A stretch of DNA of 64,000 nucleotides from Natronolimnobius baerhuensis (GTDB lineage: Archaea > Halobacteriota > Halobacteria > Halobacteriales > Natrialbaceae). Where the stretch lies: NCBI RefSeq assembly GCF_002177135.1, contig NZ_MWPH01000003.1, positions 496,001 through 560,000 of the forward strand, written 5' to 3'. This document shows, piece after piece, positions 1-64,000 of the stretch (position 1 is its first letter; every line of letters starts with the position of its first letter). Both the position numbers and the translations under genes were made by a program. Below the pieces are notes generated by a model. It was not told the DNA's origin and made no database searches. It saw nothing but the letters and a program-made list of their open reading frames with translations.

Positions 1-1
1 A

Positions 2-313
2 ACGTCAGACAGCGATGCACACGCAAGTGACACGGCTCTCTCCAACATCAATGCAAACCTCGAGCGCGATATTCTCGCGCTGGCGGTCGAAACGGGTGCT
101 GTCGCGGTCGATGAGTCGCCTGCGGACCGGCTGACGACAGCCGCAACCGGCCTCGTTGGGACAACCGGAGCGTCGTTCCCGCCGGCCGCTCACTGGCTTG
201 GCGATCTCGAGGCGACATTCGGCGAGACCACTGAGGCCTTCGAATTTGATCACGACGACGGCTCGCTCGAGGATCAGTCAACTGATCCAGCGACGTCTGC
301 AACGGATCCATGA
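2..313 (+). CDS. C-terminal part of an unidentified protein (5' end outside window)
   Basis: An open frame enters from the left edge and ends at TGA 311-313, giving about 103 residues of a C-terminus. The visible part starts acidic and Ser/Ala-rich, has a likely helical stretch around LERDILALAVETGAVAVDE, then a Gly/Pro-containing stretch, and ends in an acidic, Ser/Thr-rich tail typical of haloarchaeal C-termini. I do not recognise a family from this fragment. Composition and codon bias match the neighbours and no competing frame is better. It lies about 100 bases upstream of tRNA-Thr on the same strand. Confidence 0.6.
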   Translation, partial: TSDSDAHASDTALSNINANLERDILALAVETGAVAVDESPADRLTTAATGLVGTTGASFPPAAHWLGDLEATFGETTEAFEFDHDDGSLEDQSTDPATSATDP

Positions 314-413
314 TGGCTGTGGCGTTGACTCTCAGCTAGCGGTGTCATCGATACCCACGCCCGATAGCGAATCGAAACCCATAAAGACGACTCCGATCAA
401 CAGTAAATTGCGT

Positions 414-485
414 GCCTGGGTAGCTTAGCGGTAAAGCGCGTCCTTGGTAAGGACGAGAGCCCGGGTTCAAATCCCGGCCTAGGCT
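414..485 (+). tRNA. tRNA-Thr (anticodon GGT)
   Basis: The sequence folds as a full cloverleaf. The acceptor stem GCCTGGG pairs with CCTAGGC, with one G-T pair. The D-arm is GCTT/AAGC around AGCGGTA. The anticodon stem CGTCC/GGACG encloses loop TTGGTAA with anticodon GGT, which reads ACC. The T-arm is CCGGG/CCCGG around TTCAAAT, and the discriminator base is T. The 3' CCA is not encoded and there is no intron. A short T-run follows directly (from 485) and probably terminates transcription. Confidence 0.96.
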
Positions 486-562
486 TTTTGCGAGAACTCT
501 TCTCGAGGAGCGTTGCGTCTTCGAACGGCGACTACTAGTACGACTCACGACAAAGACAGTCC

Positions 563-1053
563 GTGCTCGTCGTGATCTGTGGTCCGCCGGGTGCTGGCAA
601 GACGACTATTACGAGTGCCCTCCGTCGTCACCTCGAGCGTCGCAACGTCAGTGTCCAAACACTGCATTCGGATTCGTTCTCGAGTCGGACGTACGAACAG
701 TTGTCCGACGGGGTACGGGAGACGCCAGCGAGCGCGATTACGCTCGTCGATGGCACGTTCTATCGCCAGTGCTGGCAGGCTCAGTTTCGGGCGTTCGAGC
801 CCGTTCGATTCGTGTACGTGACGGCGCCCTCGAGACGTGTCTCGAGCGGAACCGAACGCGTGCGGAGTCCATCGACGAGCAGGGAGTCCACGTCGTGTAC
901 CGAGAGTTTTCGACGCCGGATGCCGACGTGCGGATCAATACTGACGAGCAGTCAGTTTCGGATGCAGTCGAGCAACTCGTGGCCGCACTCGAGGAGTGGG
1001 GGTGGCTCGAGTGCGACGGCGAGTGGTCGCCGAGTTCTGAAACAAGCGTATAG
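563..1053 (+). pseudogene. Frameshifted adenylylsulfate-kinase-like / P-loop kinase
   Basis: The gene starts at GTG 563 with a Walker A motif (GPPGAGKTT, residues 7-15), followed by HSDSFSSRTYE and a VDGTFYR strand-loop as in small P-loop kinases of the adenylylsulfate kinase / tRNA kinase type. The frame then breaks. Up to about 829 it reads ...RFVYVTAP, and from 829 the C-terminal half (LETCLERNRTRAESIDEQG, then the GVHVVYREF stretch) continues in another frame to a stop at 1053. Restoring one C in the CCC run at 827-829 gives one ORF of about 164 residues. This is either a real single-base deletion in a C run or a sequencing error. Intact coding quality on both sides favours a recent event or an error. 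The substrate cannot be told. Confidence 0.75.
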
Positions 1054-1067
1054 ACGGGTTCTTAGCG

Positions 1068-2126
1068 CTACTTTCTGACGCCGGGGATTGTGAGTTCGTC
1101 CGGTCGCTCGTCAGGGACGAGTTCATCGGGGAGGATGTCCCAGTCGAGTTCGTCGGTGCCGGGTTCAGCGTTGGTTTCGAAGCCAGCTTCATCAGCCGGC
1201 GTACGCTCGCGGGCGTCCGCTGGCGGGCCGCCGTGTGCGTAGACGCCGTCGGGGTGGTCGACCGTCCAGACGTGCATCATGCAGGGGGTCCGACACGGAA
1301 TCTCGAGGTCGCCATCGGAAAAGTCCTGTTCGTAGGCCTGGCGGTAATACCACCAGGCGAAGCGGCCGGGGAGGCCGGCGTGGTAGTGCCAGGGTGAACA
1401 GCGGTCTTCGTGGCCGATGGGGCCATGGTCGTGATTGTGCTCGTCCTCATGGTCGGGGCCGTTGTAGTCGTGATCGTTGTGGCCGTTGCCGTGACCATGG
1501 CCACCGTTACCGCCGGAATCGCTGTCGCCGTCGTCGTGGCCGTACTCGTAGTCGTGATCCTCGTTTTCTGCGCGTCGTTCATTTCGCTCGTCCCAGACAG
1601 CCTCGTCGTTGTCGTACACTGCGGGTGGGTCGACTGGCTCGCCGTTGCGCGTCGCGATGAACATGACGCCGATGGATCGCCAGGAGGTGTTATCAACGAG
1701 AACGGATTCCGGGCGCTCGGGGTCGAGCACGGTGTCGTCGCCGATGTATTCCGGGTTGAGCCAGTGAGACCAGCCGTCTTCGTCGGCGACGTCGAGCGTA
1801 TCGAAGTAGGGCTTGAAGCCGGCGTCGATCAACGCGCCGACGTCGTCGTAGCGCTCCGTGAGTGTCTCGCGGACGGCAGCTTGTAGCTCCTGTGTTACCG
1901 GGTGATCGTCGTCGCAGCCGACGGTACTGGCTCCGGCACAGTAGCCCATACTCGGCCGTAACGTGGCGTCGGGACAGCGCTCGAACGCGGCTGCACCCGC
2001 TCGAGTCGACGCATCACTGGCGGCCGCGGTCTGTCCCGTTCCGACCGCAGAAACGGCGAGCGCCCCGCCCGATGCTCTCAGCAGTGTTCGTCGAGAGACG
2101 CGTCCCACATCCATCTCATCAGTCAT
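1068..2126 (-). CDS. Tat-exported histidine-rich protein, unknown function
   Basis: The protein has about 352 residues. The N-terminus carries a twin-arginine signal (SRRTLLRASGG followed by a hydrophobic Ala/Gly stretch and an Ala-rich cleavage region), so it is expected to be folded in the cytoplasm and exported. Residues roughly 185-240 form a low-complexity region of His, Asp, Gly and Asn (runs such as HGHGNGHNDHD), suited to binding divalent metals. This is followed by a conserved-looking part with CSPWHYHAGLPG, WWYYRQAYEQDF and CRTPCMMHVW, plus several Cys and His. ATG 2126 is chosen over the in-frame ATG 15 bases upstream because it places the RR motif near the start. It is transcribed convergently to the kinase. 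Metal binding is inference; I do not recognise the family. Confidence 0.8.
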   Translation of the reverse strand: MTDEMDVGRVSRRTLLRASGGALAVSAVGTGQTAAASDASTRAGAAAFERCPDATLRPSMGYCAGASTVGCDDDHPVTQELQAAVRETLTERYDDVGALIDAGFKPYFDTLDVADEDGWSHWLNPEYIGDDTVLDPERPESVLVDNTSWRSIGVMFIATRNGEPVDPPAVYDNDEAVWDERNERRAENEDHDYEYGHDDGDSDSGGNGGHGHGNGHNDHDYNGPDHEDEHNHDHGPIGHEDRCSPWHYHAGLPGRFAWWYYRQAYEQDFSDGDLEIPCRTPCMMHVWTVDHPDGVYAHGGPPADARERTPADEAGFETNAEPGTDELDWDILPDELVPDERPDELTIPGVRK

Positions 2127-2215
2127 GGCAGAGAGTCGCACATCCTCGACCGATGTAAACCATGTTGGCGCTCGAGGCGACTGTGTCTATCGATGACTGA
2201 ACGCGGACGACAGGA

Positions 2216-3256
2216 CTACTCGAGGCGTGCGCCGGTGCCCGCCCGCTCGAGGCCGGCGAGGTCGATTCGGCCGTCTGGCATGGGGACGCCCGCGTAGGGG
2301 TCCTCGGCGAGCAACAGCGGGCCGTCGAGGTCGGCGTAGTCGAGCAGCGGTGCGAGGTGACAGGCAGCGGCAATCGAGGCGTGGGATTCGGTCATACAGC
2401 CACACATCACCTCGAGGCCGTGTGCGCGGGCGGTGTGGATCATCCGCATCGCTTCGCGGAGGCTGCCGCATTTCATCAGTTTCAGGTTCACGATGTCACA
2501 CCGGTCTGCAACCTGTGGAACGTCGGCGAGTGTGAGACAGGACTCGTCGGCGGCAACTGGGAGCGCGGCACGCTCGTAGACGAACTGCAATCCGTCCGGA
2601 TTTGCTGCGGGAACCGGCTGTTCGATGAACTCGAGGTCGAACGCGGCGAGGCGCTCGATCCGCGTAACAGCCTCGCGGGGCGTCCAGGCTTCGTTCGCAT
2701 CGGCATAGAGGCGAACATCGGGTGCAACGTCTCGGATCGCCTCGATGATCTCGATGTCGCGGTCGGTGCCGAGTTTAATCTTCAGCGTCCCGTGGCCGCG
2801 CTCGAGTGCGTCGGCGGTTTTCTCGCGCATCGTCTCGAGGTCGTCGAGACCGATGGTGTAGGACGTCTCGACCGTGTTCGTCGGGTCGAGCCCCCAGTAG
2901 CGATACAGTGGAACCTCGAGGCGCTTTGCGACGAGGTCGTGTAACGCAATACTGACGGCCACGCGGGCGGCGGGGTTTCGGTGCACCGTCTCGCGCATGC
3001 GGCGCTCGATGCGCTCGAGGTGGTGTGGATCGCCCACGTCTTCGACGACTGCCAGCAGGTCGGGCAGGACTGCCTCGACCGTCGCCGCCGTCTCGCCGTA
3101 GTGTGACGACGGTGTCGCAGCGCCGATCCCGACGTGGCCCTCGTCGTCTTCGATGTGGACCGTCACGGCGTCCGTCTCGGTCTGGGTTCCGCGGGCGATG
3201 CCGAAGGCGTACTCGAGTGCGAGCGTTCGTCGCTCGAAATCGGTAGATGCGATCAT
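2216..3256 (-). CDS. dgcA: N-acetyl-D-glutamate racemase / enolase-superfamily epimerase DgcA
   Basis: This 346-residue enolase-superfamily protein has an N-terminal capping domain (1-120) and a TIM barrel with the full catalytic set. The set comprises the KxK pair K159/K161 (LKIKLG), metal ligands D186 (DANEAW), E212 (EQP) and D237 (ADES), a lysine in NLKLMKCGS, and the CMTES and DLDGP loops. By fold alone it would be called a dipeptide (L-Ala-D/L-Glu) epimerase. However, the gene directly upstream, three bases away, encodes a DUF1611 protein. The DUF1611-plus-epimerase pair is known as DgcN-DgcA, a D-glutamate catabolic route in which DgcN acetylates D-glutamate and DgcA racemises the N-acetyl product. 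The function is inferred from that pairing. Confidence 0.85.
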   Translation of the reverse strand: MIASTDFERRTLALEYAFGIARGTQTETDAVTVHIEDDEGHVGIGAATPSSHYGETAATVEAVLPDLLAVVEDVGDPHHLERIERRMRETVHRNPAARVAVSIALHDLVAKRLEVPLYRYWGLDPTNTVETSYTIGLDDLETMREKTADALERGHGTLKIKLGTDRDIEIIEAIRDVAPDVRLYADANEAWTPREAVTRIERLAAFDLEFIEQPVPAANPDGLQFVYERAALPVAADESCLTLADVPQVADRCDIVNLKLMKCGSLREAMRMIHTARAHGLEVMCGCMTESHASIAAACHLAPLLDYADLDGPLLLAEDPYAGVPMPDGRIDLAGLERAGTGARLE

Positions 3257-3259
3257 CGG

Positions 3260-4291
3260 TCAGTCCTCGAGCAGTGCCTCCAATACGGTGTCCGTCTCGA
3301 AGCGGATCACATCTGTTGCGGGGACGCCGAGTTCGTCGGCGTAGGTCTCGACGGCTTCCGCAGCGGCAGCCTCGTCGTCGCTGTCTAATCCGGATGTATT
3401 GAGCGCGCCGGCGACGATGTCAGCGTCGCTGACGGGGCCGGCCAGTCCCTCGTAGAGGTCGACGTAGGTCGAGAGCGAGGGCAGTTCGAACGACTCGTAG
3501 CCGTGGATGGCCTCCTGGCCGGCGTTGTGGCACAACACCAGTTTGTCGGCCATCGACCCGTGGAGAATGCCACACGTGACGGCGGAGTAGGCGGGATGGA
3601 CGATGCTTCCCTGGCCCTCGACGAAGAGATAGTCGTGCTCGTCGCCGATCTCCATGATCATCTCCTCGACCGCACCGGCGGCGAAGTCGGCAACGACGCG
3701 GTCGATTGGATTCCCCCAGCCCTCGATCATGATGCCCGTCTGGCCGGTCGGGATCACGGCGGCGTCGTAGCCGGCCTCGCGGGCGTCGCGAGCGAGTTCC
3801 ATCGTCGTCGTCATCTTCCCGACCGAGCAGTCCGTCCCGACGGTGAGGATGATTTCGGCGTCGACATCGCCGGCGACACCGTCTGCGACGCCGAGGTCGT
3901 CACTGGGCTTGCGAACATCCCGTAGCTCACAGTCGTTCGCCGCGGCGAGGCGGGCGAACTCCTCGTCGTCGCTGAGAAAGTAGTGCAGTCCAGATACCAC
4001 GTCACAGCCGTCCTCGAGGGCGGTGCGAACGTCGCCTCGCCACGTCTCGTCGAACTCGCCGCCGATGGGCGAGATGCCGATCAACAGCGCATCGACGTCG
4101 TCGCTCTCGAGATCGTCCATGCCGGCGACGATGGGTGCGTCCTGCACGTCCGGAACAAATTCGGAAACCCGTGCGCCGGCGTTGTCGCGGTCGAGAACGG
4201 CAACGATGTCGTCGGTGCCGTAGCGAAGCACGCCAAGTGCCGTCTTCGCTCGCTCGGGAAACTTCTCGTGGGCGAGAATCGCAATCTGCAT
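3260..4291 (-). CDS. dgcN: D-glutamate N-acetyltransferase DgcN (DUF1611 family)
   Basis: This 343-residue protein has the DUF1611 architecture. An N-terminal Rossmann-like domain (1-130) contains LLIGISPIGGEF, and a C-terminal P-loop NTPase-like domain contains the glycine-rich loop GTDCSVGKM (152-160) and the conserved VIPTGQTGIMIEG and VEGQGSIVHPAYS segments. Members were annotated only by DUF until linked to D-glutamate use together with the epimerase encoded next to them. Its start follows a TATA-like box by about 27 bases, so the mRNA is probably leaderless, and dgcA follows in the same operon after 3 bases. No dedicated regulator gene is adjacent. Confidence 0.85.
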   Translation of the reverse strand: MQIAILAHEKFPERAKTALGVLRYGTDDIVAVLDRDNAGARVSEFVPDVQDAPIVAGMDDLESDDVDALLIGISPIGGEFDETWRGDVRTALEDGCDVVSGLHYFLSDDEEFARLAAANDCELRDVRKPSDDLGVADGVAGDVDAEIILTVGTDCSVGKMTTTMELARDAREAGYDAAVIPTGQTGIMIEGWGNPIDRVVADFAAGAVEEMIMEIGDEHDYLFVEGQGSIVHPAYSAVTCGILHGSMADKLVLCHNAGQEAIHGYESFELPSLSTYVDLYEGLAGPVSDADIVAGALNTSGLDSDDEAAAAEAVETYADELGVPATDVIRFETDTVLEALLED

Positions 4292-4312
4292 ACCTGTGAT
4301 ATCGGCGACGAG

Positions 4313-4323
4313 CCACTTAAATG
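4313..4323 (-). promoter_or_regulatory. TATA-like box of the dgcN-dgcA operon
   Basis: On the minus strand this reads CATTTAAGTGG, centred about 27 bases before ATG 4291. That spacing fits a haloarchaeal promoter making a leaderless mRNA. Confidence 0.45.
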
Positions 4324-4357
4324 AGGTCGCTGGGACCGCTGTGGGTTGTCTACTGAC

Positions 4358-5380
4358 CTATAGGACGTGTAACTCCGTGGTCCAGAACGAGTGGACGGCG
4401 TCCTCGAGTGCCGGTTTCGGGTCGCCGGTCGCGTCGACGGCGGCAGTCGCTGCGGGCTCGAGGTCGATTTCGTCGGCGAGCGTGTCGACGACGCCGCGCT
4501 GACCGACGAGAAAGAGGCGCTCAATGCCGGAGTTCTCGTCATCGCCACCGCCAGCACCAGCTCCGTTCGCCACGGTGCTCGTTTGGCGTCCACCTCCATC
4601 GGCCTGCTCGAGTCGGCTACCGATGTGTTTCGCGAGCGCCTCGTCACAGCGATCCAGATGGGTGTCGATCTGCTCGTTGCGAATTCGTTCGAAGCGGGCC
4701 TGCGAGAAGCCGCCTTTCGAGTGGCTCCCCTTGACGTCGCTCTCGAAGCCGTGGTACTCGAGGCGCTCGTTGCCGTGGTAGATGCCGAGCGCGAACAGGT
4801 CGGTTCGGACCAGCGCAATCGCGTAGCGCCCGGTCGGCAGGAACCACTCGCGCTCGAGTCTGAATCGGTCGTGCCAGCCCGAGTCGTGCGCCGACGGCAG
4901 GACGGGCGGCTCGAGTGCGACCGAAACGAGGCCGGCATCGTCGAGACAGCAGACACACGGGGACGCATCCTCGAGCAGTGCGGTCCGCTCACTGAGGACA
5001 TCCTCCACTCCGAGGTCCTCGAGTGTCTCGCGGTCGTCGTCTCCACCCAAAATGGCCGTCAGCGCCCCCTCGGAGTCGGTTCGAACCGATTGCAGTCGCT
5101 CGAGAACGGTCTCGAGGCGGCCGCCGCGCAGTTGTTCGCGGCGACGAACCTCGATGCCGGCATCGTCGGATTCGACGCGTTCGAGTTCGCCCTCGAGTTG
5201 GGCGATTCGGTCCTCGAGCCGATTGACCTCCGCTTCGGCCTCTTGGCGGGCTGTCACCGCATCGGATCGACGATCCGCCTCAGCCTCGTAGCGACGCTCC
5301 ATGTGCTCGAGTTCGTCCTCGAGATCGGCGATGCGGTCTTTGAGTTCGGCGCGTCCCAGCACCTCGTCGAGGTCGAACAT
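4358..5380 (-). CDS. Vms1/ANKZF1-family peptidyl-tRNA hydrolase
   Basis: This 340-residue protein begins with a long charged coiled coil (about 1-90). It then has the VLRF1/eRF1-like domain with the diagnostic GSHSKGGFSQARFERIR segment (218-234), whose Gln (Q227) corresponds to the catalytic glutamine of yeast Vms1. In eukaryotes these proteins release nascent chains from tRNA on stalled 60S subunits (ribosome quality control). Archaeal relatives are assumed to act similarly. A CVCC cluster sits at 142-145 and a Gly/Asp-rich low-complexity linker at about 256-285. It ends 66 bases from the dgcN start on the same strand but has its own promoter space. Confidence 0.85.
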   Translation of the reverse strand: MFDLDEVLGRAELKDRIADLEDELEHMERRYEAEADRRSDAVTARQEAEAEVNRLEDRIAQLEGELERVESDDAGIEVRRREQLRGGRLETVLERLQSVRTDSEGALTAILGGDDDRETLEDLGVEDVLSERTALLEDASPCVCCLDDAGLVSVALEPPVLPSAHDSGWHDRFRLEREWFLPTGRYAIALVRTDLFALGIYHGNERLEYHGFESDVKGSHSKGGFSQARFERIRNEQIDTHLDRCDEALAKHIGSRLEQADGGGRQTSTVANGAGAGGGDDENSGIERLFLVGQRGVVDTLADEIDLEPAATAAVDATGDPKPALEDAVHSFWTTELHVL

Positions 5381-5461
5381 TCGGGCGAAAACGCGCTGCG
5401 TGGCTACTTCTAAGTTCGGGCTTCTCGCAGCGATGGTCCCGCGATATGGGTCGCCCGGCGT

Positions 5462-5851
5462 TCAGTGTCCGGACCCGGAATAGTCCTCGACCGTCTGCTC
5501 GGGGTCCTGTGGCAGTCCACCAGCGTACGCGAGTAACTGTTGTGCGTGCTCACGCCGGGCCAGAAACACCTCTCGAAGCGATGGTGGGTTCCGCAGGTCA
5601 GTGCCCTCGAGCAGTGATTCCGGCAGTGCAAGCGTGTTCGCAGGCACACCCTCGTTGCCATGGACGGGGAAGTGCTTGGACTCGAGTTTCATCACGAGCG
5701 GCGACTCGAGTGACTCGATCCCCTCACCGGTTGCATACACCTGCTCATTGAGTCGCTCGTGCTGGTCGCGGTGCATCAGTGCCCGATCTTGGTCGGTTGG
5801 CGTCACGTAGAGACGGCCGAGATAGTAGCTTCGCGAGAAGAGTTCGAACAT
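5462..5851 (-). CDS. DUF5802 family protein
   Basis: This soluble protein of 129 residues starts MFELFSRSYYLGRLYVTP, the hallmark N-terminus of a small haloarchaeal family I recall as DUF5802. ATG 5851 is preferred over an in-frame ATG 15 bases upstream because that family starts there and a TATA-like GTTAACT lies about 28 bases before it. The middle is a beta-rich segment (SLESPLVMKLESKHFPVHG) and the C-terminus is helical. There are no membrane segments and no catalytic motif that I recognise. Function is unknown. Confidence 0.7.
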   Translation of the reverse strand: MFELFSRSYYLGRLYVTPTDQDRALMHRDQHERLNEQVYATGEGIESLESPLVMKLESKHFPVHGNEGVPANTLALPESLLEGTDLRNPPSLREVFLARREHAQQLLAYAGGLPQDPEQTVEDYSGSGH

Positions 5852-6286
5852 GGTAACAATACCCATGGGGTAGGAGAAGTTAACTGTTTTCGGATAGGTT
5901 TAAATCGTCGCGCTATCACGGTGTTTTCTTCCTGTCTCGCTTCTGAGATGGTGACCGGTTCTCCCCTAGTACCGTTCACTGTCGTTTCCGCGGACATTTG
6001 TCTATTTTTGGCCCGTGATTGGTACGATCTGCCACATTGTGTCCCCACTGGGTTGCACTGTGGATCTCGATTGGGACTCGAGGGAGACACTGTGCCGACC
6101 AGCCATCGACCGATTCGTACTGTCTCACTATCGCGGGACCGTGACTGTCAATCGTCGCTATACGTTCTATCGCGTGCTCTCTTCGCTCGTTAAACGCTAA
6201 GAAGTCCTCTCGAGGCTTGAAACCGGACCGTGAACGGTGCGAACGAATCTTCGACTTTTTAACGGGTCCGTCACTACTTGCACTCG
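5852..6286. other. Intergenic region between divergent genes, no gene seen
   Basis: About 435 bases separate the DUF5802 gene and the secreted-protein gene. The reading frames here lack haloarchaeal coding character. The left end holds a TATA-like GTTAACT (minus strand, near 5879) and a GTTTAAAT (near 5899). The right end holds TTTTTAAC (near 6254-6261), 26-33 bases before ATG 6287, a likely leaderless promoter. I see no hairpin or RNA gene in between. Confidence 0.5.
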
Positions 6287-7591
6287 ATGACCGCCTCTCG
6301 GGTTCGCACCCGTCTTCGAATTTGCTGGCTTCTTGCCGTTGTCGTCGTCGCGGTGCTCGGGCTCACGGTCGCGCCGGTCGCGAGCGCGTTCGTGGCGTCC
6401 GGATCGGATACCGTTCCGACACTCGCCGACGAGCAGGCAACAGCGGCATCGGAGACCAGTGCTAACGAGTCGGGACCCAACGCGAGCGTGACGTCGTTCA
6501 TGCAGTCGACCGCTGCAGACGCTGAGCATACAGTCGATTCGGAGCTGTTCGATGCCAAGTACGAGACGGCAGACGACGAACAGCGAACAGCGCTGCTGAG
6601 CGACCGCGTCGATACTCTCGAGCAGCGCGCTGACCGACTCGAGGACGAGCGTGCCGAGCTTCGAGACGAGGCAGAATCGGCGGATGCACCTGGCCTGTAC
6701 CAGGCCCGCATGACGAAACTGACGGTCGAAATTTCGGGTCTCGAGCGAGAGATCGAAAAGACGACACAGCGTGCGAGTGCGGCCGGTGTCGAGGATGAGC
6801 GCCTCGAGTCGCTCAAATCGGATGTGGGCGCGCTCGCGGACGAGGACGTGACCCAAACATCACAGGGGATCGCTGGCTTCGACCGCCACCCTGGCCAGGG
6901 ACAGGGACCACCGACTGATCGGGGACCGAACGCTGCGGACGGATCACCGCCGGGACAGGCTGGAAATAGCAACAGTACGCCGCCGGGACAGGCGGGTGGA
7001 AATGAGACGCCCCCGGGCCAGTCTGGTGACGCTCCAGGACAGGGATCGTCCGGGAACGCACCTGCCGGTACCACACCGGGTGCGTCAAACGGCAACGCGG
7101 ATTCGCCCGGACAGGGTTCCGAGAACGGCCCCACCGGTGCGGGTAACGGTAACGGAACCGGTGGTGGTCCAGCGTCTGATTCTGCTTCCGGGCCCGAAAC
7201 GTCTGACTCGCAGTCGAACCACACCGACCGTTCCTCGAGCGGCCAGGAGCAAGAACGAGGCCACGGACAGGGTCAAGAGCAGCGTCAGGAACGGGGCCCC
7301 GGACAGGACCAGACCCAGGGTCAAGACTCGAACTCGACTGCCGACCAGGACGAGAAAGCGCCGTCTTCCGGAACTGACGACGCGACTGAATCTGAGGACC
7401 GCGCTGAGTCCGACGACGCGGACGACCAAGGTTCTGATACCGACTCGAGTTCACCGGCATCCGGAGTCGACAACTCGAGCGCGGCAAGTTCGAATTCGAC
7501 CGGCATAGACGACTCCAGCGGAAACGGGTCAGCAAACAACGACGCTCTGCAGTCTGATTCGCCCGGTCCGCCGGCTCACGCTGGTCCCTAA
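6287..7591 (+). CDS. Secreted coiled-coil protein with Pro/Gly/Gln-rich low-complexity domain
   Basis: This protein of about 434 residues has an N-terminal hydrophobic segment (CWLLAVVVVAVLGLTVAPVASAF), a Sec-type signal peptide with a likely cleavage after ASA. Next come a Ser/Thr/Asn-rich stretch, a charged coiled coil (about 85-180), and a long disordered domain of PPGQ, GQGQ and PGQ units that passes into a Ser/Asp/Asn-rich acidic C-terminus. No anchor or enzyme motif is seen. ATG 6287 is preferred to TTG 6278. The downstream gene on the same strand encodes an ArsR-like regulator. A cell-surface or extracellular role is inference. Confidence 0.75.
   Translation: MTASRVRTRLRICWLLAVVVVAVLGLTVAPVASAFVASGSDTVPTLADEQATAASETSANESGPNASVTSFMQSTAADAEHTVDSELFDAKYETADDEQRTALLSDRVDTLEQRADRLEDERAELRDEAESADAPGLYQARMTKLTVEISGLEREIEKTTQRASAAGVEDERLESLKSDVGALADEDVTQTSQGIAGFDRHPGQGQGPPTDRGPNAADGSPPGQAGNSNSTPPGQAGGNETPPGQSGDAPGQGSSGNAPAGTTPGASNGNADSPGQGSENGPTGAGNGNGTGGGPASDSASGPETSDSQSNHTDRSSSGQEQERGHGQGQEQRQERGPGQDQTQGQDSNSTADQDEKAPSSGTDDATESEDRAESDDADDQGSDTDSSSPASGVDNSSAASSNSTGIDDSSGNGSANNDALQSDSPGPPAHAGP
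6951..7043 (+). repeat. Degenerate PPGQ coding repeats
   Basis: In-frame degenerate units encode (S/T)PPGQ(A/S)G three times in succession, then PGQG. They lie within the secreted protein and are part of its disordered region. They are not a CRISPR array: units are short, imperfect and coding. Confidence 0.65.
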
Positions 7592-7677
7592 TCGTCTCGC
7601 TTGCGGTCGATTCGGCAACAAGCGTTTTCTGGCGCGAGCAGACACCCTTTTCAGCGACGACCCCATACCCTCGGTCG

Positions 7678-8337
7678 ATGGACTCCGCCGCGTTGCTGGA
7701 TTTGTTGGGAAACGAAAATCGAAGACGCATCCTTCGGTTACTCGCCCGCAAACCCTGTTACGTCACGGAAATCTCGGACTACCTCGGTGTGAGTCCCAAA
7801 GCAGTCATCGAACACCTTCGAAAACTCGAGGAAGCGGGCTTAATCGAAAGCCGCGTCGATGACCAGCGCCGGAAGTACTTTCATATCGCCCGGAACGTCC
7901 GCCTCGAGGTGAACGTCTCGCCGTATGGCTTTGCGAGCAAGAGCGCCTATCCGGCCAGTAACAGTTTCGACATCACGTCCTGTCGGCACCTCTCGCTTGA
8001 TATTTCTTGGGACGAAGCCGACGAACTTGATGACCTCCTGCGAGCACTCGAGGATCTGGAGCGACTCGAGAACGAACTCTCACTCGCCCAGCGGTGGGTC
8101 CAGGGTAGACTCTGTGACGTGCTCGATGACATTTCGGAGACGGTCGGTACCAATCCCGAGAGCCGAATTTATGCCGACCTGTTGGCCTGTATTCGCACAG
8201 AGCCGCGTGCCGTCGGCGAACTCAGTCGAGAAATCGATGCCCCGCGTGAGGTCGTCGCAGAACTGCTCGAGGTGATGGCTGATGAGGGAGTCGTCCAGCG
8301 GACCGAACGCGGCTGGGAACTGACGGCGACGGTCTGA
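7678..8337 (+). CDS. ArsR-like winged-helix transcriptional regulator
   Basis: This 219-residue protein has a winged HTH at 1-60 (LLDLLGNENRRRILRLLARKPCYVTEISDYLGVSPKAVIEHLRKLEEAGLI, in ArsR/HTH_20 style). A central region of about 60 residues contains two Cys/His positions (SFDITSCRHLSLD), then comes a helical segment. A second winged-helix-like domain follows at about 160-219 (LLACIRTEPRAVGELSREIDAPREVVAELLEVMADEGVV). It begins 86 bases after the secreted-protein gene on the same strand and may control it, but no operator is evident. The ligand is unknown. Confidence 0.85.
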   Translation: MDSAALLDLLGNENRRRILRLLARKPCYVTEISDYLGVSPKAVIEHLRKLEEAGLIESRVDDQRRKYFHIARNVRLEVNVSPYGFASKSAYPASNSFDITSCRHLSLDISWDEADELDDLLRALEDLERLENELSLAQRWVQGRLCDVLDDISETVGTNPESRIYADLLACIRTEPRAVGELSREIDAPREVVAELLEVMADEGVVQRTERGWELTATV

Positions 8338-8342
8338 TTTTG

Positions 8343-9011
8343 TTATTCGATATCGCGGGCCAACCCATCGCGCAGGTCACGTCCGAAGTAGTAGCCGAGG
8401 ACGCTCGAGACCAGTCCAATCGCTGCGCCAATGAAGAAGACAGTTGTTCCCGACCCCGTCATGACGAACATCGCGTAGTCGCTGAATGCACCGAGGACAC
8501 CGACCAGCAGTCCCGCTGACGTCATCTCGAGATAGCGCCGTTTCGAGGTCACGAGTCCGACGAGGAAGGCAACGGCGAACATCCCGAGTAGTTGGCCGAT
8601 GGTGCTCAGAAGTGGGACCGCGCCGCCGGCGAACATCCCGACGCCGAGTACGAGGGCAGCGGCGAGAAACGCCTTCGGCGAGAAGTACTCGCTGGGAGAG
8701 ACCGATCTCGAGCGGCCGGATCCAAGGCCAAATCCGAGACTGGGAAGTCGTGAACGAAGCCCGCCACCCGACTCGCTCGGGTCACTGGCTGTGTCGGCAT
8801 CCGGAGTAGCCGGCTCCGAATCACCCAGCCACGACTCAGCGTCGATATCGGACGCTGACTCAGCGCTCGGCTCCGTCCCTGCCTCCGCGTCGGCTGGTGG
8901 CGACTCTGTCCCGGTTCCAGACTCCTCGAGCAGTTGCTCCGTCTCCTCGAGTAAGTCGTCGGTCGAACGGGCGTCCCGGGATTCGGTCACCTCGTCGGCG
9001 CGGTCGCTCAT
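8343..9011 (-). CDS. Membrane protein with acidic N-terminal domain, unknown function
   Basis: The first 115 of its 222 residues are acidic and Ser/Pro-rich (probably cytoplasmic and disordered). Four hydrophobic segments follow: LAAALVLGVGMFAGGAVPLL, QLLGMFAVAFLVGLV, AGLLVGVLGAFSDYAMFVM and VFFIGAAIGLVSSVLGYYF. A short charged tail ends the protein. It is convergent with the HTH gene, with 5 bases between stop codons. No catalytic or transport motif is visible. Confidence 0.75.
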   Translation of the reverse strand: MSDRADEVTESRDARSTDDLLEETEQLLEESGTGTESPPADAEAGTEPSAESASDIDAESWLGDSEPATPDADTASDPSESGGGLRSRLPSLGFGLGSGRSRSVSPSEYFSPKAFLAAALVLGVGMFAGGAVPLLSTIGQLLGMFAVAFLVGLVTSKRRYLEMTSAGLLVGVLGAFSDYAMFVMTGSGTTVFFIGAAIGLVSSVLGYYFGRDLRDGLARDIE

Positions 9012-9134
9012 GTCTCAACGCAGGGTGGCCGGGACCATGGACCTTTCCCTGTTAGTTCGCTATCACGTTTCGGGCCGCTCGTGGCGGAGACTCACAGCAC
9101 CAGTCCGGCGAATTTGGGGCCGTGACAATGCTTT

Positions 9135-9359
9135 ATGACCGACGGGCTGGTAGGGCCGGGAGTGAACGTCGAACTGGTCGCCTTCGGCGCGCTCGCACTC
9201 GCCGGAGCGATTGTACTGCTCTCGGCCGCACGTCACCTCTACCCGAAACTGGGGATTGCCGAGGAGGCCCTCGAGACGGCCGAACTGTTGACGGCACTGA
9301 TCATCGCCGTTCTCGTTCTGACCGGCACCGGACTCATTCTCGTCGGCTTCGCTGGCTGA
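9135..9359 (+). CDS. Small two-helix membrane protein
   Basis: This 74-residue protein has two predicted membrane helices (VELVAFGALALAGAIVLLSAA and LLTALIIAVLVLTGTGLILVGFAG) joined by a short charged loop. It starts 52 bases before gatD on the same strand, so co-transcription is possible. Coding quality in haloarchaeal terms is good (acidic loop, GC-rich third positions). Function is unknown. Confidence 0.6.
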   Translation: MTDGLVGPGVNVELVAFGALALAGAIVLLSAARHLYPKLGIAEEALETAELLTALIIAVLVLTGTGLILVGFAG

Positions 9360-9411
9360 TCGACGTCGCCGAAAGCGTGCCTTCAAGTCTGCCCGCGCGC
9401 AACACTGGCGC

Positions 9412-10665
9412 ATGAATCCAGGCGATCACGTTCGCGTCGACCGCGCGGATCGCACGTACGAAGGCGTCTTGCTCCCCTCGAGCACCGACGACCACCTCGT
9501 CGTCAAACTCGAGGGCGGATACAACGTTGGCATCGACCGCGCCGACGCAGCCGTCGAAGTCCTCGAGTCAGACGTTTACGAAATCGATGGCGCGGACTCG
9601 GTAGGCGAGGATGGCAAAGCCTCCGAGATCGAGTTCGACGACGACCTGCCGACGATTTCGCTTATTTCGACCGGCGGCACCATCGCCTCGACGGTCGACT
9701 ACCGCACGGGCGCGGTGACAGCACAGTTCGACGCCGAAGACGTGCTTCGAGCCGTTCCCGACCTGGCGGGTCGCGCGAACTACCGCGGGCGCGTCGTCGC
9801 GAACATCCTTTCCGAAAACATGGAGCCGCCGCTCTGGCAGGACCTCGCACAGGCCGTCCACGAGGAGATCGACAATGGCGCTGACGGCGTCGTCGTCATG
9901 CACGGCACCGACACGATGCAGTACTCCGCCGCGGCGCTTTCGTTCATGCTCGAGACACCGGTTCCAATCGTCTTTACGGGCTCCCAGCGCTCGGCCGACC
10001 GGCCGTCCTCGGACAACGTGATGAACGCCGTCTCGGCCGTCGAGGCCGCACAGAGCGACTGCGCCGAGGTGCTCGTCTGCATGCACGGCTCCGAAAGCGA
10101 CGACAGCTGTGCGCTCCACCGGGGCACCCGCGTCCGCAAGAACCACACGTCACGGCGCGACGCGTTCGAAACCGTCGGCGCGGAGCCGCTCGGAACGGTG
10201 GACTACGACTCCGAAACCGTCGAGTTTCGTCGCGACTACCACGAACGCGGCGAGACGGACCTCGCACTCGAGGACACCCTCGAGAGCGACGTGGAACTGC
10301 TCAAGTTCACGCCCGGCATGGACCCCGCCTTCCTCGACGTCGTCGAGGGCAGCGAGGGCCTGATCATCGAGGGCACCGGGCTCGGCCACGTCCACACCGA
10401 CCTCATCCCGCGCATCGAGGAGCTGATCGAGAACGGTACGACCACTGTCATGACGAGTCAATGTCTCTCCGGCCGGGTCTGTGACCGGGTCTACGACACG
10501 GGTCGGGACCTGCTCGAGGCGGGCGTTCTCGAGGCCGGTGACACCCTTCCCGGAACTGCGAAAGTCAAACTCATGTGGGCGCTCGCAAACAGCGAACACG
10601 TCGAGGAAGCCATGGGAACCTCGCTGGCGGGCGAACTGCAGGAACGGTCCGTCCCCTGGGAATAG
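9412..10665 (+). CDS. gatD: Glutamyl-tRNA(Gln) amidotransferase subunit D
   Basis: This 417-residue protein has an N-terminal SH3-like domain specific to GatD (1-75). A type-I L-asparaginase domain follows, with the first catalytic threonine in STGGTIAS (residues 86-93) and the second Thr-Asp in HGTDTM (164-169). GatD supplies ammonia from glutamine to GatE, which converts Glu-tRNA(Gln) to Gln-tRNA(Gln), the archaeal route. gatE is not in this window. The extra N-terminal domain and the length separate it from plain asparaginases. A TATA-like TTCAAGT lies about 27 bases before the ATG. Confidence 0.95.
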   Translation: MNPGDHVRVDRADRTYEGVLLPSSTDDHLVVKLEGGYNVGIDRADAAVEVLESDVYEIDGADSVGEDGKASEIEFDDDLPTISLISTGGTIASTVDYRTGAVTAQFDAEDVLRAVPDLAGRANYRGRVVANILSENMEPPLWQDLAQAVHEEIDNGADGVVVMHGTDTMQYSAAALSFMLETPVPIVFTGSQRSADRPSSDNVMNAVSAVEAAQSDCAEVLVCMHGSESDDSCALHRGTRVRKNHTSRRDAFETVGAEPLGTVDYDSETVEFRRDYHERGETDLALEDTLESDVELLKFTPGMDPAFLDVVEGSEGLIIEGTGLGHVHTDLIPRIEELIENGTTTVMTSQCLSGRVCDRVYDTGRDLLEAGVLEAGDTLPGTAKVKLMWALANSEHVEEAMGTSLAGELQERSVPWE

Positions 10666-10758
10666 GCTTCAGTGCCATCGCGCCGACGTTGTGTACCGAC
10701 TGTTGAGTACGTTCGACACACCTGACAACCGAGATCTGGTTCACTCCACTCGATCCAT

Positions 10759-11667
10759 ATGCATATCCGCAGAGCGACACCCGACGACTACGACGCCGTC
10801 TGCGAACTGACGAGCGACATCTGGACGGACCGCGGCGGTGACTACCTCCCCGACATCTACCACGACTGGCTCGAGGACGAACCCGGACAGGGCAAGAAAA
10901 CCTTCCTCGCGGAAATCGACGGCGACCTCGCGGGAATCGTCCAGGCCATCATGCTCTCGCCCGACGAAGCTTGGTTCCAGAGCCTGCGCGTCTCGTCGGA
11001 CTACCGCCGACAGGGTGTCAGCCAGCGCCTTAACGAGGAACTGTTCGCGTGGGCGCGCGAACAGGGCGCGACGGTCGGGCGCGCGATGATCTTCTCGTGG
11101 AACACGGCCTCCTTTGCCGCCTCGCGCTCGAGTGGCTTCGACCCGCTCACGGAGTTTCGATTCGCCCACGTCGAGCCCGACGCCGACGCCGCGGTGCCGG
11201 ACTCGCGGTCGATCAGCTACGACCCCGCAGCCGCGTGGCGCTACTGGACCCACAGCGACGTCCGTACGGAACTCGCGGGGCTGGCGCTCGACTCTGACGA
11301 ATCCTGGGCGCTCTCCGAACTCACGCAGGCCGATCTCGAGCGGTTCGCCAACGAGACAACTGTCTTCGCGGTCGAAGGCGACGACGGGCTTGCAGGAATG
11401 AGCTATCGCGTCCGGACGTTCGACCGCGAGGACGACGACGGCGACCGCGTCCGCTGGGCCGAGTACGGCGTCGGTGCCTGGGACGATGTTGACTCCGCTC
11501 GCGCCCTGTTTGGGGCGATTGCCCGCGATGCTGCTGCGCTCGAGGCGGATCGAACGCGCGTACTACTCCCCGAGACGGCACGGTACGTCACTGACTCGGC
11601 TTATGCGGGTGGGCGAGTCGCTGACGAGCCGGATTTCGTGCTCGGGGTCGATCTGACGAACCGCTAA
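10759..11667 (+). CDS. GNAT-family N-acetyltransferase
   Basis: This 302-residue protein has a GNAT domain in residues 1-145. It begins with the usual MHIRRATPDDYDAV strand, and the acetyl-CoA motif A is RVSSDYRRQGVSQRLNEEL (R/Q-x-x-G-x-A-like loop RRQGVS). The C-terminal half (about 150-302) resembles a second, degenerate GNAT-like domain with no clear CoA loop. The substrate cannot be predicted. It lies 93 bases after gatD and its stop abuts the stop of the convergent ubiquitin-like gene. Confidence 0.85.
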   Translation: MHIRRATPDDYDAVCELTSDIWTDRGGDYLPDIYHDWLEDEPGQGKKTFLAEIDGDLAGIVQAIMLSPDEAWFQSLRVSSDYRRQGVSQRLNEELFAWAREQGATVGRAMIFSWNTASFAASRSSGFDPLTEFRFAHVEPDADAAVPDSRSISYDPAAAWRYWTHSDVRTELAGLALDSDESWALSELTQADLERFANETTVFAVEGDDGLAGMSYRVRTFDREDDDGDRVRWAEYGVGAWDDVDSARALFGAIARDAAALEADRTRVLLPETARYVTDSAYAGGRVADEPDFVLGVDLTNR

Positions 11668-11970
11668 TCAGCGCCGTTCAACCGAACCGCCACTAACCGG
11701 CGGAAACAGCGCGAGTTCGTCTCCGTCCTCGAGTTCCGTCTCGAGGCCGTCTTCTTCGACCAGTACGTTCGTTCCGTTTCGCAAGACGTTGATCTGGGTT
11801 CGCAGCTCTTCGCCGTCTTCCTCGAGGACACGCTCTGCGAGTGCCGGGCGATCCGCGAGCAGTTCCTCGAGGGCGTCGCCGACGGTGTCGCCGGCGCTGG
11901 CGTCGACGCGAACGTGTTTCTCGCCGGCGCGTTCGGCGAGATCGGCGAACAGTTTCCACTCGGTAGGCAT
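11668..11970 (-). CDS. Ubiquitin-like SAMP/MoaD-family protein with residues after Gly-Gly
   Basis: This 100-residue beta-grasp protein (MPTEWKLFADLAERAGEK...) has the MoaD/SAMP ending ELEDGDELALFPPVSGG. In MoaD and the Haloferax SAMPs the Gly-Gly is the extreme C-terminus and is adenylated by an E1-like enzyme (UbaA), for sulfur transfer or protein conjugation. Here five codons follow (SVERR) before TGA 11668-11670, so the Gly-Gly is masked unless trimmed. ATG 11970 is the only start giving a family-length protein. It is divergent from the K+ channel gene. A homologue with a different tail lies at 54090-54383. Confidence 0.85.
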   Translation of the reverse strand: MPTEWKLFADLAERAGEKHVRVDASAGDTVGDALEELLADRPALAERVLEEDGEELRTQINVLRNGTNVLVEEDGLETELEDGDELALFPPVSGGSVERR

Positions 11971-12055
11971 AGGTGGCGGTATCGGTGCCGAGGGCAAGTA
12001 GCTACCGTTTGCCACGTCTGGCGTGCGAACCAGGATGACGCCGCCGAAGTCGGAG

Positions 12056-12066
12056 GCGTTTAATCC
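12056..12066 (+). promoter_or_regulatory. TATA-like box before the K+ channel gene
   Basis: GCGTTTAATCC is centred about 27 bases before ATG 12088, the spacing expected for a leaderless haloarchaeal transcript. Confidence 0.4.
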
Positions 12067-12087
12067 GTCGACGGCTGCAAGGGGAGT

Positions 12088-13272
12088 ATGGTCGGCGAGG
12101 CAATCTTCGAGCGGTTGCCAGACAACTGGAAGCGACTGGTGACCGTCCGCGTCGCGATTGCGCTCGCGTTGCTCGTTGCGCTGTTGTCGGTCGTCACGGG
12201 CGTCCTCAACATCAGCCAAGAGGCTGCCGATTTCGGGCCACTCGCTGGTTCCGTTCCCGACTCCGTTCAGCAGGCGGTCGGCTTTACGGGCGCGCTGACC
12301 GGCTTTCTGATGGTCGCCAGCGCACTCGCCTTGCGCCGCGGGCTGCGGGCCGGCTGGTGGGCAACGCTGATCCTGTTGCCGGTGACGGCGATCCAGGGAC
12401 TCCTCCAACTCAACCGGTACTCGCTCCCGCTGATCGCACTCTCGCTGCTCTCGATTCCGTTCTTGCTGTTCACCCGCAACCGATTCGATCAGGAACTCTC
12501 ACTGTCGACGACCCAACTCGCGGCCGGCGGCGCGCTCGTCGGCGTCCAGGCCTACGGCACCTTCGGCGCGTACGCCTTGCGCGAAGATTTTGACGGCATC
12601 GAGAACGTGCTCGACGCCTTTTACTTTACGTTGATCACCTCGAGTACGGTGGGCTACGGCGATATCGGCCCGACGAGTCCAGAGGCAATCTTGTTCACGA
12701 TGTCCGTCGTGGTCCTCGGCGTGGCGAGTTTCGGTATCGCCATCGGGGCGCTCGTCGGCCCCGCGATTCAGGCACGCATTACGAAGACACTCGGAAAAAT
12801 GACCGATTCAGAACTCGAACTCCTCGACAATCACGTCATGGTCCTCGGCTACGGGGACCTGACCGAACCGATAGTCACCGAACTCCACACCGCGGATACC
12901 CAGTTCGTCGTTGTCACGGACGACGATTCGGCGGCGGACGAACTGTCGGATCGTGATATCCGTGTTCTCACCGCTGATCCGAGCAACGAAGCGCCCCTCA
13001 AGCGCGCGAAAATCGAGAACGCGCGGGCCGTCCTCGTCGCCACGGACAACGACGCCGAAGACGCCCTCGCCGTCTTGACCGCCCGGCAACTCCGGCCGGA
13101 TATCCGCATCGTCACCGCCGCAACTGACCGCCAGAACACGCGCAAACTCGAGCGCGCAGGCGCTGACGACGTCATCAGTCTCGCGGAACTGGGCGGGCAC
13201 CTGCTCGTGCGCTCTGCGCTCGGGTCGGACGAGTCGCCCGTGGTGTCACAGTTACTCGGCGAAGATGAGTGA
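12088..13272 (+). CDS. Potassium channel with RCK (TrkA-N) domain
   Basis: The N-terminal half of this 394-residue protein has several membrane helices (20-45, 65-85, 90-130, 140-165). A pore loop with the K+ selectivity filter TVGYGD sits at 187-192, and the inner helix after it is SVVVLGVASFGIAIGALVG. From about 248 a cytosolic RCK/TrkA-N Rossmann domain follows (HVMVLGYGDLTEPIV, VVVTDDDS, ARAVLVATDNDAEDAL). Its nucleotide-binding loop is GYGDLTE rather than the classical GxGxxG. It should be a gated K+ channel, relevant to the high cytosolic KCl of haloarchaea. It is convergent with deoC, with no space between stops. Confidence 0.9.
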   Translation: MVGEAIFERLPDNWKRLVTVRVAIALALLVALLSVVTGVLNISQEAADFGPLAGSVPDSVQQAVGFTGALTGFLMVASALALRRGLRAGWWATLILLPVTAIQGLLQLNRYSLPLIALSLLSIPFLLFTRNRFDQELSLSTTQLAAGGALVGVQAYGTFGAYALREDFDGIENVLDAFYFTLITSSTVGYGDIGPTSPEAILFTMSVVVLGVASFGIAIGALVGPAIQARITKTLGKMTDSELELLDNHVMVLGYGDLTEPIVTELHTADTQFVVVTDDDSAADELSDRDIRVLTADPSNEAPLKRAKIENARAVLVATDNDAEDALAVLTARQLRPDIRIVTAATDRQNTRKLERAGADDVISLAELGGHLLVRSALGSDESPVVSQLLGEDE

Positions 13273-13908
13273 CTACTCCGGTGCGCCCTCGAGAATCGCG
13301 ACTCCGCTTGAGGCCCCAATTCGTTCGGCTCCGGCCTCGAGCATGGCGAGTGCGTCGTCGTAGCTGCCAATCCCGCCGCTTGCTTTGACTGGTAGATACT
13401 CGCTCATCAGTTCGACGTCCGCGAGCGTTGCGCCCCCATCCGCAAAGCCGGTCGAGGTTTTCACCATCGCCGCGTCAGCGTCGACAGCGGCCTCGCAGGC
13501 GCGGTGTTTCTCTTCGTCGGTGAGGAGTGCGGTCTCGATGATGACTTTCACGGGAATCGGGACCGCAGCGACGAGTTCGGCGAGTTCGGCCTGGACGGCG
13601 TCGTCGTCGCCGGCTTGCAGTCGCCCGACGTTGATGACCACGTCGAGTTCGTCCGCGCCGGCTTTCCACGCGAGGACGCCCTCACGGCGTTTCACGTCGT
13701 GATCGTTCTGTCCGTGCGGGAAGCCGATTACGGTCGCGAGGGTCACGTCGGGAGTGTATTCAGTTGCCTCCTCGAGTGCGTACGGTGGAATACAGGCGTT
13801 CATCCCGTACTCGTCGGCGGCCTCGAGAACTGTCCGGATGTCTTCGGGTGTCGTTTCCGGCCCGAGCACGGTGTGGTCGATCAGCGGCGCGAGGTCGGTG
13901 CGATCCAT
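13273..13908 (-). CDS. deoC: Deoxyribose-phosphate aldolase
   Basis: This 211-residue class I aldolase carries the Schiff-base lysine K150 in MVKTSTGF, the proton-relay residues D89 (ELDVVINVG) and K175 (VKASGGI), and a phosphate-binding end [10 protein letters not shown]. It cleaves deoxyribose-5-phosphate to glyceraldehyde-3-phosphate and acetaldehyde. ATG 13908 gives the family-typical start [13 protein letters not shown]; the open frame reaches further upstream but that part has no homologous character. The nucleoside phosphorylase and PfkB kinase at 14.9-17.2 kb suggest a role in nucleoside breakdown. Confidence 0.93.
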
Positions 13909-14069
13909 ACCGGACGGACTCGGTGAACGGGCAAAAACCCGCCCGGTTCTCAACGGGGTCACCACTCGAGGGCGAGATCCACTCTGGCAGCCCAGGGTTG
14001 GCGTTCGACAGCCTGCGTTGTGCATCAGTAATCGGAAAGTGTTAGTCAGTGGTCCCAACCAGTAGGAAC

Positions 14070-14891
14070 ATGGTAGTTCCAGAGGGGTTCGTGCTTCCGC
14101 CATGGTATCTCCTCGTTCCGCTGCTCGTTGTACTCGGGGGGGTACTCGCGCTGCTGTGGACACTTGAGCCGCCGGTGACCGACCGGACGGTAATCGCGTT
14201 CGCGCCATGGATGATGTTTGGGTCGACGTTACACGTCTTGCACCGTCTCGAGGCCTATCCGGATAGTATCGAGGTGTTGTTCGCCTCGCCGAGTGTGTAC
14301 TTGCTCACGGCGACTGTCGCCGGGCTGGTCTGGATCGTCGGGATCTTTCTCTACGCCGGCGGGTTGCAATCGTCGATTGAACGTGTCGTTGGAATCGTTG
14401 GTACCGGCTTCTTCGCTGTGTTCGCGATGATTGCGGTGGTAGACGGTTGGGAGGCAGGCACGTTCGAGCCGTTCTTCCCAGTCATCTCCGTCGTCATCGC
14501 TGGTATCGTCACCGCGTTGGCGTGGCTCGCACTTGGCCTGTGGTTTACTGACGTGGCCGCGACAACGAGTCTGACTGGCGTGCTCGTCGTCTTCGGCCAC
14601 GCCTTAGACGGCGTTTCGACAGCAATCGGGTTCGATCTGCTTGGTGCACACGAAGAAGTTCCCGTCTCGCGGCTGATTCTCGAGGCGGGCGAAGCGTTGC
14701 CGACAGCGGAGTACATCGGCGGCGGCTGGCTGTTCGTGCTGGTCAAAGTCGCTCTCGCGGTGGTCATCCTTGGCCTGTTCAAGGAGTACGTCGAGGAGGC
14801 ACCGCGACAGGCTCGGACCATCCTCGCGCTCATCGCAGCGGTCGGATTAGGGCCGGGCGTCCACAACGTCTTGCTGTTCATGGTTGGCTAA
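14070..14891 (+). CDS. DUF63 family membrane protein
   Basis: This protein of about 273 residues has seven or eight predicted membrane helices. It matches archaeal DUF63: an N-terminal [20 protein letters not shown] helix, the [22 protein letters not shown] segment, a polar [17 protein letters not shown] segment within the membrane part, and a C-terminal helix after [15 protein letters not shown]-type residues. ATG 14070 is preferred to the upstream GTG 14049, which would add seven residues. DUF63 function is not established. It lies 33 bases before the PfkB gene on the same strand. Confidence 0.85.
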
Positions 14892-14923
14892 ACTTTTTGT
14901 GCCAGCCCACGATCATTCGCTGA

Positions 14924-15811
14924 ATGGGTACGGTGCTTACAGCCGGTCACGTCAACTGGGACGTGACACTTCATGTCGACAGATTCCCCGAAGCAGACGG
15001 TGAGGCAGCGATATACGAGCAGCATCGCTCGGGGGGCGGCAGCGCAGCCAACGTCGCGGCCGCACTCGCCGGCCTCGAGGTCGACGTTGGCCTGATCGGG
15101 AGCGTCGGCGACGACGAAAACGGCCTGCTCGCTCGGCGCGATCTCGAGGCGGCAGGCGTCTCACTCGAGGGGCTGCGGGTGGTTGACGGCGCGAATACGG
15201 CGGTGAAATACCTACTCGTCGACGACGACGGTGAGGTCGCTGTCCTCGGAAACGACGGGGTCAACGAGTCCGTGGGTCCGGACGAGATCGACGAGCGCCG
15301 AGTCCGCGACGCGGATCACGTTCATCTGACGAGTCAGCGCCCGGACACTGCGGCGGCGATTGCAACGATGGCGAGCGACGGCGGCGCAACCGTCAGTTTC
15401 GACCCCGGCCGCCGGATCGGTGACCGAGACTACAGCGAGGCGCTATCTGTTGCTGACATTGTCTTCGCGAACGACCGCGAGCGCGCAGCCTTGCTCGAGG
15501 ACGAGTACGCTGGCTCGGCGTTCGATGATCGGATCGTCGTCATCAAACACGGCGCGGACGGTGCTGCCGTGCATACGCCGACCGAGACGTACACGCACGC
15601 GGGCTTCGATATTGAGGCCGTCGACACGGTCGGCTCGGGCGATGCGTTCGCCGCCGGGTTCATCGCTCGACTTGTTGATGGTGCCGATTTCGAGGCTGCC
15701 CTCGAGTATGCAAACGCTTGCGGGGCGTTGACGGCGAGCGAGCAGGGAGCACGAACGGCACCCGACGCCCAGACAGTTGCGCGATTCCTCGGGTTACGCT
15801 CGAATTCGTAA
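14924..15811 (+). CDS. PfkB-family carbohydrate/nucleoside kinase
   Basis: This 295-residue ribokinase-fold protein has the N-terminal glycine pair region SGGGSAANVAAAL (36-48) and the C-terminal anion-hole/ATP motif DTVGSGDAFAAGF (234-246), whose Asp240 is the catalytic base. The family phosphorylates sugars or nucleosides. With the nucleoside phosphorylase downstream and deoC upstream, ribose-1-phosphate or a nucleoside is a plausible substrate, but the sequence alone does not fix it. Confidence 0.88.
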   Translation: MGTVLTAGHVNWDVTLHVDRFPEADGEAAIYEQHRSGGGSAANVAAALAGLEVDVGLIGSVGDDENGLLARRDLEAAGVSLEGLRVVDGANTAVKYLLVDDDGEVAVLGNDGVNESVGPDEIDERRVRDADHVHLTSQRPDTAAAIATMASDGGATVSFDPGRRIGDRDYSEALSVADIVFANDRERAALLEDEYAGSAFDDRIVVIKHGADGAAVHTPTETYTHAGFDIEAVDTVGSGDAFAAGFIARLVDGADFEAALEYANACGALTASEQGARTAPDAQTVARFLGLRSNS

Positions 15812-15979
15812 GCGACGTGTGGACTCGAGTCGCGATGGCTCCCTCTCGAGTTCGTTCGCGAGTGACGAGCGCCGATACGTTGGGTTCGTTCTCACCGGGT
15901 GGTGTCTGACGGTACTTATATGGGCGACGCCGTTGGTCACTCAGATAGACAGTCACGGAGACGTGACGGTGAGTGAGAT

Positions 15980-16279
15980 ATGACGGAACGAAAGATCTGC
16001 GAACCCTACGGTAGCCAGCACGGTCGAACGACGACGTACGACCGGCCAGCGGGGGAGTCGCCAAGTATCGCTGTCGCGACGGCGTTGGCACGATACAATG
16101 ACGAGGACGTCACTGCTGCGAGCACACAATTGTACGATTACGTCGATCCGGAAGCCCTCGATGCGCTGTTCGAACCGACCCGGTCTGGTGTTGATCGCGC
16201 CGTTCACGTTGTCGAATTCGATGTCGACGGCGCGACGGTTTCGGTTACTCCGGACCACGTCGAAATAACGTCACAGTAA
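15980..16279 (+). CDS. HalOD1 output-domain protein
   Basis: This 99-residue protein has the haloarchaeal HalOD1 pattern. It contains SPSIAVATALARYNDEDV, then a segment with YDYVDPEALDALF, then VHVVEFDVDGATVSVTPDHVEI. HalOD1 domains occur alone or fused to receiver and sensor domains and are thought to act as signal outputs. No kinase is adjacent. It stands alone between the PfkB and phosphorylase genes on the same strand. Confidence 0.85.
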   Translation: MTERKICEPYGSQHGRTTTYDRPAGESPSIAVATALARYNDEDVTAASTQLYDYVDPEALDALFEPTRSGVDRAVHVVEFDVDGATVSVTPDHVEITSQ

Positions 16280-16471
16280 CGTCGACATCCCGCCTGCAAG
16301 TGGGGTATCGCAATCACAACGGGGTGGTCCGACACCGGTTCACCCTGTTTCAGTCGGACTGCTGTTTGTGTCCCGCCTCAGTCGGCAGACGTCTCGAGTA
16401 CGGCAGTGCTGACTGAGAGGCGACCATCAAGTCTCGAATCCTTTTTCTCGTCACCAGCGGAACGCGCAGGT

Positions 16472-17200
16472 ATGGGAACGCAACCACACCTGCTCGTCGA
16501 GGAGGGAGACCTGACCGATATCGCGCTCATTCCGGGAGATCCCGGCCGTGTCGACCGCATCGCACAGCACTGTGACGAGAGCGAAACTATCGCCGAGAAC
16601 CGCGAGTACAAGGTCGTCAACGCCACCTACGAGGGTCGCGAGCTGACGATCTGTTCGACCGGCATCGGCTGTCCATCCGCAGCGATTGCCCTCGAGGAAC
16701 TGGCAAACGTCGGCGTCGAGACGTTCATCCGCGTTGGGACGACCGGCGCGCTCCAGTCCGATATCGAAATCGGCGACATGGTCGTCGCAACCGGCGCGGC
16801 GAAAAACGAGGGCACCTCGAAGCGCTACGAGGACGTCGAGTATCCCGCCGTTCCGGATTATCACGTTCTCTCGGAACTGGTCGACGCTGCGGAAGCCAAC
16901 GACGAAGATGTCCAGATCGGTCCCATCGCGTCCGACGATGCCTACTACGCGGAAACCGACGAGTACGTCGCTGACTGGGAAGCCGCCGGCATGCTCGCCG
17001 TCGAGATGGAAGCCGCTGCGGTCTTTACGCTCGCACGACGCAAGGGACTGCGCGCCGGCGCGATCTGTACCGTCGACGGCAATCTCGTCGAAGGGACGCA
17101 GAAAGGTACCGACACCGAAGACGACGAACTGCCCGAAAAAGCAAAGAACAACGTCGGCCGCGCAATCGACATCGCACTCGAGGCGACGACGGAGCTATAG
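16472..17200 (+). CDS. udp: Uridine phosphorylase-family nucleoside phosphorylase
   Basis: This 242-residue PNP/UDP-family protein has the phosphate-binding loop ALIPGDPGRVDRIA, the conserved STGIGCPSAAIALEEL segment, RVGTTGALQ and the nucleoside-site MLAVEMEAAAVFTLARRKG (Glu-Met-Glu). It phosphorolyses nucleosides to base and (deoxy)ribose-1-phosphate; base preference cannot be assigned from sequence alone. ATG 16472 is chosen because the family begins at MGTQPHLLVEEGDLTDIAL; upstream codons have no conservation. A strong hairpin follows the stop. Confidence 0.88.
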   Translation: MGTQPHLLVEEGDLTDIALIPGDPGRVDRIAQHCDESETIAENREYKVVNATYEGRELTICSTGIGCPSAAIALEELANVGVETFIRVGTTGALQSDIEIGDMVVATGAAKNEGTSKRYEDVEYPAVPDYHVLSELVDAAEANDEDVQIGPIASDDAYYAETDEYVADWEAAGMLAVEMEAAAVFTLARRKGLRAGAICTVDGNLVEGTQKGTDTEDDELPEKAKNNVGRAIDIALEATTEL

Positions 17201-17224
17201 TAGCCACTGTAAGTCAATGCACAC

Positions 17225-17251
17225 CTGATCGCACGACAGCTGTGCGATCAG
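17225..17251. terminator. Hairpin between convergent genes
   Basis: A perfect 10-bp stem (CTGATCGCAC / GTGCGATCAG) with a 7-base loop lies between the stop of the phosphorylase gene (17200) and the stop of a convergent small membrane-protein gene (17300). It probably terminates or protects both transcripts. There is no clear T-run. Confidence 0.5.
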
Positions 17252-17299
17252 TGTGTAACTAGTTGCAGTTGTTACTATATAATCCGCTCTCTCGGTGCG

Positions 17300-17512
17300 T
17301 TACGGGCGCACTGACCAGGGATCGAAGACGACCGAGTACACCACGACGCCGAGGAAGATGGTGACGTAGTAGGCGGTGATCGACAATTCGGCGAGTCGAA
17401 AGACGACCGTCACTGTGGTGATCCAGACGACGATTGCCATGATATCGACAAGCAGCCGGATACCGATCTCTCTGAGCCGCTCGCGGGAGAATAGAGCGGA
17501 GTCCGTGGCCAT
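17300..17512 (-). CDS. Small two-helix membrane protein
   Basis: This 70-residue protein has a short basic/acidic N-terminus (ALFSRERLREIGIRLL), two hydrophobic helices (IMAIVVWITTVTVVFRLAEL and YYVTIFLGVVVYSVVF) and the end DPWSVRP. It is followed on the same strand by the Tat-exported protease-like gene. It resembles short membrane proteins that are common in Natrialbaceae. Function is unknown. Confidence 0.6.
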   Translation of the reverse strand: MATDSALFSRERLREIGIRLLVDIMAIVVWITTVTVVFRLAELSITAYYVTIFLGVVVYSVVFDPWSVRP

Positions 17513-17594
17513 ACGCGAGGGTCAACGCTCCGTGTTGTAAAGGTGTGTGTCGGCGTTGTCGCGGTCTGGCAGACCTGCTGGCCACCAGCTCATT

Positions 17595-18752
17595 TCAGAA
17601 GTGAAGTCCATACTCCTCGAGTAAGTGGTGGGCCGCAGTTCCCCAGGTAAAGTCCGAACTGGGCCACCAGGTTCGGGCGTTGTTGATGCCGCCGACAAGG
17701 ATGGAGTCGTCCGGGTTTTCGGGATCGGGATGGAAGTTTACGGAGCCGCTGTCTCCGTCGGTCAGGGCGTCTTCGTCGCCCCAGATGAGTTGGCCAGGTT
17801 TACAGACCGCGCCGGAGTAACACGTCATCGCGTTGACGCCCTTGATTTCGCCGCTCGTTCGGTCCGAAATCGCCCCCAGTTTCTCGAGGGTGCCGTCACG
17901 GGCCATGAGATCTGCCAGACCGAGGCGGGTATACTGGCCGGTCACCTGTGATGGCTCTGCGCGTTCGATTTCGGAGACTGGCTGGTAACCGTCGACAGGT
18001 TCGACCCGGACAATGTCTGCGAGCGGATAGCCCTGAGCCACCTGGCCGATCTGGTATTCGGTATCGTTGTGAGTGAGAAACAGTGGCTCCGAGCGGTGTT
18101 CGTCCTCCAGCGTCCCTTCCTCGTCGTACACGTGATTCGACGTTGCGAAGTATCGCTCGCCCGTCTCGGCGTCGAACATCGCCGGCGTCAGTGTCCCTGA
18201 TCCGGAATCAGTATCACAGCGGACCCCACCGGGAATGTGTTCGGGATCGTGCTCGGCAAGTTGATACGCCGACTCGTACTCGCCGTCGCTCTGTGGCTGC
18301 GGCGGAATCTCCTCGAGCACCGTGATATCGAACGGAAACTCGACAATACTCTCGAGTGTTGACTGGACGGTTTCGTCGGTCGTCTGGACTGAGACCGACG
18401 CCTGCGGGCTATCGTAGCTCCCGGGAACGACGAACGACGAGACCAGCGGCTCGAGGCCAGTTTCCTGGATGGCCGCCTGTGCGTCGAACGCCAGTCTAAG
18501 ACTCTCGTGCCAGGCGACCGGCACATCTTTGGTTCGCTCCTCGAGGGTGTCCGCGTCCGGGTCGGGGCGGGCCAGCGCGTACGTGATCGACCCGAGGTCA
18601 GCATTGGTGGCGTAGTTCGCTGCGCCGAGTCCCCAGACGAACCCTGCGGCGATGCCAGTATTGACGCCGGTTCGGAGTACTGTTCGGCGACTCACTCGAG
18701 ACCGAAGTCCTGACTCCTCGGCTGTGTCAGCCGTCCGATTGTCGTTCGACAC
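17595..18752 (-). CDS. Tat-exported chymotrypsin/trypsin-like serine protease (putative)
   Basis: This 385-residue protein has a twin-arginine signal (SRRTVLRTGVNTG, RR at 22-23) and a hydrophobic stretch (NTGIAAGFVWGLGAANYA). The C-terminal half shows the order of a chymotrypsin-fold triad: His207 in ATSNHVYD, Asp246 in LADIVRVEP, and Ser335 in LTDGDSGSVNF (GDSG motif). A Cys pair (CYSGAVC, 311-317) lies before the GDSG. The N-terminal part (about 60-180) is a separate domain, possibly a pro-region. Extracellular proteolysis is inferred from motif order and spacing. A dead protease-fold protein is possible. Confidence 0.7.
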   Translation of the reverse strand: MSNDNRTADTAEESGLRSRVSRRTVLRTGVNTGIAAGFVWGLGAANYATNADLGSITYALARPDPDADTLEERTKDVPVAWHESLRLAFDAQAAIQETGLEPLVSSFVVPGSYDSPQASVSVQTTDETVQSTLESIVEFPFDITVLEEIPPQPQSDGEYESAYQLAEHDPEHIPGGVRCDTDSGSGTLTPAMFDAETGERYFATSNHVYDEEGTLEDEHRSEPLFLTHNDTEYQIGQVAQGYPLADIVRVEPVDGYQPVSEIERAEPSQVTGQYTRLGLADLMARDGTLEKLGAISDRTSGEIKGVNAMTCYSGAVCKPGQLIWGDEDALTDGDSGSVNFHPDPENPDDSILVGGINNARTWWPSSDFTWGTAAHHLLEEYGLHF

Positions 18753-18835
18753 GTCGGTATGTGGTAGGGCATACGCGGTTAAATGCGTTCGAGTTGCGTA
18801 TCCGTGCCCGAGAACTTCGCGCCAATTGTCGTGCG

Positions 18836-19678
18836 TTATTGTGGGCTATTCGGTTCGCCCCGAAGTTCCGTTGCAACCGTGCCAGCACAGTCTGTCAGTG
18901 TCTCTGTCGTCGCGGAGGCGTCCTGCAGCGTGCCGTTGATCGCCTGAAATCGCCCTTCCATCGAGTCGACATCGGTGTTGGTCGCTTCACCCTCGGTGCT
19001 TTCAGCCGACACTCCACACGTCGGACACTCGTCCGTCGTGGTTTCTTCCGTCGACTCGAGACAGCCGGGACAGCGGCCGATTGCCGATGGAACGCCCTCG
19101 CAGTGGCTGACGATCTGTCGGAGTTCGTCCTGCAGTTTTCGGGCGGCTTCGACGAGTTCGGCAAGTGGTTCGCCAACGCCGGGCTCGAGTGCGGTCTCGT
19201 CGACAGCGGCCAGCCGCTCGAGTCTCGAGGGGACGGAGTCGATTGCGAGCAGGACCTCGCGTCGTGCCTGGCGATACTCCGATTCGGCGTCAGTCTGACT
19301 CTCATCGTCGTCGCCAGCAGTCTCGAGGGTCGCGGGAAGCGAGGTCGCGATGGATGCGAACGAAGCGACCGCCGAGACGGTCACACCCTGTCGCTGGGTC
19401 AGTTCGCGTGCAAGTGTAAAGAGCGTCTCATCGTCGGGTCGCTCACCGCTCGTGGCTGGCCCACCCTGTAACGAGGTGAAACACGGCTCACAGACGGTGA
19501 CGAGAGAACTCCCGTGAACGTCACCCTCGAGCGAAATGTCACCAACGGGGTAGCATCGGAGGTCGGCTGTCGCCGCGTCGTCGTCACTGGTACTGTCGGT
19601 CGCCCCACACCGGCGACACGTGTGGTCGTCTCGGTCGAACACGGCACGTCTGTCACCGTGCCAGTCGCGGGAAGTCAC
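18836..19678 (-). CDS. HNH-like zinc-binding protein, probably catalytically degenerate
   Basis: This 280-residue protein begins at GTG 19678 (MTSRDWHGDRRAVFDRDDHTC). Residues 1-75 have the HNH layout, CxxC (CRRCGA) then CxxC (CEPC) about 40 residues on. But the His-His of HNH nucleases is replaced, LRCYPVGD standing where DxxHHI normally lies, so nuclease activity is doubtful. A helical middle (100-200) and a second CxxC...CxxC zinc ribbon (CPGC...CPTC, about 215-240) follow. The frame extends much further upstream, but that part overlaps the DUF547 gene and has an Arg/Ser-rich shadow composition. It shares strand with that gene (73-base gap). Confidence 0.65.
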   Translation of the reverse strand: MTSRDWHGDRRAVFDRDDHTCRRCGATDSTSDDDAATADLRCYPVGDISLEGDVHGSSLVTVCEPCFTSLQGGPATSGERPDDETLFTLARELTQRQGVTVSAVASFASIATSLPATLETAGDDDESQTDAESEYRQARREVLLAIDSVPSRLERLAAVDETALEPGVGEPLAELVEAARKLQDELRQIVSHCEGVPSAIGRCPGCLESTEETTTDECPTCGVSAESTEGEATNTDVDSMEGRFQAINGTLQDASATTETLTDCAGTVATELRGEPNSPQ

Positions 19679-19751
19679 GGGCGAGCGAAGACAGCGCGAC
19701 GACAAAAACGCACCGGCTGTCGGCGACGACTGCTGGACTGGTGCCTGTCCG

Positions 19752-20489
19752 TCACGGCCGCAGCGTGTCCGCTTCCCCGTCGATATCGACGGCTTCCGTC
19801 CGCTCTGGCGTCCCGTACTCGAGTGTCGGACTCGAGCCGGCTGGAATCCCATTGTACTCCTCGAGAAAAGAAACAATGCCGTCGGGACCGCCGAAATCGC
19901 CCTGGTATCGCCGGAATAGCCGTGGAATGGTGACCGTGTCCGTGTCGGGGTCGTACTCGGTGTTCTCTTCGACGTACCACTCGACGGCGATGTCGAGTTC
20001 TTCGTCGACGTCGGCTGGCGAATAGACGGCAATCGGGGGGCAGTTTTCGGCCCCCTGGCTCAACGCAAAGTGAATCCGCGGGTCACACTCGGGTAGGCGA
20101 AACTGCCGTTCGAACGACGATGGGAACAGCCGTGGGACATAGCCCAGTCCCCACGGGTGTTTCGACCGCCGGAGAAGGCCGTGTTCGATATCGTTGAGGC
20201 TCAGCCACCGGCCTGCAATTGGCACGCGATCACGGGTTCGGAACTTCCAGCGCTCGAGTCGGCTGCCACCGGGCGACTCCGACTCGGACTCGAGGCGCAA
20301 CTGGACGGAGGCGTTGTAGCAGTTGAGCCAGAACGCGAGTTTCGCCTCGCGGCTGGACAGTGCACGGGCTACCTGTGCGCGCTCGAGGGTGGCGAGTCGG
20401 TCACACAGCTCGCCGGGAGTGCCGCCTGCCGTCGTCACCACATAGAGGAGATCGGCCGACAGCGAGACGGGATCGAGCTGAGTCGACAT
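19752..20489 (-). CDS. DUF547 domain protein
   Basis: This 245-residue protein has the DUF547 signature. The segments are AKLAFWLNCYNASVQLRLE (conserved Asn-Cys-Tyr-Asn), then WLSLNDIEHGLLRRSKHPWG, then DPRIHFALSQGAENCPPIAVYSPADVDEEL with its Cys. The FWxNxYNA and HFAL(N/S)-G-A-x-xCP residues hint at a papain-like or related hydrolase fold, but no activity is established for the family. No export signal is seen. It is the probable first gene of an operon with the HNH-like protein. Confidence 0.85.
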   Translation of the reverse strand: MSTQLDPVSLSADLLYVVTTAGGTPGELCDRLATLERAQVARALSSREAKLAFWLNCYNASVQLRLESESESPGGSRLERWKFRTRDRVPIAGRWLSLNDIEHGLLRRSKHPWGLGYVPRLFPSSFERQFRLPECDPRIHFALSQGAENCPPIAVYSPADVDEELDIAVEWYVEENTEYDPDTDTVTIPRLFRRYQGDFGGPDGIVSFLEEYNGIPAGSSPTLEYGTPERTEAVDIDGEADTLRP

Positions 20490-20604
20490 TCGTGTGCCGG
20501 TTTGTCAACCACTCCCTTGAAGCCGTGTGGCGGATCGAAGCGACTGTCGCGTCATGGAACATGTCTGGGTCGGTTTTATCGGTTACACCGTTGATAGCTA
20601 TCCT

Positions 20605-21633
20605 GTGAATCGATCCAGGGGCTATCTGCTCGTGCTCATCGCGCTCTTTGCGTACTTCTCGTGGCAACTGGTCACGCCCTTCTTCCAGTACGTCCTTGCA
20701 GCGGTGTTGCTCGCGTTCGTCCTCACGCCGCTCCAGCGCCGTCTCGAGGCGTACATCTCGCCGACACTGGCGGCGTTTTCCCTGCTCATACTGGCGCTGC
20801 TTGGCTTTATTATCCCGTTCGTCATCGTCGCCGCTGTCATCGCCGACGACGCCGCAGCGATGCTCGAGTCGGCCGATCCTGAGGATCTCGAGGTCGCTGC
20901 CATCGAAGACTGGATCGCAGACGAGACCGGCTTCGATGTTGACATCGTCGGCTCACTCGTCGACTCCGCCGAGCAGATCGGCTCGGTCCTCCTCGAGCAG
21001 ACGACGGCGTGGTTCAGCGTCTTCACGCACGCGTTGCTCGGCCTCGGACTGGCGCTCTTTTTGCTCTACTACCTGCTCAAAGACGGCGACGTGCTCCTCG
21101 AGTGGCTTCACGAGCGGACGCCCCTGCCCGATGACGTGCAGGACGACCTCTACAGTGAACTCAACGACGTGATGTGGGCCGTCCTGGCGGGTCACGTTAT
21201 GATCGCAGTCGTCCAGGGGCTGATCGCCGGACTCGGCCTGTTTGCGACGGGGATTCCGAACGCCACCTTCTGGACGTTCGTGATGATCATCCTCGCGTTG
21301 ATCCCGCTGATCGGCGCGTTCTTGGTCTGGGGGCCGGCCGTCGCCTACCTGTTCGTCAGCGGCGAGCCGATCCTGGCGATTGCCCTGCTGGTCTACAGCG
21401 CCGTCGTCGTCGGGGTCTCCGACGACTATCTCCGCCCCATCGTCGTCGACCGCTACGCCGAACTCAGTCCGGGCATCATCATCCTCGGCGTCCTCGGCGG
21501 TATCTACGCCTTCGGCGTCATGGGCCTGTTCTTCGGCCCCGTCTTACTCGGCGCACTGGTCACGACGCTCGAGGTGTACGACGAACACTACGAGCGACTC
21601 GGCACCCATGACGAAAATGTCGAACAGAGTTGA
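20605..21633 (+). CDS. AI-2E family transporter
   Basis: This protein of about 343 residues has the AI-2E (PerM/YdiK) topology. It has three helices near the N-terminus (GYLLVLIALFAYFSWQL, FFQYVLAAVLLAFVLTPL, AAFSLLILALLGFIIPFVIV), a large amphipathic region, then five further helices. The conserved segments are GLGLFATGIPNATFWTF and LIPLIGAFLVWGPA, with the DDYLRPIVV motif after it. GTG 20605 gives the usual start MNRSRGYLLV; an ATG at 20572 would add an untypical N-terminus. Members export diverse small solutes or ions, and the substrate is unknown. Confidence 0.88.
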   Translation: MNRSRGYLLVLIALFAYFSWQLVTPFFQYVLAAVLLAFVLTPLQRRLEAYISPTLAAFSLLILALLGFIIPFVIVAAVIADDAAAMLESADPEDLEVAAIEDWIADETGFDVDIVGSLVDSAEQIGSVLLEQTTAWFSVFTHALLGLGLALFLLYYLLKDGDVLLEWLHERTPLPDDVQDDLYSELNDVMWAVLAGHVMIAVVQGLIAGLGLFATGIPNATFWTFVMIILALIPLIGAFLVWGPAVAYLFVSGEPILAIALLVYSAVVVGVSDDYLRPIVVDRYAELSPGIIILGVLGGIYAFGVMGLFFGPVLLGALVTTLEVYDEHYERLGTHDENVEQS

Positions 21634-21712
21634 TCGATTCGGCGGGATGCTCGCTCAGTGACGGTCCATGTGTGGAACAGATATACAGTTCTCGTAACAT
21701 ATACTAGTAGTA

Positions 21713-22468
21713 ATGAATCGGCGGAAAATACTTGCAGGCATTGGAAGCGGCGTTGCTGTCTCTCTGTGTGGGTGCCTCAACCGCGGTACATCTTCGACGC
21801 GTGAGCAAGCGGTTGAGCCGAAGGAGTATCCGGAAATTCCCGATCCGCTCTCGAGCGAGACTGTCGTCGACTTCGCGAGCGACTATATGGAAGTCGAACT
21901 CCACAATTCGCGACTCACTGACGAGACAACAAGTCTGGGCCTTGGCTGTACCTCGTATCTGCATCGAGACACTGACGAGGGATTCTACGTTCTCGCAAAC
22001 TGTGAAGGATCACAGACGTATGATCACGACGGAGACGAATCGAGTAGCCAGCTAGCGTTTTTCTCCTCTCCGATATTTATCACGGCCCAAACTGTTGTCA
22101 CCGTCGACCGTGATCGCTCAGCAGTCGGCCGCGACCCGAGCGATCCTGCTGCCACAGCGCACGAATTCCAACTCGTGAATTTCGATGAGACTGCTCACGA
22201 GGTGGCCGTCGAAATCTCGAGGCGTGAAGAACCTGCTCCAGAAGCGGTATACAGTGAGACACAGTCGGTCGATGCGGAAACCGCACTCACTGCAGAATAC
22301 GATATCGACGACCCAGGTGTGTACGAGTATACGATCACACTCGAGGACGGAACCGACACAACTGACGAGTGGGAGTATGCTCCCGGCGATCAACCGGTTG
22401 CAATCAGTATGTACGTCTCGCCAGAACGGACACTCGAGGTCGCAGCGATTTCTGAGTCACTGTTTTGA
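21713..22468 (+). CDS. Putative Tat lipoprotein, unknown function
   Basis: The N-terminus of this 251-residue protein, MNRRKILAGIGSGVAVSLCGCLNRG, has a twin-arginine-like RR and a haloarchaeal lipobox (SLCGC), so it is expected to be lipid-anchored outside the membrane. The mature part is beta-rich, with segments such as EYPEIPDPLSSETVVDF and TAEYDIDDPGVYEYTITLEDG, resembling Ig-like haloarchaeal surface proteins. A TATA-like ATATAC motif lies about 26 bases upstream. The next gene encodes another lipoprotein, but I see no clear sequence relation. Confidence 0.7.
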   Translation: MNRRKILAGIGSGVAVSLCGCLNRGTSSTREQAVEPKEYPEIPDPLSSETVVDFASDYMEVELHNSRLTDETTSLGLGCTSYLHRDTDEGFYVLANCEGSQTYDHDGDESSSQLAFFSSPIFITAQTVVTVDRDRSAVGRDPSDPAATAHEFQLVNFDETAHEVAVEISRREEPAPEAVYSETQSVDAETALTAEYDIDDPGVYEYTITLEDGTDTTDEWEYAPGDQPVAISMYVSPERTLEVAAISESLF

Positions 22469-22591
22469 GACGCACAGTCGTCTCGAGTACTGAGGTGTCC
22501 TCTCACTCACACTCTCACTTCATTCTGAGACGTAGCAGTGCAGCAGTTCACATGGAACAAAAGCCTTCACGTTGGATTGACTACACGTACT

Positions 22592-23053
22592 ATGAACCGT
22601 CGGACCGTCTTCACTACCGGAGGTGTGGGTACTGTTCTTGGAATTATCGGCTGTCTCGACGACGGAGACAGCGAGAACTCCACTACGAGTACGGACAACT
22701 GGACTCCTACCCTGACCGTTCCAGAAGTAACACTCGAGCAGGGCGGCGACACGACGGTAACGCTCGAGGCAACCGATGTCGCGGGGGTCCACGTCTCTGC
22801 AGTTCCGCACACGACGGCGATCACGGTTGCCTACGACTCGAGCGACGCGTCGCCGTCGCCCGACCGAATCGTGGATACGCTGCCGCTGCACTTGTATTGG
22901 GATTCGCGCGAGGACGTTGTCGTTGACGTACACATCGATGCCTCCGAGGATGTCGATCCTGGCGAGTACCAGTTCGCTGTCACCGTGTTCGATCAGGACG
23001 GCGAGAATCGCGAGGACAGCACAGAAGAGTCGCGGATTACGATTGTCGAATAA
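22592..23053 (+). CDS. Putative lipoprotein with Ig-like fold
   Basis: The start MNRRTVFTTGGVGTVLGIIGCLDDG gives this 153-residue protein an RR pair and a lipobox (GIIGC). The mature part is beta-rich (TLTVPEVTLEQGGDTTVTLEA and DPGEYQFAVTVFDQDG), typical of an Ig-like domain. ATG 22592 is chosen over an earlier in-frame start because it places the RR at the N-terminus. A 32-base copy of part of cofH follows 21 bases after its stop. Confidence 0.7.
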   Translation: MNRRTVFTTGGVGTVLGIIGCLDDGDSENSTTSTDNWTPTLTVPEVTLEQGGDTTVTLEATDVAGVHVSAVPHTTAITVAYDSSDASPSPDRIVDTLPLHLYWDSREDVVVDVHIDASEDVDPGEYQFAVTVFDQDGENREDSTEESRITIVE

Positions 23054-23074
23054 TCTGAGTCCACTTCGAAGAGG

Positions 23075-23106
23075 ATCGTTCCCATGAAGTCGTCTGCGCC
23101 GCAGTT
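23075..23106. repeat. Direct repeat copy 1: displaced fragment of cofH
   Basis: These 32 bases match 23734-23765 inside cofH with one mismatch (the sixth base, T instead of C). In the cofH orientation they encode NCGADDFMGTI, but here they are isolated and followed by AT-rich DNA. They look like the scar of a recombination or duplication involving the cofH 3' region. Confidence 0.8.
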
Positions 23107-23225
23107 CTTAATAAAGTAATTATACAACAATTATTAACAGCAAGTCTACTTATAAAAATTTATGTGAAATGAAGGGAGTTTCTATTTGTTATGAATGATG
23201 GAAGAACATTCCTAGCATCTAAATT

Positions 23226-23411
23226 ATGAGCGAGACAGATTCACCTTATAAGACGGACCTTCGTGCGATTCGATCCGCCATTATCGCCTTGACACTTGCA
23301 GTTCTAGCAACCGCACTTATTCTTGACGGTGATGCGTTTGGTTTAGCACTGTTTGCGGTAAGTCTACTTGTGTGCCTTCATGCCTTTATAACTCCAATTA
23401 TCAGTGGATAG
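23226..23411 (+). CDS. Small two-helix membrane protein in AT-rich island
   Basis: This 61-residue protein (MSETDSPYKTDLRAIRSAI...) has two hydrophobic stretches (AIIALTLAVLATALILDG and FGLALFAVSLLVCLHAFITPIISG). Its codon usage is clearly AT-richer than its neighbours, and the preceding 120 bases are the most AT-rich of the window, containing TTATAAAAATTTA about 70 bases before the start. This suggests a recently acquired gene. Function is unknown. Confidence 0.55.
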   Translation: MSETDSPYKTDLRAIRSAIIALTLAVLATALILDGDAFGLALFAVSLLVCLHAFITPIISG

Positions 23412-23498
23412 TCTGTTTCACGCGTTCGAAGCGTACGACATCTCCACCGATGATGACACGACGGTCGCGGTAAGTCATTTCCGGTGCAGCAATCCGTA

Positions 23499-24875
23499 TC
23501 AGTCGTCCGCTGGCACCGGCTCCTCGTCTGTCAGCAGCGGCGTGCCGTCGGCTTTCGGCCCTAACTGCGGCCCAAAGGGCGGGTCGTCGGGGTCGATGAC
23601 GCGGCGTTTCTCGTAATCGGTCGAGCGTTCGACCGGAACCCGACCAATCGAGGTAATCATCTCGACGTAGTCCGCAAAGGAGCGAAACTCGCCGTAGCCC
23701 CCGCCCGCACGTTTGGTAATCTCCTCGGAGAGAATCGTCCCCATGAAGTCGTCTGCGCCGCAGTTTAACATCTTCAGGCCCTGCTCGTCGCCGTACTTGA
23801 CCCACGAGGACTGGATGTGGTCGATATTGTCGAGGAAGAGCCTCGAGACGGCGATCAAGAGTTCGTCCTCGTCGGTGCTTGCGCCGCCCGAGACCACGTC
23901 GTGTTCGTACAGCGGCGTGTTCTGGTGGACGAACGACAGGGGAACGAACTCCGTAATTGCGCCGTCGACGCGCTCTTGCAGGTCGCGCACGCGTTTCAGG
24001 TGCATGGCACGGTGGGCCTCGTTGTCGACGTGGCCGTACATGATCGTCGCCGTCAGTCCAAGGCCGACGTTCGCGGCGGCTTCCATCGCCTCGAGCCAGT
24101 CGTCGGTACCGATCTTGCCGGGACAGATCACGTCCCGGACCTCGTCGACGAGGATTTCGGCGGCGGTGCCGGGAACCGTATCGAGTCCGGCCTCCTTCAG
24201 CCGTCCGTAGACGTCCTCGTAGGACCAGTCCGTGCCGCGTTTGGCGTGGTAGCCTTCCTCGGGCGTCATCGAGTGGACGTGGACGCCGTCGACGCTCATC
24301 GCCGCCATCTGCTCGACGTAGGTCCCGGGACTCGTCTCGTAGACCTCCGCCGGTTTGTAGTTCACCGCCTTCGGGTCGGGGTGTGCCTCGAGAATCTCTC
24401 GATGTTCCTCGTCCAGCGCGAACGCGGGGTGTAGTCCGGAGACCGAGCAGACCTCGTAAATCCCTCGCTCGGCCGCGTCGGCGACGATTTCTTGGGATTC
24501 AGCGGGCGTTTTGGTGAACCCGGCAGTCTCGACTGCGGCGTCTTCCTCGAACGTGTGTGCGGAGTCCTTGAAATTACAGAACAGACAGCCCACGTTACAC
24601 GCGGTCGTCACGTTGTTGTTCAGATTCGCGGTGAAGGTGACCTCCTCGCCAACCTCCTCGGCGCGCCGGCGGTCTGCTGCCTCGAGCACCTGCTCTTTGC
24701 GCTGGCGGTCAATCCCATCGACATCGAGTCCGGTCGTCAGCAGGGCAATCGCGTCTGCAACGGTCAGGCGCTCGCCGTCTCGTGCCTTCTCGAGTGCGTT
24801 TTCGAACGATTGGTCGCTCTCGCTGTCGGGTGTGTACTCGAACGTGAGGTCGGCCTCGGTCACCGGTCGCTCCAT
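23499..24875 (-). CDS. cofH: FO synthase subunit 2 CofH (radical SAM)
   Basis: This 458-residue protein has the radical-SAM cluster motif CNVGCLFC (C93, C97, C100) followed by the CofH-typical NFKDSAHTFEE. Further along are VSGLHP, MTPEEGYHAKRG, PGTAAEILVDEVR and MYGHVDNEAHR segments. CofH joins tyrosine to 5-amino-6-ribitylaminouracil and, with CofG (not in this window), makes the deazaflavin FO, precursor of coenzyme F420. The C-terminal part contains the sequence (NCGADDFMGTI) duplicated at 23075-23106. The gene itself appears intact. Confidence 0.95.
   Translation of the reverse strand: MERPVTEADLTFEYTPDSESDQSFENALEKARDGERLTVADAIALLTTGLDVDGIDRQRKEQVLEAADRRRAEEVGEEVTFTANLNNNVTTACNVGCLFCNFKDSAHTFEEDAAVETAGFTKTPAESQEIVADAAERGIYEVCSVSGLHPAFALDEEHREILEAHPDPKAVNYKPAEVYETSPGTYVEQMAAMSVDGVHVHSMTPEEGYHAKRGTDWSYEDVYGRLKEAGLDTVPGTAAEILVDEVRDVICPGKIGTDDWLEAMEAAANVGLGLTATIMYGHVDNEAHRAMHLKRVRDLQERVDGAITEFVPLSFVHQNTPLYEHDVVSGGASTDEDELLIAVSRLFLDNIDHIQSSWVKYGDEQGLKMLNCGADDFMGTILSEEITKRAGGGYGEFRSFADYVEMITSIGRVPVERSTDYEKRRVIDPDDPPFGPQLGPKADGTPLLTDEEPVPADD
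23734..23765. repeat. Direct repeat copy 2, inside cofH
   Basis: This is the parental copy of the 32-base repeat at 23075-23106. The two copies are 627 bases apart and flank the AT-rich island with its small membrane-protein gene. Confidence 0.8.
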
Positions 24876-24973
24876 CGAGGTAACGATGCGGACACAGTGA
24901 GAAAAGGGTGCTGATCGCAGCAGCGTAGGTCTTGTACCGATGACGCGACGGCGTGGCTGGTCCGGTCGCCGCC

Positions 24974-27658
24974 TCAGTCGTCGCCGCTCCCGTCGCCTTT
25001 CAGGACGAGGTCTGCGTCGTCGGGATCGGCCTCGTCGGTCGTGTCACCGTCGTACTCGAGGGTCCGGCCGTCACTCGAGTCGTCGACTGTGCCTGATTGG
25101 TCTCCATCGTCGGCTGCACTGCCTTCGCTGACCGCAAAGGCCTCGAGCGAGGTGCTTAACTCCTCGGCCATCTCGGTCAGGGAGTTGGCACCGGCAGCGA
25201 CATCGGAGACGGTTGCAGCCTGTTCTTCGGCGGCTGCGGCGACGGTTTCGGTTTCGCTTTTTGTTTCCTCGCTGATCTCGGTGGCTTCGTCGACCATCGT
25301 CACCACGCGCTCGCTGGCGCGGGCTTGCTCGCCCGTTGCGTCGTTGATCGACTGCACGCCGGCGTTTGCCTCCTCGACCTGTTCGGTAATCGCGTCGATT
25401 GCTTCGATGCCGTCGTCGACCACGTCAGCGCCTTCGTCGACCTGCTCGCGCATGCGCTCGATTTCGTCGACGGTTTCGTCGACGGCAGCCTCGACGTTGC
25501 TGATCAACGCGTCGACCTCCTGTGTCGCGTCGCCGGTTTCCTCAGCGAGCGATTTGACCTCGCTTGCGACGACTGCGAAGCCATCGCCTTCCTCACCGGC
25601 GCTTGCGGCCTCGATGGAGGCATTGAGCGCGAGCAGGTTCGTCTGATCGGCAATGTCGTCGATCAGATCGACAATTTCGCGAATGTCGCCCATCTCGCTG
25701 TCTAACTGTTCGACCTGCGTCGTAATCGCTTCCGCTCGGTCCTCAAGGTGATCCATCTCGGCGCGAATCTCGCCGGTCGCCTCGCCTGCCTGCTCGGCGC
25801 GGTCGGCGGCGGTATCGGAGACGTTCGCCACGTCGTCGGCGGTCGAGGCAATTTCTTCGACAGTTGCGGAGAGATCGTTCATCTCGCCGTAGACGTTCTG
25901 GAAGCGGTCGCTCTGTTCTGCGGTTGCCGTTGCAATCTCCTCTGCAGAGCGACTCACGTCGTTACTCGCCGTTTCGATCTCTGCGACCTGGCCCGTGACC
26001 TGACCGCTGATCTGATCGACATCGTCCGCGAGTTCCTGAATGTCGACAATCGTGCGTTCGAGATCCTCGAGCATGCCGTTGAAGGCCGTTGCGATCTCCG
26101 CGAGGGCCTCGTTGTCGACGTCGTCGTCGAGTCGCTGCGTGAAGTCGCCGTCTGCGGCCTCGCCCATGACCTCGGCGAACTCGGCAGCGGTCGTCTCGAG
26201 GCGTTCGGCGAGTGCTTCGGCCTCTTCGCGGGCTGCTGCGGCCTCGTCTTTCGAGGCCTCGGCTTCGGCTTTCGAGGCTTCGATATCCTGGATGTAGCTC
26301 TCGAGGTCGGCTTGCATCCGCTGGAGCGAGCCGCCGAGTTGACCTGGGACATCCTCCTTGAGGGCACTGTCGTCGAACTCTTGGCGGGCGATTGCGTCCG
26401 CCTGATTGGCCGCGGTCTCGAGGTACGTCTGAATCGAGGCGAATGACCCTCGGACTTGCCCAACCTCGTCGATCCGCCCGTCATCGATAATTTCGATATC
26501 GGTTTCGCCGTTCGACAGTCGTTCTGCATCGTCTGCGACGCTGTCGAGGGCGTGTGCGGTCGAGCGGCCAATCGTTGCCCCGATGATGAGGAATCCAAGT
26601 AGCGCGATGGCGATGACGGCCCCAAGCGACTCGATGACGTCATCGAGGAGTGCGTACGTATTCGACTGTGGCGCGTGGGTGACAAGCGCCCAGTCGGTGT
26701 TTGGAATCTGTGCGGAGGCAACGACCTCGTCGGTGTCATCGAGGTCCATTGCCGCCGAGCCATCGAGTCCACCCTCGAGGACGGCCTCGCTCTCGGCGTG
26801 TTCGTACGTTGAGAGAATGTGTTCGCGGTCATCGGCGAACATCATCTCGTTGCTGCCACCGTCGACGACGGTCGTCTGACTGTCGTCGATGTGGTTTCTG
26901 AAGTAGTTGGACCGATCTTCGATTGAGTTGATGATCATGACGGCGTGGTCCGTGTCATCAACTGGACTGAACAGTGCAATCGAGTGTTCGCCTTCGTACT
27001 CGAACGTGTCGGAGTAGGTCGAATCAACCTGGGAAATGTAGATGTCGTCGTACTCGAACTCCGAAACGGAGTATTCGTCACTTATCACGTGTAGATTGAG
27101 ATCGTAGTCCGTGACATCCTGATCGACCATGTCACTGTCTGTACTGACGGCAATCGTGTCGTCCTCGAGATCGACGTAGTGTATCGCCTGGACAGTACTG
27201 TCCATTGTATGGTATCTGTTATTCAGGCCTGTCCTGATCTCGTGATCTGTGCCATCAGTGTAGGGCACATCAGCATCAGCAGCGAGCATTTCAACGTCCT
27301 GCTGTTGCATATACATCCAATCGCCAATCTCTTGGGCTTCGATCTCGGCCGTCAACTCCATCTCGTTCTGGGCATTATCCGAGATCTGATTCGAGATATC
27401 AATGTAGGAAACGCCCGCCACAGCGAGTGTTGCAACCAACACCAGTGCGATGACGAGGGCGAACTTCGCCACGTAACTTCGTCGAATTCGATCCGGTACC
27501 ACAACACCCCACACCCCCGCCGTTGAGTCTGTGACTCGAGCGCGAGTCGTCGAGGCGGCCTCCGAAACCCGACGACTGTATTCGGTGACTTTCTCTGGCA
27601 TGAGCGCACTGAGGCGCTCCCTGGCAGAATCCGGTATAAGCCGGTCTCTCAGCGACAT
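24974..27658 (-). CDS. Methyl-accepting chemotaxis transducer (Htr-type)
   Basis: This 894-residue protein has TM1 at about 64-85, an extracellular Cache/dCache-like sensor (about 90-340) and TM2 at about 345-364. A HAMP domain follows (about 365-420), then a second HAMP-like segment and a long coiled-coil signalling domain. The MCP hairpin tip ([22 protein letters not shown] and [17 protein letters not shown]-type residues) lies near 690-740, flanked by Glu/Gln-rich methylation helices. The tail of about 50 residues is acidic. ATG 27658 starts [16 protein letters not shown]; upstream in-frame sequence is not conserved in character. It should signal to CheA/CheW, which are not encoded here. 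The ligand is unknown. Confidence 0.93.
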
Positions 27659-27860
27659 TTTCGTAAACGTTCGTCCATTACATAAAAGCAGTTGTGGCCA
27701 TCTTGGAGGCCCCATTTTGCGAGGTGCTGTCCGCTCATCGGTGTCTGTCCGGCCTCGAGTTGTCTCCCACGGGACGAGCCAATACTGAAACCTTCTTGAG
27801 TCATCACCACGCGAATTCGAGTATGTACGATGGCGACCGCAGCGCTGTGGGGTGGCGAGC

Positions 27861-28892
27861 GTGACCAGCGTCAAGGAATTCCGAATCGAACGCGAGGCAA
27901 CAACCGACAGCCTCGGCGCGGGCTCGTTCGTCTTTACGGACGACTACTCCGTCTTCGACTGGGGGAAAATGCCCGATCAGATCCCCGACAAAGGGGCCAG
28001 CCTCTGTACCATGGGGGCGTTCAACTTCGAACTGCTCGAGGCCGAAGGCGTGCCAACGCACTATCGCGGCGTCGTCGACCACAACGGCGACTCCGACTCG
28101 GTCGTCTCGCTCGAGGAGGCCTCGAGTCCACCCTGGGAGATGGCCATCGAACTGACACAGGTTCCTGACCTCCCCAACGAGGGCCGAGACTACGATTACG
28201 ACCACTATCACGAGGCTGCCGGTGAGAACTACCTCATTCCCCTCGAGATCGTGTTCCGAAATCGCGTCCCCATCGGCTCGAGTCTGCGTAGCCGAACCGA
28301 ACCCGCCGAACACGGCCTCGAGTACGATTCCTGGCCCGATGAGGCAGTCGACCTCGCAGAGCCAATCGTCGAGTTCTCGACGAAGTACGAGGAAGGCGAC
28401 CGGTATCTCGAGCGCGCGGAGGCGGATCGGATCGCCGGCGTGGCAGATATCGACGCACTCGCAGACCTCGCCCGTGAGGTCAATCGGATTCTCACTGAGC
28501 AGGCCGAATCGGCCGGACTCGACCACCAGGACGGCAAAATCGAGTGTCTGTACTACCAGGGCGAGATCCGCGTCGCAGACGTCGTCGGGACGTTCGACGA
28601 AAACCGCTTTAGCTACGAGGGCAGCCAACTCTCGAAAGAAGTGCTGCGCCAGTATCACAAGCGAACCCAGCCCGAGTGGGTCCAGGCCGTCGAAGCCGCC
28701 AAAGCCGAGGCAAAACAGGACAACGTCGCCGACTGGAAATCCCTCTGTACGGTCGACCCTGAACCGCTCTCAGACGACGTTCTCGAGACGGCTCGCGATC
28801 TGTACTGTGCAGGGACCAACGCCTACACCGGCCACGACCTCTTCGAGGCCCCGCCGCTCTCGAGTGCGATTGGTGCAGTACAGCGGCTGTAG
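27861..28892 (+). CDS. purC: SAICAR synthetase
   Basis: This protein of about 343 residues begins [21 protein letters not shown]. It has the PurC ATP-binding strand [23 protein letters not shown], the substrate segment [20 protein letters not shown], and the catalytic-site region [30 protein letters not shown] (SKE/D-type loop). It condenses CAIR with aspartate in purine synthesis. GTG 27861 gives the standard N-terminus; GTG 27852 in the same frame would add three residues. The protein is longer than bacterial PurC (about 240), as usual in haloarchaea. Confidence 0.93.
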
Positions 28893-29028
28893 GCTGATAT
28901 CGGCGAGACAAGCGCCAATCGTGTCGTCTGTCTGTTTGCGTTTAATATGCCCTGTGCTATCTATACACAGTACGAATCGACACAGTAACGCTCATATCGC
29001 GCGCGTTATCAACGTTAATTGAGCGTCA

Positions 29029-29241
29029 ATGACCGCCGTTATCGCTAGTGTCCTCGGGCTAAGTATCGTCGCGGTAAGTCTCATCACGACTGTTACCGTC
29101 GTTGCGAGCGCCGCTGTCGCAGCCATCGTGCTCGCGATGGTCGGCCTGACAGTCCTCTCAGAACTCTCGTCGAACACGATCAGTGCGACCACGTCTGCAA
29201 CGCCGGCGTCCGAACCAGACGCTGAACCGAGCGACGACTGA
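29029..29241 (+). CDS. Small membrane protein with acidic tail
   Basis: This 70-residue protein is almost entirely two hydrophobic helices rich in Val, Ala, Ile and Thr (VIASVLGLSIVAVSLITTVTVVASAAVAAIVLAMVGLTVL), followed by a Ser/Thr/acidic tail (ASEPDAEPSDD). GTTAATTGAG just before the ATG and the acidic C-terminus favour this strand over the antisense frame. Function is unknown. Confidence 0.5.
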   Translation: MTAVIASVLGLSIVAVSLITTVTVVASAAVAAIVLAMVGLTVLSELSSNTISATTSATPASEPDAEPSDD

Positions 29242-29300
29242 ACTCGCTGTCCGTCGCGTCGTCCGTTTTTGCGTCTGTGTGACTTTCATCTCTTTGAGCT

Positions 29301-29322
29301 ACCCACGGCTAAAGCCGTAGGT
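29301..29322. mobile_element. Possible IS200/IS605-type terminal hairpin remnant
   Basis: ACCCACGGCTAAAGCCGTAGGT forms a stem of ACGGCT/AGCCGT with an AA loop, extended by ACC/GGT past one mismatch. It is followed by a T-rich stretch (TTTTCTCCTAC). Hairpins with ACGGCTAAAGCCGT are a hallmark of IS200/IS605-family ends in haloarchaea, but no tnpA or tnpB coding sequence is found nearby, so this would be a solo end or relic. The identification rests on remembered similarity. Confidence 0.4.
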
Positions 29323-29454
29323 TTTCTCCTACATTTCCTACAATCCGTGGTCTCTCCCGACGAGATCACTGCGTGGCAACTCACTGAAAATGTGTGTCTC
29401 GAGACACAGCCTGAGCGACCGACTAGGACGAACGTATCGGTCGCCGTCGTCGCC

Positions 29455-29628
29455 TTATCGCCACTCCTCGAGTGACGCGGCTGCTGGCTCGGCTACCGAG
29501 ACCCAGGCGTCGTCGCGGGCGATATCGGCGATGACGAGTCGTGGCCGTCCATCGGCCTCGTCGACTGCAGCAACCACCTCGTGGCTCTCTGTCGACGGTT
29601 CCCCGACTGACTCTGTCTCGGGCGTCAT
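29455..29628 (-). CDS. DUF7556 family small protein
   Basis: This 57-residue protein has the haloarchaeal pattern HEVVAAVDEADGRPRLVIADI...DDAWVSVAEPAAASLEEWR, ending in EEWR as expected for the family (recalled as DUF7556). ATG 29628 gives the family start; earlier in-frame codons lack conservation. A TATA-like TTATAG on the minus strand lies about 100 bases upstream. Function is unknown. Confidence 0.65.
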   Translation of the reverse strand: MTPETESVGEPSTESHEVVAAVDEADGRPRLVIADIARDDAWVSVAEPAAASLEEWR

Positions 29629-29858
29629 GTTTGGATATGTGACGTCGCCGACTATGAATGTTCTGGAATCGGCGTAAACAGTTGGTAATCGTGACGCGAC
29701 CTGGCCAAAAATATTGAACAAGTCGGACTATAATGGTCTTTTTGGTAGACGGCTGGGAACTGATTTCGCGCTCGAGTCACTGTTCTCCATATTATTCTCC
29801 GTACGGGTACTCAAAATTAATACTGATAGTGACTCGGTGTCTCGCCGTTTCGTGGTTC

Positions 29859-30806
29859 TTATTCGTCAGTAACTGCGTTTCCGATGCCGTCAACCGGCCG
29901 GTCCGGGGTGACGTCGTCGATCTCGGCTGGGAGGCCGAGCTGGTACTGTTCGCCGTTCTCTCGGACCGAGGTTCGCCCGCGGTGGACCGAGACGTCGCCG
30001 TTGAGGTGGAGTTGAACGGCCTCGAGCAGTGCGTCGGCCTCGAGTGGCTGGCCTCGAGTTTTCATCTCGCCGAGGTCAGCGTCGTCGGGGACGTCGAACG
30101 CGCGCTGGGTGATGATCGGTCCCTGATCAAGGTCGGTCGTGACGTAGTGGGCGGTAACGCCAGCGACGCGAACGCCTTCCTCGATTGCCTGTCGGTAGGC
30201 CTCCGCGCCGGGGAACGATGGCAACAGCGACGGGTGGACGTTGATAATCCGGTCTTCGTAGCGGAAGACGACGTTTGGGCTGAGAATCCGCATGTACCGT
30301 GCGAGCACGATCAGGTCGGCGTTGTACTCTGCGAGCACCTCGAGGAGTTCGTCTTCGTTTTGCTGGCCGCTTTCGGTGCCGATATCGTGAAACGGCACGT
30401 CGTAGTGGTCCGCAAGCGGCTCGAGGTCGTCGTGGTTGCCGATGACGACGCTGATGTCTGCGCCGAGGTCGTCGTTGGCCCAGGCCTCGAACAGCGCCTC
30501 GAGGCAGTGGCTCTCTTTGGTGACGAGGACGGCGATCTGTTGGTTCTCGCGGTCGGCGGGGAAGCGGACCTGCACGTCGAGTCCGAGGTCGTCGCCGAGT
30601 TCGTGGAGGTCTTCCCGGAGTTTCTCCTCCGTCGTGACCATCTCCGAGGTATCAACAGCGAGATACATCCGGAAGACACCATCTCGAACCGCCTGATCGA
30701 GGTCTTCGATGTTGATCCCGCGCTCGAACAGGAGACTTGTCACGTTTGCAATCAGTCCGGTGTCGTCCTCTCCGATCACCGTGATTTCGGTTACATCAGT
30801 CGTCAT
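29859..30806 (-). CDS. purU: Formyltetrahydrofolate deformylase
   Basis: This 315-residue protein has an N-terminal ACT domain (EITVIGEDDTGLIANVTSLLFERGINIEDL, 5-34) and a formyltransferase domain. The catalytic region is NVHPSLLPSFPGAEAYRQA (Asn-His plus the LLPxFxG loop), followed by GVTAHYVTTDLDQGPIITQ. The order ACT then formyltransferase is that of PurU, which releases formate from 10-formyl-THF, as opposed to PurN. It may balance folate one-carbon units for the purine genes on this segment. ATG 30806 is preferred over GTG 30815. Confidence 0.9.
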   Translation of the reverse strand: MTTDVTEITVIGEDDTGLIANVTSLLFERGINIEDLDQAVRDGVFRMYLAVDTSEMVTTEEKLREDLHELGDDLGLDVQVRFPADRENQQIAVLVTKESHCLEALFEAWANDDLGADISVVIGNHDDLEPLADHYDVPFHDIGTESGQQNEDELLEVLAEYNADLIVLARYMRILSPNVVFRYEDRIINVHPSLLPSFPGAEAYRQAIEEGVRVAGVTAHYVTTDLDQGPIITQRAFDVPDDADLGEMKTRGQPLEADALLEAVQLHLNGDVSVHRGRTSVRENGEQYQLGLPAEIDDVTPDRPVDGIGNAVTDE

Positions 30807-30950
30807 CGAGACCACCTCCGCTCGAGCGTCCGTCGGTTCATCACATGGTTCTCAGTCCGTGTGCGGCTAAAAGTCCTGCTTTCCGTCTCCGTTCTGGAAA
30901 TGCCACCGCACCACCATCACTTACCAAAAGTTGCTAACAAACACGTCAGA

Positions 30951-30958
30951 GTTATTAA
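30951..30958 (+). promoter_or_regulatory. TATA-like box before FAD oxidoreductase
   Basis: GTTATTAA is centred about 26 bases before ATG 30981, consistent with a leaderless transcript. It is in the AT-rich part of the region shared with the divergent purU gene. Confidence 0.4.
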
Positions 30959-30980
30959 TTTGTGGGGCCAAGCGGTGTCC

Positions 30981-32291
30981 ATGACACGTTCGTTCGATCA
31001 CGAGGTGGCGGTCGTCGGTGCCGGACCTGCCGGAATCGGGACCGCCGTCGCCCTCGAGCGACTGGACCTCGAGTACACCGTTCTCGAGCGCGACTGTATC
31101 GGCGCGTCGTTTCGCCAGTGGCCCGCGGAGATGCGCTTGCTAACGCCGTCGTTTCCCGCCAACGCGTTCGGAACGCGGGATCTGAACGCCATTACGCCCG
31201 ATACGTCCCCAGCACTTGCACTCGACTGCGAGCATCCGACCGGCAACCAGTACGCGGACTATCTCGAGGCTGTCGCGGAGTTTCATGACCTCCCAGTCGA
31301 GACTGGCGTCGACGTGGCTGGCGTTGATCCCATTCGCGACGACTTGAGCGATGGCTCCGACGAAACCGCGGGCTTCACGCTCGAGACGAGCGATGACTCA
31401 ATCACGACGCGCTTTGTGGTCTGGGCTGCAGGCGAGTATCAGTATCCGACGACCGGCCCAATCGCGGGTGCGGAACACGGCGTTCACGTCGCCGGTGTCG
31501 ACTCCTGGGACGCATACGCGAGGACACACGAAATTGCGTCCGAAACGGATGTCACACCTGAGTCCACTTCCGAATCCGCGGAAACCACGACGGCTGCCGA
31601 CGCTGCGCCCCAACCCGCAGCCGACGGCGCAGGGACCGCGATGACACCACACAGCGACGATGTCGTCATTATCGGTGGCGCAGAAAGCGGTGTCGACGCC
31701 GCACTTGCACTGGCTGATGCTGGCTGTTCAGTGACCGTCCTCGACGACGACGGCACCTGGCAGTTCCGCAGTCCGGACCCAAGTGAGGTGCTCTCACCGC
31801 GGACGAACCAGCGTCTCGAGGCGGCACTCGCCGACGAACAGCCGATTGGACTCGTCGCGGGCGTACGCGCAGACCGTATCGAGCAAACGGCCGACGAGGA
31901 CCCGACAGCCGACGACGACCATCTTGAGTACGCCGTCGTCACGACCGATGGGGACCGCTTCTACTCGCAGGTACCGCCCGTGCTGGCGACTGGGTTCGAC
32001 GGCAGTTTGACGCTCGTCGAGGACCTGTTCGTACTCGAGGACGGCGTCGCCGACCTCACCGAGCGCGACGAGTCGACGACGACACCTGGCCTGTTCCTCG
32101 TCGGGCCGCAGGTCGCGCACAACGGCCAGAAATTCTGCTTTATTTATAAGTATCGCCAGCGCTTCGCTGTCGTCGCCGACACGCTCGGCGAGCGACTCGG
32201 CGTCGACACTGACTCGCTCGAGGAGTACCGCGAGACGAATATGTTTCTCGAGGACCTCGAGTGCTGTGAGCCAGAGTACTGCGACTGTTAA
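30981..32291 (+). CDS. FAD/NAD(P)-dependent oxidoreductase with Cys-rich tail
   Basis: This 436-residue flavoprotein has FAD motif VVGAGPAGIGTA near residue 11 and the QWPAEMRLLTPSF segment seen in YpdA-like and FMO-like enzymes. A second dinucleotide fold has VIIGGAESGVDAAL. A Thr/Ser/Ala/Glu-rich low-complexity linker (about 190-225) splits the two. The C-terminus has GQKFCFIYKYRQRFAVVA and an unusual tail ending CCEPEYCDC. The extended upstream frame is antisense to purU and not part of this gene. The substrate is unknown; disulfide or persulfide reduction is one option, given YpdA-like features. Confidence 0.8.
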   Translation: MTRSFDHEVAVVGAGPAGIGTAVALERLDLEYTVLERDCIGASFRQWPAEMRLLTPSFPANAFGTRDLNAITPDTSPALALDCEHPTGNQYADYLEAVAEFHDLPVETGVDVAGVDPIRDDLSDGSDETAGFTLETSDDSITTRFVVWAAGEYQYPTTGPIAGAEHGVHVAGVDSWDAYARTHEIASETDVTPESTSESAETTTAADAAPQPAADGAGTAMTPHSDDVVIIGGAESGVDAALALADAGCSVTVLDDDGTWQFRSPDPSEVLSPRTNQRLEAALADEQPIGLVAGVRADRIEQTADEDPTADDDHLEYAVVTTDGDRFYSQVPPVLATGFDGSLTLVEDLFVLEDGVADLTERDESTTTPGLFLVGPQVAHNGQKFCFIYKYRQRFAVVADTLGERLGVDTDSLEEYRETNMFLEDLECCEPEYCDC

Positions 32292-32313
32292 AAATGCGCG
32301 ACCCGACGTGTGG

Positions 32314-32466
32314 TCAGTGACTCTCGTGGATGTGGCTCCGCAGCGAATCGGTGTCGTCGAATCCTTCGTCGCAGACGGCACAGGTGTTGTGATGCAACGC
32401 GACGTGTTGGGTGACACCGGCGGCTGATTGGAAGTTCTCGTCGCACGTTGAGCAGTTGTATCCCAT
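32314..32466 (-). CDS. C2H2 zinc-finger microprotein
   Basis: This 50-residue protein (MGYNCSTCDENFQSAAG...) has two zinc-finger-like units: CSTC...HVALHH and CAVC...HIHESH. Each has the Cys-x2-Cys and His spacing of a C2H2 finger. It is convergent with the FAD oxidoreductase (stops 22 bases apart). Such small C2H2 proteins occur in haloarchaea. Regulation or protein binding is inference. ATG 32466 is the only sensible start. Confidence 0.75.
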   Translation of the reverse strand: MGYNCSTCDENFQSAAGVTQHVALHHNTCAVCDEGFDDTDSLRSHIHESH

Positions 32467-32611
32467 ACAGCGTGGAGTACATTTCCTACCCACAAAAATC
32501 GTGCTAGGAAAACACACTCGCACGCACCGAATCAATAACAACTCACCGACGATCAGTCACATCTGTCGGCTGCTCTATCGCCGCCAGATGCGTGTCACTG
32601 CCGTCGATTAC

Positions 32612-32869
32612 TCACGCCAATTCGTCCGCGCGGCGTCGTAACGACGGCTCGACCGTCGTATCCTCGGCGAGTTCCTCGAGTTCATCGCTCGCGTTGCAGT
32701 CTCCGAGGCCGGCGAGGGCGCGTCGCCGGAACTCGCCGCTGAGACCGCCCATCTGGACGAGGATGGCGAGGTTGGTTCGCTCGCGCTGGTCGATCATGCG
32801 GTTGATTGCATCGCGTCGGTGCCGGGCGGGAACGCCCGATTTCACGACCGTTTGGAAATGTGTAGACAT
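32612..32869 (-). CDS. Small helical protein in the CobW operon
   Basis: This 85-residue protein begins MSTHFQTVVKSGVPARHRRDAINRM. The sequence is all-helical and charged (DQRERTNLAILVQMGGLSGEFRRRALAGLGDC), ending in LRRRADELA, with a single Cys. It resembles HEAT-like repeat proteins but is too short to assign. It is the last of three minus-strand genes after the CobW GTPase (38 bases after the 76-residue protein), so likely co-transcribed. Function is unknown. Confidence 0.65.
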   Translation of the reverse strand: MSTHFQTVVKSGVPARHRRDAINRMIDQRERTNLAILVQMGGLSGEFRRRALAGLGDCNASDELEELAEDTTVEPSLRRRADELA

Positions 32870-32906
32870 TGGTGTGAATGAGTTCTGGAATCTGGTTGTC
32901 GGTTGG

Positions 32907-33137
32907 CTATCTGGCGTCTTCCCGCGAGACGAACCCATCGCCCCAGGCTTTGATCCAGCGGTCGCGCGCCGCGTCGGCGGTGACCGCCGAATAGATCGTA
33001 CAGGAGTCGGGGCGGTGGTCGTGACACTCGAGGTAGGCCTGATAGCACGGCGAGATATCCGCAGTTGGGGGCTCGCCGTCGCTCGCGGCTGGACTCGATT
33101 TGCTGTCGCGGTCGGTGTCTGTGTCGTGTTCAGTCAC
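32907..33137 (-). CDS. Small Cys-containing protein, second gene of CobW operon
   Basis: This 76-residue protein is read from GTG 33137, eight bases after the CobW stop. The N-terminal half is acidic and disordered. The C-terminal half has a compact CYQAYLECHDHRPDSC segment with three Cys and two His, then DAARDRWIKAWGDGFVSRED. The Cys/His cluster could bind a metal, which would suit its neighbour, a metallochaperone-type GTPase. The longer frame through the CobW gene is a shadow. Confidence 0.6.
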   Translation of the reverse strand: MTEHDTDTDRDSKSSPAASDGEPPTADISPCYQAYLECHDHRPDSCTIYSAVTADAARDRWIKAWGDGFVSREDAR

Positions 33138-33145
33138 GGCGTGGC

Positions 33146-34564
33146 TCAGTCGGCGATGCCGATTTCGTGTTGCTCGTCGTGGTCGTGGCCTTCGTCTGCA
33201 GCAGGCTCGTCGGCCGCGTCTGCGTCCTCCGCTTCTTCCGGCGCTTCGGGTGGCTCGAACGACGGGAATCGATCCTCGTAGGTCGACCAATCCTCCTCGA
33301 GTTCGTCGTCTCTGAGCAGACACTCCTCGAGGTCGCCACGCAGCGCCTCGTGATCCATGTCGGTGCCGATCAGCACGAGACGAATGCCGCGGTCGCCCCA
33401 GCGGTCGTGCCAGCCGGCTTCGAGGTCGGGATTCTCGGCGAGGTGTTCTTCGCGTTCCTCGGCCGGCAGCGAGTCGACCCATTGGCCGGCGGGGGCGACT
33501 CGAACGGATTGGCCGGCGACGTTGACGGTAATCGCTTCGTCCATACGCCTCACGTGTCGCTTCTCGCTCGCGGTTCCACCACTCGCATCGGGATCCTCGC
33601 CTTGCTCGGATCCGGTCGCTCCCGTTCGCGGTTCCGAGGACTCACGTTGTTCGTCCTCGTAGCTCGCGATCCAGAAATGCCCCTTCGCGCGGACGACGTT
33701 GCTCGGGAACTCATCGAGCAGGTCCGCGAGACGCTCGGGGTGGAACGGCCGCCGGGCCTCGAAGACGAACGAGGTAACGCCGTGTTCTTCCTCGGCGGAT
33801 TCGTGTGGCTCCTGGAGTTCTTTGATCCAGCCCGCCGAATGGCTGGCTTCCTCGAAGTCGAACCGGTCGGTTTCGATGACCGTGTCGGGGTCGATTCGGC
33901 CGTGTTCGGTGCGGATAATCTCCGCGCGCGGCTGGAGCACCTCGAGCGTGGATTCGATCTCCGCGAGCGTCGCTTCGTCCACGAGGTCGCATTTGTTCAA
34001 CAGCAACACGTCGCAGAACTCGACCTGTTCGACGAGCAGATTCCCGAGGTGTTTCTCGGTGCCGTCGTCGTCGAGAATCTCGTCGGACTCCATCGCCGCG
34101 TCGAACTGGTGGGCGTCGACGACGGTGACGGTCGTATCGAGGTGACAGCCCGACAGCGGTTCGATGCCGGTCTCCTCGTAGAACTCGGTCGGGTCGAGGT
34201 CGGCCTGGTCGAAGCCGAGCGTCAGCGTCTGGGCGACCGGCAGCGGTTCGGCGACGCCGGTCGATTCGACGACGAGGGCGTCGAACTCCCGGTCGGCGGC
34301 GGTGAGTTCGCCGATGGCGTCGAGCAGGTCGCCCCGGAGCTCACAGCAGATACAGCCGTTCGAGAGTTCGATCAGTTCCTCGTCCTCGTCGGCGATATCC
34401 GAGGATTCGGCGACCCGGTCCGCGTCGACGTTGACCTCGCCCATGTCGTTGACGAGCACGGCGAGGTCCCGGTCGCTCTCCTGGAGGAGGTGGTTCAGAA
34501 CGGTCGTTTTGCCGGCTCCGAGCGTTCCGGACAGTACCGTGACTGGAAGCGAGTCGTCGCTCAT
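33146..34564 (-). CDS. CobW/G3E-family GTPase (metallochaperone, probably zinc)
   Basis: This 472-residue protein has Walker A SGTLGAGKTT near residues 12-21, the metal-binding CxCC motif (GCICC, C71, C73, C74), LVVESTGVAEPLPV, and the G4 motif NKCDLV. The C-terminal CobW domain follows. A Ser/Gly/Glu-rich insert lies at about 305-335 and a His/Asp-rich tail (DEGHDHDEQHEIG) near the end. The family loads Zn, Co or Ni into target proteins, and the eukaryotic relative ZNG1 uses zinc. It is divergent from a FeoB-like transporter and followed by two tiny genes. The metal cannot be fixed from sequence. Confidence 0.9.
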   Translation of the reverse strand: MSDDSLPVTVLSGTLGAGKTTVLNHLLQESDRDLAVLVNDMGEVNVDADRVAESSDIADEDEELIELSNGCICCELRGDLLDAIGELTAADREFDALVVESTGVAEPLPVAQTLTLGFDQADLDPTEFYEETGIEPLSGCHLDTTVTVVDAHQFDAAMESDEILDDDGTEKHLGNLLVEQVEFCDVLLLNKCDLVDEATLAEIESTLEVLQPRAEIIRTEHGRIDPDTVIETDRFDFEEASHSAGWIKELQEPHESAEEEHGVTSFVFEARRPFHPERLADLLDEFPSNVVRAKGHFWIASYEDEQRESSEPRTGATGSEQGEDPDASGGTASEKRHVRRMDEAITVNVAGQSVRVAPAGQWVDSLPAEEREEHLAENPDLEAGWHDRWGDRGIRLVLIGTDMDHEALRGDLEECLLRDDELEEDWSTYEDRFPSFEPPEAPEEAEDADAADEPAADEGHDHDEQHEIGIAD

Positions 34565-34596
34565 CGATTAACAACACAACCGCTTCACTAATAGAA

Positions 34597-34691
34597 GTTA
34601 TTATTCTAAACGAAGATATTATTAACTACCCACTCGAGGTGTCGAACACATGATCCAGAGCCAGACTGGCATCGTCGCAGCCATTATTAAC
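34597..34691. promoter_or_regulatory. AT-rich divergent promoter with ATTATTAAC repeats
   Basis: The gap between the CobW GTPase (minus) and the FeoB-like gene (plus) has GTTATTATT at 34597-34605, a TATA box for the minus gene. ATATTATTAAC (34616-34626) is a TATA-like element about 30 bases before ATG 34650. A second ATTATTAAC lies at 34683-34691. The paired 9-mers could be an operator or simply promoter elements. Confidence 0.4.
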
Positions 34692-34739
34692 GGTCCCAGC
34701 GCCACTCGAGGACGATTACACGATGGAGGGGATGAATGA
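34650..34739 (+). CDS. 29-residue upstream ORF overlapping the FeoB-like gene
   Basis: ATG 34650 to TGA 34737-34739 encodes MIQSQTGIVAAIINGPSATR plus nine more residues (GRLHDGGDE). The stop overlaps the FeoB-like start (ATGA at 34736-34739), the arrangement of translationally coupled genes. A TATA-like element lies about 30 bases before this ATG, so it would be the first codon of a leaderless mRNA. It resembles no known family; a vestigial FeoA or regulatory leader is possible. The existence of the peptide is unproven. Confidence 0.4.
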   Translation: MIQSQTGIVAAIINGPSATRGRLHDGGDE

Positions 34740-36409
34740 CCGACGGCGACTCCTCCCGCGTCGTCCTCATTGGCAAGGAAAGCGTCGGCAAGTCGGCGCT
34801 CGCGGCCGGTCTCACCGGAACGTCGCCGACCGACGAAAACGTCGGCGGTTCGACCGTCTCGAGTGAGGTCTACCGAGACGACGACCTCGAGGTAGTCGAT
34901 ACGCCGGGTATCACGCTCGAGGCCGATACCGAAACGACCCGGAAGGCAATGGGTGCGCTTGAGGAGTCCGATTCCGTCGTGGTGGTCGTGCCGGCGACGG
35001 ATCTCGATCAGGATCTCGCCGACCTGTTACCGCTGGTCGGCGGGAAGACCGGCGCAGTGGTCGTCACCTACTGGGACAAGGTCGGCACGGACGTCGACTC
35101 ACGGGGAGCAATCAGCGACCTCGAGTCCGAACTTGGCGTTCCGGTGGTCCCAGTCGATGCGCGGAATCTGGCTCCTGTCGCGGCCGATGGCGGTCGCGTG
35201 GCAGGCGAACTTGACGCGCCCGCAGACGCGCGAGCGGTTCGACAGGCACTCCAGCATAGCGGCGCGTTACCGAGTGGCGTTACGACACAGGTTGGCTGGG
35301 AGATCGAACCACCCGAAACGATCCTCGAGCGCCCTGTTCTTGGCCCGATTGTGAGTGCGCTCGTTCTGCTTGCGCCCGCGGCGGTCGCCGTCTGGTTTGC
35401 AAACACCATTGCGGGCGAACTTGACCCGCTTGTTGGCGCGACCCTCGAGCCCGCAGTCGCCTGGAGCACGACGCTGCCGGGACCGCTCGCAGCCGTCCTC
35501 GGCGGGGACTACGGCCTGCTCGCGATGGGGCCGTTCCTGTTCGTTTGGGCGCTCCCGACGATGGTGATCTTCGCGCTGTTCATGGGCGCGTACAAGGCGA
35601 GTGGGCTGGTCACGCGCGTGACGACCGCGCTCCATCCCGTGATGCGCCGGGTTGGCCTGACGGGGCGCGATCTCGTGCGCGTCGTGATGGGCTTTGGCTG
35701 TAACGTCCCTGCCGTGACGAGCACCCGCAGTTGCTCGGACTGTACCCGCTGTACAACCATCTCGGCCATCTCGTTCGGCTCGGCCTGCTCCTATCAGTTC
35801 CCCGCGACGCTTGCGGTCTTCGCCGCCGTCGGCATGCCGTGGCTCGTCGGCCCCTACCTCGCGATTCTCGTCGCGACGACGCTCATCTACGTGCGCCTGA
35901 TCGCCCCGCCCACAGCGCGCACGACGACGCTCGCCGTCGACCGACGTACGTTTCTCGAGCGCCCGCGCCTGCGAGCGATCTGGCGCGAAGCGCGCACGTC
36001 ACTCACGAGTTTCGTCAGAACCGCTTTGCCCGTCTTCGCGCTCATCTGCGTCGTCGCTGCGCTGCTCGAGTACGTGGGCGCGCTCACCAGACTCGGGGGC
36101 GTTCTCGAGCCAGCAATGAGTGTCGTTGCGCTCCCGGCTGACGCTGCGTTGCCACTCGTACTCGCGTCGGTCCGGAAGGACGGGATCGCTCTTTTTACCG
36201 CGGACTCGTCGGGCGTCGCCGCACTGTCGCCACTCGAGGTACTCGTCGCGGTCTACCTCGCGGGCGTGCTCTTGCCCTGTCTCGTCACGGCGATTACGGT
36301 CGCTCGAGAAGTGTCGGTCCGGTTCGTCGCCACGATGCTGGCTCGACAGGCCGCCGCGGCGGTTGGTTTTGCCCTGGTGATCGCCTGGGGTGGCCGCCTG
36401 CTGTTCTGA
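34736..36409 (+). CDS. FeoB-like metal ion transporter
   Basis: The N-terminal GTPase domain of this 557-residue protein starts with VVLIGKESVGKSALAAGLTG (Walker A) and has VVDTPGI (G3). The usual G4 NxxD is replaced by TYWDK, so nucleotide specificity may differ. A membrane domain with about eight helices carries the FeoB core GFGCNVPAVTSTRSCSD (from about 319), followed by ACSYQFPATLAVF. It is shorter than canonical FeoB, and feoA is missing. FeoB imports Fe(II). The divergent CobW GTPase raises the option of zinc or another divalent metal. Confidence 0.85.
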   Translation: MTDGDSSRVVLIGKESVGKSALAAGLTGTSPTDENVGGSTVSSEVYRDDDLEVVDTPGITLEADTETTRKAMGALEESDSVVVVVPATDLDQDLADLLPLVGGKTGAVVVTYWDKVGTDVDSRGAISDLESELGVPVVPVDARNLAPVAADGGRVAGELDAPADARAVRQALQHSGALPSGVTTQVGWEIEPPETILERPVLGPIVSALVLLAPAAVAVWFANTIAGELDPLVGATLEPAVAWSTTLPGPLAAVLGGDYGLLAMGPFLFVWALPTMVIFALFMGAYKASGLVTRVTTALHPVMRRVGLTGRDLVRVVMGFGCNVPAVTSTRSCSDCTRCTTISAISFGSACSYQFPATLAVFAAVGMPWLVGPYLAILVATTLIYVRLIAPPTARTTTLAVDRRTFLERPRLRAIWREARTSLTSFVRTALPVFALICVVAALLEYVGALTRLGGVLEPAMSVVALPADAALPLVLASVRKDGIALFTADSSGVAALSPLEVLVAVYLAGVLLPCLVTAITVAREVSVRFVATMLARQAAAAVGFALVIAWGGRLLF

Positions 36410-36415
36410 GGACTT

Positions 36416-36847
36416 TCAACCGGTTGAGCGCTCGAATTCGTGGTCGTGCTCGTCGCCTGATCGCTGTCGGTTCGGTTGGGCCGACTCGCTTTCGCCTGCG
36501 AGATAGCGCTCGACATCGTCAACTGTCTCCGTCTCGAGCAGGACCTCGAGTCGGCGTTCGAACTCCGAATCGGACAGGTCGCCGTCGGCGTAGCGGGTTC
36601 GCAGGCGCTCGAGGGCGTCCTGTGGGTCCTCCTCGACGGTGTCGTTGGTCGCCGATTCGTCTGCCGGTTGTTGTATCGCGGCGATCATCTCCCTGAAAAT
36701 CTCCCCACCGAAGACGAACGCGAAGATGGCGACGATTATCGCGACGCCGGTGTCGATAGCCGCGAGCGCGACGAATGCAAGCAGCATACCGACGATAACG
36801 ATGGCCATCGGCATCGACAGTCCGGCGTTGGCCCAGTCACTTCCCAT
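36416..36847 (-). CDS. SHOCT-domain membrane protein
   Basis: This 144-residue protein has two N-terminal hydrophobic helices (SMPMAIVIVGMLLAFVALAAI and GVAIIVAIFAFVFGGEIF). After a linker comes a SHOCT domain (about 92-120, DALERLRTRYADGDLSDSEFERRLEVLLE), and the tail is His/Asp-rich (GDEHDHEFERS). ATG 36847 gives MGSDWANAG; earlier in-frame codons are not membrane-like. It is convergent with the FeoB-like gene (6 bases between stops). Function is unknown. Confidence 0.8.
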   Translation of the reverse strand: MGSDWANAGLSMPMAIVIVGMLLAFVALAAIDTGVAIIVAIFAFVFGGEIFREMIAAIQQPADESATNDTVEEDPQDALERLRTRYADGDLSDSEFERRLEVLLETETVDDVERYLAGESESAQPNRQRSGDEHDHEFERSTG

Positions 36848-36945
36848 ATGTCGTGTTCGTGAACGAACACAAAAAGACCTGTCATCCACGCATCGAATCT
36901 CGAGTCGAGCACGATATGTGAACCAGTCAATTCCGGCTAGTCTGT

Positions 36946-36975
36946 ATTATTAAGAAGAAAGGTTAAAATAATAAT
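36946..36975 (+). promoter_or_regulatory. AT-rich inverted repeat overlapping a TATA element
   Basis: ATTATTA (36946-36952) and TAATAAT (36969-36975) form an inverted repeat with a 16-base spacer. The right arm lies about 25 bases before ATG 36994 and can serve as TATA box of a leaderless mRNA. An operator function is speculative. Confidence 0.35.
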
Positions 36976-36993
36976 TCGGTGTAACAGGATTCC

Positions 36994-38250
36994 ATGCGTG
37001 AGTGCGTGATCATCGGCGGCGGCATCCACGGTACCTATCTGGTCCAGCGACTGCTCGAGGAGACGGCACTCGAGCGGTCAGACGTTCTCATTGTCGATCC
37101 AAACGACCAGTTACTCGCGTCGTTTCGACGGAAGGCGCGGGCCTGCGAGATGGACGCGCTGCGGTCGACGTTCGTCCATCATATCGGCACCGAACCGTTC
37201 GGACTCGAGGATTTCGCCGAGGCGCGCGGGCGCGAAGACGAACTGCTCTCGCGACCGAAATACCCACGTCGGCCGTCACTGTCGCTGTTTCTGGACTACG
37301 CCGAGTACGTCCTCGAGCGCACCGACCTGTCCTCGCTCCATCGGCAAGCCACCGTCACGTCGATTCGGCGCTGCGAGCGCCGCGGGAGCGCCTCGGAGCG
37401 CCCGCTCATCCTCGAGACCGACACAGGCGAGGAAGTCAAAACTCGAACGTGCGTGCTGGCGATGGGCCACGGCGGGCGCTATTGCAGCCCCGACTGGGCA
37501 GACGGCATTGGGGAAATCGAACACATTTGGGACGAATCGTTCGATCCCGCGACGCAGTCCGGCGAGTCCATCGTCGTCGGCGGCGGGATCACCGCAGCGC
37601 AGGTCGCACTCTGTCTCGCTGACCGCGCGGCGGACGGCGCAGGCGAGGCTGCGTCTGGGGTCACCTTGCTCTCGAGACACGACCTCGAGACGGCAGCCAT
37701 CGAGGCCGACCCGCGCTGGATCAACTGGAATCACATCGAGCGCCATCTGCACCGACACCCGCCTGGTTCGCAGGCCCGCGCCGATGTCATCCGCGAGGCG
37801 CGCAACGACGCGACGATTCCGCCGACGCTGTTCGAGCGCCTCGAGTCCGCCGCAGAGACTGAGACACTGTCGATCCGTCACGGAGACGTTCGCAGTGCCC
37901 GCCGAGTCGACGGTCGTGTTCGCCTCGTACTCGAGAACGGCGGCTGTTGTAGCGCCGAGCAGGTCGTTCTCGCCACGGGCTTCGCTCCGATTTTTGACCA
38001 TCCATTCGTCGAGCAGGTCGCCGACGAACTCGACCTCAAGCGCGGCTATTGCGGCATGCCGGTGCTGTCCGACGAGACGCTTGCCTGGCACCGCAAGGAT
38101 GACACGGCGAGTCGCCTCTTCGTCTCCGGCGCACTGGCGGCTGGGGCCGTCGGCCCGCTCGCGGGCAACATCGCGGGTGCACGTCGTGCGGCCGACCGCC
38201 TGAGCGCGGGGGTCGAGGCCGTTGTCGACCCGCATCGGATCGCCGCCTGA
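36994..38250 (+). CDS. FAD/NAD(P)-binding protein, lysine/ornithine-monooxygenase-like
   Basis: This 418-residue protein has an FAD motif CVIIGGGIHGTYLVQRLL at the N-terminus and a VLAMGHGGRY segment. A second dinucleotide fold has ESIVVGGGITAAQVAL near residue 189, and VVLATGFAP comes late. The middle part (WINWNHIERHLHRHP) resembles the flavin N-hydroxylase-like group. The C-terminal GALAAGAVGPLAGNIAGARRAADRL segment is typical of FAD proteins. It is followed 45 bases later by a rhodanese gene on the same strand, so they may be co-transcribed. The substrate is unknown. Confidence 0.75.
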   Translation: MRECVIIGGGIHGTYLVQRLLEETALERSDVLIVDPNDQLLASFRRKARACEMDALRSTFVHHIGTEPFGLEDFAEARGREDELLSRPKYPRRPSLSLFLDYAEYVLERTDLSSLHRQATVTSIRRCERRGSASERPLILETDTGEEVKTRTCVLAMGHGGRYCSPDWADGIGEIEHIWDESFDPATQSGESIVVGGGITAAQVALCLADRAADGAGEAASGVTLLSRHDLETAAIEADPRWINWNHIERHLHRHPPGSQARADVIREARNDATIPPTLFERLESAAETETLSIRHGDVRSARRVDGRVRLVLENGGCCSAEQVVLATGFAPIFDHPFVEQVADELDLKRGYCGMPVLSDETLAWHRKDDTASRLFVSGALAAGAVGPLAGNIAGARRAADRLSAGVEAVVDPHRIAA

Positions 38251-38295
38251 GTCGAGACCCGCATCGTTTTATTTCTCCCGTCGATATTGTGGCGT

Positions 38296-38667
38296 ATGAG
38301 CACAATCGGACCCGAGCGACTCGAGGATCGACTCTCGAGTGCGGAGTCGCCGTACGTCATCGATATTCGCCCGCGTGAAGCGTATCAGCGCGACCATATC
38401 GAGGGCAGTCACAACGTGCCCGTCTACGACGATCTTCGCGGCGGTGATGAGGCGGCGTTCCGAGAGGCGCTTTCGGACGTGCCAGCCGAGAGGACGGTCG
38501 TCACGGTCTGTAAAGCAGGAATCGTCGCTCGAACGGCAACGACCATTCTCGAGGACGAGGGCTACGACGCGGTCACGTTAGCCGGCGGCCAGCGCCGCTG
38601 GAACGGCTACCAGAACGGCTCGCTCGGCTATCGCCTGCGGTCGGCGCTCGGCGGGTTGCTCCCCTGA
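38296..38667 (+). CDS. Rhodanese-like sulfurtransferase
   Basis: This 123-residue single-domain rhodanese has YVIDIRPREAYQRDHIEGSHNVP (substrate/core strand) and the catalytic Cys in VVTVCKAGIVART (active loop CKAGIV). The loop length fits a sulfurtransferase. ATG 38296 (MSTIGPERLEDRLSS) is preferred over the ATG nine bases upstream. It probably accepts or donates sulfane sulfur; its partner may be the preceding FAD protein (inference). Confidence 0.88.
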   Translation: MSTIGPERLEDRLSSAESPYVIDIRPREAYQRDHIEGSHNVPVYDDLRGGDEAAFREALSDVPAERTVVTVCKAGIVARTATTILEDEGYDAVTLAGGQRRWNGYQNGSLGYRLRSALGGLLP

Positions 38668-38759
38668 GTACACGGTTGTTTCCGACGCAGGTATCCACGA
38701 ACGTGTAACACCGAGCAAAGGCGAAAGCGTTTTTGAGCATGGTTACGGGATATCAGATA

Positions 38760-39011
38760 ATGACCGCCTACACCGCGACGGTGACGGTTCGACTCAAACA
38801 CGGCGTACTCGACCCCGAGGCCGAGACGACGAAACAGGCACTCGAGCGCCTCGGCTTCGACCTCGAGGGGCTTCGCTCGGCTGATCGCTTCGAGGTCGAC
38901 CTCGAGGCTGAGTCGGTCGACGCCGCCCGCGAGCGTGCTGACGAGATGGCCGAACGACTGCTGGCGAATCCGACCATCCACGACTACGATGTGGAGGTCG
39001 ACGAACGGTAG
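38760..39011 (+). CDS. purS: Phosphoribosylformylglycinamidine synthase subunit PurS
   Basis: This 83-residue protein begins MTAYTATVTVRLKHGVLDPEA and has the PurS dimer-barrel pattern ending NPTIHDYDVEVDER. It forms the FGAM synthase complex with PurQ and PurL. A leaderless promoter is likely (CGTTTTTGAGC about 28 bases upstream). purQ starts directly after its stop. purL is not in the window. Confidence 0.95.
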   Translation: MTAYTATVTVRLKHGVLDPEAETTKQALERLGFDLEGLRSADRFEVDLEAESVDAARERADEMAERLLANPTIHDYDVEVDER

Positions 39012-39704
39012 ATGACCGTTGCAATAATCAGGTTCGGCGGCTCGAACTGCGACCGCGACGCCGAGCGCGCACTCGCACACCTCGAGATCGACGCCGAAAT
39101 CGTCTGGCACGAGGACGGCCTGCCTGAAGACACAACGGGAATCATGCTGCCCGGTGGCTTCTCTTACGGCGATTATCTCCGCGCGGGTGCGATGGCCGCG
39201 CGCTCGCCGATCATGGCCGAGGTTCGCGAGGCAGCCGCCGACGGCGTGCCTGTTCTCGGCGTCTGCAACGGCGCACAGATCGGTTGCGAGTCCGGGCTCA
39301 CCGAGGGTGCGTTTACGACGAACGAAAGCGCGCGTTTCCAGTGCGAACACGTCTACCTACGCGTCGAGCGCGCGGATACACCTTGGACCGCTGCCTATGA
39401 GGAAGGCGAGGTCATCGAAATCCCGATTGCCCATGGAGAAGGGCGCTACGAGATCCGTGATGAGCGACTCACAGAACTCGAGGACGAGAATCGAATTCTG
39501 TTTCGCTACTGCGACGAAACCGGCGAGACTGGACCCGAGGTCAACCCCAACGGCTCGAAACACAACGTTGCGGGCGTTCTCGGCGACCATGAAGGCGTTG
39601 CCGTGTTGATGCCCCATCCCGAGCGCGCGACGGTTCCTGATGTCGGGCCGACGGCAGGACAGGGCGTCCTCCGCGGGTTCGAACGCGCTGTGGAACTTGA
39701 GTAA
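39012..39704 (+). CDS. purQ: Phosphoribosylformylglycinamidine synthase subunit PurQ
   Basis: This 230-residue class I glutamine amidotransferase has oxyanion-loop residues LPGGFSYGDYLRAGAMAA, the nucleophile Cys in LGVCNGAQIG, and the His/Glu of the triad in MPHPERATVPDVG. It supplies ammonia to PurL in the fourth step of purine synthesis. It starts immediately at the purS stop (operon). Length and motifs match standard PurQ. Confidence 0.96.
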   Translation: MTVAIIRFGGSNCDRDAERALAHLEIDAEIVWHEDGLPEDTTGIMLPGGFSYGDYLRAGAMAARSPIMAEVREAAADGVPVLGVCNGAQIGCESGLTEGAFTTNESARFQCEHVYLRVERADTPWTAAYEEGEVIEIPIAHGEGRYEIRDERLTELEDENRILFRYCDETGETGPEVNPNGSKHNVAGVLGDHEGVAVLMPHPERATVPDVGPTAGQGVLRGFERAVELE

Positions 39705-39868
39705 CCCGTCATCTCCAGTCGCCCGTCGCTGCCACACCAGATCGCGCGGACCGGCCGGTACACTTATTCCAATTCTCAAGTGACCAGTAGTAACAACGCT
39801 GTCGCCAGCAGTCGGGTGTCTCTCCTGGCCGGCTGTTGGCTTCCAGCCCTAGTGAGTGCCTTGAAGTC

Positions 39869-42502
39869 ATGAACTGCGTCGTCTACGCTGATTGTTCCCC
39901 GTCGGACGACCTTGTCGCGGCGTTCGGAGACGCAGGCTTTGAGCCGATTACAGCCGAGACGATTGCGGAATGTCGCTCGATAGTCGAGCGCGAGCCAACT
40001 CGGATCGCCTGTCTCGTGAGTGCTCACTCACTCGGCGATGGGACCTGCCTCGAGTTGTGTCGACAGTTTGCGTCCGAACCGGTGCCGGTCGTCGTCTGTC
40101 CGGCCGACGGAAGCGAGACACTCGCTGGCGAGGTCCTCGCGGCTGGGGGCGATGGCTACGTGCCTCGAGCGAGCGCGCCCGAGACGCTCCTCGAGCGTGT
40201 TCGAACCCTCGCTGCGACACAGCAATCTGCCCTCTTTCGCTCGCTCGATGATGAGCAGTATATCGGTGACTTGGAGACAGAGGGCCGCACCACGTCTGGG
40301 GCCGCTAACTCGTCCTCGTCTCCGCTGTCATCTCTCCCGTCTACTGTGGAATCTCACTCGACGATGTCTCCGTCCGCATCGCCCGGACCCGGACTCGAGT
40401 CGGGTGCAACCGACGACGCTGTGGCTCCGTCATCGGCGACGCTCGAGAACCTGCTGTCCGAGGCGGACCCGAACGGTTCGCTCGAGGAGTTGCTGGAGTA
40501 TACGGACGCTGATGTGTCGCTCGCGCTCACACAGGAGCATGCGACGGATCGCGAGCGCGCCGGCACAATCGTCGAGGTTGTGGGCGAAAGCGTCTATTCA
40601 CTGGACAGTGCAGGACGATTCGTCACGGTCAACGAGACGCTGGCCGAGGTGAGCGGCTACGACCGGGCGGAACTGATCGGGAACCATATCTCGATGATCC
40701 TCTCTGCAGAGAGCATCGAGCGGCGACAAAAGCGTCTTCGTGCACTGTCGTCGGCAGGTGGACAACCGGATGACGCGGTCGCGACCTACGAAGTAACACT
40801 CGAGACGCAGGCCGGCCGACAGATCCCGTGTGAGATCAACGCGACGCTGTTTGATGCGGCTGAGTCCGAGGATAGCAGTGGTGGTGGGACTGTCGGCATT
40901 ATCCGCGATATCAGTGATCGCAAGCGGATGAAACGCGAACTGCACGCACACGAGGCGAAAATCGCGAGTTTACACGACGTGGCCTCGAAACTCGATGACT
41001 GCGAGACGCGCGAGGAGATTTATGAGGTTACTGTGACTGCTGCAGAGGAGGTGTTACAGTTCGACGTCTGTGTCGTCGATATGGTCGAGGGGTCGCTGCT
41101 GGTCAAAAAGGCAGTTTCCACTGGTCTCGACGTGGAGGTCGAACAGACGATGTCGGTCGAGGAGGGTATCGCCGGGAAAACCTATCGAACGGGTCGAACA
41201 CACCGAGTCGACGATATTACGACGAACCCGACTGCGAAGACCGAAAGCGACGAGTTTCGTTCCGTGCTTAGCATTCCAATCGGCGATCACGGCGTCTTTC
41301 AGGCCGTTTCCTCCGACTTTGCTGCGTTCGACCATGACGACCAAGAACTCGCGGAACTGTTGCTTTCACACGTTTCTGATGCCCTCGAGCGGTTCGATTT
41401 CGAGGCCGAAATCCGTGCGGAGCGGGACCGGTTCGCTGCGCTGTTTGAGAACGTCCCGGACGCGGCAGTCAGTACGCGCCAGCGCAGTGCAGATGCGCCG
41501 CCGATCATCGAAGCCGTCAATCCTGCCTTCGAGCAAATCTTCGGCTACGACGAGTCCGAGTTGCTCGGCGAACCGCTCGATCAGTTCATCGTCCCACCCG
41601 ACCGAAACGCCGAGGCGCTGTCGATCAACCACCGCAGTGGCCAGGGATCCGTCGTCGAAACTGAGGTGAAACGACGGACGACGGACGGTATTCGCGACTT
41701 TATGATTCGCGTCGTCCCCATCGAAAGTGACGACGAGGTCGAGCGATCCGTTGGTCTCTATACTGATATTACCGACCGCAAACGAAGACGCAAACGCCTC
41801 GAGATTCTCAATCGTGTCCTGCGTCACGACCTTCGAAACGGGATGAACATCATCAATGGCTGTGCGGAGGTCGTCGCTGACAAGGAAACCGGCGAGACGG
41901 AAGACTACGCCACGATCATCCAGGAGCGGGCGAACGAACTCATCGGACTCGCCGAGAAAACCCGCGCTGTCGAACGCACGCTCGAGCAAGATGGCTCGAT
42001 GACGACCGTTGTCGACGCGGTCGACATCACCGAGCAGGCACTCGAACGATTCGAACACGAGACTGATTTCGCTGGTGACAGGCCGTACAACCTCTCGGTT
42101 TCGCTTCCTGAGCAACAGTTCGTCCGTGCGAGTCACTATCTCGAGACGGCACTCATACAGGTTCTCGAGAACGCCCTCGAGCACAACGATTCGTCGCCGC
42201 CAGTGATCGGCGTTCGACTGTCCGAGGGTGACACTGACGACGATCTGGTAACGCTCTCGATCAGCGATAACGGGCCAGGGATCCCGACTGAAGAGCGAGA
42301 GCTGTTACAGGACGAACGTGAGATTACGCAGTTGCGCCATGCCAGCGGCCTCGGGCTGTGGCTGGTCAACTGGGTCGTCGCTCAATCCGGCGGCCGACTC
42401 ACGTTTGCTGCAAACGAACCATACGGGACGACCGTCGAACTACAACTGCCTCGAGCCGAGACGGAGACGATTCAGTACGTCGCTGATGAGGATGACAAGT
42501 AA
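39869..42502 (+). CDS. Multi-domain PAS/GAF sensor histidine kinase
   Basis: The N-terminus of this 877-residue protein (about 1-115) is a receiver-like domain whose phospho-acceptor Asp seems to be lost (CLVSAHSLGDG). After a Ser-rich linker come a PAS domain (about 240-370), a GAF domain (about 375-510) and a second PAS (about 515-635). The kinase part has the phospho-accepting His653 in RVLRHDLRNG and an ATPase with ALIQVLENALEHN, SDNGPGIP and ASGLGLWLVNW (N, G1 and G2 boxes). It is soluble with no membrane segment. It lies upstream of cheD, but its signal is unknown. Confidence 0.92.
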   Translation: MNCVVYADCSPSDDLVAAFGDAGFEPITAETIAECRSIVEREPTRIACLVSAHSLGDGTCLELCRQFASEPVPVVVCPADGSETLAGEVLAAGGDGYVPRASAPETLLERVRTLAATQQSALFRSLDDEQYIGDLETEGRTTSGAANSSSSPLSSLPSTVESHSTMSPSASPGPGLESGATDDAVAPSSATLENLLSEADPNGSLEELLEYTDADVSLALTQEHATDRERAGTIVEVVGESVYSLDSAGRFVTVNETLAEVSGYDRAELIGNHISMILSAESIERRQKRLRALSSAGGQPDDAVATYEVTLETQAGRQIPCEINATLFDAAESEDSSGGGTVGIIRDISDRKRMKRELHAHEAKIASLHDVASKLDDCETREEIYEVTVTAAEEVLQFDVCVVDMVEGSLLVKKAVSTGLDVEVEQTMSVEEGIAGKTYRTGRTHRVDDITTNPTAKTESDEFRSVLSIPIGDHGVFQAVSSDFAAFDHDDQELAELLLSHVSDALERFDFEAEIRAERDRFAALFENVPDAAVSTRQRSADAPPIIEAVNPAFEQIFGYDESELLGEPLDQFIVPPDRNAEALSINHRSGQGSVVETEVKRRTTDGIRDFMIRVVPIESDDEVERSVGLYTDITDRKRRRKRLEILNRVLRHDLRNGMNIINGCAEVVADKETGETEDYATIIQERANELIGLAEKTRAVERTLEQDGSMTTVVDAVDITEQALERFEHETDFAGDRPYNLSVSLPEQQFVRASHYLETALIQVLENALEHNDSSPPVIGVRLSEGDTDDDLVTLSISDNGPGIPTEERELLQDEREITQLRHASGLGLWLVNWVVAQSGGRLTFAANEPYGTTVELQLPRAETETIQYVADEDDK

Positions 42503-42532
42503 CTGTCGCCTGACTCGCCTGTTTAAATGACC

Positions 42533-42551
42533 GCTGGTAAGACCCACCAGC
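42533..42551. terminator. Hairpin after the histidine kinase gene
   Basis: GCTGGT and ACCAGC pair across a 7-base loop (AAGACCC), 31 bases after the kinase stop. It could end transcription or be chance; no T-run follows. Confidence 0.3.
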
Positions 42552-42647
42552 CATAGCGACCTCGAGTTGGCTGGAAACGGCCGGAAACCATACTACCGGG
42601 TACCCGTGATTTGAACTCGAGATCACACTCGGTCTCGAGGATGGCAC

Positions 42648-43151
42648 GTGTCCGAATCAGATCCGAACTCAGAGCGAGCGCCGATTCCAGTCGGGATTGC
42701 CGAGTACGCTGTCTCGACGGATGAGCGGCCGCTGCGGACTAGCGGCGTTGGCTCCTGTGGCGTTGTTGCAGTCTACGACGAGGCGGCTGGCGTGAGCGGA
42801 CTCTTGCACTTCATGTTGCCTTCTGCACAGGGGGCCGGCGAGAGCCGTCCAGCCGCGAAGTTCGCGGATACAGGGATTCCGAAACTGCTCTCGGCTGTTG
42901 AGGCCCACGGCGGCCAGCCCACTCGAGCGTGGGCGAAACTTTCGGGGGGTGCAACGATGGTCCCCTTCGAGAGCCTCGAGGAGTCGGTCGGTGAGCAAAA
43001 CGTGGCAGCGGCGCGGGCGATGCTTGCGGCCGAGAACATCAGGATTCGGGGAACGGATGTGGGCGGGGAACGGGGGCGGCAGGTGACGTTCATGCCCCGG
43101 ACGGGCGAGTTGGTGGTGACGACGGCGGATGGCGAGACGCGTCGCTGGTAG
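42648..43151 (+). CDS. cheD: Chemoreceptor glutamine deamidase CheD
   Basis: This 167-residue protein starts at GTG 42648. It has the CheD catalytic set: RTSGVGSCGVVAVYD with the nucleophile Cys, GLLHFMLP with the His, and a Thr in AKLSGGATM. CheD deamidates glutamines in chemotaxis transducers. Other che genes are absent here; the nearest transducer is at 24974-27658. An isolated cheD outside a che cluster is noteworthy. Confidence 0.92.
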   Translation: MSESDPNSERAPIPVGIAEYAVSTDERPLRTSGVGSCGVVAVYDEAAGVSGLLHFMLPSAQGAGESRPAAKFADTGIPKLLSAVEAHGGQPTRAWAKLSGGATMVPFESLEESVGEQNVAAARAMLAAENIRIRGTDVGGERGRQVTFMPRTGELVVTTADGETRRW

Positions 43152-43188
43152 TCGAACAGTTGCGGTGTGAGAACTGAAAGCGTCGTGA

Positions 43189-44289
43189 TTACCGCGTCAG
43201 CGGCTGGTTGAAGCCACGTTCGCGTTCCATGACGACTTCCCAGGTCCGCTCGCACTCACAGGAGACTTGCTCGAAGACGGATGGGTCCTGTCGCAGGCCG
43301 AAATCCTTGATCGCTTTCTGGACGAGGTCATCACACTCCTGGCAGTTATGCGGCCCGCGGTCGGAGCCGTGTCCAACGGGGTCGGAGACGACGATGGCGT
43401 CGATATCGGCGGTTTCCTCGAGCACGTGGGCGACCGACCAGAGCCACGGCGGTCGGTAGCCGTCGTTGAAGTAGAGTTCGTCGACCATCGTGTAGCGCTG
43501 GACGTTACACGGGTTCATCGAGACGGTGTGACAGCCAGACACGTCGGCACAGCGCTCGATGGAGGAGATCATGTCGTCGACGGCTTCTGACTCCGTGAGG
43601 AACGGCGGCTTCATCAGCAGGTAGGCCTTGATTCCCGCGTCGGCCTCGCTGCCGGCGTCATCGTCCGCGACGGCGGCCTCGGCACAGGCGTCTTCGAAGT
43701 CAGCGAAGTCGAAGTACTTGTTCACGCAGTCGTGTCGCACGCGGTCAGTGGCCGTCTCGAGGCCGATTGCGATGTCCGTGTCGATGCCGTACTGGGTGAA
43801 GTCACCGATTTTCTCGCGGTCGACGAAATCAGGCAGGGACTCGAGGACGATGCGCTCTCGGTCGGCAAAGGTTTCGGCGATGGCGCGTCGGCTCTTGGCG
43901 TCGACTTCGCGCTCGTCGAGGAAGGAGCCAGAAGTATAGATCTTGATGAGTTCGGCGGGTTCATCGGCGTTTTCGGCTTCGTGCTCGAGGCAGACGTCGA
44001 TCTGGTTCATGAGCGCCTCGTGGGAGACGCTGCCGCCGTCGACGCTTTCGGCGACGTAGCCACACATCGTACAGCCACCGGCGCGGGCCCAGCGACAGCC
44101 GCCGGTGTTGAGAATAATCGTCAGGCTGGTCTTGACGCCACCGGGCGTGTTGTCCTCGTCGAGCCAGACGCGCGTCGGTTCGTGGGGGTCGTAGCTGGCC
44201 TCTTTGCGCGAGCGAATCTCGCGCATCACTTGATTGTGGGCGTCCATGCCCTTGCCCTGCTCGTAGACGTCGGGCGTGGGTTTACTCAT
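43189..44289 (-). CDS. Archaeosine synthase radical SAM protein RaSEA
   Basis: This 366-residue protein has a TGGCRWARAGGCTMCGY segment (C65, C73, C76) as the radical-SAM cluster with the extended CX7CX2C spacing. It also has KIYTSGSFLDEREV, SLPDFVDREKIG and the ELYFNDGYRPPWLWS region. RaSEA works with ArcS to convert the q0-linked lysine intermediate to archaeosine in tRNA. A C-terminal CxxC (NCQECDDL) and CEC (SCECERTW) probably bind zinc. ATG 44289 starts MSKPTPDVYEQGKGMDAHN. Confidence 0.9.
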   Translation of the reverse strand: MSKPTPDVYEQGKGMDAHNQVMREIRSRKEASYDPHEPTRVWLDEDNTPGGVKTSLTIILNTGGCRWARAGGCTMCGYVAESVDGGSVSHEALMNQIDVCLEHEAENADEPAELIKIYTSGSFLDEREVDAKSRRAIAETFADRERIVLESLPDFVDREKIGDFTQYGIDTDIAIGLETATDRVRHDCVNKYFDFADFEDACAEAAVADDDAGSEADAGIKAYLLMKPPFLTESEAVDDMISSIERCADVSGCHTVSMNPCNVQRYTMVDELYFNDGYRPPWLWSVAHVLEETADIDAIVVSDPVGHGSDRGPHNCQECDDLVQKAIKDFGLRQDPSVFEQVSCECERTWEVVMERERGFNQPLTR

Positions 44290-44353
44290 TAGCAGGGAAA
44301 AGCGGGCCAGCACCTAAAGCGCCTTCGTTGCCGCCCATCGCGACAGTCGTCAC

Positions 44354-44545
44354 TCACCCCAGTCGGATCTCTTTTGTCTCGATTGCGTCACAGGTCGGAC
44401 AAACGAATTGGTAGCGCACGCGCCTGCCGGATGTGGTCACGCGCCAGCCGGCGTCAGCAGGCTGTGAGCCACACTGGCGACACTGGGGCTCCGATTCGTC
44501 GAATTTCGTCCTGAGTCGCTCGAACGGTGATCGATGCACACTCAT
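44354..44545 (-). CDS. HVO_0649-type zinc finger protein
   Basis: This 63-residue protein (MSVHRSPFERLRTKFDES...) has two CxxC pairs, CRQCGS and CPTCDA, separated by ADAGWRVTTSGRRVRYQFV. This matches the small haloarchaeal zinc-finger family recalled as HVO_0649. It lies just upstream of the RaSEA gene on the same strand (64 bases). Function is unknown. Confidence 0.75.
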   Translation of the reverse strand: MSVHRSPFERLRTKFDESEPQCRQCGSQPADAGWRVTTSGRRVRYQFVCPTCDAIETKEIRLG

Positions 44546-44652
44546 ACTGTCCACTACTACGTGCATGTCATTAACACTCATGGTTTTCATTCGAAATCCG
44601 ACTGGTCGCTCGACCACCTGCGTTCTTGAGGGCGCCCCACGTAGATGGCGAC

Positions 44653-46611
44653 ATGACAAACGCCGATGCCGCGGGTGACGCGGCCCAACCCTCGCCCGCG
44701 ACAGCCACACTCGAACGGATCGTCGATCCCGTCATTACCGTCGCGGATGGGACCGTCACCTACGCGAACGATGCAGCTCGCGAGGCATTCGACCTCGAGG
44801 ATGGAGAGGACGCGTTGGGAGACGTTCTCGAGGAGTCACACCACCTCATGGCGGAAATCGACGAGACGACGGTCGGGACGTCCCGTCAGGTTGCACTGGA
44901 TGGTACACAGTACGACGGGCGGATTCACCGTGCAGAAAGCGGGGCAACGGTCATCTTCGAGTCTCGAGCCACGACCGCTCCCGTTGACGACACAGCGAGT
45001 GGCACAAGCGACAGTCAGCATGTCAAACTTACACGGGACCGGGCCGTCAAAGAACGCGCACTCGAGGAAGCGCCGGTCGGGATCTCGATTTCGGATCCGG
45101 CCCGCGAGGACAACCCGCTGGTGTACATCAACGATGCCTATCAGGAGATCACTGGCTACAGCTATGACGATGTCGTGGGTCGAAACTGTCGGCTCTTACA
45201 GGGCGAGGACTCTGATCCCGACGCCATCGCCGAGATGGCTGCTGCTATCGACGAAGACCGGCCCGTCACGGTCGAACTCAAAAACTACCGCAAAGACGGC
45301 AGCGAGTTCTGGAACGAGGTTACAATCGCGCCGGTCCGCAACGAATCCGGATCAGTCACCCACTACGTCGGCTTCCAGAACGATATCACTGCACGCAAGG
45401 AAGCCGAACTCGCCCTCGAGCGCCGCACCGCCGAACTCGAGTACCTCCTCGAGCGAGTTGAGGGGCTGATTCAAGATGTGACGACAGCCGTCGCGGGTGC
45501 CGCAGATCGGTCGACGCTCGAGCGCGAGGTCTGTGATCGGATCGCAGCGGAGGCGGCCTACGATGACGTCTGGATCGGCGAGCGCAATCCGGCAACGGGA
45601 ACGATTGACGTCCGAGCGGGAGCCGGCGAAACGCCAGACTCGATCTCTACCGACACAGCACATCCTGCAGCCGAGGCGCTTTCAACCGGCGACATCGCCC
45701 GCGGAACGCTCGCGGACGACGCCGGGTCGGCCGACGACGCAACAACGACCGAAGCGACACACGCCGCGTATCCACTCACGTACAACGAAATTGAGTACGG
45801 CGTCCTCTCCGTGCGCACCGTCGCTGGGCAGGATATCGGCGACCGAGAGGCGGTGATCTTCTCGGCGCTTGCCCGCGCGATTGCGAGCGGTATCAACGCC
45901 CGCGAGACCAGTCGCGTCCTCACGACTGACGCCGTCGTCGCCGTCGACCTCGAGTTGACGGACCCCGCGGTCGCGCCCGTTGGACTCGCTGGGGAGGCCG
46001 ACTGCCGACTCGAGTACCGCCGATCAGCCCACCATCCAGGGGCGGAGACGACTGACAGCGACGAGACAACCGCGACGTTGTTCACTGCAACAGGAGCGAC
46101 TGCGGAGACGATAACCGACGCAGCGGACTCGCTCGCCGATATCAACTGTCGCGTCGTGGTCAAGCACGACGACGACGCTGAGTGTCTGATCGAACTATCC
46201 GGAGGGACTGACATCGTCTCCTGGCTCTCCGAGCGCGGCGTCCGCGTGACGGCAATCGACTGCGAGGACGGCCGTGGGACGCTCTCACTCGAGATTCCAC
46301 GGTCGGCAAACGTCCGCTCGATTATCGAGGCACTCGAGGAGCGCCACCCTGGGACTGACGTGCGCTCGTTCCAGCAACGCGACCGCACCGGCGAGACGCG
46401 CCAGGAATTCGTCGCCCGACTCGAGGATAATCTGACTGACCGCCAGTTGACTGTCTTGCAGCGGGCCTATCTCGGCGGCTACTTCGACTGGCCTCGGCCC
46501 GTCACAGGCGAAGACCTCGCACAGTCGATGAATGTCTCGCGGCCGACATTTCACGAACATCTGCGGACGGCGGAGGCGAAACTGTGCCGTGCATTTTTTG
46601 ACGGGGAGTAG
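44653..46611 (+). CDS. LOV/PAS-GAF bacterio-opsin-activator regulator (putative blue-light sensor)
   Basis: The N-terminal PAS-like part of this 652-residue protein is about 20-130. A second PAS carries the LOV signature GRNCRLLQGEDSD with the photo-adduct Cys179, followed by ELKNYRKDGSEFWNEVTIAP and VGFQNDIT, so flavin binding is likely. A GAF domain follows (about 270-420), then the bacterio-opsin-activator domain (about 440-580) and a C-terminal HTH_10 (LTDRQLTVLQRAYLGGYFDWPRPVTGEDLAQSMNVSRPTFHEHL). It resembles Bat regulators and should sense blue light or redox and bind DNA. ATG 44653 gives MTNADAAGD. Confidence 0.88.
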   Translation: MTNADAAGDAAQPSPATATLERIVDPVITVADGTVTYANDAAREAFDLEDGEDALGDVLEESHHLMAEIDETTVGTSRQVALDGTQYDGRIHRAESGATVIFESRATTAPVDDTASGTSDSQHVKLTRDRAVKERALEEAPVGISISDPAREDNPLVYINDAYQEITGYSYDDVVGRNCRLLQGEDSDPDAIAEMAAAIDEDRPVTVELKNYRKDGSEFWNEVTIAPVRNESGSVTHYVGFQNDITARKEAELALERRTAELEYLLERVEGLIQDVTTAVAGAADRSTLEREVCDRIAAEAAYDDVWIGERNPATGTIDVRAGAGETPDSISTDTAHPAAEALSTGDIARGTLADDAGSADDATTTEATHAAYPLTYNEIEYGVLSVRTVAGQDIGDREAVIFSALARAIASGINARETSRVLTTDAVVAVDLELTDPAVAPVGLAGEADCRLEYRRSAHHPGAETTDSDETTATLFTATGATAETITDAADSLADINCRVVVKHDDDAECLIELSGGTDIVSWLSERGVRVTAIDCEDGRGTLSLEIPRSANVRSIIEALEERHPGTDVRSFQQRDRTGETRQEFVARLEDNLTDRQLTVLQRAYLGGYFDWPRPVTGEDLAQSMNVSRPTFHEHLRTAEAKLCRAFFDGE

Positions 46612-46734
46612 CGGGTCCGCCTCTGAGACGTGTGGCACTTGCAGGCCGTATGTGCCAGCTACCGGGTTGTAGCCTCCAGTTAGCGACTCGAGCGTCACCA
46701 GCGTTTAATACGGAGTTTGTGGTAGCGACTGGTC

Positions 46735-46923
46735 ATGCTCGAGTTTGTAACTCCGTTACAAGTCGGCGGTGGCGGCTTCCTGTACTGGGCAGTCGTATTC
46801 TTCGTGCTCGCGATTATCGCAGCGGCCGTCGGGGCACGCGGCGTCGCCGGCGTTACGATGGAGATTGCCCGTATCTTCGTGTTGATCTTCATCATCCTCG
46901 CGATTGTGGCATTACTCCTCTAA
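46735..46923 (+). CDS. DUF1328 family small membrane protein
   Basis: This 62-residue protein has two helices (FLYWAVVFFVLAIIAAAVGARG and MEIARIFVLIFIILAIVALLL), the pattern of DUF1328/YtjA-like proteins. ATG 46735 is consistent with that family's length (about 60). Function is unknown, but the family often responds to stress in bacteria. Confidence 0.8.
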   Translation: MLEFVTPLQVGGGGFLYWAVVFFVLAIIAAAVGARGVAGVTMEIARIFVLIFIILAIVALLL

Positions 46924-47109
46924 TGTCTCACAACTCGAGTAGCAACACGGCCTCGAGAGTGAGCATCATTCGATCACGTACTCGAGTCGACCATAGCGCG
47001 CTGCTGACTCGAGAATCGGTTCTCATTGCCGATTGTTAACTATAGTTGGTTACTGATGGTCGGGAACAGCTAACACGCTGGCGACCGAATACAATGGGGA
47101 GGGGTTACT

Positions 47110-49032
47110 ATGACTGCACTCGGCGGTTTCCAAGACAACGTTGCCCGCATCGACCTTTCGGATGGGTCTGTCGCGTACGAGTCGATTGACGACGAGGACG
47201 CAAAGAAGTATATCGGTGCGCGCGGCCTCGGTGTAAAGTACGTCTTTGAGCAGGGGCCGGACGTCGACCCGCTCGGTCCCGACAACCTGCTTGCGTTCAT
47301 GAACGGGCCGCTCTCGGGCACGCAAGTGCCGATGAGCGGCCGGATTGCGGTCTGTACGAAGTCGCCGCTGACGGGCACCGTCACCGACAGCCACCACGGC
47401 GGCTGGTCGGGCGCACGCCTGAAGTGGGCCGGTTTCGACGGCCTGCTATTCGAGGGCCAGGCCGACGAGCCGGTGTATGCCGTCGTCGAAGACGGCGAAG
47501 TCGACCTCCGGGACGCCTCCGAACTCTGGGGAAGCGGTGTCCATGAAACCCGCAAGGCACTCGAGGAAGAACTCGAGGGCTCGTATGGGAAGAATATGAG
47601 TTTCATGGGGATCGGTCCCGGCGGCGAGAACGAGGTGAAATACGCTTGTATCATCAACGAGGATGACCGAGCCTCCGGGCGCGGCGGCACGGGCTGTGTG
47701 ATGGGGTCGAAGAACCTCAAGGCAATCGTCGTCAAGTCAGGCACGAAGATGCCCCAGCCGGCGGACAAAGAGACGTTCATGGAGGGCCACCAGCAGGCGA
47801 TGCAGGCCATTCAGGAGTCGGAGGTCACCGCGCCCAACGAGGGCGGGCTCTCGATGTACGGGACGAACGTCCTGATGAACATCGGCGAGGAGATGGACGG
47901 CCTGCCGACGAAAAACGGCCAGTACACCTCGACCGAGGCGATGCGCGACGCAGAGGGCGCGGATATCGACGCTGAACGCGTCTCCGGCGAGAACGTCCGC
48001 GAGAACATCCTCGTCGACGAACCGACGTGTCACTCCTGTCCGGTCGCCTGCAAGAAGGAAGTCGAGGTGCAAGCGATGCACAAAGGCGAGGAGATGAACG
48101 TCCGCACGGAGTCCTACGAGTACGAATCCGCCTACGCGCTCGGCCCGAACTCCGGCCACACCGACCGCGATGCCGTCGCGCTCATGATCGACCGCTGTAA
48201 CGACATGGGCGTCGACACCATCGAAACGGGCAACATGATGGCGATGGCCATGGAGATGACCGAGGAGGGCAAACTCGAGGGTGTCGGCGAGATGGACTGG
48301 GGCGACTACGAGACAATGATCGACATGATCGAACAGATCGCCCACCGCGAGAACGATCTCGCGGACCTGCTGGCTGAAGGCCCGCGTCGCGTCTCCGAGG
48401 CGAAAGACGCCCACGAGAACTCGCTGGCTGTCAAAGGCCAGACCATCGCGGCCTACGACCCACGCTGTATGAAGGGCATGGGGATTGGCTACGCGACCTC
48501 GAACCGCGGGGCTTGCCACCTGCGCGGGTACACGCCCGCCGCCGAAATTCTTGGCATTCCGGAAAAGGTCGATCCCTACGAGTGGGAGGGCAAAGGCGAA
48601 CTCACCGCGGAGTTCCAGAACCTCCACGCCATCAGCGACTCCTTCGACATCTGCAAGTTCAACGCCTTCGCGGAAGGCATCGAGGAGTATGTCCTCCAGT
48701 ACAACGGCATGACCGGCCTCGACGTGACCGAAGACGAACTGATGGCAGCCGGCGAGCGCGTCTACAACTTAGAGCGCTACTACAACAACCTCAACGGGTT
48801 CGACGGCGCTGATGACTCGCTGCCAGCACGCTTCCTCAAGGACGGTATCCGGGGGCAGGGCGCAAGCGAAGGCGAGTACTGCGAACTCGAGGAGATGAAA
48901 GACGAATACTACGACTACCGCGGCTGGGTCGACGGTGTCGTGCCGGACGAAAAGTTAGACGAACTCGAGATCGAGATTGGACCGGGAACGGGCGTCTCCG
49001 CCGGTGACTCGGCGGCGCCGGCTGACGACTGA
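47110..49032 (+). CDS. Tungsten-dependent aldehyde:ferredoxin oxidoreductase family protein
   Basis: This 640-residue protein has the AOR layout. N-terminal segments are KYIGARGLGVKYVFE and DNLLAFMNGPLSGT, with cofactor-binding SGRIAVCTKSPLTG. The [4Fe-4S] ligands C307, C310, C314 (CHSCPVAC) and C515 (FDICKF) match the spacing in Pyrococcus AOR, and conserved ESYEYESAYALGPNSG is present. It binds a tungsto-bispterin and oxidises aldehydes. The actual substrate cannot be said. A TATA-like AACTATAG lies about 70 bases upstream and a GGGGAGGGG purine run just before the ATG. Confidence 0.92.
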   Translation: MTALGGFQDNVARIDLSDGSVAYESIDDEDAKKYIGARGLGVKYVFEQGPDVDPLGPDNLLAFMNGPLSGTQVPMSGRIAVCTKSPLTGTVTDSHHGGWSGARLKWAGFDGLLFEGQADEPVYAVVEDGEVDLRDASELWGSGVHETRKALEEELEGSYGKNMSFMGIGPGGENEVKYACIINEDDRASGRGGTGCVMGSKNLKAIVVKSGTKMPQPADKETFMEGHQQAMQAIQESEVTAPNEGGLSMYGTNVLMNIGEEMDGLPTKNGQYTSTEAMRDAEGADIDAERVSGENVRENILVDEPTCHSCPVACKKEVEVQAMHKGEEMNVRTESYEYESAYALGPNSGHTDRDAVALMIDRCNDMGVDTIETGNMMAMAMEMTEEGKLEGVGEMDWGDYETMIDMIEQIAHRENDLADLLAEGPRRVSEAKDAHENSLAVKGQTIAAYDPRCMKGMGIGYATSNRGACHLRGYTPAAEILGIPEKVDPYEWEGKGELTAEFQNLHAISDSFDICKFNAFAEGIEEYVLQYNGMTGLDVTEDELMAAGERVYNLERYYNNLNGFDGADDSLPARFLKDGIRGQGASEGEYCELEEMKDEYYDYRGWVDGVVPDEKLDELEIEIGPGTGVSAGDSAAPADD

Positions 49033-49343
49033 TTGCGGTGTCGTTGCCGGCTTCCCGCTGTTGAACGAGTCGGTGTTTTTATCGGTTGTCTGTCTGTTAT
49101 TTGACGCGTGCCACGTCAATCGCGAAGTCTTCAGGTTCGGATGATGCTGTCGCTCGCCCTTCTGGTAACGGTCACCCGAGGCGTTGGCTGCGCTCGAGCG
49201 TGACCAGCACGAGCCTCGTCAGGAGGGGGTACTCGAGGCCTGATTTCTGACTCGAGTTTGAATCACTGAAAGACCACCGGACGGTTCGACTGTCCGAACG
49301 AACCAACGGACATATAGCTGAACCGAACAGTGTTCCAGTATCC
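49033..49343. other. Intergenic region, nothing recognised
   Basis: About 310 bases lie between the AOR and the YdjM-like gene. Short frames are present but none has acidic haloarchaeal composition. A TTTTTATCGG at about 49074-49083 could be a promoter element, but no gene follows it within range. No hairpin or RNA gene is evident. Confidence 0.4.
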
Positions 49344-49991
49344 ATGATGGCGACGACGCACGCGTTTGTGGGCCTCTCGCTCGCGGTCGGCGTCGCCCTC
49401 GTTGCGCCCGAATTCGCCGCCGTCGTCGCGATTGCAGGCCTTCTCGGCGGACTTTTTCCCGACTTTGACCTCCCTGCAGGGCACCGACGAACGCTGCATT
49501 TTCCGGTCTACTACTGGGTGCTCGCGATTCCAGCGACGGCTGTTGCGCTTGTCGCTCCGACCCAGTGGAGCCTCGCCTTCGCAGTGTTCGTGCTCGCCGC
49601 TGCGCTTCACTCCGTGACGGACGCGGTTGGTGGTGGCCTCGAGACGCGCCCGTGGGAGGGGACCACCGATAGGGCGGTCTATAGCCACTTCCACGGCCGG
49701 TGGATCGCGCCGCGCCAGTGGGTCGGCTACGACGGCTCGCCGGGCGATCTGGCGCTTGCGGCCCTGCTTGCGCTCCCCGCGTTGTTCGTCTTCGATGGCG
49801 TTGTCCAGTCTATTATCGTCGCGATGCTCGTCATTTCGATTGCCTACACCACCTTGCGGAAGGCACTCGTCGACGCCGGCGGACGACTACTAAAACGCGC
49901 ACCGCCGGCGCTCGTCGCGACAGTGCCGGAGTGGGTCCGCTCCGATGACAGTGACAACGTACCCAGGACCGAGCGCTCGCGGAGAGACTGA
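49344..49991 (+). CDS. YdjM/LexA-binding-type membrane metal-dependent hydrolase
   Basis: This 215-residue protein has five or so hydrophobic helices and the pattern MATTHAFVGLSLA, GLFPDFDLPAGHRRTLHFPVYY (His/Asp metal site) and AALHSVTDAVGGGLETRPWEG (His, Asp). This matches the family of inner-membrane metal-dependent hydrolases (YdjM). The first of two adjacent ATGs is annotated; the second (49347) equals the usual MATTH start. The C-terminus is charged. The substrate is unknown. Confidence 0.85.
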   Translation: MMATTHAFVGLSLAVGVALVAPEFAAVVAIAGLLGGLFPDFDLPAGHRRTLHFPVYYWVLAIPATAVALVAPTQWSLAFAVFVLAAALHSVTDAVGGGLETRPWEGTTDRAVYSHFHGRWIAPRQWVGYDGSPGDLALAALLALPALFVFDGVVQSIIVAMLVISIAYTTLRKALVDAGGRLLKRAPPALVATVPEWVRSDDSDNVPRTERSRRD

Positions 49992-50123
49992 CTGCGAGGC
50001 AATGAGATTGGCATTCCTTCTGACTCGCGATAAAAATGAGACACCCAGTAACTCGAGGTGTCCGCTACGACACGTCCGCCCGTTCGGACGGTCGGGATGG
50101 CTCGGTCTCGAGCGTGGCGTTGC

Positions 50124-50519
50124 TCAGTCGTCGGCGACGGCGTGACCGGTGGTCGTGGCGCTACTGGCTGTCTCTGTCTCTGGCTGGGTCAGTTCGATTT
50201 CGACGCCGTTGCCGTCGCTGAGAGAGACAACGACGTCATCGAAACAGCGAACGTACTCGGTTGCGTGCTTCCCGGAGGTGTTGATCCGGACCTGTTCGTC
50301 GACGAGACCGGCTTCGGTCAGGGTCTCGACTTTCCGATAGGCCGTCGACATCGGGATTTCACACTGCTCTGAGAGCTCTGTCGCGGTCAGTGCAGCGTCG
50401 CTCGTCGCCTCGAGTATCGTTCGGCAGGCGTCGTCCTCGAGCGCTGCGAGGACACGGTCTGGGTCTGCGGGGTCGTCGTCAGTGAGCCATCCTGCCTTGG
50501 GTGAGTTCGTAGCGGACAT
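50124..50519 (-). CDS. Winged-helix transcriptional regulator
   Basis: The first part of this 131-residue protein contains a winged HTH (VLAALEDDACRTILEATSDAALTATELSEQCEIPMSTAYRKVETLTEAGLVDE). A short beta-rich C-terminal part (TEYVRCFDDVVVSLSDGNGVEIEL) follows. It resembles the haloarchaeal ArsR-like group often placed near bacterio-opsin-activator genes. It may autoregulate through repeats upstream of its start. ATG 50519 is preferred over an in-frame start 27 bases upstream. Confidence 0.85.
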   Translation of the reverse strand: MSATNSPKAGWLTDDDPADPDRVLAALEDDACRTILEATSDAALTATELSEQCEIPMSTAYRKVETLTEAGLVDEQVRINTSGKHATEYVRCFDDVVVSLSDGNGVEIELTQPETETASSATTTGHAVADD

Positions 50520-50525
50520 TGTACT

Positions 50526-50556
50526 TCGTAGTAGTGACCGGTCCACCTCGTAGTGA
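50526..50556. promoter_or_regulatory. Repeated TCGTAGT motif upstream of winged-helix gene
   Basis: TCGTAGTAGTGA (50526-50537) and TCGTAGTGA (50548-50556) lie 22 bases apart (two helical turns), between the start codon and a TATA-like CATATAAA (minus strand, about 50577-50586). This is a likely operator for autoregulation, unproven. Confidence 0.4.
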
Positions 50557-50670
50557 GTCCCACTAAATACAGGGGTCTTTATATGGGGTTACGTATTCTC
50601 GGCTCGAGAGCGTGTGGAGACACCGAACGAGACACAGGCTTTAGGATGCCTCGAGTTTCAGTTATAGCTG

Positions 50671-51339
50671 ATGCCGTCGGGGATACGTGCCGAAATTCGA
50701 CTCGAGGATCCGCCCGATTGCGTAGTGACGCAGGCGGCTGCGACCACCAGCGGAACGGTCAACTCGGTGACGACCAGTACCAACCCGGACGCGCCGACGC
50801 GCGTGACCGAGGAGTTCATGCTCGAGGCCGAGGAGTATCCCGACGACGATGAGTTCGACGTGGGCGCTGATCTCTCGTCGGTGTTCGCCTACGGCTCGAG
50901 TTCGGTGTATCGGTTCGAACGCGACCTTGGCGCAGGCTGTCCCTGCGAGGTCATCGAGTCGTTCGACTGCCCGGTGACGGACGTCCGCACACGCGGCTCG
51001 TCGCTGTATCTCACTTTCCACGCGCCAGATATGCAGGGGCTACAGGCGATTATCGGCGAGTTACAGGATCAGTACGACTCACTTGATGTCCAACGCCTGT
51101 TGCAGTCACAGCAAGACCACGCCGAGCAGACCCTCGTCTTCGTCGACCGCTCGTCGTTGACCGACCGGCAGTTGGAAGTCCTCGAGACGGCCCACCGAAT
51201 GGGGTATTTCGAGCATCCGAAACGGGCCAACGCGGGCGAGGTCGCTGAGGAACTCGGGATTACGAGTACGACGTTTACAGAACATCTCGCCGCTGCACAG
51301 ACGAAACTATTGGATGCGATCCTCGACCACAAGCGATGA
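50671..51339 (+). CDS. Bacterio-opsin-activator HTH_10 transcriptional regulator
   Basis: The N-terminal part of this 222-residue protein has a Bat-like pattern (AEIRLEDPPDCVVTQAAA). A middle segment has DLGAGCPCEVIESFDCPVTDVRTRG (three Cys). The C-terminal HTH_10 is LTDRQLEVLETAHRMGYFEHPKRANAGEVAEELGITSTTFTEHLAAAQTKLL. It shares the HTH with the LOV regulator at 44653 but has no PAS or LOV domain. It is transcribed divergently from the winged-helix gene. Confidence 0.88.
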   Translation: MPSGIRAEIRLEDPPDCVVTQAAATTSGTVNSVTTSTNPDAPTRVTEEFMLEAEEYPDDDEFDVGADLSSVFAYGSSSVYRFERDLGAGCPCEVIESFDCPVTDVRTRGSSLYLTFHAPDMQGLQAIIGELQDQYDSLDVQRLLQSQQDHAEQTLVFVDRSSLTDRQLEVLETAHRMGYFEHPKRANAGEVAEELGITSTTFTEHLAAAQTKLLDAILDHKR

Positions 51340-51390
51340 TCATACTAGAACGCTTCGGGAACTACTGCCGAGCGGAAACGAACCCTAACC

Positions 51391-51400
51391 CTATATATAA
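51391..51400 (+). promoter_or_regulatory. TATA box of zinc-ribbon gene
   Basis: CTATATATAA is an excellent archaeal TATA element. Transcription would start near 51424-51427, giving a leader of about 30 bases before ATG 51457. Confidence 0.55.
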
Positions 51401-51456
51401 TGGACACACAGCTATGAACGTAGCCGATTCACATCGTATACAGTCTGAGCGTCGTC

Positions 51457-51606
51457 ATGAGTAGATACGTATTTCACTGCCCCGAGTGCGGCCAAGAAAT
51501 CGAGGTCAACGAGTCGATGCGTGAGGCCACCTTATCGCATGGCTGTCCAGTCTGTGGAGCCGACGTCACAGAAACGGCGTTCGCGACGGAACAACAGACG
51601 AACTAG
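51457..51606 (+). CDS. DUF7560-type zinc ribbon protein
   Basis: This 49-residue protein (MSRYVFHCPECGQEIEVNES...) has two CxxC pairs, CPECG and CPVCG, separated by 19 residues, so it is a compact zinc ribbon. It matches small haloarchaeal zinc-ribbon proteins recalled as DUF7560. It lies behind a good TATA box and stops 6 bases before the end of the convergent PPOX-fold gene. Confidence 0.75.
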   Translation: MSRYVFHCPECGQEIEVNESMREATLSHGCPVCGADVTETAFATEQQTN

Positions 51607-51611
51607 TCGTC

Positions 51612-52067
51612 TCAGTCACCACTTCGGTCGATTTCTGTTCGCCGCCCGTTGAGTGTGTCCGGGACGAATCGATACAGTTCGATATCGAGATCCTTCTTGC
51701 CTTCTGCCCAGATTTCGAACAGCGGTCGCTTTGCATCACCGTACTGTGCGATCTGGTCCGGCGTCAGATCCGCGGGATTGATCTCCTCGAGTGTCCCAAC
51801 CGCAATGACGCTGCGATAGGTTGCATCCGACTCGTCGTAGACGACCAGTCGCGCGTCAGGCGTCGAGTTGAGAAACTCGCGTTTTTCGCTGTCCGGTGTC
51901 GAGACCAGTCGCATGTAGATCTCTCGGTTCTCGTCGTCGTAGCCGTACGAAATCGGGATCGCATACGGATCGTCGGTACGCGCGAGCGACAGCACCCCCG
52001 TCTCGTGGCCGCCGAGGAAGGTGTCGATTTCCTCGTCGGTCATATCGGTCTCTGTATCGATGGCCAT
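51612..52067 (-). CDS. Pyridoxamine 5'-phosphate oxidase-fold protein
   Basis: This 151-residue split-barrel flavin protein has segments TFLGGHETGVLSLARTDDPYAIPISYGYDDENREIYMRLV and KREFLNSTPDARLVVYDE, a pattern of PPOX-family proteins that bind FMN, heme or F420. Substrate and cofactor are not predictable. The start ATG 52067 is close to a TATA-like CTTTATAG (about 52091). It is convergent with the zinc ribbon gene. Confidence 0.85.
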   Translation of the reverse strand: MAIDTETDMTDEEIDTFLGGHETGVLSLARTDDPYAIPISYGYDDENREIYMRLVSTPDSEKREFLNSTPDARLVVYDESDATYRSVIAVGTLEEINPADLTPDQIAQYGDAKRPLFEIWAEGKKDLDIELYRFVPDTLNGRRTEIDRSGD

Positions 52068-52160
52068 CGTCTCAGTATCCCTGCAAAGGAGAAACAGTCT
52101 CTTTATAGTTGCGACCCCGCCGTGACAGCAGTTTGTCCGCCATCGCTCTCGAGTCGAACG

Positions 52161-52532
52161 TCAATCACTAGCCACACCGATCAGAACCGGTTCGCGGATC
52201 TCGAGAGCAGTCTCGAATTCGTCTTCGCGGTCTGCTCGCCGCCCAGCGCGCAGCAGTTGCTCCTCGTGAGCGCGCCGAATCGCCGAGTGCTCGCGTCTCT
52301 CGAGGCCAAGCATCTCGCCGAGTTCGTCCCAGTGACCCCAGTCGACGAGAAATGCCTCGTAGCTGCCACTCTCGTCTATGTACACGCACTCAAACTCACG
52401 ACGATAGCGCTCGCGGTCACGCTCGAGGGCGGCCTGCGTCCGAACGACCAGCGTTGACAGCCGCGCCGGTGTGACGCTCGTTTTTGCGGCCGCAAGCAGG
52501 AGAATCTGGCCGCTGATCGGTCCGTCCGTCAT
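52161..52532 (-). CDS. Unknown protein, last gene of azlCD operon
   Basis: This 123-residue protein (MTDGPISGQILLLAAAKTSVT...) is soluble and helical, with VVRTQAALERDRERYRREFE, SGSYEAFLVDWGHWDELGEMLGLERREHSA and a final strand LEIREPVLIGVAS. Its ATG overlaps the stop of the preceding gene by one base, so coupling is likely. No family is recognised. Confidence 0.65.
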   Translation of the reverse strand: MTDGPISGQILLLAAAKTSVTPARLSTLVVRTQAALERDRERYRREFECVYIDESGSYEAFLVDWGHWDELGEMLGLERREHSAIRRAHEEQLLRAGRRADREDEFETALEIREPVLIGVASD

Positions 52533-52792
52533 CAGCCACCTGCGCGCATTGCCTTCTGGGCGAAGTCCTCGACGAGCGACTCGAGCGTGTTTTCCTCGCC
52601 TTCGAAGACGACGGTTATCTCGGTCAGCGTTAGCGACGGACCGATACTGACCGTCTCGGACGAGAACGTGGCGGTCCAGTCCTCGCCCGCAACGGTTCGG
52701 TCGTCGACCTGCTCGCCGCCGAGATTCGTCAGGTACCGAATCACGAGCCGTTCGGAGATGCCGCGAAAGGACCGCTCGAGACGAGTCGTCAT
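52532..52792 (-). CDS. Unknown small protein in azlCD operon
   Basis: This 86-residue protein (MTTRLERSFRGISERLVIRYL...) has an alpha/beta look. The segments are LVIRYLTNLGGEQVDDRTVAG, WTATFSSETVSIGPSLTLTEITVVFEG and ENTLESLVEDFAQKAMRAGG. No catalytic motif is visible. It lies between azlD (47 bases away) and the 123-residue gene. Its function in relation to amino-acid export is unknown. Confidence 0.7.
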   Translation of the reverse strand: MTTRLERSFRGISERLVIRYLTNLGGEQVDDRTVAGEDWTATFSSETVSIGPSLTLTEITVVFEGEENTLESLVEDFAQKAMRAGG

Positions 52793-52839
52793 ACGTCCCG
52801 TAGGATTGCTGTGTGTATATTCGTTCGGCACACTCTATT

Positions 52840-53166
52840 TTAGAGAACTGCCCGAAACGCCACGACGCCCACAACGCCCGCAATCAGCGCCAGCAGGATG
52901 TTTTCGGTGCGCCACATCACGAGCAGCACCAGTCCTGCAGCACCCCACTCGGCTGGCCCGCCGGCCGCGAGTTCTGGCCCGAGGACCGCGATCACGATTG
53001 CGCCGGGCAACACGGAGAGACCCGCCTCGAGGCGCTCGCTCAGGTCGACGCGGCGGACGAGCCAGATGCCGCCGACTTTCGTCAGGACGGTGACGGCGGC
53101 CATCGCGAGGATGACACCGACGATGAACGGGTCGAGCGAGAGCGCACTGGGGAGGTCAGGAGTCAT
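52840..53166 (-). CDS. AzlD family branched-chain amino acid exporter subunit
   Basis: This 108-residue protein has four hydrophobic helices, with segments VILAMAAVTVLTKVGGIWLVRR and LEAGLSVLPGAIVIAVLGPELAAGGPAEW, the AzlD pattern. It pairs with AzlC to export branched-chain or related amino acids. Its start overlaps the azlC stop by 11 bases. Confidence 0.88.
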   Translation of the reverse strand: MTPDLPSALSLDPFIVGVILAMAAVTVLTKVGGIWLVRRVDLSERLEAGLSVLPGAIVIAVLGPELAAGGPAEWGAAGLVLLVMWRTENILLALIAGVVGVVAFRAVL

Positions 53167-54004
53167 AGCGGATCACCTCGACGGCGGCGGCGACGAGGCC
53201 ACCGAGCAGGATGTACCAGCGCCCGGGGAGGTACTCGGCGGCGAGGACGGCCGTCCCGAGGGCGACGACCCACGGGACGAGCGAGGATTGGCCCTCCCAG
53301 AGTTCGGCGGCGAGCGCGACGAAGACGGCGGTGAGGATGAAATCGGCGCCGTACTGAGTGGGGTCGCCGACCACGCCACCCGCGAGCGCGCCGATGACCG
53401 TCGCGCCGACCCAGAAGACCCAGATGGCGATGCCGCTGCCGAGCAAGAACGCGCCGCGGCCGCTGCCGGACTTGAGATCGCGCATGGTCAGCGCCCAGTT
53501 CTCGTCAGCCATCATGTAGAGACTGCCGTAGATTTTCGCCGGCGAGAGGTGTCTGAACCACGGCTGGAGCGCTGCGCCCATCAGCGAGTACCGGAGGTTG
53601 ATCGCGAACACGGTGGCGATGATCGCCCCCACCGGGAGCGGGTCCGCCCAGAGTTCAACGGCGACGATCTGGGCGGCACCGGCGAGTACGGTCGCGCTCA
53701 TCAGTGCCGCTTCCGCGACGCTCAGCCCGGCCTGATCCGCGAGGACGCCGAAGGCGATGCCGTAGCCGCCGACGCCGAGTGCGACCGGGACACAGGTCAG
53801 AAAGCCAGTTCGGACGCCGTCCCAGGTGAACGTGACTGACTCCGCTGCTGGCTCGAGGTCGCCAGCTGTCTCGCTCCCGGTCGCCTCGGCCTCGAGCGGG
53901 CGCTGTTCGTCGCTCTCAGTGTCTGGCGATCCGGTTGCAGCGCTGCCGTCTGCGTCTCGATCTGATCCGGACGCGACGGGGCGCGTGTCTGCATCGGCAT
54001 CCAC
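53156..54004 (-). CDS. AzlC family permease
   Basis: The first 60 of its 282 residues are an acidic, Ser/Ala-rich cytoplasmic tail. Helices of the AzlC fold follow: GFLTCVPVALGVGGYGIAFGVLA, AEAALMSATVLAGAAQIVAVEL (conserved GAAQ) and ATVFAINLRYSLMGAAL (N-LRY-SLMGA), then RHLSPAKIYGSLYMMADENWAL. It works with AzlD. The acidic extension is a halophilic feature. No regulator lies beside it. Confidence 0.9.
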   Translation of the reverse strand: MDADADTRPVASGSDRDADGSAATGSPDTESDEQRPLEAEATGSETAGDLEPAAESVTFTWDGVRTGFLTCVPVALGVGGYGIAFGVLADQAGLSVAEAALMSATVLAGAAQIVAVELWADPLPVGAIIATVFAINLRYSLMGAALQPWFRHLSPAKIYGSLYMMADENWALTMRDLKSGSGRGAFLLGSGIAIWVFWVGATVIGALAGGVVGDPTQYGADFILTAVFVALAAELWEGQSSLVPWVVALGTAVLAAEYLPGRWYILLGGLVAAAVEVIRYDS

Positions 54005-54089
54005 ACTCGTAGTGCGGTGTACCGGCGACTAAACGTTCTCGGGGGGACGCTAACACGTCTCGAGGTGGGGCTGAACCGTGTCTCGAGAC

Positions 54090-54383
54090 TCACTCTCGCG
54101 CACTCGCTCCGCCTGCCACCGGCGGGAACACGGAGAGGACGTCGCCATCCTCGAGCGTCGTCTCGCTGTCGTCCATGTGGACCACGTCGCGGCCGTTTTT
54201 CAGGACGCTCAGGTGGTCTCTGATCGCGCCGTCAGCGAGCAGTTGGCCCTCGAGGCCGTCGTACTGGCTCTCGAGGTCGGCGAGTACGTCCCCGACGGTT
54301 GCGTCGTCGTCGAACGTGTGCGTTCGCTCTTTCTCGCCGACGGCGTCGCGAAAGGTGGCGAAAAAGCGTAGCTCGATGTCCAT
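54090..54383 (-). CDS. MoaD/SAMP-like ubiquitin-fold protein with residues after Gly-Gly
   Basis: This 97-residue protein starts MDIELRFFATFRDAVGEKERT, which is closer to MoaD than the protein at 11668. It contains ATVGDVLADLESQYDGLE and SVLKNGRDVVHMDDSETTLEDGDVLSVFPPVAGG. Five residues (ASARE) follow the Gly-Gly before TGA 54090-54092. In MoaD the Gly-Gly must be terminal to be thiocarboxylated for molybdopterin synthesis, so trimming would be required. It lies 85 bases upstream of azlC on the same strand. Confidence 0.87.
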   Translation of the reverse strand: MDIELRFFATFRDAVGEKERTHTFDDDATVGDVLADLESQYDGLEGQLLADGAIRDHLSVLKNGRDVVHMDDSETTLEDGDVLSVFPPVAGGASARE

Positions 54384-54505
54384 ATCGGTGCGTCGTGAGC
54401 CACCAGTATAAACGTCGGTGTGGATGGGGAAACTCCGCGCTCGCCCGTCTTCCGGCGTGCGAGTGCTTGCAGTGACCGTATGGGCCTCGAGGACCCAGCG
54501 CAGGT

Positions 54506-54706
54506 ATGTCCTCGAAACAGCATGAACGCAGCGTGACTCGCCGCCGTACGCTCGCACGTACCGGTGCAGCGATTTCTGCGGTGGCCCTGGCGGGCTGTGG
54601 CGGCCCCGGTGAGGAAGAACCCGACGCCGAAGAAGGAACTGGGAACGGACAGGAGATGGAGGATGACGATGACACTGACGACGAAACCGACGACGAAGAC
54701 GAGTAG
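54506..54706 (+). CDS. Tiny Tat lipoprotein with acidic tail
   Basis: This 66-residue protein has TRRRTLARTG (twin-arginine) followed by a hydrophobic AAISAVALAGCGG with a lipobox (ALAGC). The rest is a highly acidic Glu/Asp tail. The mature lipoprotein would be only about 38 residues, mostly a charged surface patch. It lies opposite the MoaD and NAD kinase genes. Function is unknown. Confidence 0.55.
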   Translation: MSSKQHERSVTRRRTLARTGAAISAVALAGCGGPGEEEPDAEEGTGNGQEMEDDDDTDDETDDEDE

Positions 54707-54737
54707 ATAGCAGTCCACAGGACGGCCGCCAGCAGCG

Positions 54738-55586
54738 TCACTCTAACTTCTCGAGGCCGTCGACGAAATTCGCCTGCGGGCCGACCAGCGTGACGGGTTC
54801 GTCTGCAACCGTGACCGTCACGGTCGTCGGTGGCTCGAGGTGGCGGCGATCCCGGCCATCACTGATCGCGTAGGCCGTTTCCGCGTCGCTGACGGTGAGC
54901 GTAATTTCGGTGTCGGTGTCGACGACCAGCGGGCGCATGCCGTCGTCGGCCGCCATCTGCGTGAGGATCAGTGCGTCCGCGCCTGGGTGTACCAGCGGCC
55001 CGCCCTCGCTCAGGTTGTACGCCGTCGAGCCGGTCGGCGTCGCCACGAGCACGCCGTCGGCGTGCCCCGAGCCGTACTGCTGGCCGTTGACTGCAATCTC
55101 GAGTGTCGCCCCGCCGCCATGGCCGCGTCGCGGCCCGTGGACGACAACCTCGTTGAGCGCAGGCTCGAGCGTCCACTCCTCGTCGGCGCTTTGTGCCTGC
55201 AGCCGGTCGAGTTGTCGGCCCTCGAGCGAGCCAGTCGCCTCGAGGTGGTCGACGAGATCGATGACCTCCTCGCGGGCGTTTTCTGGTGCGACGGCGTTGA
55301 GAAAGCCAACTTCGCCGAGGTTGACGCCGAGAATCGGTGTGCCGCCGACTTCGCGAGCGACAAACAGGAGGGTGCCGTCGCCGCCAATACTGATGACGAG
55401 GTCGTAACCGCGCATCTCGGCGACGGGAACGCCCGCGCGCTCGATGGCCTCTGCGTGGCCGGTCGCCTCGTCGACGACGGCTGTGACACCCTCGTAGTCG
55501 CGCTCGAGGGTTTCGATGAGTGTTCGTGCAAGGTCGTGTGCACGGGTATTGTTCCGCTGGGCAACGATTCCGACGTCGACGTCCAT
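54738..55586 (-). CDS. nadK: NAD(+)/NADH kinase
   Basis: This 282-residue protein has the kinase motif YDLVISIGGDGTLLFVAREV (GGDGT, 68-72), GVNLGEVGFLNAVAPEN, the N-E-V segment LEPALNEVVVHGPRRGHGG, and ATPTGSTAYNLSEGGPLVHPG. It phosphorylates NAD to NADP using ATP or polyphosphate. It has the typical archaeal length. Neighbours do not form an obvious operon. Confidence 0.95.
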   Translation of the reverse strand: MDVDVGIVAQRNNTRAHDLARTLIETLERDYEGVTAVVDEATGHAEAIERAGVPVAEMRGYDLVISIGGDGTLLFVAREVGGTPILGVNLGEVGFLNAVAPENAREEVIDLVDHLEATGSLEGRQLDRLQAQSADEEWTLEPALNEVVVHGPRRGHGGGATLEIAVNGQQYGSGHADGVLVATPTGSTAYNLSEGGPLVHPGADALILTQMAADDGMRPLVVDTDTEITLTVSDAETAYAISDGRDRRHLEPPTTVTVTVADEPVTLVGPQANFVDGLEKLE

Positions 55587-55836
55587 CGTCGGCCGCTACC
55601 GGCCCCGTCATCAAAAAGGCACGCTTCGCATCCCGTCACGGCGGAACGAGTGTGGGGGCGATTCCGAACATCGGCACTATCATTAAGGCGGATGGGTTCG
55701 TTCGACACGAACAACAGTCCGCGACTCCCGTCGCAGTCTCTGGTATGGTCGTCTCTCTCGCTCTCGTGGGTGCTGGCCGCCGTCACCGCGAGCGTCTCGC
55801 TTATTCTCTGACCCATGGGGAGGTGCAGCCACGCAC

Positions 55837-57060
55837 ATGAGTGACGATTGGTTCGAACGCGCACTCGAGGATGAGGACGCCGATGAGAGTGGTGCGTCGG
55901 AGCCACGTGACGACAGTGAACACGGGGATGGCGCGGACTCGAGCGATGGTCCCGACGACGCCACGACTCGGAAGCCGACCGGGAACGCTGATGATCTCGA
56001 TGCTGCATTCGACGCCAATCCGGATGCGGACGATTTCGATGCCGCATTTGACGCCGACCCCGACGCTGACGACCGCGAGGAGACAGCAGACACGACAGCC
56101 AGCGCCGAGTCGGATGATGATGCGGACTCGAGTGAGGGAGCCTTATTCGAGACGAGTTTCGGTGACGCGTTACAGAACGTCGACGTCCCAGGAATGGAGG
56201 GGAGCGGCGCGTCCGATGGAGCGCAGTCTGACAGCGAAGCCGATCCGTTCGCGGCTGAGTCAGTGGGTGTCGACGGGTCCGCCGGACCGGAGGGCTTCTC
56301 CGAAGTCGAGTACGGCCTCGAGAGTCCGGATCAGCCCGATTACGACGCCGATGTCGAGTCGGCGCTCTCACGAATCGACCTCGGAGTCGAGGGACTCGAC
56401 CGGATGATTCAGGGTGGTGTCCCCGAGCGCTCGCTAATGGTGGCCATTGGCAGCGCCGGTACCGGGAAGACAACGTTCGGACTCCAATTTCTCAATCACG
56501 CTCTCGAGGACGGTGAGAGCGCGGTGTTCATCACGTTAGAGGAGAGTCGCCAGCGCCTCATCGATAGCGCGACCGAGAAGGGGTTTCCGTTCGACGAGTA
56601 CGTCGCGGAAGACCGACTTGCCATCGTTGACCTCGATCCCGTCGAGATGACGAACAGTCTGGCCTCGATCCGCAACGAACTGCCGCGGCTGATCGAGAAC
56701 TTTGGTGCCTCACGACTCGTTCTCGATTCCGTCTCGCTCCTCGAGATGATGTACGATGACCGCGCCAAGCGACGCAACGAGATTTATGACTTTACGGCGG
56801 CCCTCAAGGAGGCTGGCGTGACGACGCTGCTGACGAGTGAGGCAGCAGAGGACACGCCGTATGCCTCCCGTCACGGCATCGTCGAATACCTCACTGACGC
56901 CGTGTTCGTGATGCAGTACGTTCGGCCGGATGACTTTCGGGAGACTAGACTGGCAATCGAGATCCAGAAGATTCGGGATGCGAATCACTCTCGAGAGAAA
57001 AAGCCCTACGAACTCACGGACGACGGCATTTCGGTGTATCAACAGGCGAATCTGTTCTAG
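55837..57060 (+). CDS. KaiC-like RecA-superfamily ATPase with acidic N-terminus
   Basis: Residues 1-180 of this 407-residue protein are disordered and extremely acidic, with a tandem 13-residue duplication at 55990-56067. From about 181 the KaiC-like domain begins: RIDLGVEGLDRMIQGGVPERS, Walker A GSAGTGKTTFGLQFL (near 205-220), ESRQRLIDSA and Walker B SRLVLDSVSLLEMM. There is a single KaiC domain, not the double one of cyanobacterial KaiC. Archaeal KaiC-like proteins are often signalling or motility ATPases. A GGAGGTG element precedes the ATG. Confidence 0.88.
   Translation: MSDDWFERALEDEDADESGASEPRDDSEHGDGADSSDGPDDATTRKPTGNADDLDAAFDANPDADDFDAAFDADPDADDREETADTTASAESDDDADSSEGALFETSFGDALQNVDVPGMEGSGASDGAQSDSEADPFAAESVGVDGSAGPEGFSEVEYGLESPDQPDYDADVESALSRIDLGVEGLDRMIQGGVPERSLMVAIGSAGTGKTTFGLQFLNHALEDGESAVFITLEESRQRLIDSATEKGFPFDEYVAEDRLAIVDLDPVEMTNSLASIRNELPRLIENFGASRLVLDSVSLLEMMYDDRAKRRNEIYDFTAALKEAGVTTLLTSEAAEDTPYASRHGIVEYLTDAVFVMQYVRPDDFRETRLAIEIQKIRDANHSREKKPYELTDDGISVYQQANLF
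55990..56067 (+). repeat. Tandem 39-base coding duplication in KaiC-like gene
   Basis: Two consecutive 13-codon units encode DDLDAAFDANPDA and DDFDAAFDADPDA. The DNA copies differ at several third positions, so it is an older duplication in the acidic, disordered part of the protein. Confidence 0.7.
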
Positions 57061-57168
57061 GGAGCTTTCCGTCTGAGCCAGTCGCACAGTCTCGAGTTCG
57101 AGCAGTAAGCCGCTGTTTCGCCCTGTTCGCGGTCCATACTTTTGCGGCCGGCCCCGTGTGTGCTGCGT

Positions 57169-57426
57169 ATGGCAGAACGAACGACAAGTGACGAGACGAT
57201 GTCACGGGCCGACCTCGCAGCGTATCTGCGACATCTGGCAACGGAGTTCGAGGACGAGACGGCAGCCGAGCAGCTCAACGTCGACGTCGGAAACAAGACC
57301 GTCTCCTTGCACCCGCCGGAGTCGGTCGATGTCTCGATTGACGTCGTCGAACGGTCGACGATGTTCCGTGGCAATCACGAGACGATTCAACTCGAGTTAC
57401 ACTGGAAACCGGAGTCGCCCGAGTGA
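57169..57426 (+). CDS. Amphi-Trp domain protein
   Basis: This 85-residue protein (MAERTTSDETMSRADLAAYL...) has the amphi-Trp pattern. A helix LAAYLRHLATEFED is followed by strands LNVDVGNKTVSLHPPESVDVSIDVVERST and TIQLELHWKPES. The domain is small, common in haloarchaea, and of unknown function. ATG 57169 gives the family length. Confidence 0.8.
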   Translation: MAERTTSDETMSRADLAAYLRHLATEFEDETAAEQLNVDVGNKTVSLHPPESVDVSIDVVERSTMFRGNHETIQLELHWKPESPE

Positions 57427-57508
57427 CCGCGGTTCGGTTCGGCGGTGTTCCCATCCGGAGAGAACGAGAACGAATCTATTTTCCCTCGAGCGAGCGAGGA
57501 TTGACTCG

Positions 57509-57943
57509 ATGTACGAGACGATCCTCTTTCCCACGGACGGGAGCGATCACGCGGCGACGGTGGCCGACCACGCAATCGATATCGCGACGACACGCGATGC
57601 AGCAGTCCACGTCATGTCGGTCGTCGACGACCGCGCGTTCCTCGTGCTCGATGATGAGCGCGTTGCCCAGGTTCGTGGCGATCTCGAGGAGAGTGCACAG
57701 GAAGCAACTGGCGATGCAGCACACCGAGCCCGTGAGCGAGGACTGTCGGTCGAGACGGCCGTCGATACTGGCCATCCGGCGGAGTGTATCGTCGAGTACG
57801 CCGACGCGAACGATATCGATCTGATCGTGATGGGAACGAGCGGCGACGACTACGAGAGCAACGTTGTGGGGAGTGTTTCCCAACGAGTTGTTCGCACTGC
57901 TCCTGTCCCCGTGTTGACGGTTGGGCCAGACGTCGACGCCTGA
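57509..57943 (+). CDS. Universal stress protein (UspA family)
   Basis: This 144-residue protein starts MYETILFPTDGSDHAATVADHAIDIATTRDAAVHVMSVVD. It has the ATP-binding C-terminal loop VMGTSGDDYESNVVGSVSQRVVRTAPVPVLTVGP, in which the run between the two glycine parts of the usual G-2x-G-9x-G-(S/T) motif is one residue shorter than normal. Such proteins are cytoplasmic stress factors; the partner is not known. Confidence 0.92.
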   Translation: MYETILFPTDGSDHAATVADHAIDIATTRDAAVHVMSVVDDRAFLVLDDERVAQVRGDLEESAQEATGDAAHRARERGLSVETAVDTGHPAECIVEYADANDIDLIVMGTSGDDYESNVVGSVSQRVVRTAPVPVLTVGPDVDA

Positions 57944-58019
57944 TCGGTCGCTGCTGTGACTCGGGATTCGGGATTCAAGCAGATACTTTGATAGTGCGGT
58001 AGTTAGCAACACAGAGTCG

Positions 58020-59432
58020 ATGCGTCGCTCGCTCGTCATTGCACTCGTCTTGCTCGCTGTCGCGTTTCTGTTCGTTGGTGGGCCATCGCTGTTGTTTTCG
58101 CCGTCTACCGACGACATTGCACCAGAAACCGACGCTGAAGCGACTCACCAGGAACCGGAACTCGTCGCCGTTGCGGATAGCGAGAGCCAGTTCTGGCCGT
58201 ATCTCAACGCTCGAGAGGCCCACGAGAAGCGAAGCCCGCTCAACGTGATCGTCCGCGGCGACGCCGATGAGGTCGTCCAACTCCTCGCTGCGCACGGTGA
58301 GGGCGAGTGGGAGGAAGCCGACCACGATCACTTCGAGGCGACTGATCTCGTCGGCGTGACTGACAACGAGACTGCAGCCACACAGCACGACGAACATGGG
58401 GCCGACGACCACGAGAATACGACGGCCGATGCGCTGGCAGATGCCGTTCAACCGATCTCGCCGACCGATATTCCCTGGTCGAACGCCGACGGTGCGACGC
58501 GATACGCCTACGTCGATCCCGGCCCCGATGGAGACCGTTACTGGACGACCGAAACGATGCAACTCGAGGACGGCGAATACTACGGCTATCGCTACCACAT
58601 CCGAGCCTACGAGAGTCCGAACCCGGACGATCAGTGGATCGTCATGCAGACACACTCGGAACATTTCGACTGGTTCACGCTGCGCCACCGTGTCGACGGC
58701 GTCGAGGAAGCCCAGACCCGCCTCGAGCGGGACCTGATGGCGATCCCAAGCGTCGATATGCAGGAGGATATTCAGCGGATTTACCTCGGCAACGAGGGGC
58801 CGTCGGATGCGAACGGCTGGGCGACGAAAGTCGAAGTCACCGCGATGGCGACGGTGCCGTTGGCGCTCGGATTGGCTGCTGGGCGGGTCAATAAGGGCAC
58901 TCGCGAGCGAATCCTCGAGCGGGTCGACGACGCCGTCGGTGGTGCGATCACTGAGACGGATCGCGAGCGGATTCAGGCGGCATACGACCGCCTCGATGCG
59001 CGCCATCTCATTCTCGCGGGGACTATTATGAGCATCATTCTCGGCGTTCGAATCGGCGGGATCGCGGTAGATCGCACCGTCGATGGACTCTCGGTGCACA
59101 TGATCGCCGCCATGTTCTATCCGTTCATCGCCGTCGGGATTCCAGTCGCGACGTACGTCATTGCAAGCGGCCTCGAGCGTCGACTCGACGCGGCGATGGC
59201 TGCATCGCTATCCCTTGCGGGCGCGATCTGGCTCGATTACGCACTGGTCGGTGTGGACGTGTTGCCAATCGATGTGATCGTCCAGCGAATGCTCGTCGTC
59301 ATTGCGCTCGGGTTGATCGCCGCTGGCGCGACAGGGCGTGCGACACGCGAATCACGGTTCAACAGCCTCCTCCTCGTCGGTGTGGCGATGTGGCTGGTCG
59401 TACTCGTCGGGACGCTACTCGGATATCTCTAG
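58020..59432 (+). CDS. Large membrane protein, unknown function
   Basis: This 470-residue protein has an N-terminal hydrophobic helix (SLVIALVLLAVAFLFVGGPSLLF), so it is a signal anchor. A 250-residue domain rich in Asp, His and Trp (WPYLNAREAHEKRSPLNVIVRGDADEVVQLLAA) follows. At least five helices come after about 285, among them HLILAGTIMSIILGVRIGGI, AAMFYPFIAVGIPVATYVIAS and LLLVGVAMWLVVLVGTLLGYL. No enzyme motif is recognised. It is followed by the RNA polymerase operon. Confidence 0.75.
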   Translation: MRRSLVIALVLLAVAFLFVGGPSLLFSPSTDDIAPETDAEATHQEPELVAVADSESQFWPYLNAREAHEKRSPLNVIVRGDADEVVQLLAAHGEGEWEEADHDHFEATDLVGVTDNETAATQHDEHGADDHENTTADALADAVQPISPTDIPWSNADGATRYAYVDPGPDGDRYWTTETMQLEDGEYYGYRYHIRAYESPNPDDQWIVMQTHSEHFDWFTLRHRVDGVEEAQTRLERDLMAIPSVDMQEDIQRIYLGNEGPSDANGWATKVEVTAMATVPLALGLAAGRVNKGTRERILERVDDAVGGAITETDRERIQAAYDRLDARHLILAGTIMSIILGVRIGGIAVDRTVDGLSVHMIAAMFYPFIAVGIPVATYVIASGLERRLDAAMAASLSLAGAIWLDYALVGVDVLPIDVIVQRMLVVIALGLIAAGATGRATRESRFNSLLLVGVAMWLVVLVGTLLGYL

Positions 59433-59680
59433 ATCGGCGTGTTTTGCGCTTTTCGCCCATTCCTATGTTATATAGTCACACGACCCACAAGGGATTTAAC
59501 TGAGACTGGGCTACTCTCAGGTGTGATCGGCAACTCCGGTCAGGTTTGCCCGCGGCCGGATAGCGACGCTTCTCATTCAAGTTAGTAACCGTTAAATGCC
59601 TCCCGCCGCTACCTATCTGTAGTATCTCGAGACAGCCGCTTCTCTCCGAATAGCCCACACGCACACCACTCACCCAATAC
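59433..59680 (+). promoter_or_regulatory. Promoter and leader region of the RNA polymerase operon
   Basis: Two TATA-like elements are visible: GTTATATAGT near 59468-59477 and ACCGTTAAATGCC near 59588-59600. They would give leaders of roughly 180 and 60 bases before rpoH ATG 59681. I see no strong hairpin or attenuator, and which start is used cannot be told. Confidence 0.4.
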
Positions 59681-59908
59681 ATGGTAGACGTAAGCCCACA
59701 CGAACTCGTGCCGGAACACACTATCCTCGAGGAGGACACACTCGAGGAGGTACTTACCGAGTACGACATCGACCGTACAGACTTACCGAAAATTAAGCGC
59801 AATGACCCCGCGCTTCCCGACGATGCAGGGGTTGGAGATGTTATCAAAATCGTCCGAAATTCACGCACAACCGACCAGGCAGTTGTATATCGACTTGTGG
59901 TGGAATAA
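59681..59908 (+). CDS. rpoH: RNA polymerase subunit H (Rpo5)
   Basis: This 75-residue protein begins [25 protein letters not shown] and has the RPB5 C-terminal-domain pattern [13 protein letters not shown] and [24 protein letters not shown]. It is the archaeal Rpo5/H subunit of RNA polymerase. It heads the operon H-B''-B'-A' and stops immediately before rpoB2 (59909). Confidence 0.97.
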
Positions 59909-61486
59909 ATGTCGGTAGAACTCAACCGAGACAAACGACGAGAAATTTCACGCGAGTACTTCTCACGAGAACGGCTTGCAGAACACCACTACCGCTCCTT
60001 TAACGCCTTCCTGAACCGGGGGATGCAACAGGTCGTCGACGAAAAGGAGACAATCGATACGGATATCGGCGACAAAGAAGGCGAGGAGCCAGTCCACGTC
60101 AAACTCGGCGACGTCCGCGTCGTCACACCTCGTGTTCGCGAAGCAGACGGCTCCGAGGAACTGCTGTACCCACAGGAGGCGCGCCTGCGAAACATCACGT
60201 ATTCCGCGCCCGTCTTCATGGAAATGTCCATCGTCAAGGGCGAGGAAGGCGAGGAACGCGTCGTCGACTCCACCGAAACCAAAATCGGCCGCATGCCGAT
60301 TATGGTCGGTTCCGATAAGTGTAACATCGCCGGCTTCTCCGATGAGGAACTGATCGAAATCGGTGAAGACCCTGCCGACCCCGGTGGCTACTTCATCGTC
60401 AACGGCTCCGAGCGCGTCCTGATGACCAGCGAGGACCTCGCACCGAACAAAATCCTCGCCGAGTACGACACCAAATACGGCGACGAGATTCAGGTCGCAA
60501 AGACCTTCTCCCAGCGCCGTGGCTACCGCGCACTCGTTCTCTGTGAACGAAACCGCGAGGGCCTGCTCGAGGTCTCGTTCCCATCCGTCTCGGGTTCGAT
60601 CAACTTCGTCACGCTCGTGCGTGCACTCGGACTCGAGAGTGACGAGGAGATCGTCCACAAGGTCTCGAACGACCCTGAGGTCGTCAAGTACATGCTCGAG
60701 AATCTGGAGGAAGCCGACGTCCAGACCGAGGAAGAAGCAATCGAGACGCTCGGGAAACGCGTCGCCTCGGGCCAGGGCAAGAACTACCAGCTCAAACGCG
60801 CAAACTACGTCATCGACCGCTACCTCCTGCCGCATCTCCACGAGGAGGGCGTCGAGGAAGAAGACGTTCGGATCAACAAGGCCCACTACCTCTGTCGGAT
60901 GGCCGAAGCCTGTTTCGAACTCGCGCTTGGCCGTCGTGATTCTGACGACAAGGACCACTACGCCAACAAGCGCCTCAAGGTCAGTGGCGACCTGATGAAA
61001 GACCTGTTCCGGACCGCACTCAACAAGCTCGCACGGGACGTGAAATACCAACTCGAGCGTGCGAACATGCGAAACCGAAATCTCTCGGTCTCGACCGTCG
61101 TTCGCTCTGACGTCCTGACCGAACGCCTCGAGCACCCGATTGCAACGGGGAACTGGGTCGGTGGCCGCTCCGGTGTGAGCCAACTGGTCGACCGGACGGA
61201 CTTTATGGGGGTTCTGTCGCACCTGCGTCGTCTCCGCAGCCCGCTATCGCGCTCGCAGCCACACTTCGAGGCACGGGACCTGCACGCGACCCAGTGGGGT
61301 CGCATTTGTCCCTCCGAGACACCCGAGGGACCAAACTGTGGGCTGGTGAAGAACTTCGCCCAGGCGATGGAGCTTTCCCAGAACATCGAGGACGAGCAGG
61401 GACTCAAACGTGAACTCGCCTCGATGGGGGTCGAAGGCATTCCGGGTATCGACAGCATCGAACGATCCACGACAGCAGACGACTAA
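59909..61486 (+). CDS. rpoB2: RNA polymerase subunit B'' (N-terminal half of B)
   Basis: This 525-residue protein is the N-terminal half of the archaeal beta subunit: EYFSRERLAEHHYRSFNAFLNRGMQQVVDE, then CNIAGFSDEELIEIGEDPADPGGYFIVNGSERVLMTSEDL, and the fork region ATQWGRICPSETPEGPNCGLVKNF near the end. In haloarchaea and most other euryarchaea that keep the split form, B is two genes (B'' and B'). The frame is intact. rpoB1 begins after a 3-base gap. Confidence 0.97.
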   Translation: MSVELNRDKRREISREYFSRERLAEHHYRSFNAFLNRGMQQVVDEKETIDTDIGDKEGEEPVHVKLGDVRVVTPRVREADGSEELLYPQEARLRNITYSAPVFMEMSIVKGEEGEERVVDSTETKIGRMPIMVGSDKCNIAGFSDEELIEIGEDPADPGGYFIVNGSERVLMTSEDLAPNKILAEYDTKYGDEIQVAKTFSQRRGYRALVLCERNREGLLEVSFPSVSGSINFVTLVRALGLESDEEIVHKVSNDPEVVKYMLENLEEADVQTEEEAIETLGKRVASGQGKNYQLKRANYVIDRYLLPHLHEEGVEEEDVRINKAHYLCRMAEACFELALGRRDSDDKDHYANKRLKVSGDLMKDLFRTALNKLARDVKYQLERANMRNRNLSVSTVVRSDVLTERLEHPIATGNWVGGRSGVSQLVDRTDFMGVLSHLRRLRSPLSRSQPHFEARDLHATQWGRICPSETPEGPNCGLVKNFAQAMELSQNIEDEQGLKRELASMGVEGIPGIDSIERSTTADD

Positions 61487-61489
61487 CTC

Positions 61490-63319
61490 ATGAGCAGCCA
61501 ACAACGCGAAGCCAAAGTCTACGTGAACGGGTCGCTGGTGGGAACGCACCCCGATCCGCACGAGCTAGCCGAACAGATCCGTGAATCCCGACGTATCGGA
61601 GACGTCTCTGATATGGTCAACGTCTCCGTCCGCGACCGCACGCGAGAAGTCATCATCAACGCCGACGCCGGCCGCGCACGACGCCCACTGCTGGTCGTCG
61701 AAAACGGCGAGCCACGAATCACCGACGAGGAGATTCAGGCACTCAAAGACGGCGACCTCGAGTTCGAGGACTTAGTCGAGCACGGCTACATCGAGTTCAT
61801 CGACGCCGAGGAAGAAGAGGACATCTACGTCGCCGTCGATGAGGACGACCTCAACGACGATCACACCCACCTCGAGATTGACCCGCAACTGATCTTCGGG
61901 ATCGGTGCGGGGATGATTCCGTACCCAGAGCACAACGCCAGCCCGCGTATTACGATGGGTGCAGGGATGGTCAAGCAGTCGCTCGGGCTGCCGAGTGCGA
62001 ACTACCGTATCCGGCCGGATACGCGCCAGCACTTGCTGCATTACCCGCAGCTGTCGATGGTCAAAACCCAGACGACCGAGCAGATCGGTTTCGACGACCG
62101 CCCGGCGGCACAGAACTTCGTCGTCGCCGTGATGAGCTACGAAGGGTTCAACATCGAGGACGCGCTGGTCATGAACAAAGCCAGCGTCGAGCGTGCACTC
62201 GCGCGCTCACACTTCTTCCGGACCTACGAGGGCGAGGAACGGCGCTACCCCGGTGGCCAGGAAGACCGCTTCGAGATCCCATCCCAGGACGTTCGTGGCG
62301 CTCGCGGCGAGGAAGCGTACAACCACCTCGACGAGGACGGCCTCGTCAACCCAGAGACGCGTGTTGACGAAAACTCCGTCCTGCTCGGCAAGACGAGTCC
62401 GCCACGATTCTTGGAGGAACCCGACGACATGGGTGGCCTCTCACCGCAGAAACGGCGCGAGACGTCAGTCACCATGCGCTCCGGCGAGAGCGGTGTCGTC
62501 GACACCGTCACGCTGATGGAAGGTGAGGACGGCTCGAAGCTCTCGAAGGTCTCCGTGCGTGACGAGCGAATCCCCGAACTCGGGGACAAGTTCGCATCCC
62601 GGCACGGCCAGAAGGGTGTCGTGGGCCACCTCGCGCCACAGGAGGACATGCCGTTCACTGAGGAGGGCGTCGTGCCTGACCTCGTGCTTAATCCACACGC
62701 CCTGCCATCCCGGATGACCGTCGGCCACATCCTCGAGATGATCGGCGGGAAACTCGGAGCGATGGAAGGCCGTCGTGTTGACGGGACGCCGTTCCTCGGC
62801 GAGGACGAAGATGAACTCCGCGACGGACTCGAGGATAACGGGTTCAACTCCGCGGGCAAGGAGACGATGTACTCCGGCGTAACTGGTGAGAAAATTGAGG
62901 CCGAGATTTTCGTCGGCATCATTTTCTACCAGAAACTCTACCACATGGTCTCGAACAAACTGCACGCCCGTTCGCGCGGGCCGGTGCAGGTGCTGACGCG
63001 CCAGCCAACTGAGGGTCGTGCCCGCGAGGGTGGACTCCGTATCGGTGAGATGGAACGGGACGTCTTCATTGGTCACGGCGCAGCGATGACCCTGAAAGAA
63101 CGCCTGCTCGATGAATCCGACCGCGAGTATATCAATATTTGTGCACAGTGTGGGATGAGCGCGGTCGAGAACGTCGAACAACGCCGCGTCTACTGTCCGA
63201 ACTGTGACGAGGAGACGGACATCCACGAAATCGAGATGAGCTACGCGTTCAAGCTCCTGTTAGACGAGATGAAGGCTCTGGGTATCGCGCCGCGACTGGA
63301 ACTCGAAGACGCTGTCTAA
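61490..63319 (+). CDS. rpoB1: RNA polymerase subunit B' (C-terminal half of B)
   Basis: This 609-residue protein has the catalytic hybrid-binding region [37 protein letters not shown]-type [15 protein letters not shown], and the zinc-binding C-terminus [25 protein letters not shown]. The conserved [21 protein letters not shown] lies before it. Together with B'' it makes the second largest subunit. It is followed by rpoA1 after 7 bases. Confidence 0.97.
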
Positions 63320-63326
63320 ACCACAC

Positions 63327-64000
63327 ATGCAAAACAGTACACCAAAAGAAATCGGATCAATCAACTTCGGGCTGATGGAGCCCGAAGAGTACCGGGAGAT
63401 GAGCGCGACGAAGATCATCACCGCCGACACCTACGACGACGACGGCTTCCCCATCGACATGGGGCTGATGGATCCCCGCCTCGGCGTCATCGACCCCGGT
63501 CTCGAGTGTAAGACCTGTGGGAAACACTCCGGGTCGTGTAACGGTCACTTCGGCCACATCGAACTGGCTGCACCCGTTATTCACGTTGGCTTTACGAAGC
63601 TTATCCGCAGACTGCTTCGAGGGACCTGTCGGGAGTGTTCCCGACTTCTCCTGACGGAAGACGAGCGCGACGAGTTCCGCGACGACATTACGGAATCGCG
63701 CAAACTCGGTCGCGATCTGAACGACGTCACAAAATCGGCGATTCGGCAGGCCCGAAAGAAGGATCGCTGTCCGTTCTGTGGCGAGATTCAGTACGATATC
63801 GACCACGAGAAACCAACCACCTACTACGAGGTCCAGCAGGTGCTCACGAGCGAGTTCTCCCAGCGTATCGCCGGAGCGATGCAGGGCGACGAGGAGGAGG
63901 GCATCGAGCGGACTACGCCGGACGAACTCGCAGAAGACACCGAGATCGACCTTACTCGTGTCAACGAGATTCTCTCGGGGTCGTTCCGCCCGCGTGAAAA
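63327..64000 (+). CDS. rpoA1: RNA polymerase subunit A' (5' part; truncated by window)
   Basis: About 224 residues of the N-terminus are present (MQNSTPKEIGSINFGLMEPE...). The first zinc site CKTCGKHSGSCNGHFGHIELAAPVIHVGF and a second set CRECSRLLL and CPFCGEI are in the expected order for the A'/RPB1 clamp domain. The gene continues beyond 64000. It is the last visible cistron of the rpoH-rpoB2-rpoB1-rpoA1 operon. Confidence 0.96.
   Translation, partial: MQNSTPKEIGSINFGLMEPEEYREMSATKIITADTYDDDGFPIDMGLMDPRLGVIDPGLECKTCGKHSGSCNGHFGHIELAAPVIHVGFTKLIRRLLRGTCRECSRLLLTEDERDEFRDDITESRKLGRDLNDVTKSAIRQARKKDRCPFCGEIQYDIDHEKPTTYYEVQQVLTSEFSQRIAGAMQGDEEEGIERTTPDELAEDTEIDLTRVNEILSGSFRPRE

Follow-up and report, generated by a model that had tools for sequence, protein, structure and literature searches.

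A DUF1611-racemase gene pair conserved in Halobacteria that probably works like DgcN-DgcA

The DgcN-DgcA pathway of D-glutamate catabolism was reportedly described by Yu et al. in 2023 (ISME J 17:537-548) for marine Proteobacteria and halophilic archaea. In Pseudomonadota a dgcN gene followed by the racemase gene is the rule, and LysR or transporter genes are neighbors in several loci. A first-pass annotation of the DNA studied here, a stretch of 64,000 nucleotides that we call the window, had assigned a complete dgcN-dgcA pair and had linked the published system to halophilic archaea. This link is sound as far as the title of the publication goes, which names halophilic archaea (cited in PMC12363236). 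The DgcN family is DUF1611, because one of the three solved relatives of the DUF1611 protein of the window (PDB 2obn, 7xrj and 2g0t) is titled "N-acetyltransferase DgcN-25328" (7xrj) and matches it with 174 bits.

The gene pair, its promoter and its neighbors

The pair is located on the minus strand of contig C3, in a haloarchaeal genome of 3.9 Mb. The DUF1611 gene (dgcN-like, 3260-4291, 343 aa) comes first and is followed after a gap of 3 bp (3257-3259) by an enolase-superfamily racemase/epimerase gene (dgcA-like, 2216-3256, 346 aa), with the same strand and order in relatives. Both are intact open reading frames, as had been annotated, and the matches to Pfam DUF1611_N/C and MR_MLE_N/C are far above the Pfam cut-offs. 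A gap of this size would imply co-translation or a single operon. To call the system complete was an overstatement, because the locus has no gene for the deacetylase step, for which the rest of the genome offers only generic M20 candidates. The DUF1611 protein consists of a Rossmann-like N-domain and a P-loop C-domain with the motifs G152TDCSVGKM, T182GQTGI, D202FAAG and E225GQGS. In DUF1611 alignments GTDCSVGK, TGQTG, DFxxG and EGQGS are kept and largely invariant, and both domains and the P-loop core are present in the window protein. Its predicted structure is poor (pLDDT 60) and served for the fold match alone; the prediction for the racemase reached a pLDDT of 80.

Upstream of dgcN, a TATA box (TTTAAG, 4316-4321, minus strand) lies at -30 to -25 relative to the ATG, a position that is conserved in relatives. 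The core TTAAG occurs at -29/-28 in 23 of 41 distinct relatives, compared to 0.27 expected after shuffling, and the earlier proposal of a leaderless promoter is therefore well supported, so that dgcN probably has such a promoter. Leaderless mRNAs are usual in haloarchaea. As also noted before, no dedicated regulator adjoins the pair: none was found among the neighboring open reading frames scanned with Pfam, and the nearest one is a winged-helix gene at 7678-8337, whereas an adjoining LysR gene is often present in bacterial dgcN-dgcA loci.

Immediately upstream of dgcN, in the same orientation, lies a gene (4358-5380) for a VLRF1-type release-factor-like protein, which is found at this place in 7 of the 13 relatives compared. 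On the other side, positions 1068-2141 encode a His/Asp/Gly-rich, Tat-signal-like protein without any Pfam match, and a P-loop kinase-like gene (AAA_33, 563-1078) is frameshifted near codon 88. The frames starting at 563 and 769 match the N-terminal and the C-terminal half, respectively, of an intact relative of 163 aa from the same genus, which may reflect either a sequencing error or a pseudogene.

Conservation and co-divergence in Halobacteria

The distribution was analyzed in the window's own genome and in 60 relatives (61 genomes in total), and we refer to DUF1611 proteins and racemases of the window's type as class I. A class I DUF1611 gene is present in 52 of the 61 genomes, 51 of these also contain the class I racemase, side by side by coordinates, and none of the 61 has the racemase without the DUF1611 gene. 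The class I pair is thus near-core in Halobacteria, and because it is conserved in almost all sampled members chance can be excluded. In a sample of the phylum, DUF1611 was found in 38 of the 43 genomes listed for the same order, compared to two genomes outside of it. The flanking genes are conserved in part of the sampled loci only, which indicates that the pair and not the region is kept. Furthermore, the pairwise divergences of the two proteins correlate over 65 loci with a Mantel r of 0.79 (permutation maximum 0.29). Some haloarchaea do have a DUF1611 copy without adjoining racemase, as would be expected if the two genes were neighbors by history alone and shared no pathway, but with the linkage kept in 51 of 52 genomes, no solitary racemase and correlated divergence we regard this explanation as highly improbable.

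Class I-like DUF1611 copies without an adjoining class I racemase are located on a plasmid of Halostella pelagica (L218) and at the loci L277, L278 and L279. In a genome that does not belong to the window's order, a DUF1611 gene (3730-4785 of L280) is followed after 9 bp by a non-racemase gene starting MKTLGIDIGGTKID. Some haloarchaea contain another type of DUF1611-epimerase pair, which we call class II and which is often found on plasmids (L214-L217, L238, L239, L172-L178). Several class II pairs adjoin genes for NlpC/P60, D-aminoacylase, D-Ala-D-Ala carboxypeptidase (dacB) or dipeptide ABC transporters, and at two class II loci (L217, L238) the DUF1611 gene has no adjoining epimerase. On plasmids of Phaeobacter, Vibrio and Ruegeria (L233, L234, L235) the DUF1611 gene overlaps a gene of the PLP-dependent alanine/ornithine racemase family by 4 bp.

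These pairings suggest that DUF1611 has become associated with racemases more than once. It is tempting to generalize that DUF1611 acyltransferases serve racemases of at least three enolase-superfamily branches (bacterial DgcA, class I and class II) as well as PLP racemases, and that the class I pair is an independently recruited core version of an acylate-then-racemize module whose real substrate may not be D-glutamate; we consider this broader idea tentative and somewhat doubtful.

Family models, active site and ancestry of the racemase

Both proteins stay far below the NCBIfam equivalog cut-offs, which are 480 bits for DgcN (NF041892) and 400 bits for DgcA (NF042940). The DUF1611 protein scores 245 bits and the racemase 255 bits, in comparison to 481-551 and 414-506 bits, respectively, for bacterial members. 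None of the sampled haloarchaea passes the DgcN cut-off and the DgcA cut-off is passed by 0 of the 61 genomes. Because these defining features are lacking, the pair was not filed as an equivalog member. The best NCBIfam model for the window racemase is DgcA, 61 bits ahead of the E. coli L-Ala-D/L-Glu epimerase, whereas a dipeptide-epimerase model is preferred for the haloarchaeal class II racemase. We rejected the top score as proof of DgcA, because the library is without a model for epimerases of the B. thetaiotaomicron type.

The catalytic set KxK/DxN/E/D/K of the racemase is complete, in agreement with the first-pass annotation (K159/K161, D186-x-N188, E212, D237 and K262), and it does not vary among 66 haloarchaeal orthologues or among 111 bacterial sequences of the DgcA type, apart from one bacterial row that is gapped at K262. 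R22 and Y53, which may contact the substrate, are invariant as well (66/66 in class I, 111/111 in bacterial DgcA-type sequences) and also occur in 4gfi and the E. coli enzyme, but they are absent from class II and from the epimerases of Bacillus, Enterococcus, Methylococcus and B. thetaiotaomicron. Compared to the active site of bacterial DgcA, the catalytic set, R22 and Y53 are kept, but three positions with almost no variation in bacterial DgcA differ: R/K at position 25 is replaced by Q/T/A in most class I racemases, D261 by M and G290 by E. With R22/Y53 as in DgcA and these three residues changed, the pocket is a mosaic as judged from the alignments. The altered positions would fit a module that acylates and racemizes a D-amino acid other than D-Glu (such as D-Asp or a further acidic or polar one), or that uses another acyl group, and so would the breadth of DUF1611, which is elsewhere paired with PLP alanine/ornithine-type racemases and other genes. 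We nevertheless assume that such a module is quite unlikely, as the catalytic residues and R22/Y53 are common to the Glu-handling DgcA and the E. coli L-Ala-D/L-Glu epimerase.

The D309xD311 motif (DxD) is also present in the window racemase. It is universal and occurs in all bacterial DgcA-type sequences, and was dropped as a marker of dipeptide epimerases; the combination of KxK/DxN/E/D/K and DxD, by which dipeptide epimerases are recognized, is likewise shared by the window racemase and all bacterial DgcA-type sequences and does not discriminate.

The closest characterized homologue of the window racemase is the L-Ala-D/L-Glu dipeptide epimerase of B. thetaiotaomicron (41% identity, 217-222 bits; 168-172 bits for bacterial DgcA). 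This enzyme is also the best match of the predicted fold, and dipeptide epimerases in general match. A true dipeptide epimerase as closest characterized homologue had been named as refuting the D-glutamate assignment. Taken literally this is what we found, but it does not discriminate, because bacterial DgcA itself nests with the E. coli dipeptide epimerase and is inseparable from it in the tree; gammaproteobacterial DgcA and the E. coli enzyme share about 50% identity. A group of class I and DgcA that excludes the E. coli epimerase was rejected in the AU test (p 1.3e-39). Groupings of class I with DgcA and the E. coli epimerase (p 0.43) or with the B. thetaiotaomicron epimerase (p 0.21) were not rejected, and since both stand ancestry does not decide the substrate. 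The class II racemase lies on another, strongly supported branch, that of the Bacillus/Enterococcus epimerases.

The racemase could also be a genuine epimerase of dipeptides (L-Ala-D/L-Glu or similar) for the salvage of peptides from bacterial peptidoglycan, with the DUF1611 protein acting on the same peptides or on released D-Glu. Besides the B. thetaiotaomicron enzyme as best homologue and fold match, E290 and KLMK, which are common to the epimerases of B. thetaiotaomicron, Bacillus, Enterococcus and Methylococcus, point in this direction, as do the muropeptide-related genes and dipeptide transporters beside class II pairs. However, these class II racemases belong to the other branch, R22/Y53 and the best family model are those of DgcA, and neither a peptidase nor a peptide transporter was found among the scanned neighboring open reading frames or the conserved neighbors of the pair. 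In addition, a family-by-family assessment of the window's genome revealed no NlpC/P60 muropeptide peptidase, and we therefore judge peptide salvage unlikely. The same assessment revealed no Asp/Glu racemase and eight genes of the M20 family, which might include a deacetylase. Taken together, this gene content speaks indirectly for free D-Glu, rather than muropeptides, as the source.

Proposed pathway and comparison with known systems

We assume, with a probability of roughly 0.6, that the pair represents a haloarchaeal branch of the DgcN-DgcA pathway and works in the same way. This is based on the order of DUF1611 and racemase genes as in annotated bacterial dgcN-dgcA, on the tight linkage across Halobacteria with correlated divergence, on DgcA as best model together with the invariant R22/Y53 of bacterial DgcA, and on a genome without Asp/Glu racemase or NlpC/P60 in which the M20 genes are a possible supply of the deacetylase. 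In this respect the first-pass assignment stands for the DUF1611 family, the gene order and the linkage, while scores of about half of the NCBIfam cut-offs for both proteins speak against it. The changed positions 25, 261 and 290 and the dipeptide epimerase as nearest characterized racemase and best fold also count against a DgcN-DgcA-like function, as do the rejection of an origin shared with DgcA to the exclusion of the E. coli epimerase (AU p about 1e-39) and the conserved DxD, which binds the dipeptide ammonium group in characterized epimerases but is kept in bacterial DgcA too.

We propose the following scheme, in which substrate, acetyl donor, deacetylase and physiological role are inferred. 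Both genes would be expressed from the conserved TATA promoter as one leaderless message. The DUF1611 protein would move the acetyl group from acetyl-CoA onto the amino group of D-glutamate, and this acyl group would lower the pKa of the alpha-proton and make the substrate fit the racemase. The latter would then interconvert N-acetyl-D-glutamate and N-acetyl-L-glutamate, with Mg2+ held by D186, E212 and D237 and with K161 and K262 as acid/base lysines, before an unlinked deacetylase would convert N-acetyl-L-glutamate to L-glutamate. If the pair uses D-Glu, almost every haloarchaeon can recycle an amino acid of the bacterial cell wall although these organisms make no peptidoglycan, and at least in this genome the recycling would take place without a glutamate racemase. 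Public pipelines label the relatives "dipeptide epimerase" and "DUF1611", and the curated models cannot decide between names; the naming question concerns a pair carried by most members of a large archaeal class.

Among the systems compared, the haloarchaeal class II pairs, for example those on plasmids of Natrinema caseinilyticum and Halorussus halophilus, have the same families and order as the window pair, but share only about 44% (DUF1611) and 37% (racemase) identity with it and have muropeptide-type neighbors. Their racemases are without R22/Y53 and group with Bacillus/Enterococcus-type epimerases. The B. thetaiotaomicron L-Ala-D/L-Glu epimerase (PDB 3iji, 3ijl, 3ijq) is the closest solved homologue and has the catalytic set, DLDG, KLMK and E290 in common with the window racemase, but differs in R22 and Y53. 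In contrast, the E. coli epimerase (PDB 1jpd) and 4gfi from Agrobacterium, which share a large branch of the tree with bacterial DgcA, agree in R22, Y53, the catalytic set and DLDG, but contain KLDK instead of KLMK and Cys or Gly instead of Glu at position 290. The identity to DgcN and DgcA of Rhodobacterales is only 32-40%, and the window pair is distinguished from bacterial dgcN-dgcA by its probable leaderless promoter, the missing LysR neighbor and the three changed DgcA positions. Nevertheless, both have the DUF1611 gene directly followed by an enolase-superfamily racemase gene on the same strand, and bacterial DgcA, like the window racemase, combines the complete catalytic residues with R22 and Y53.
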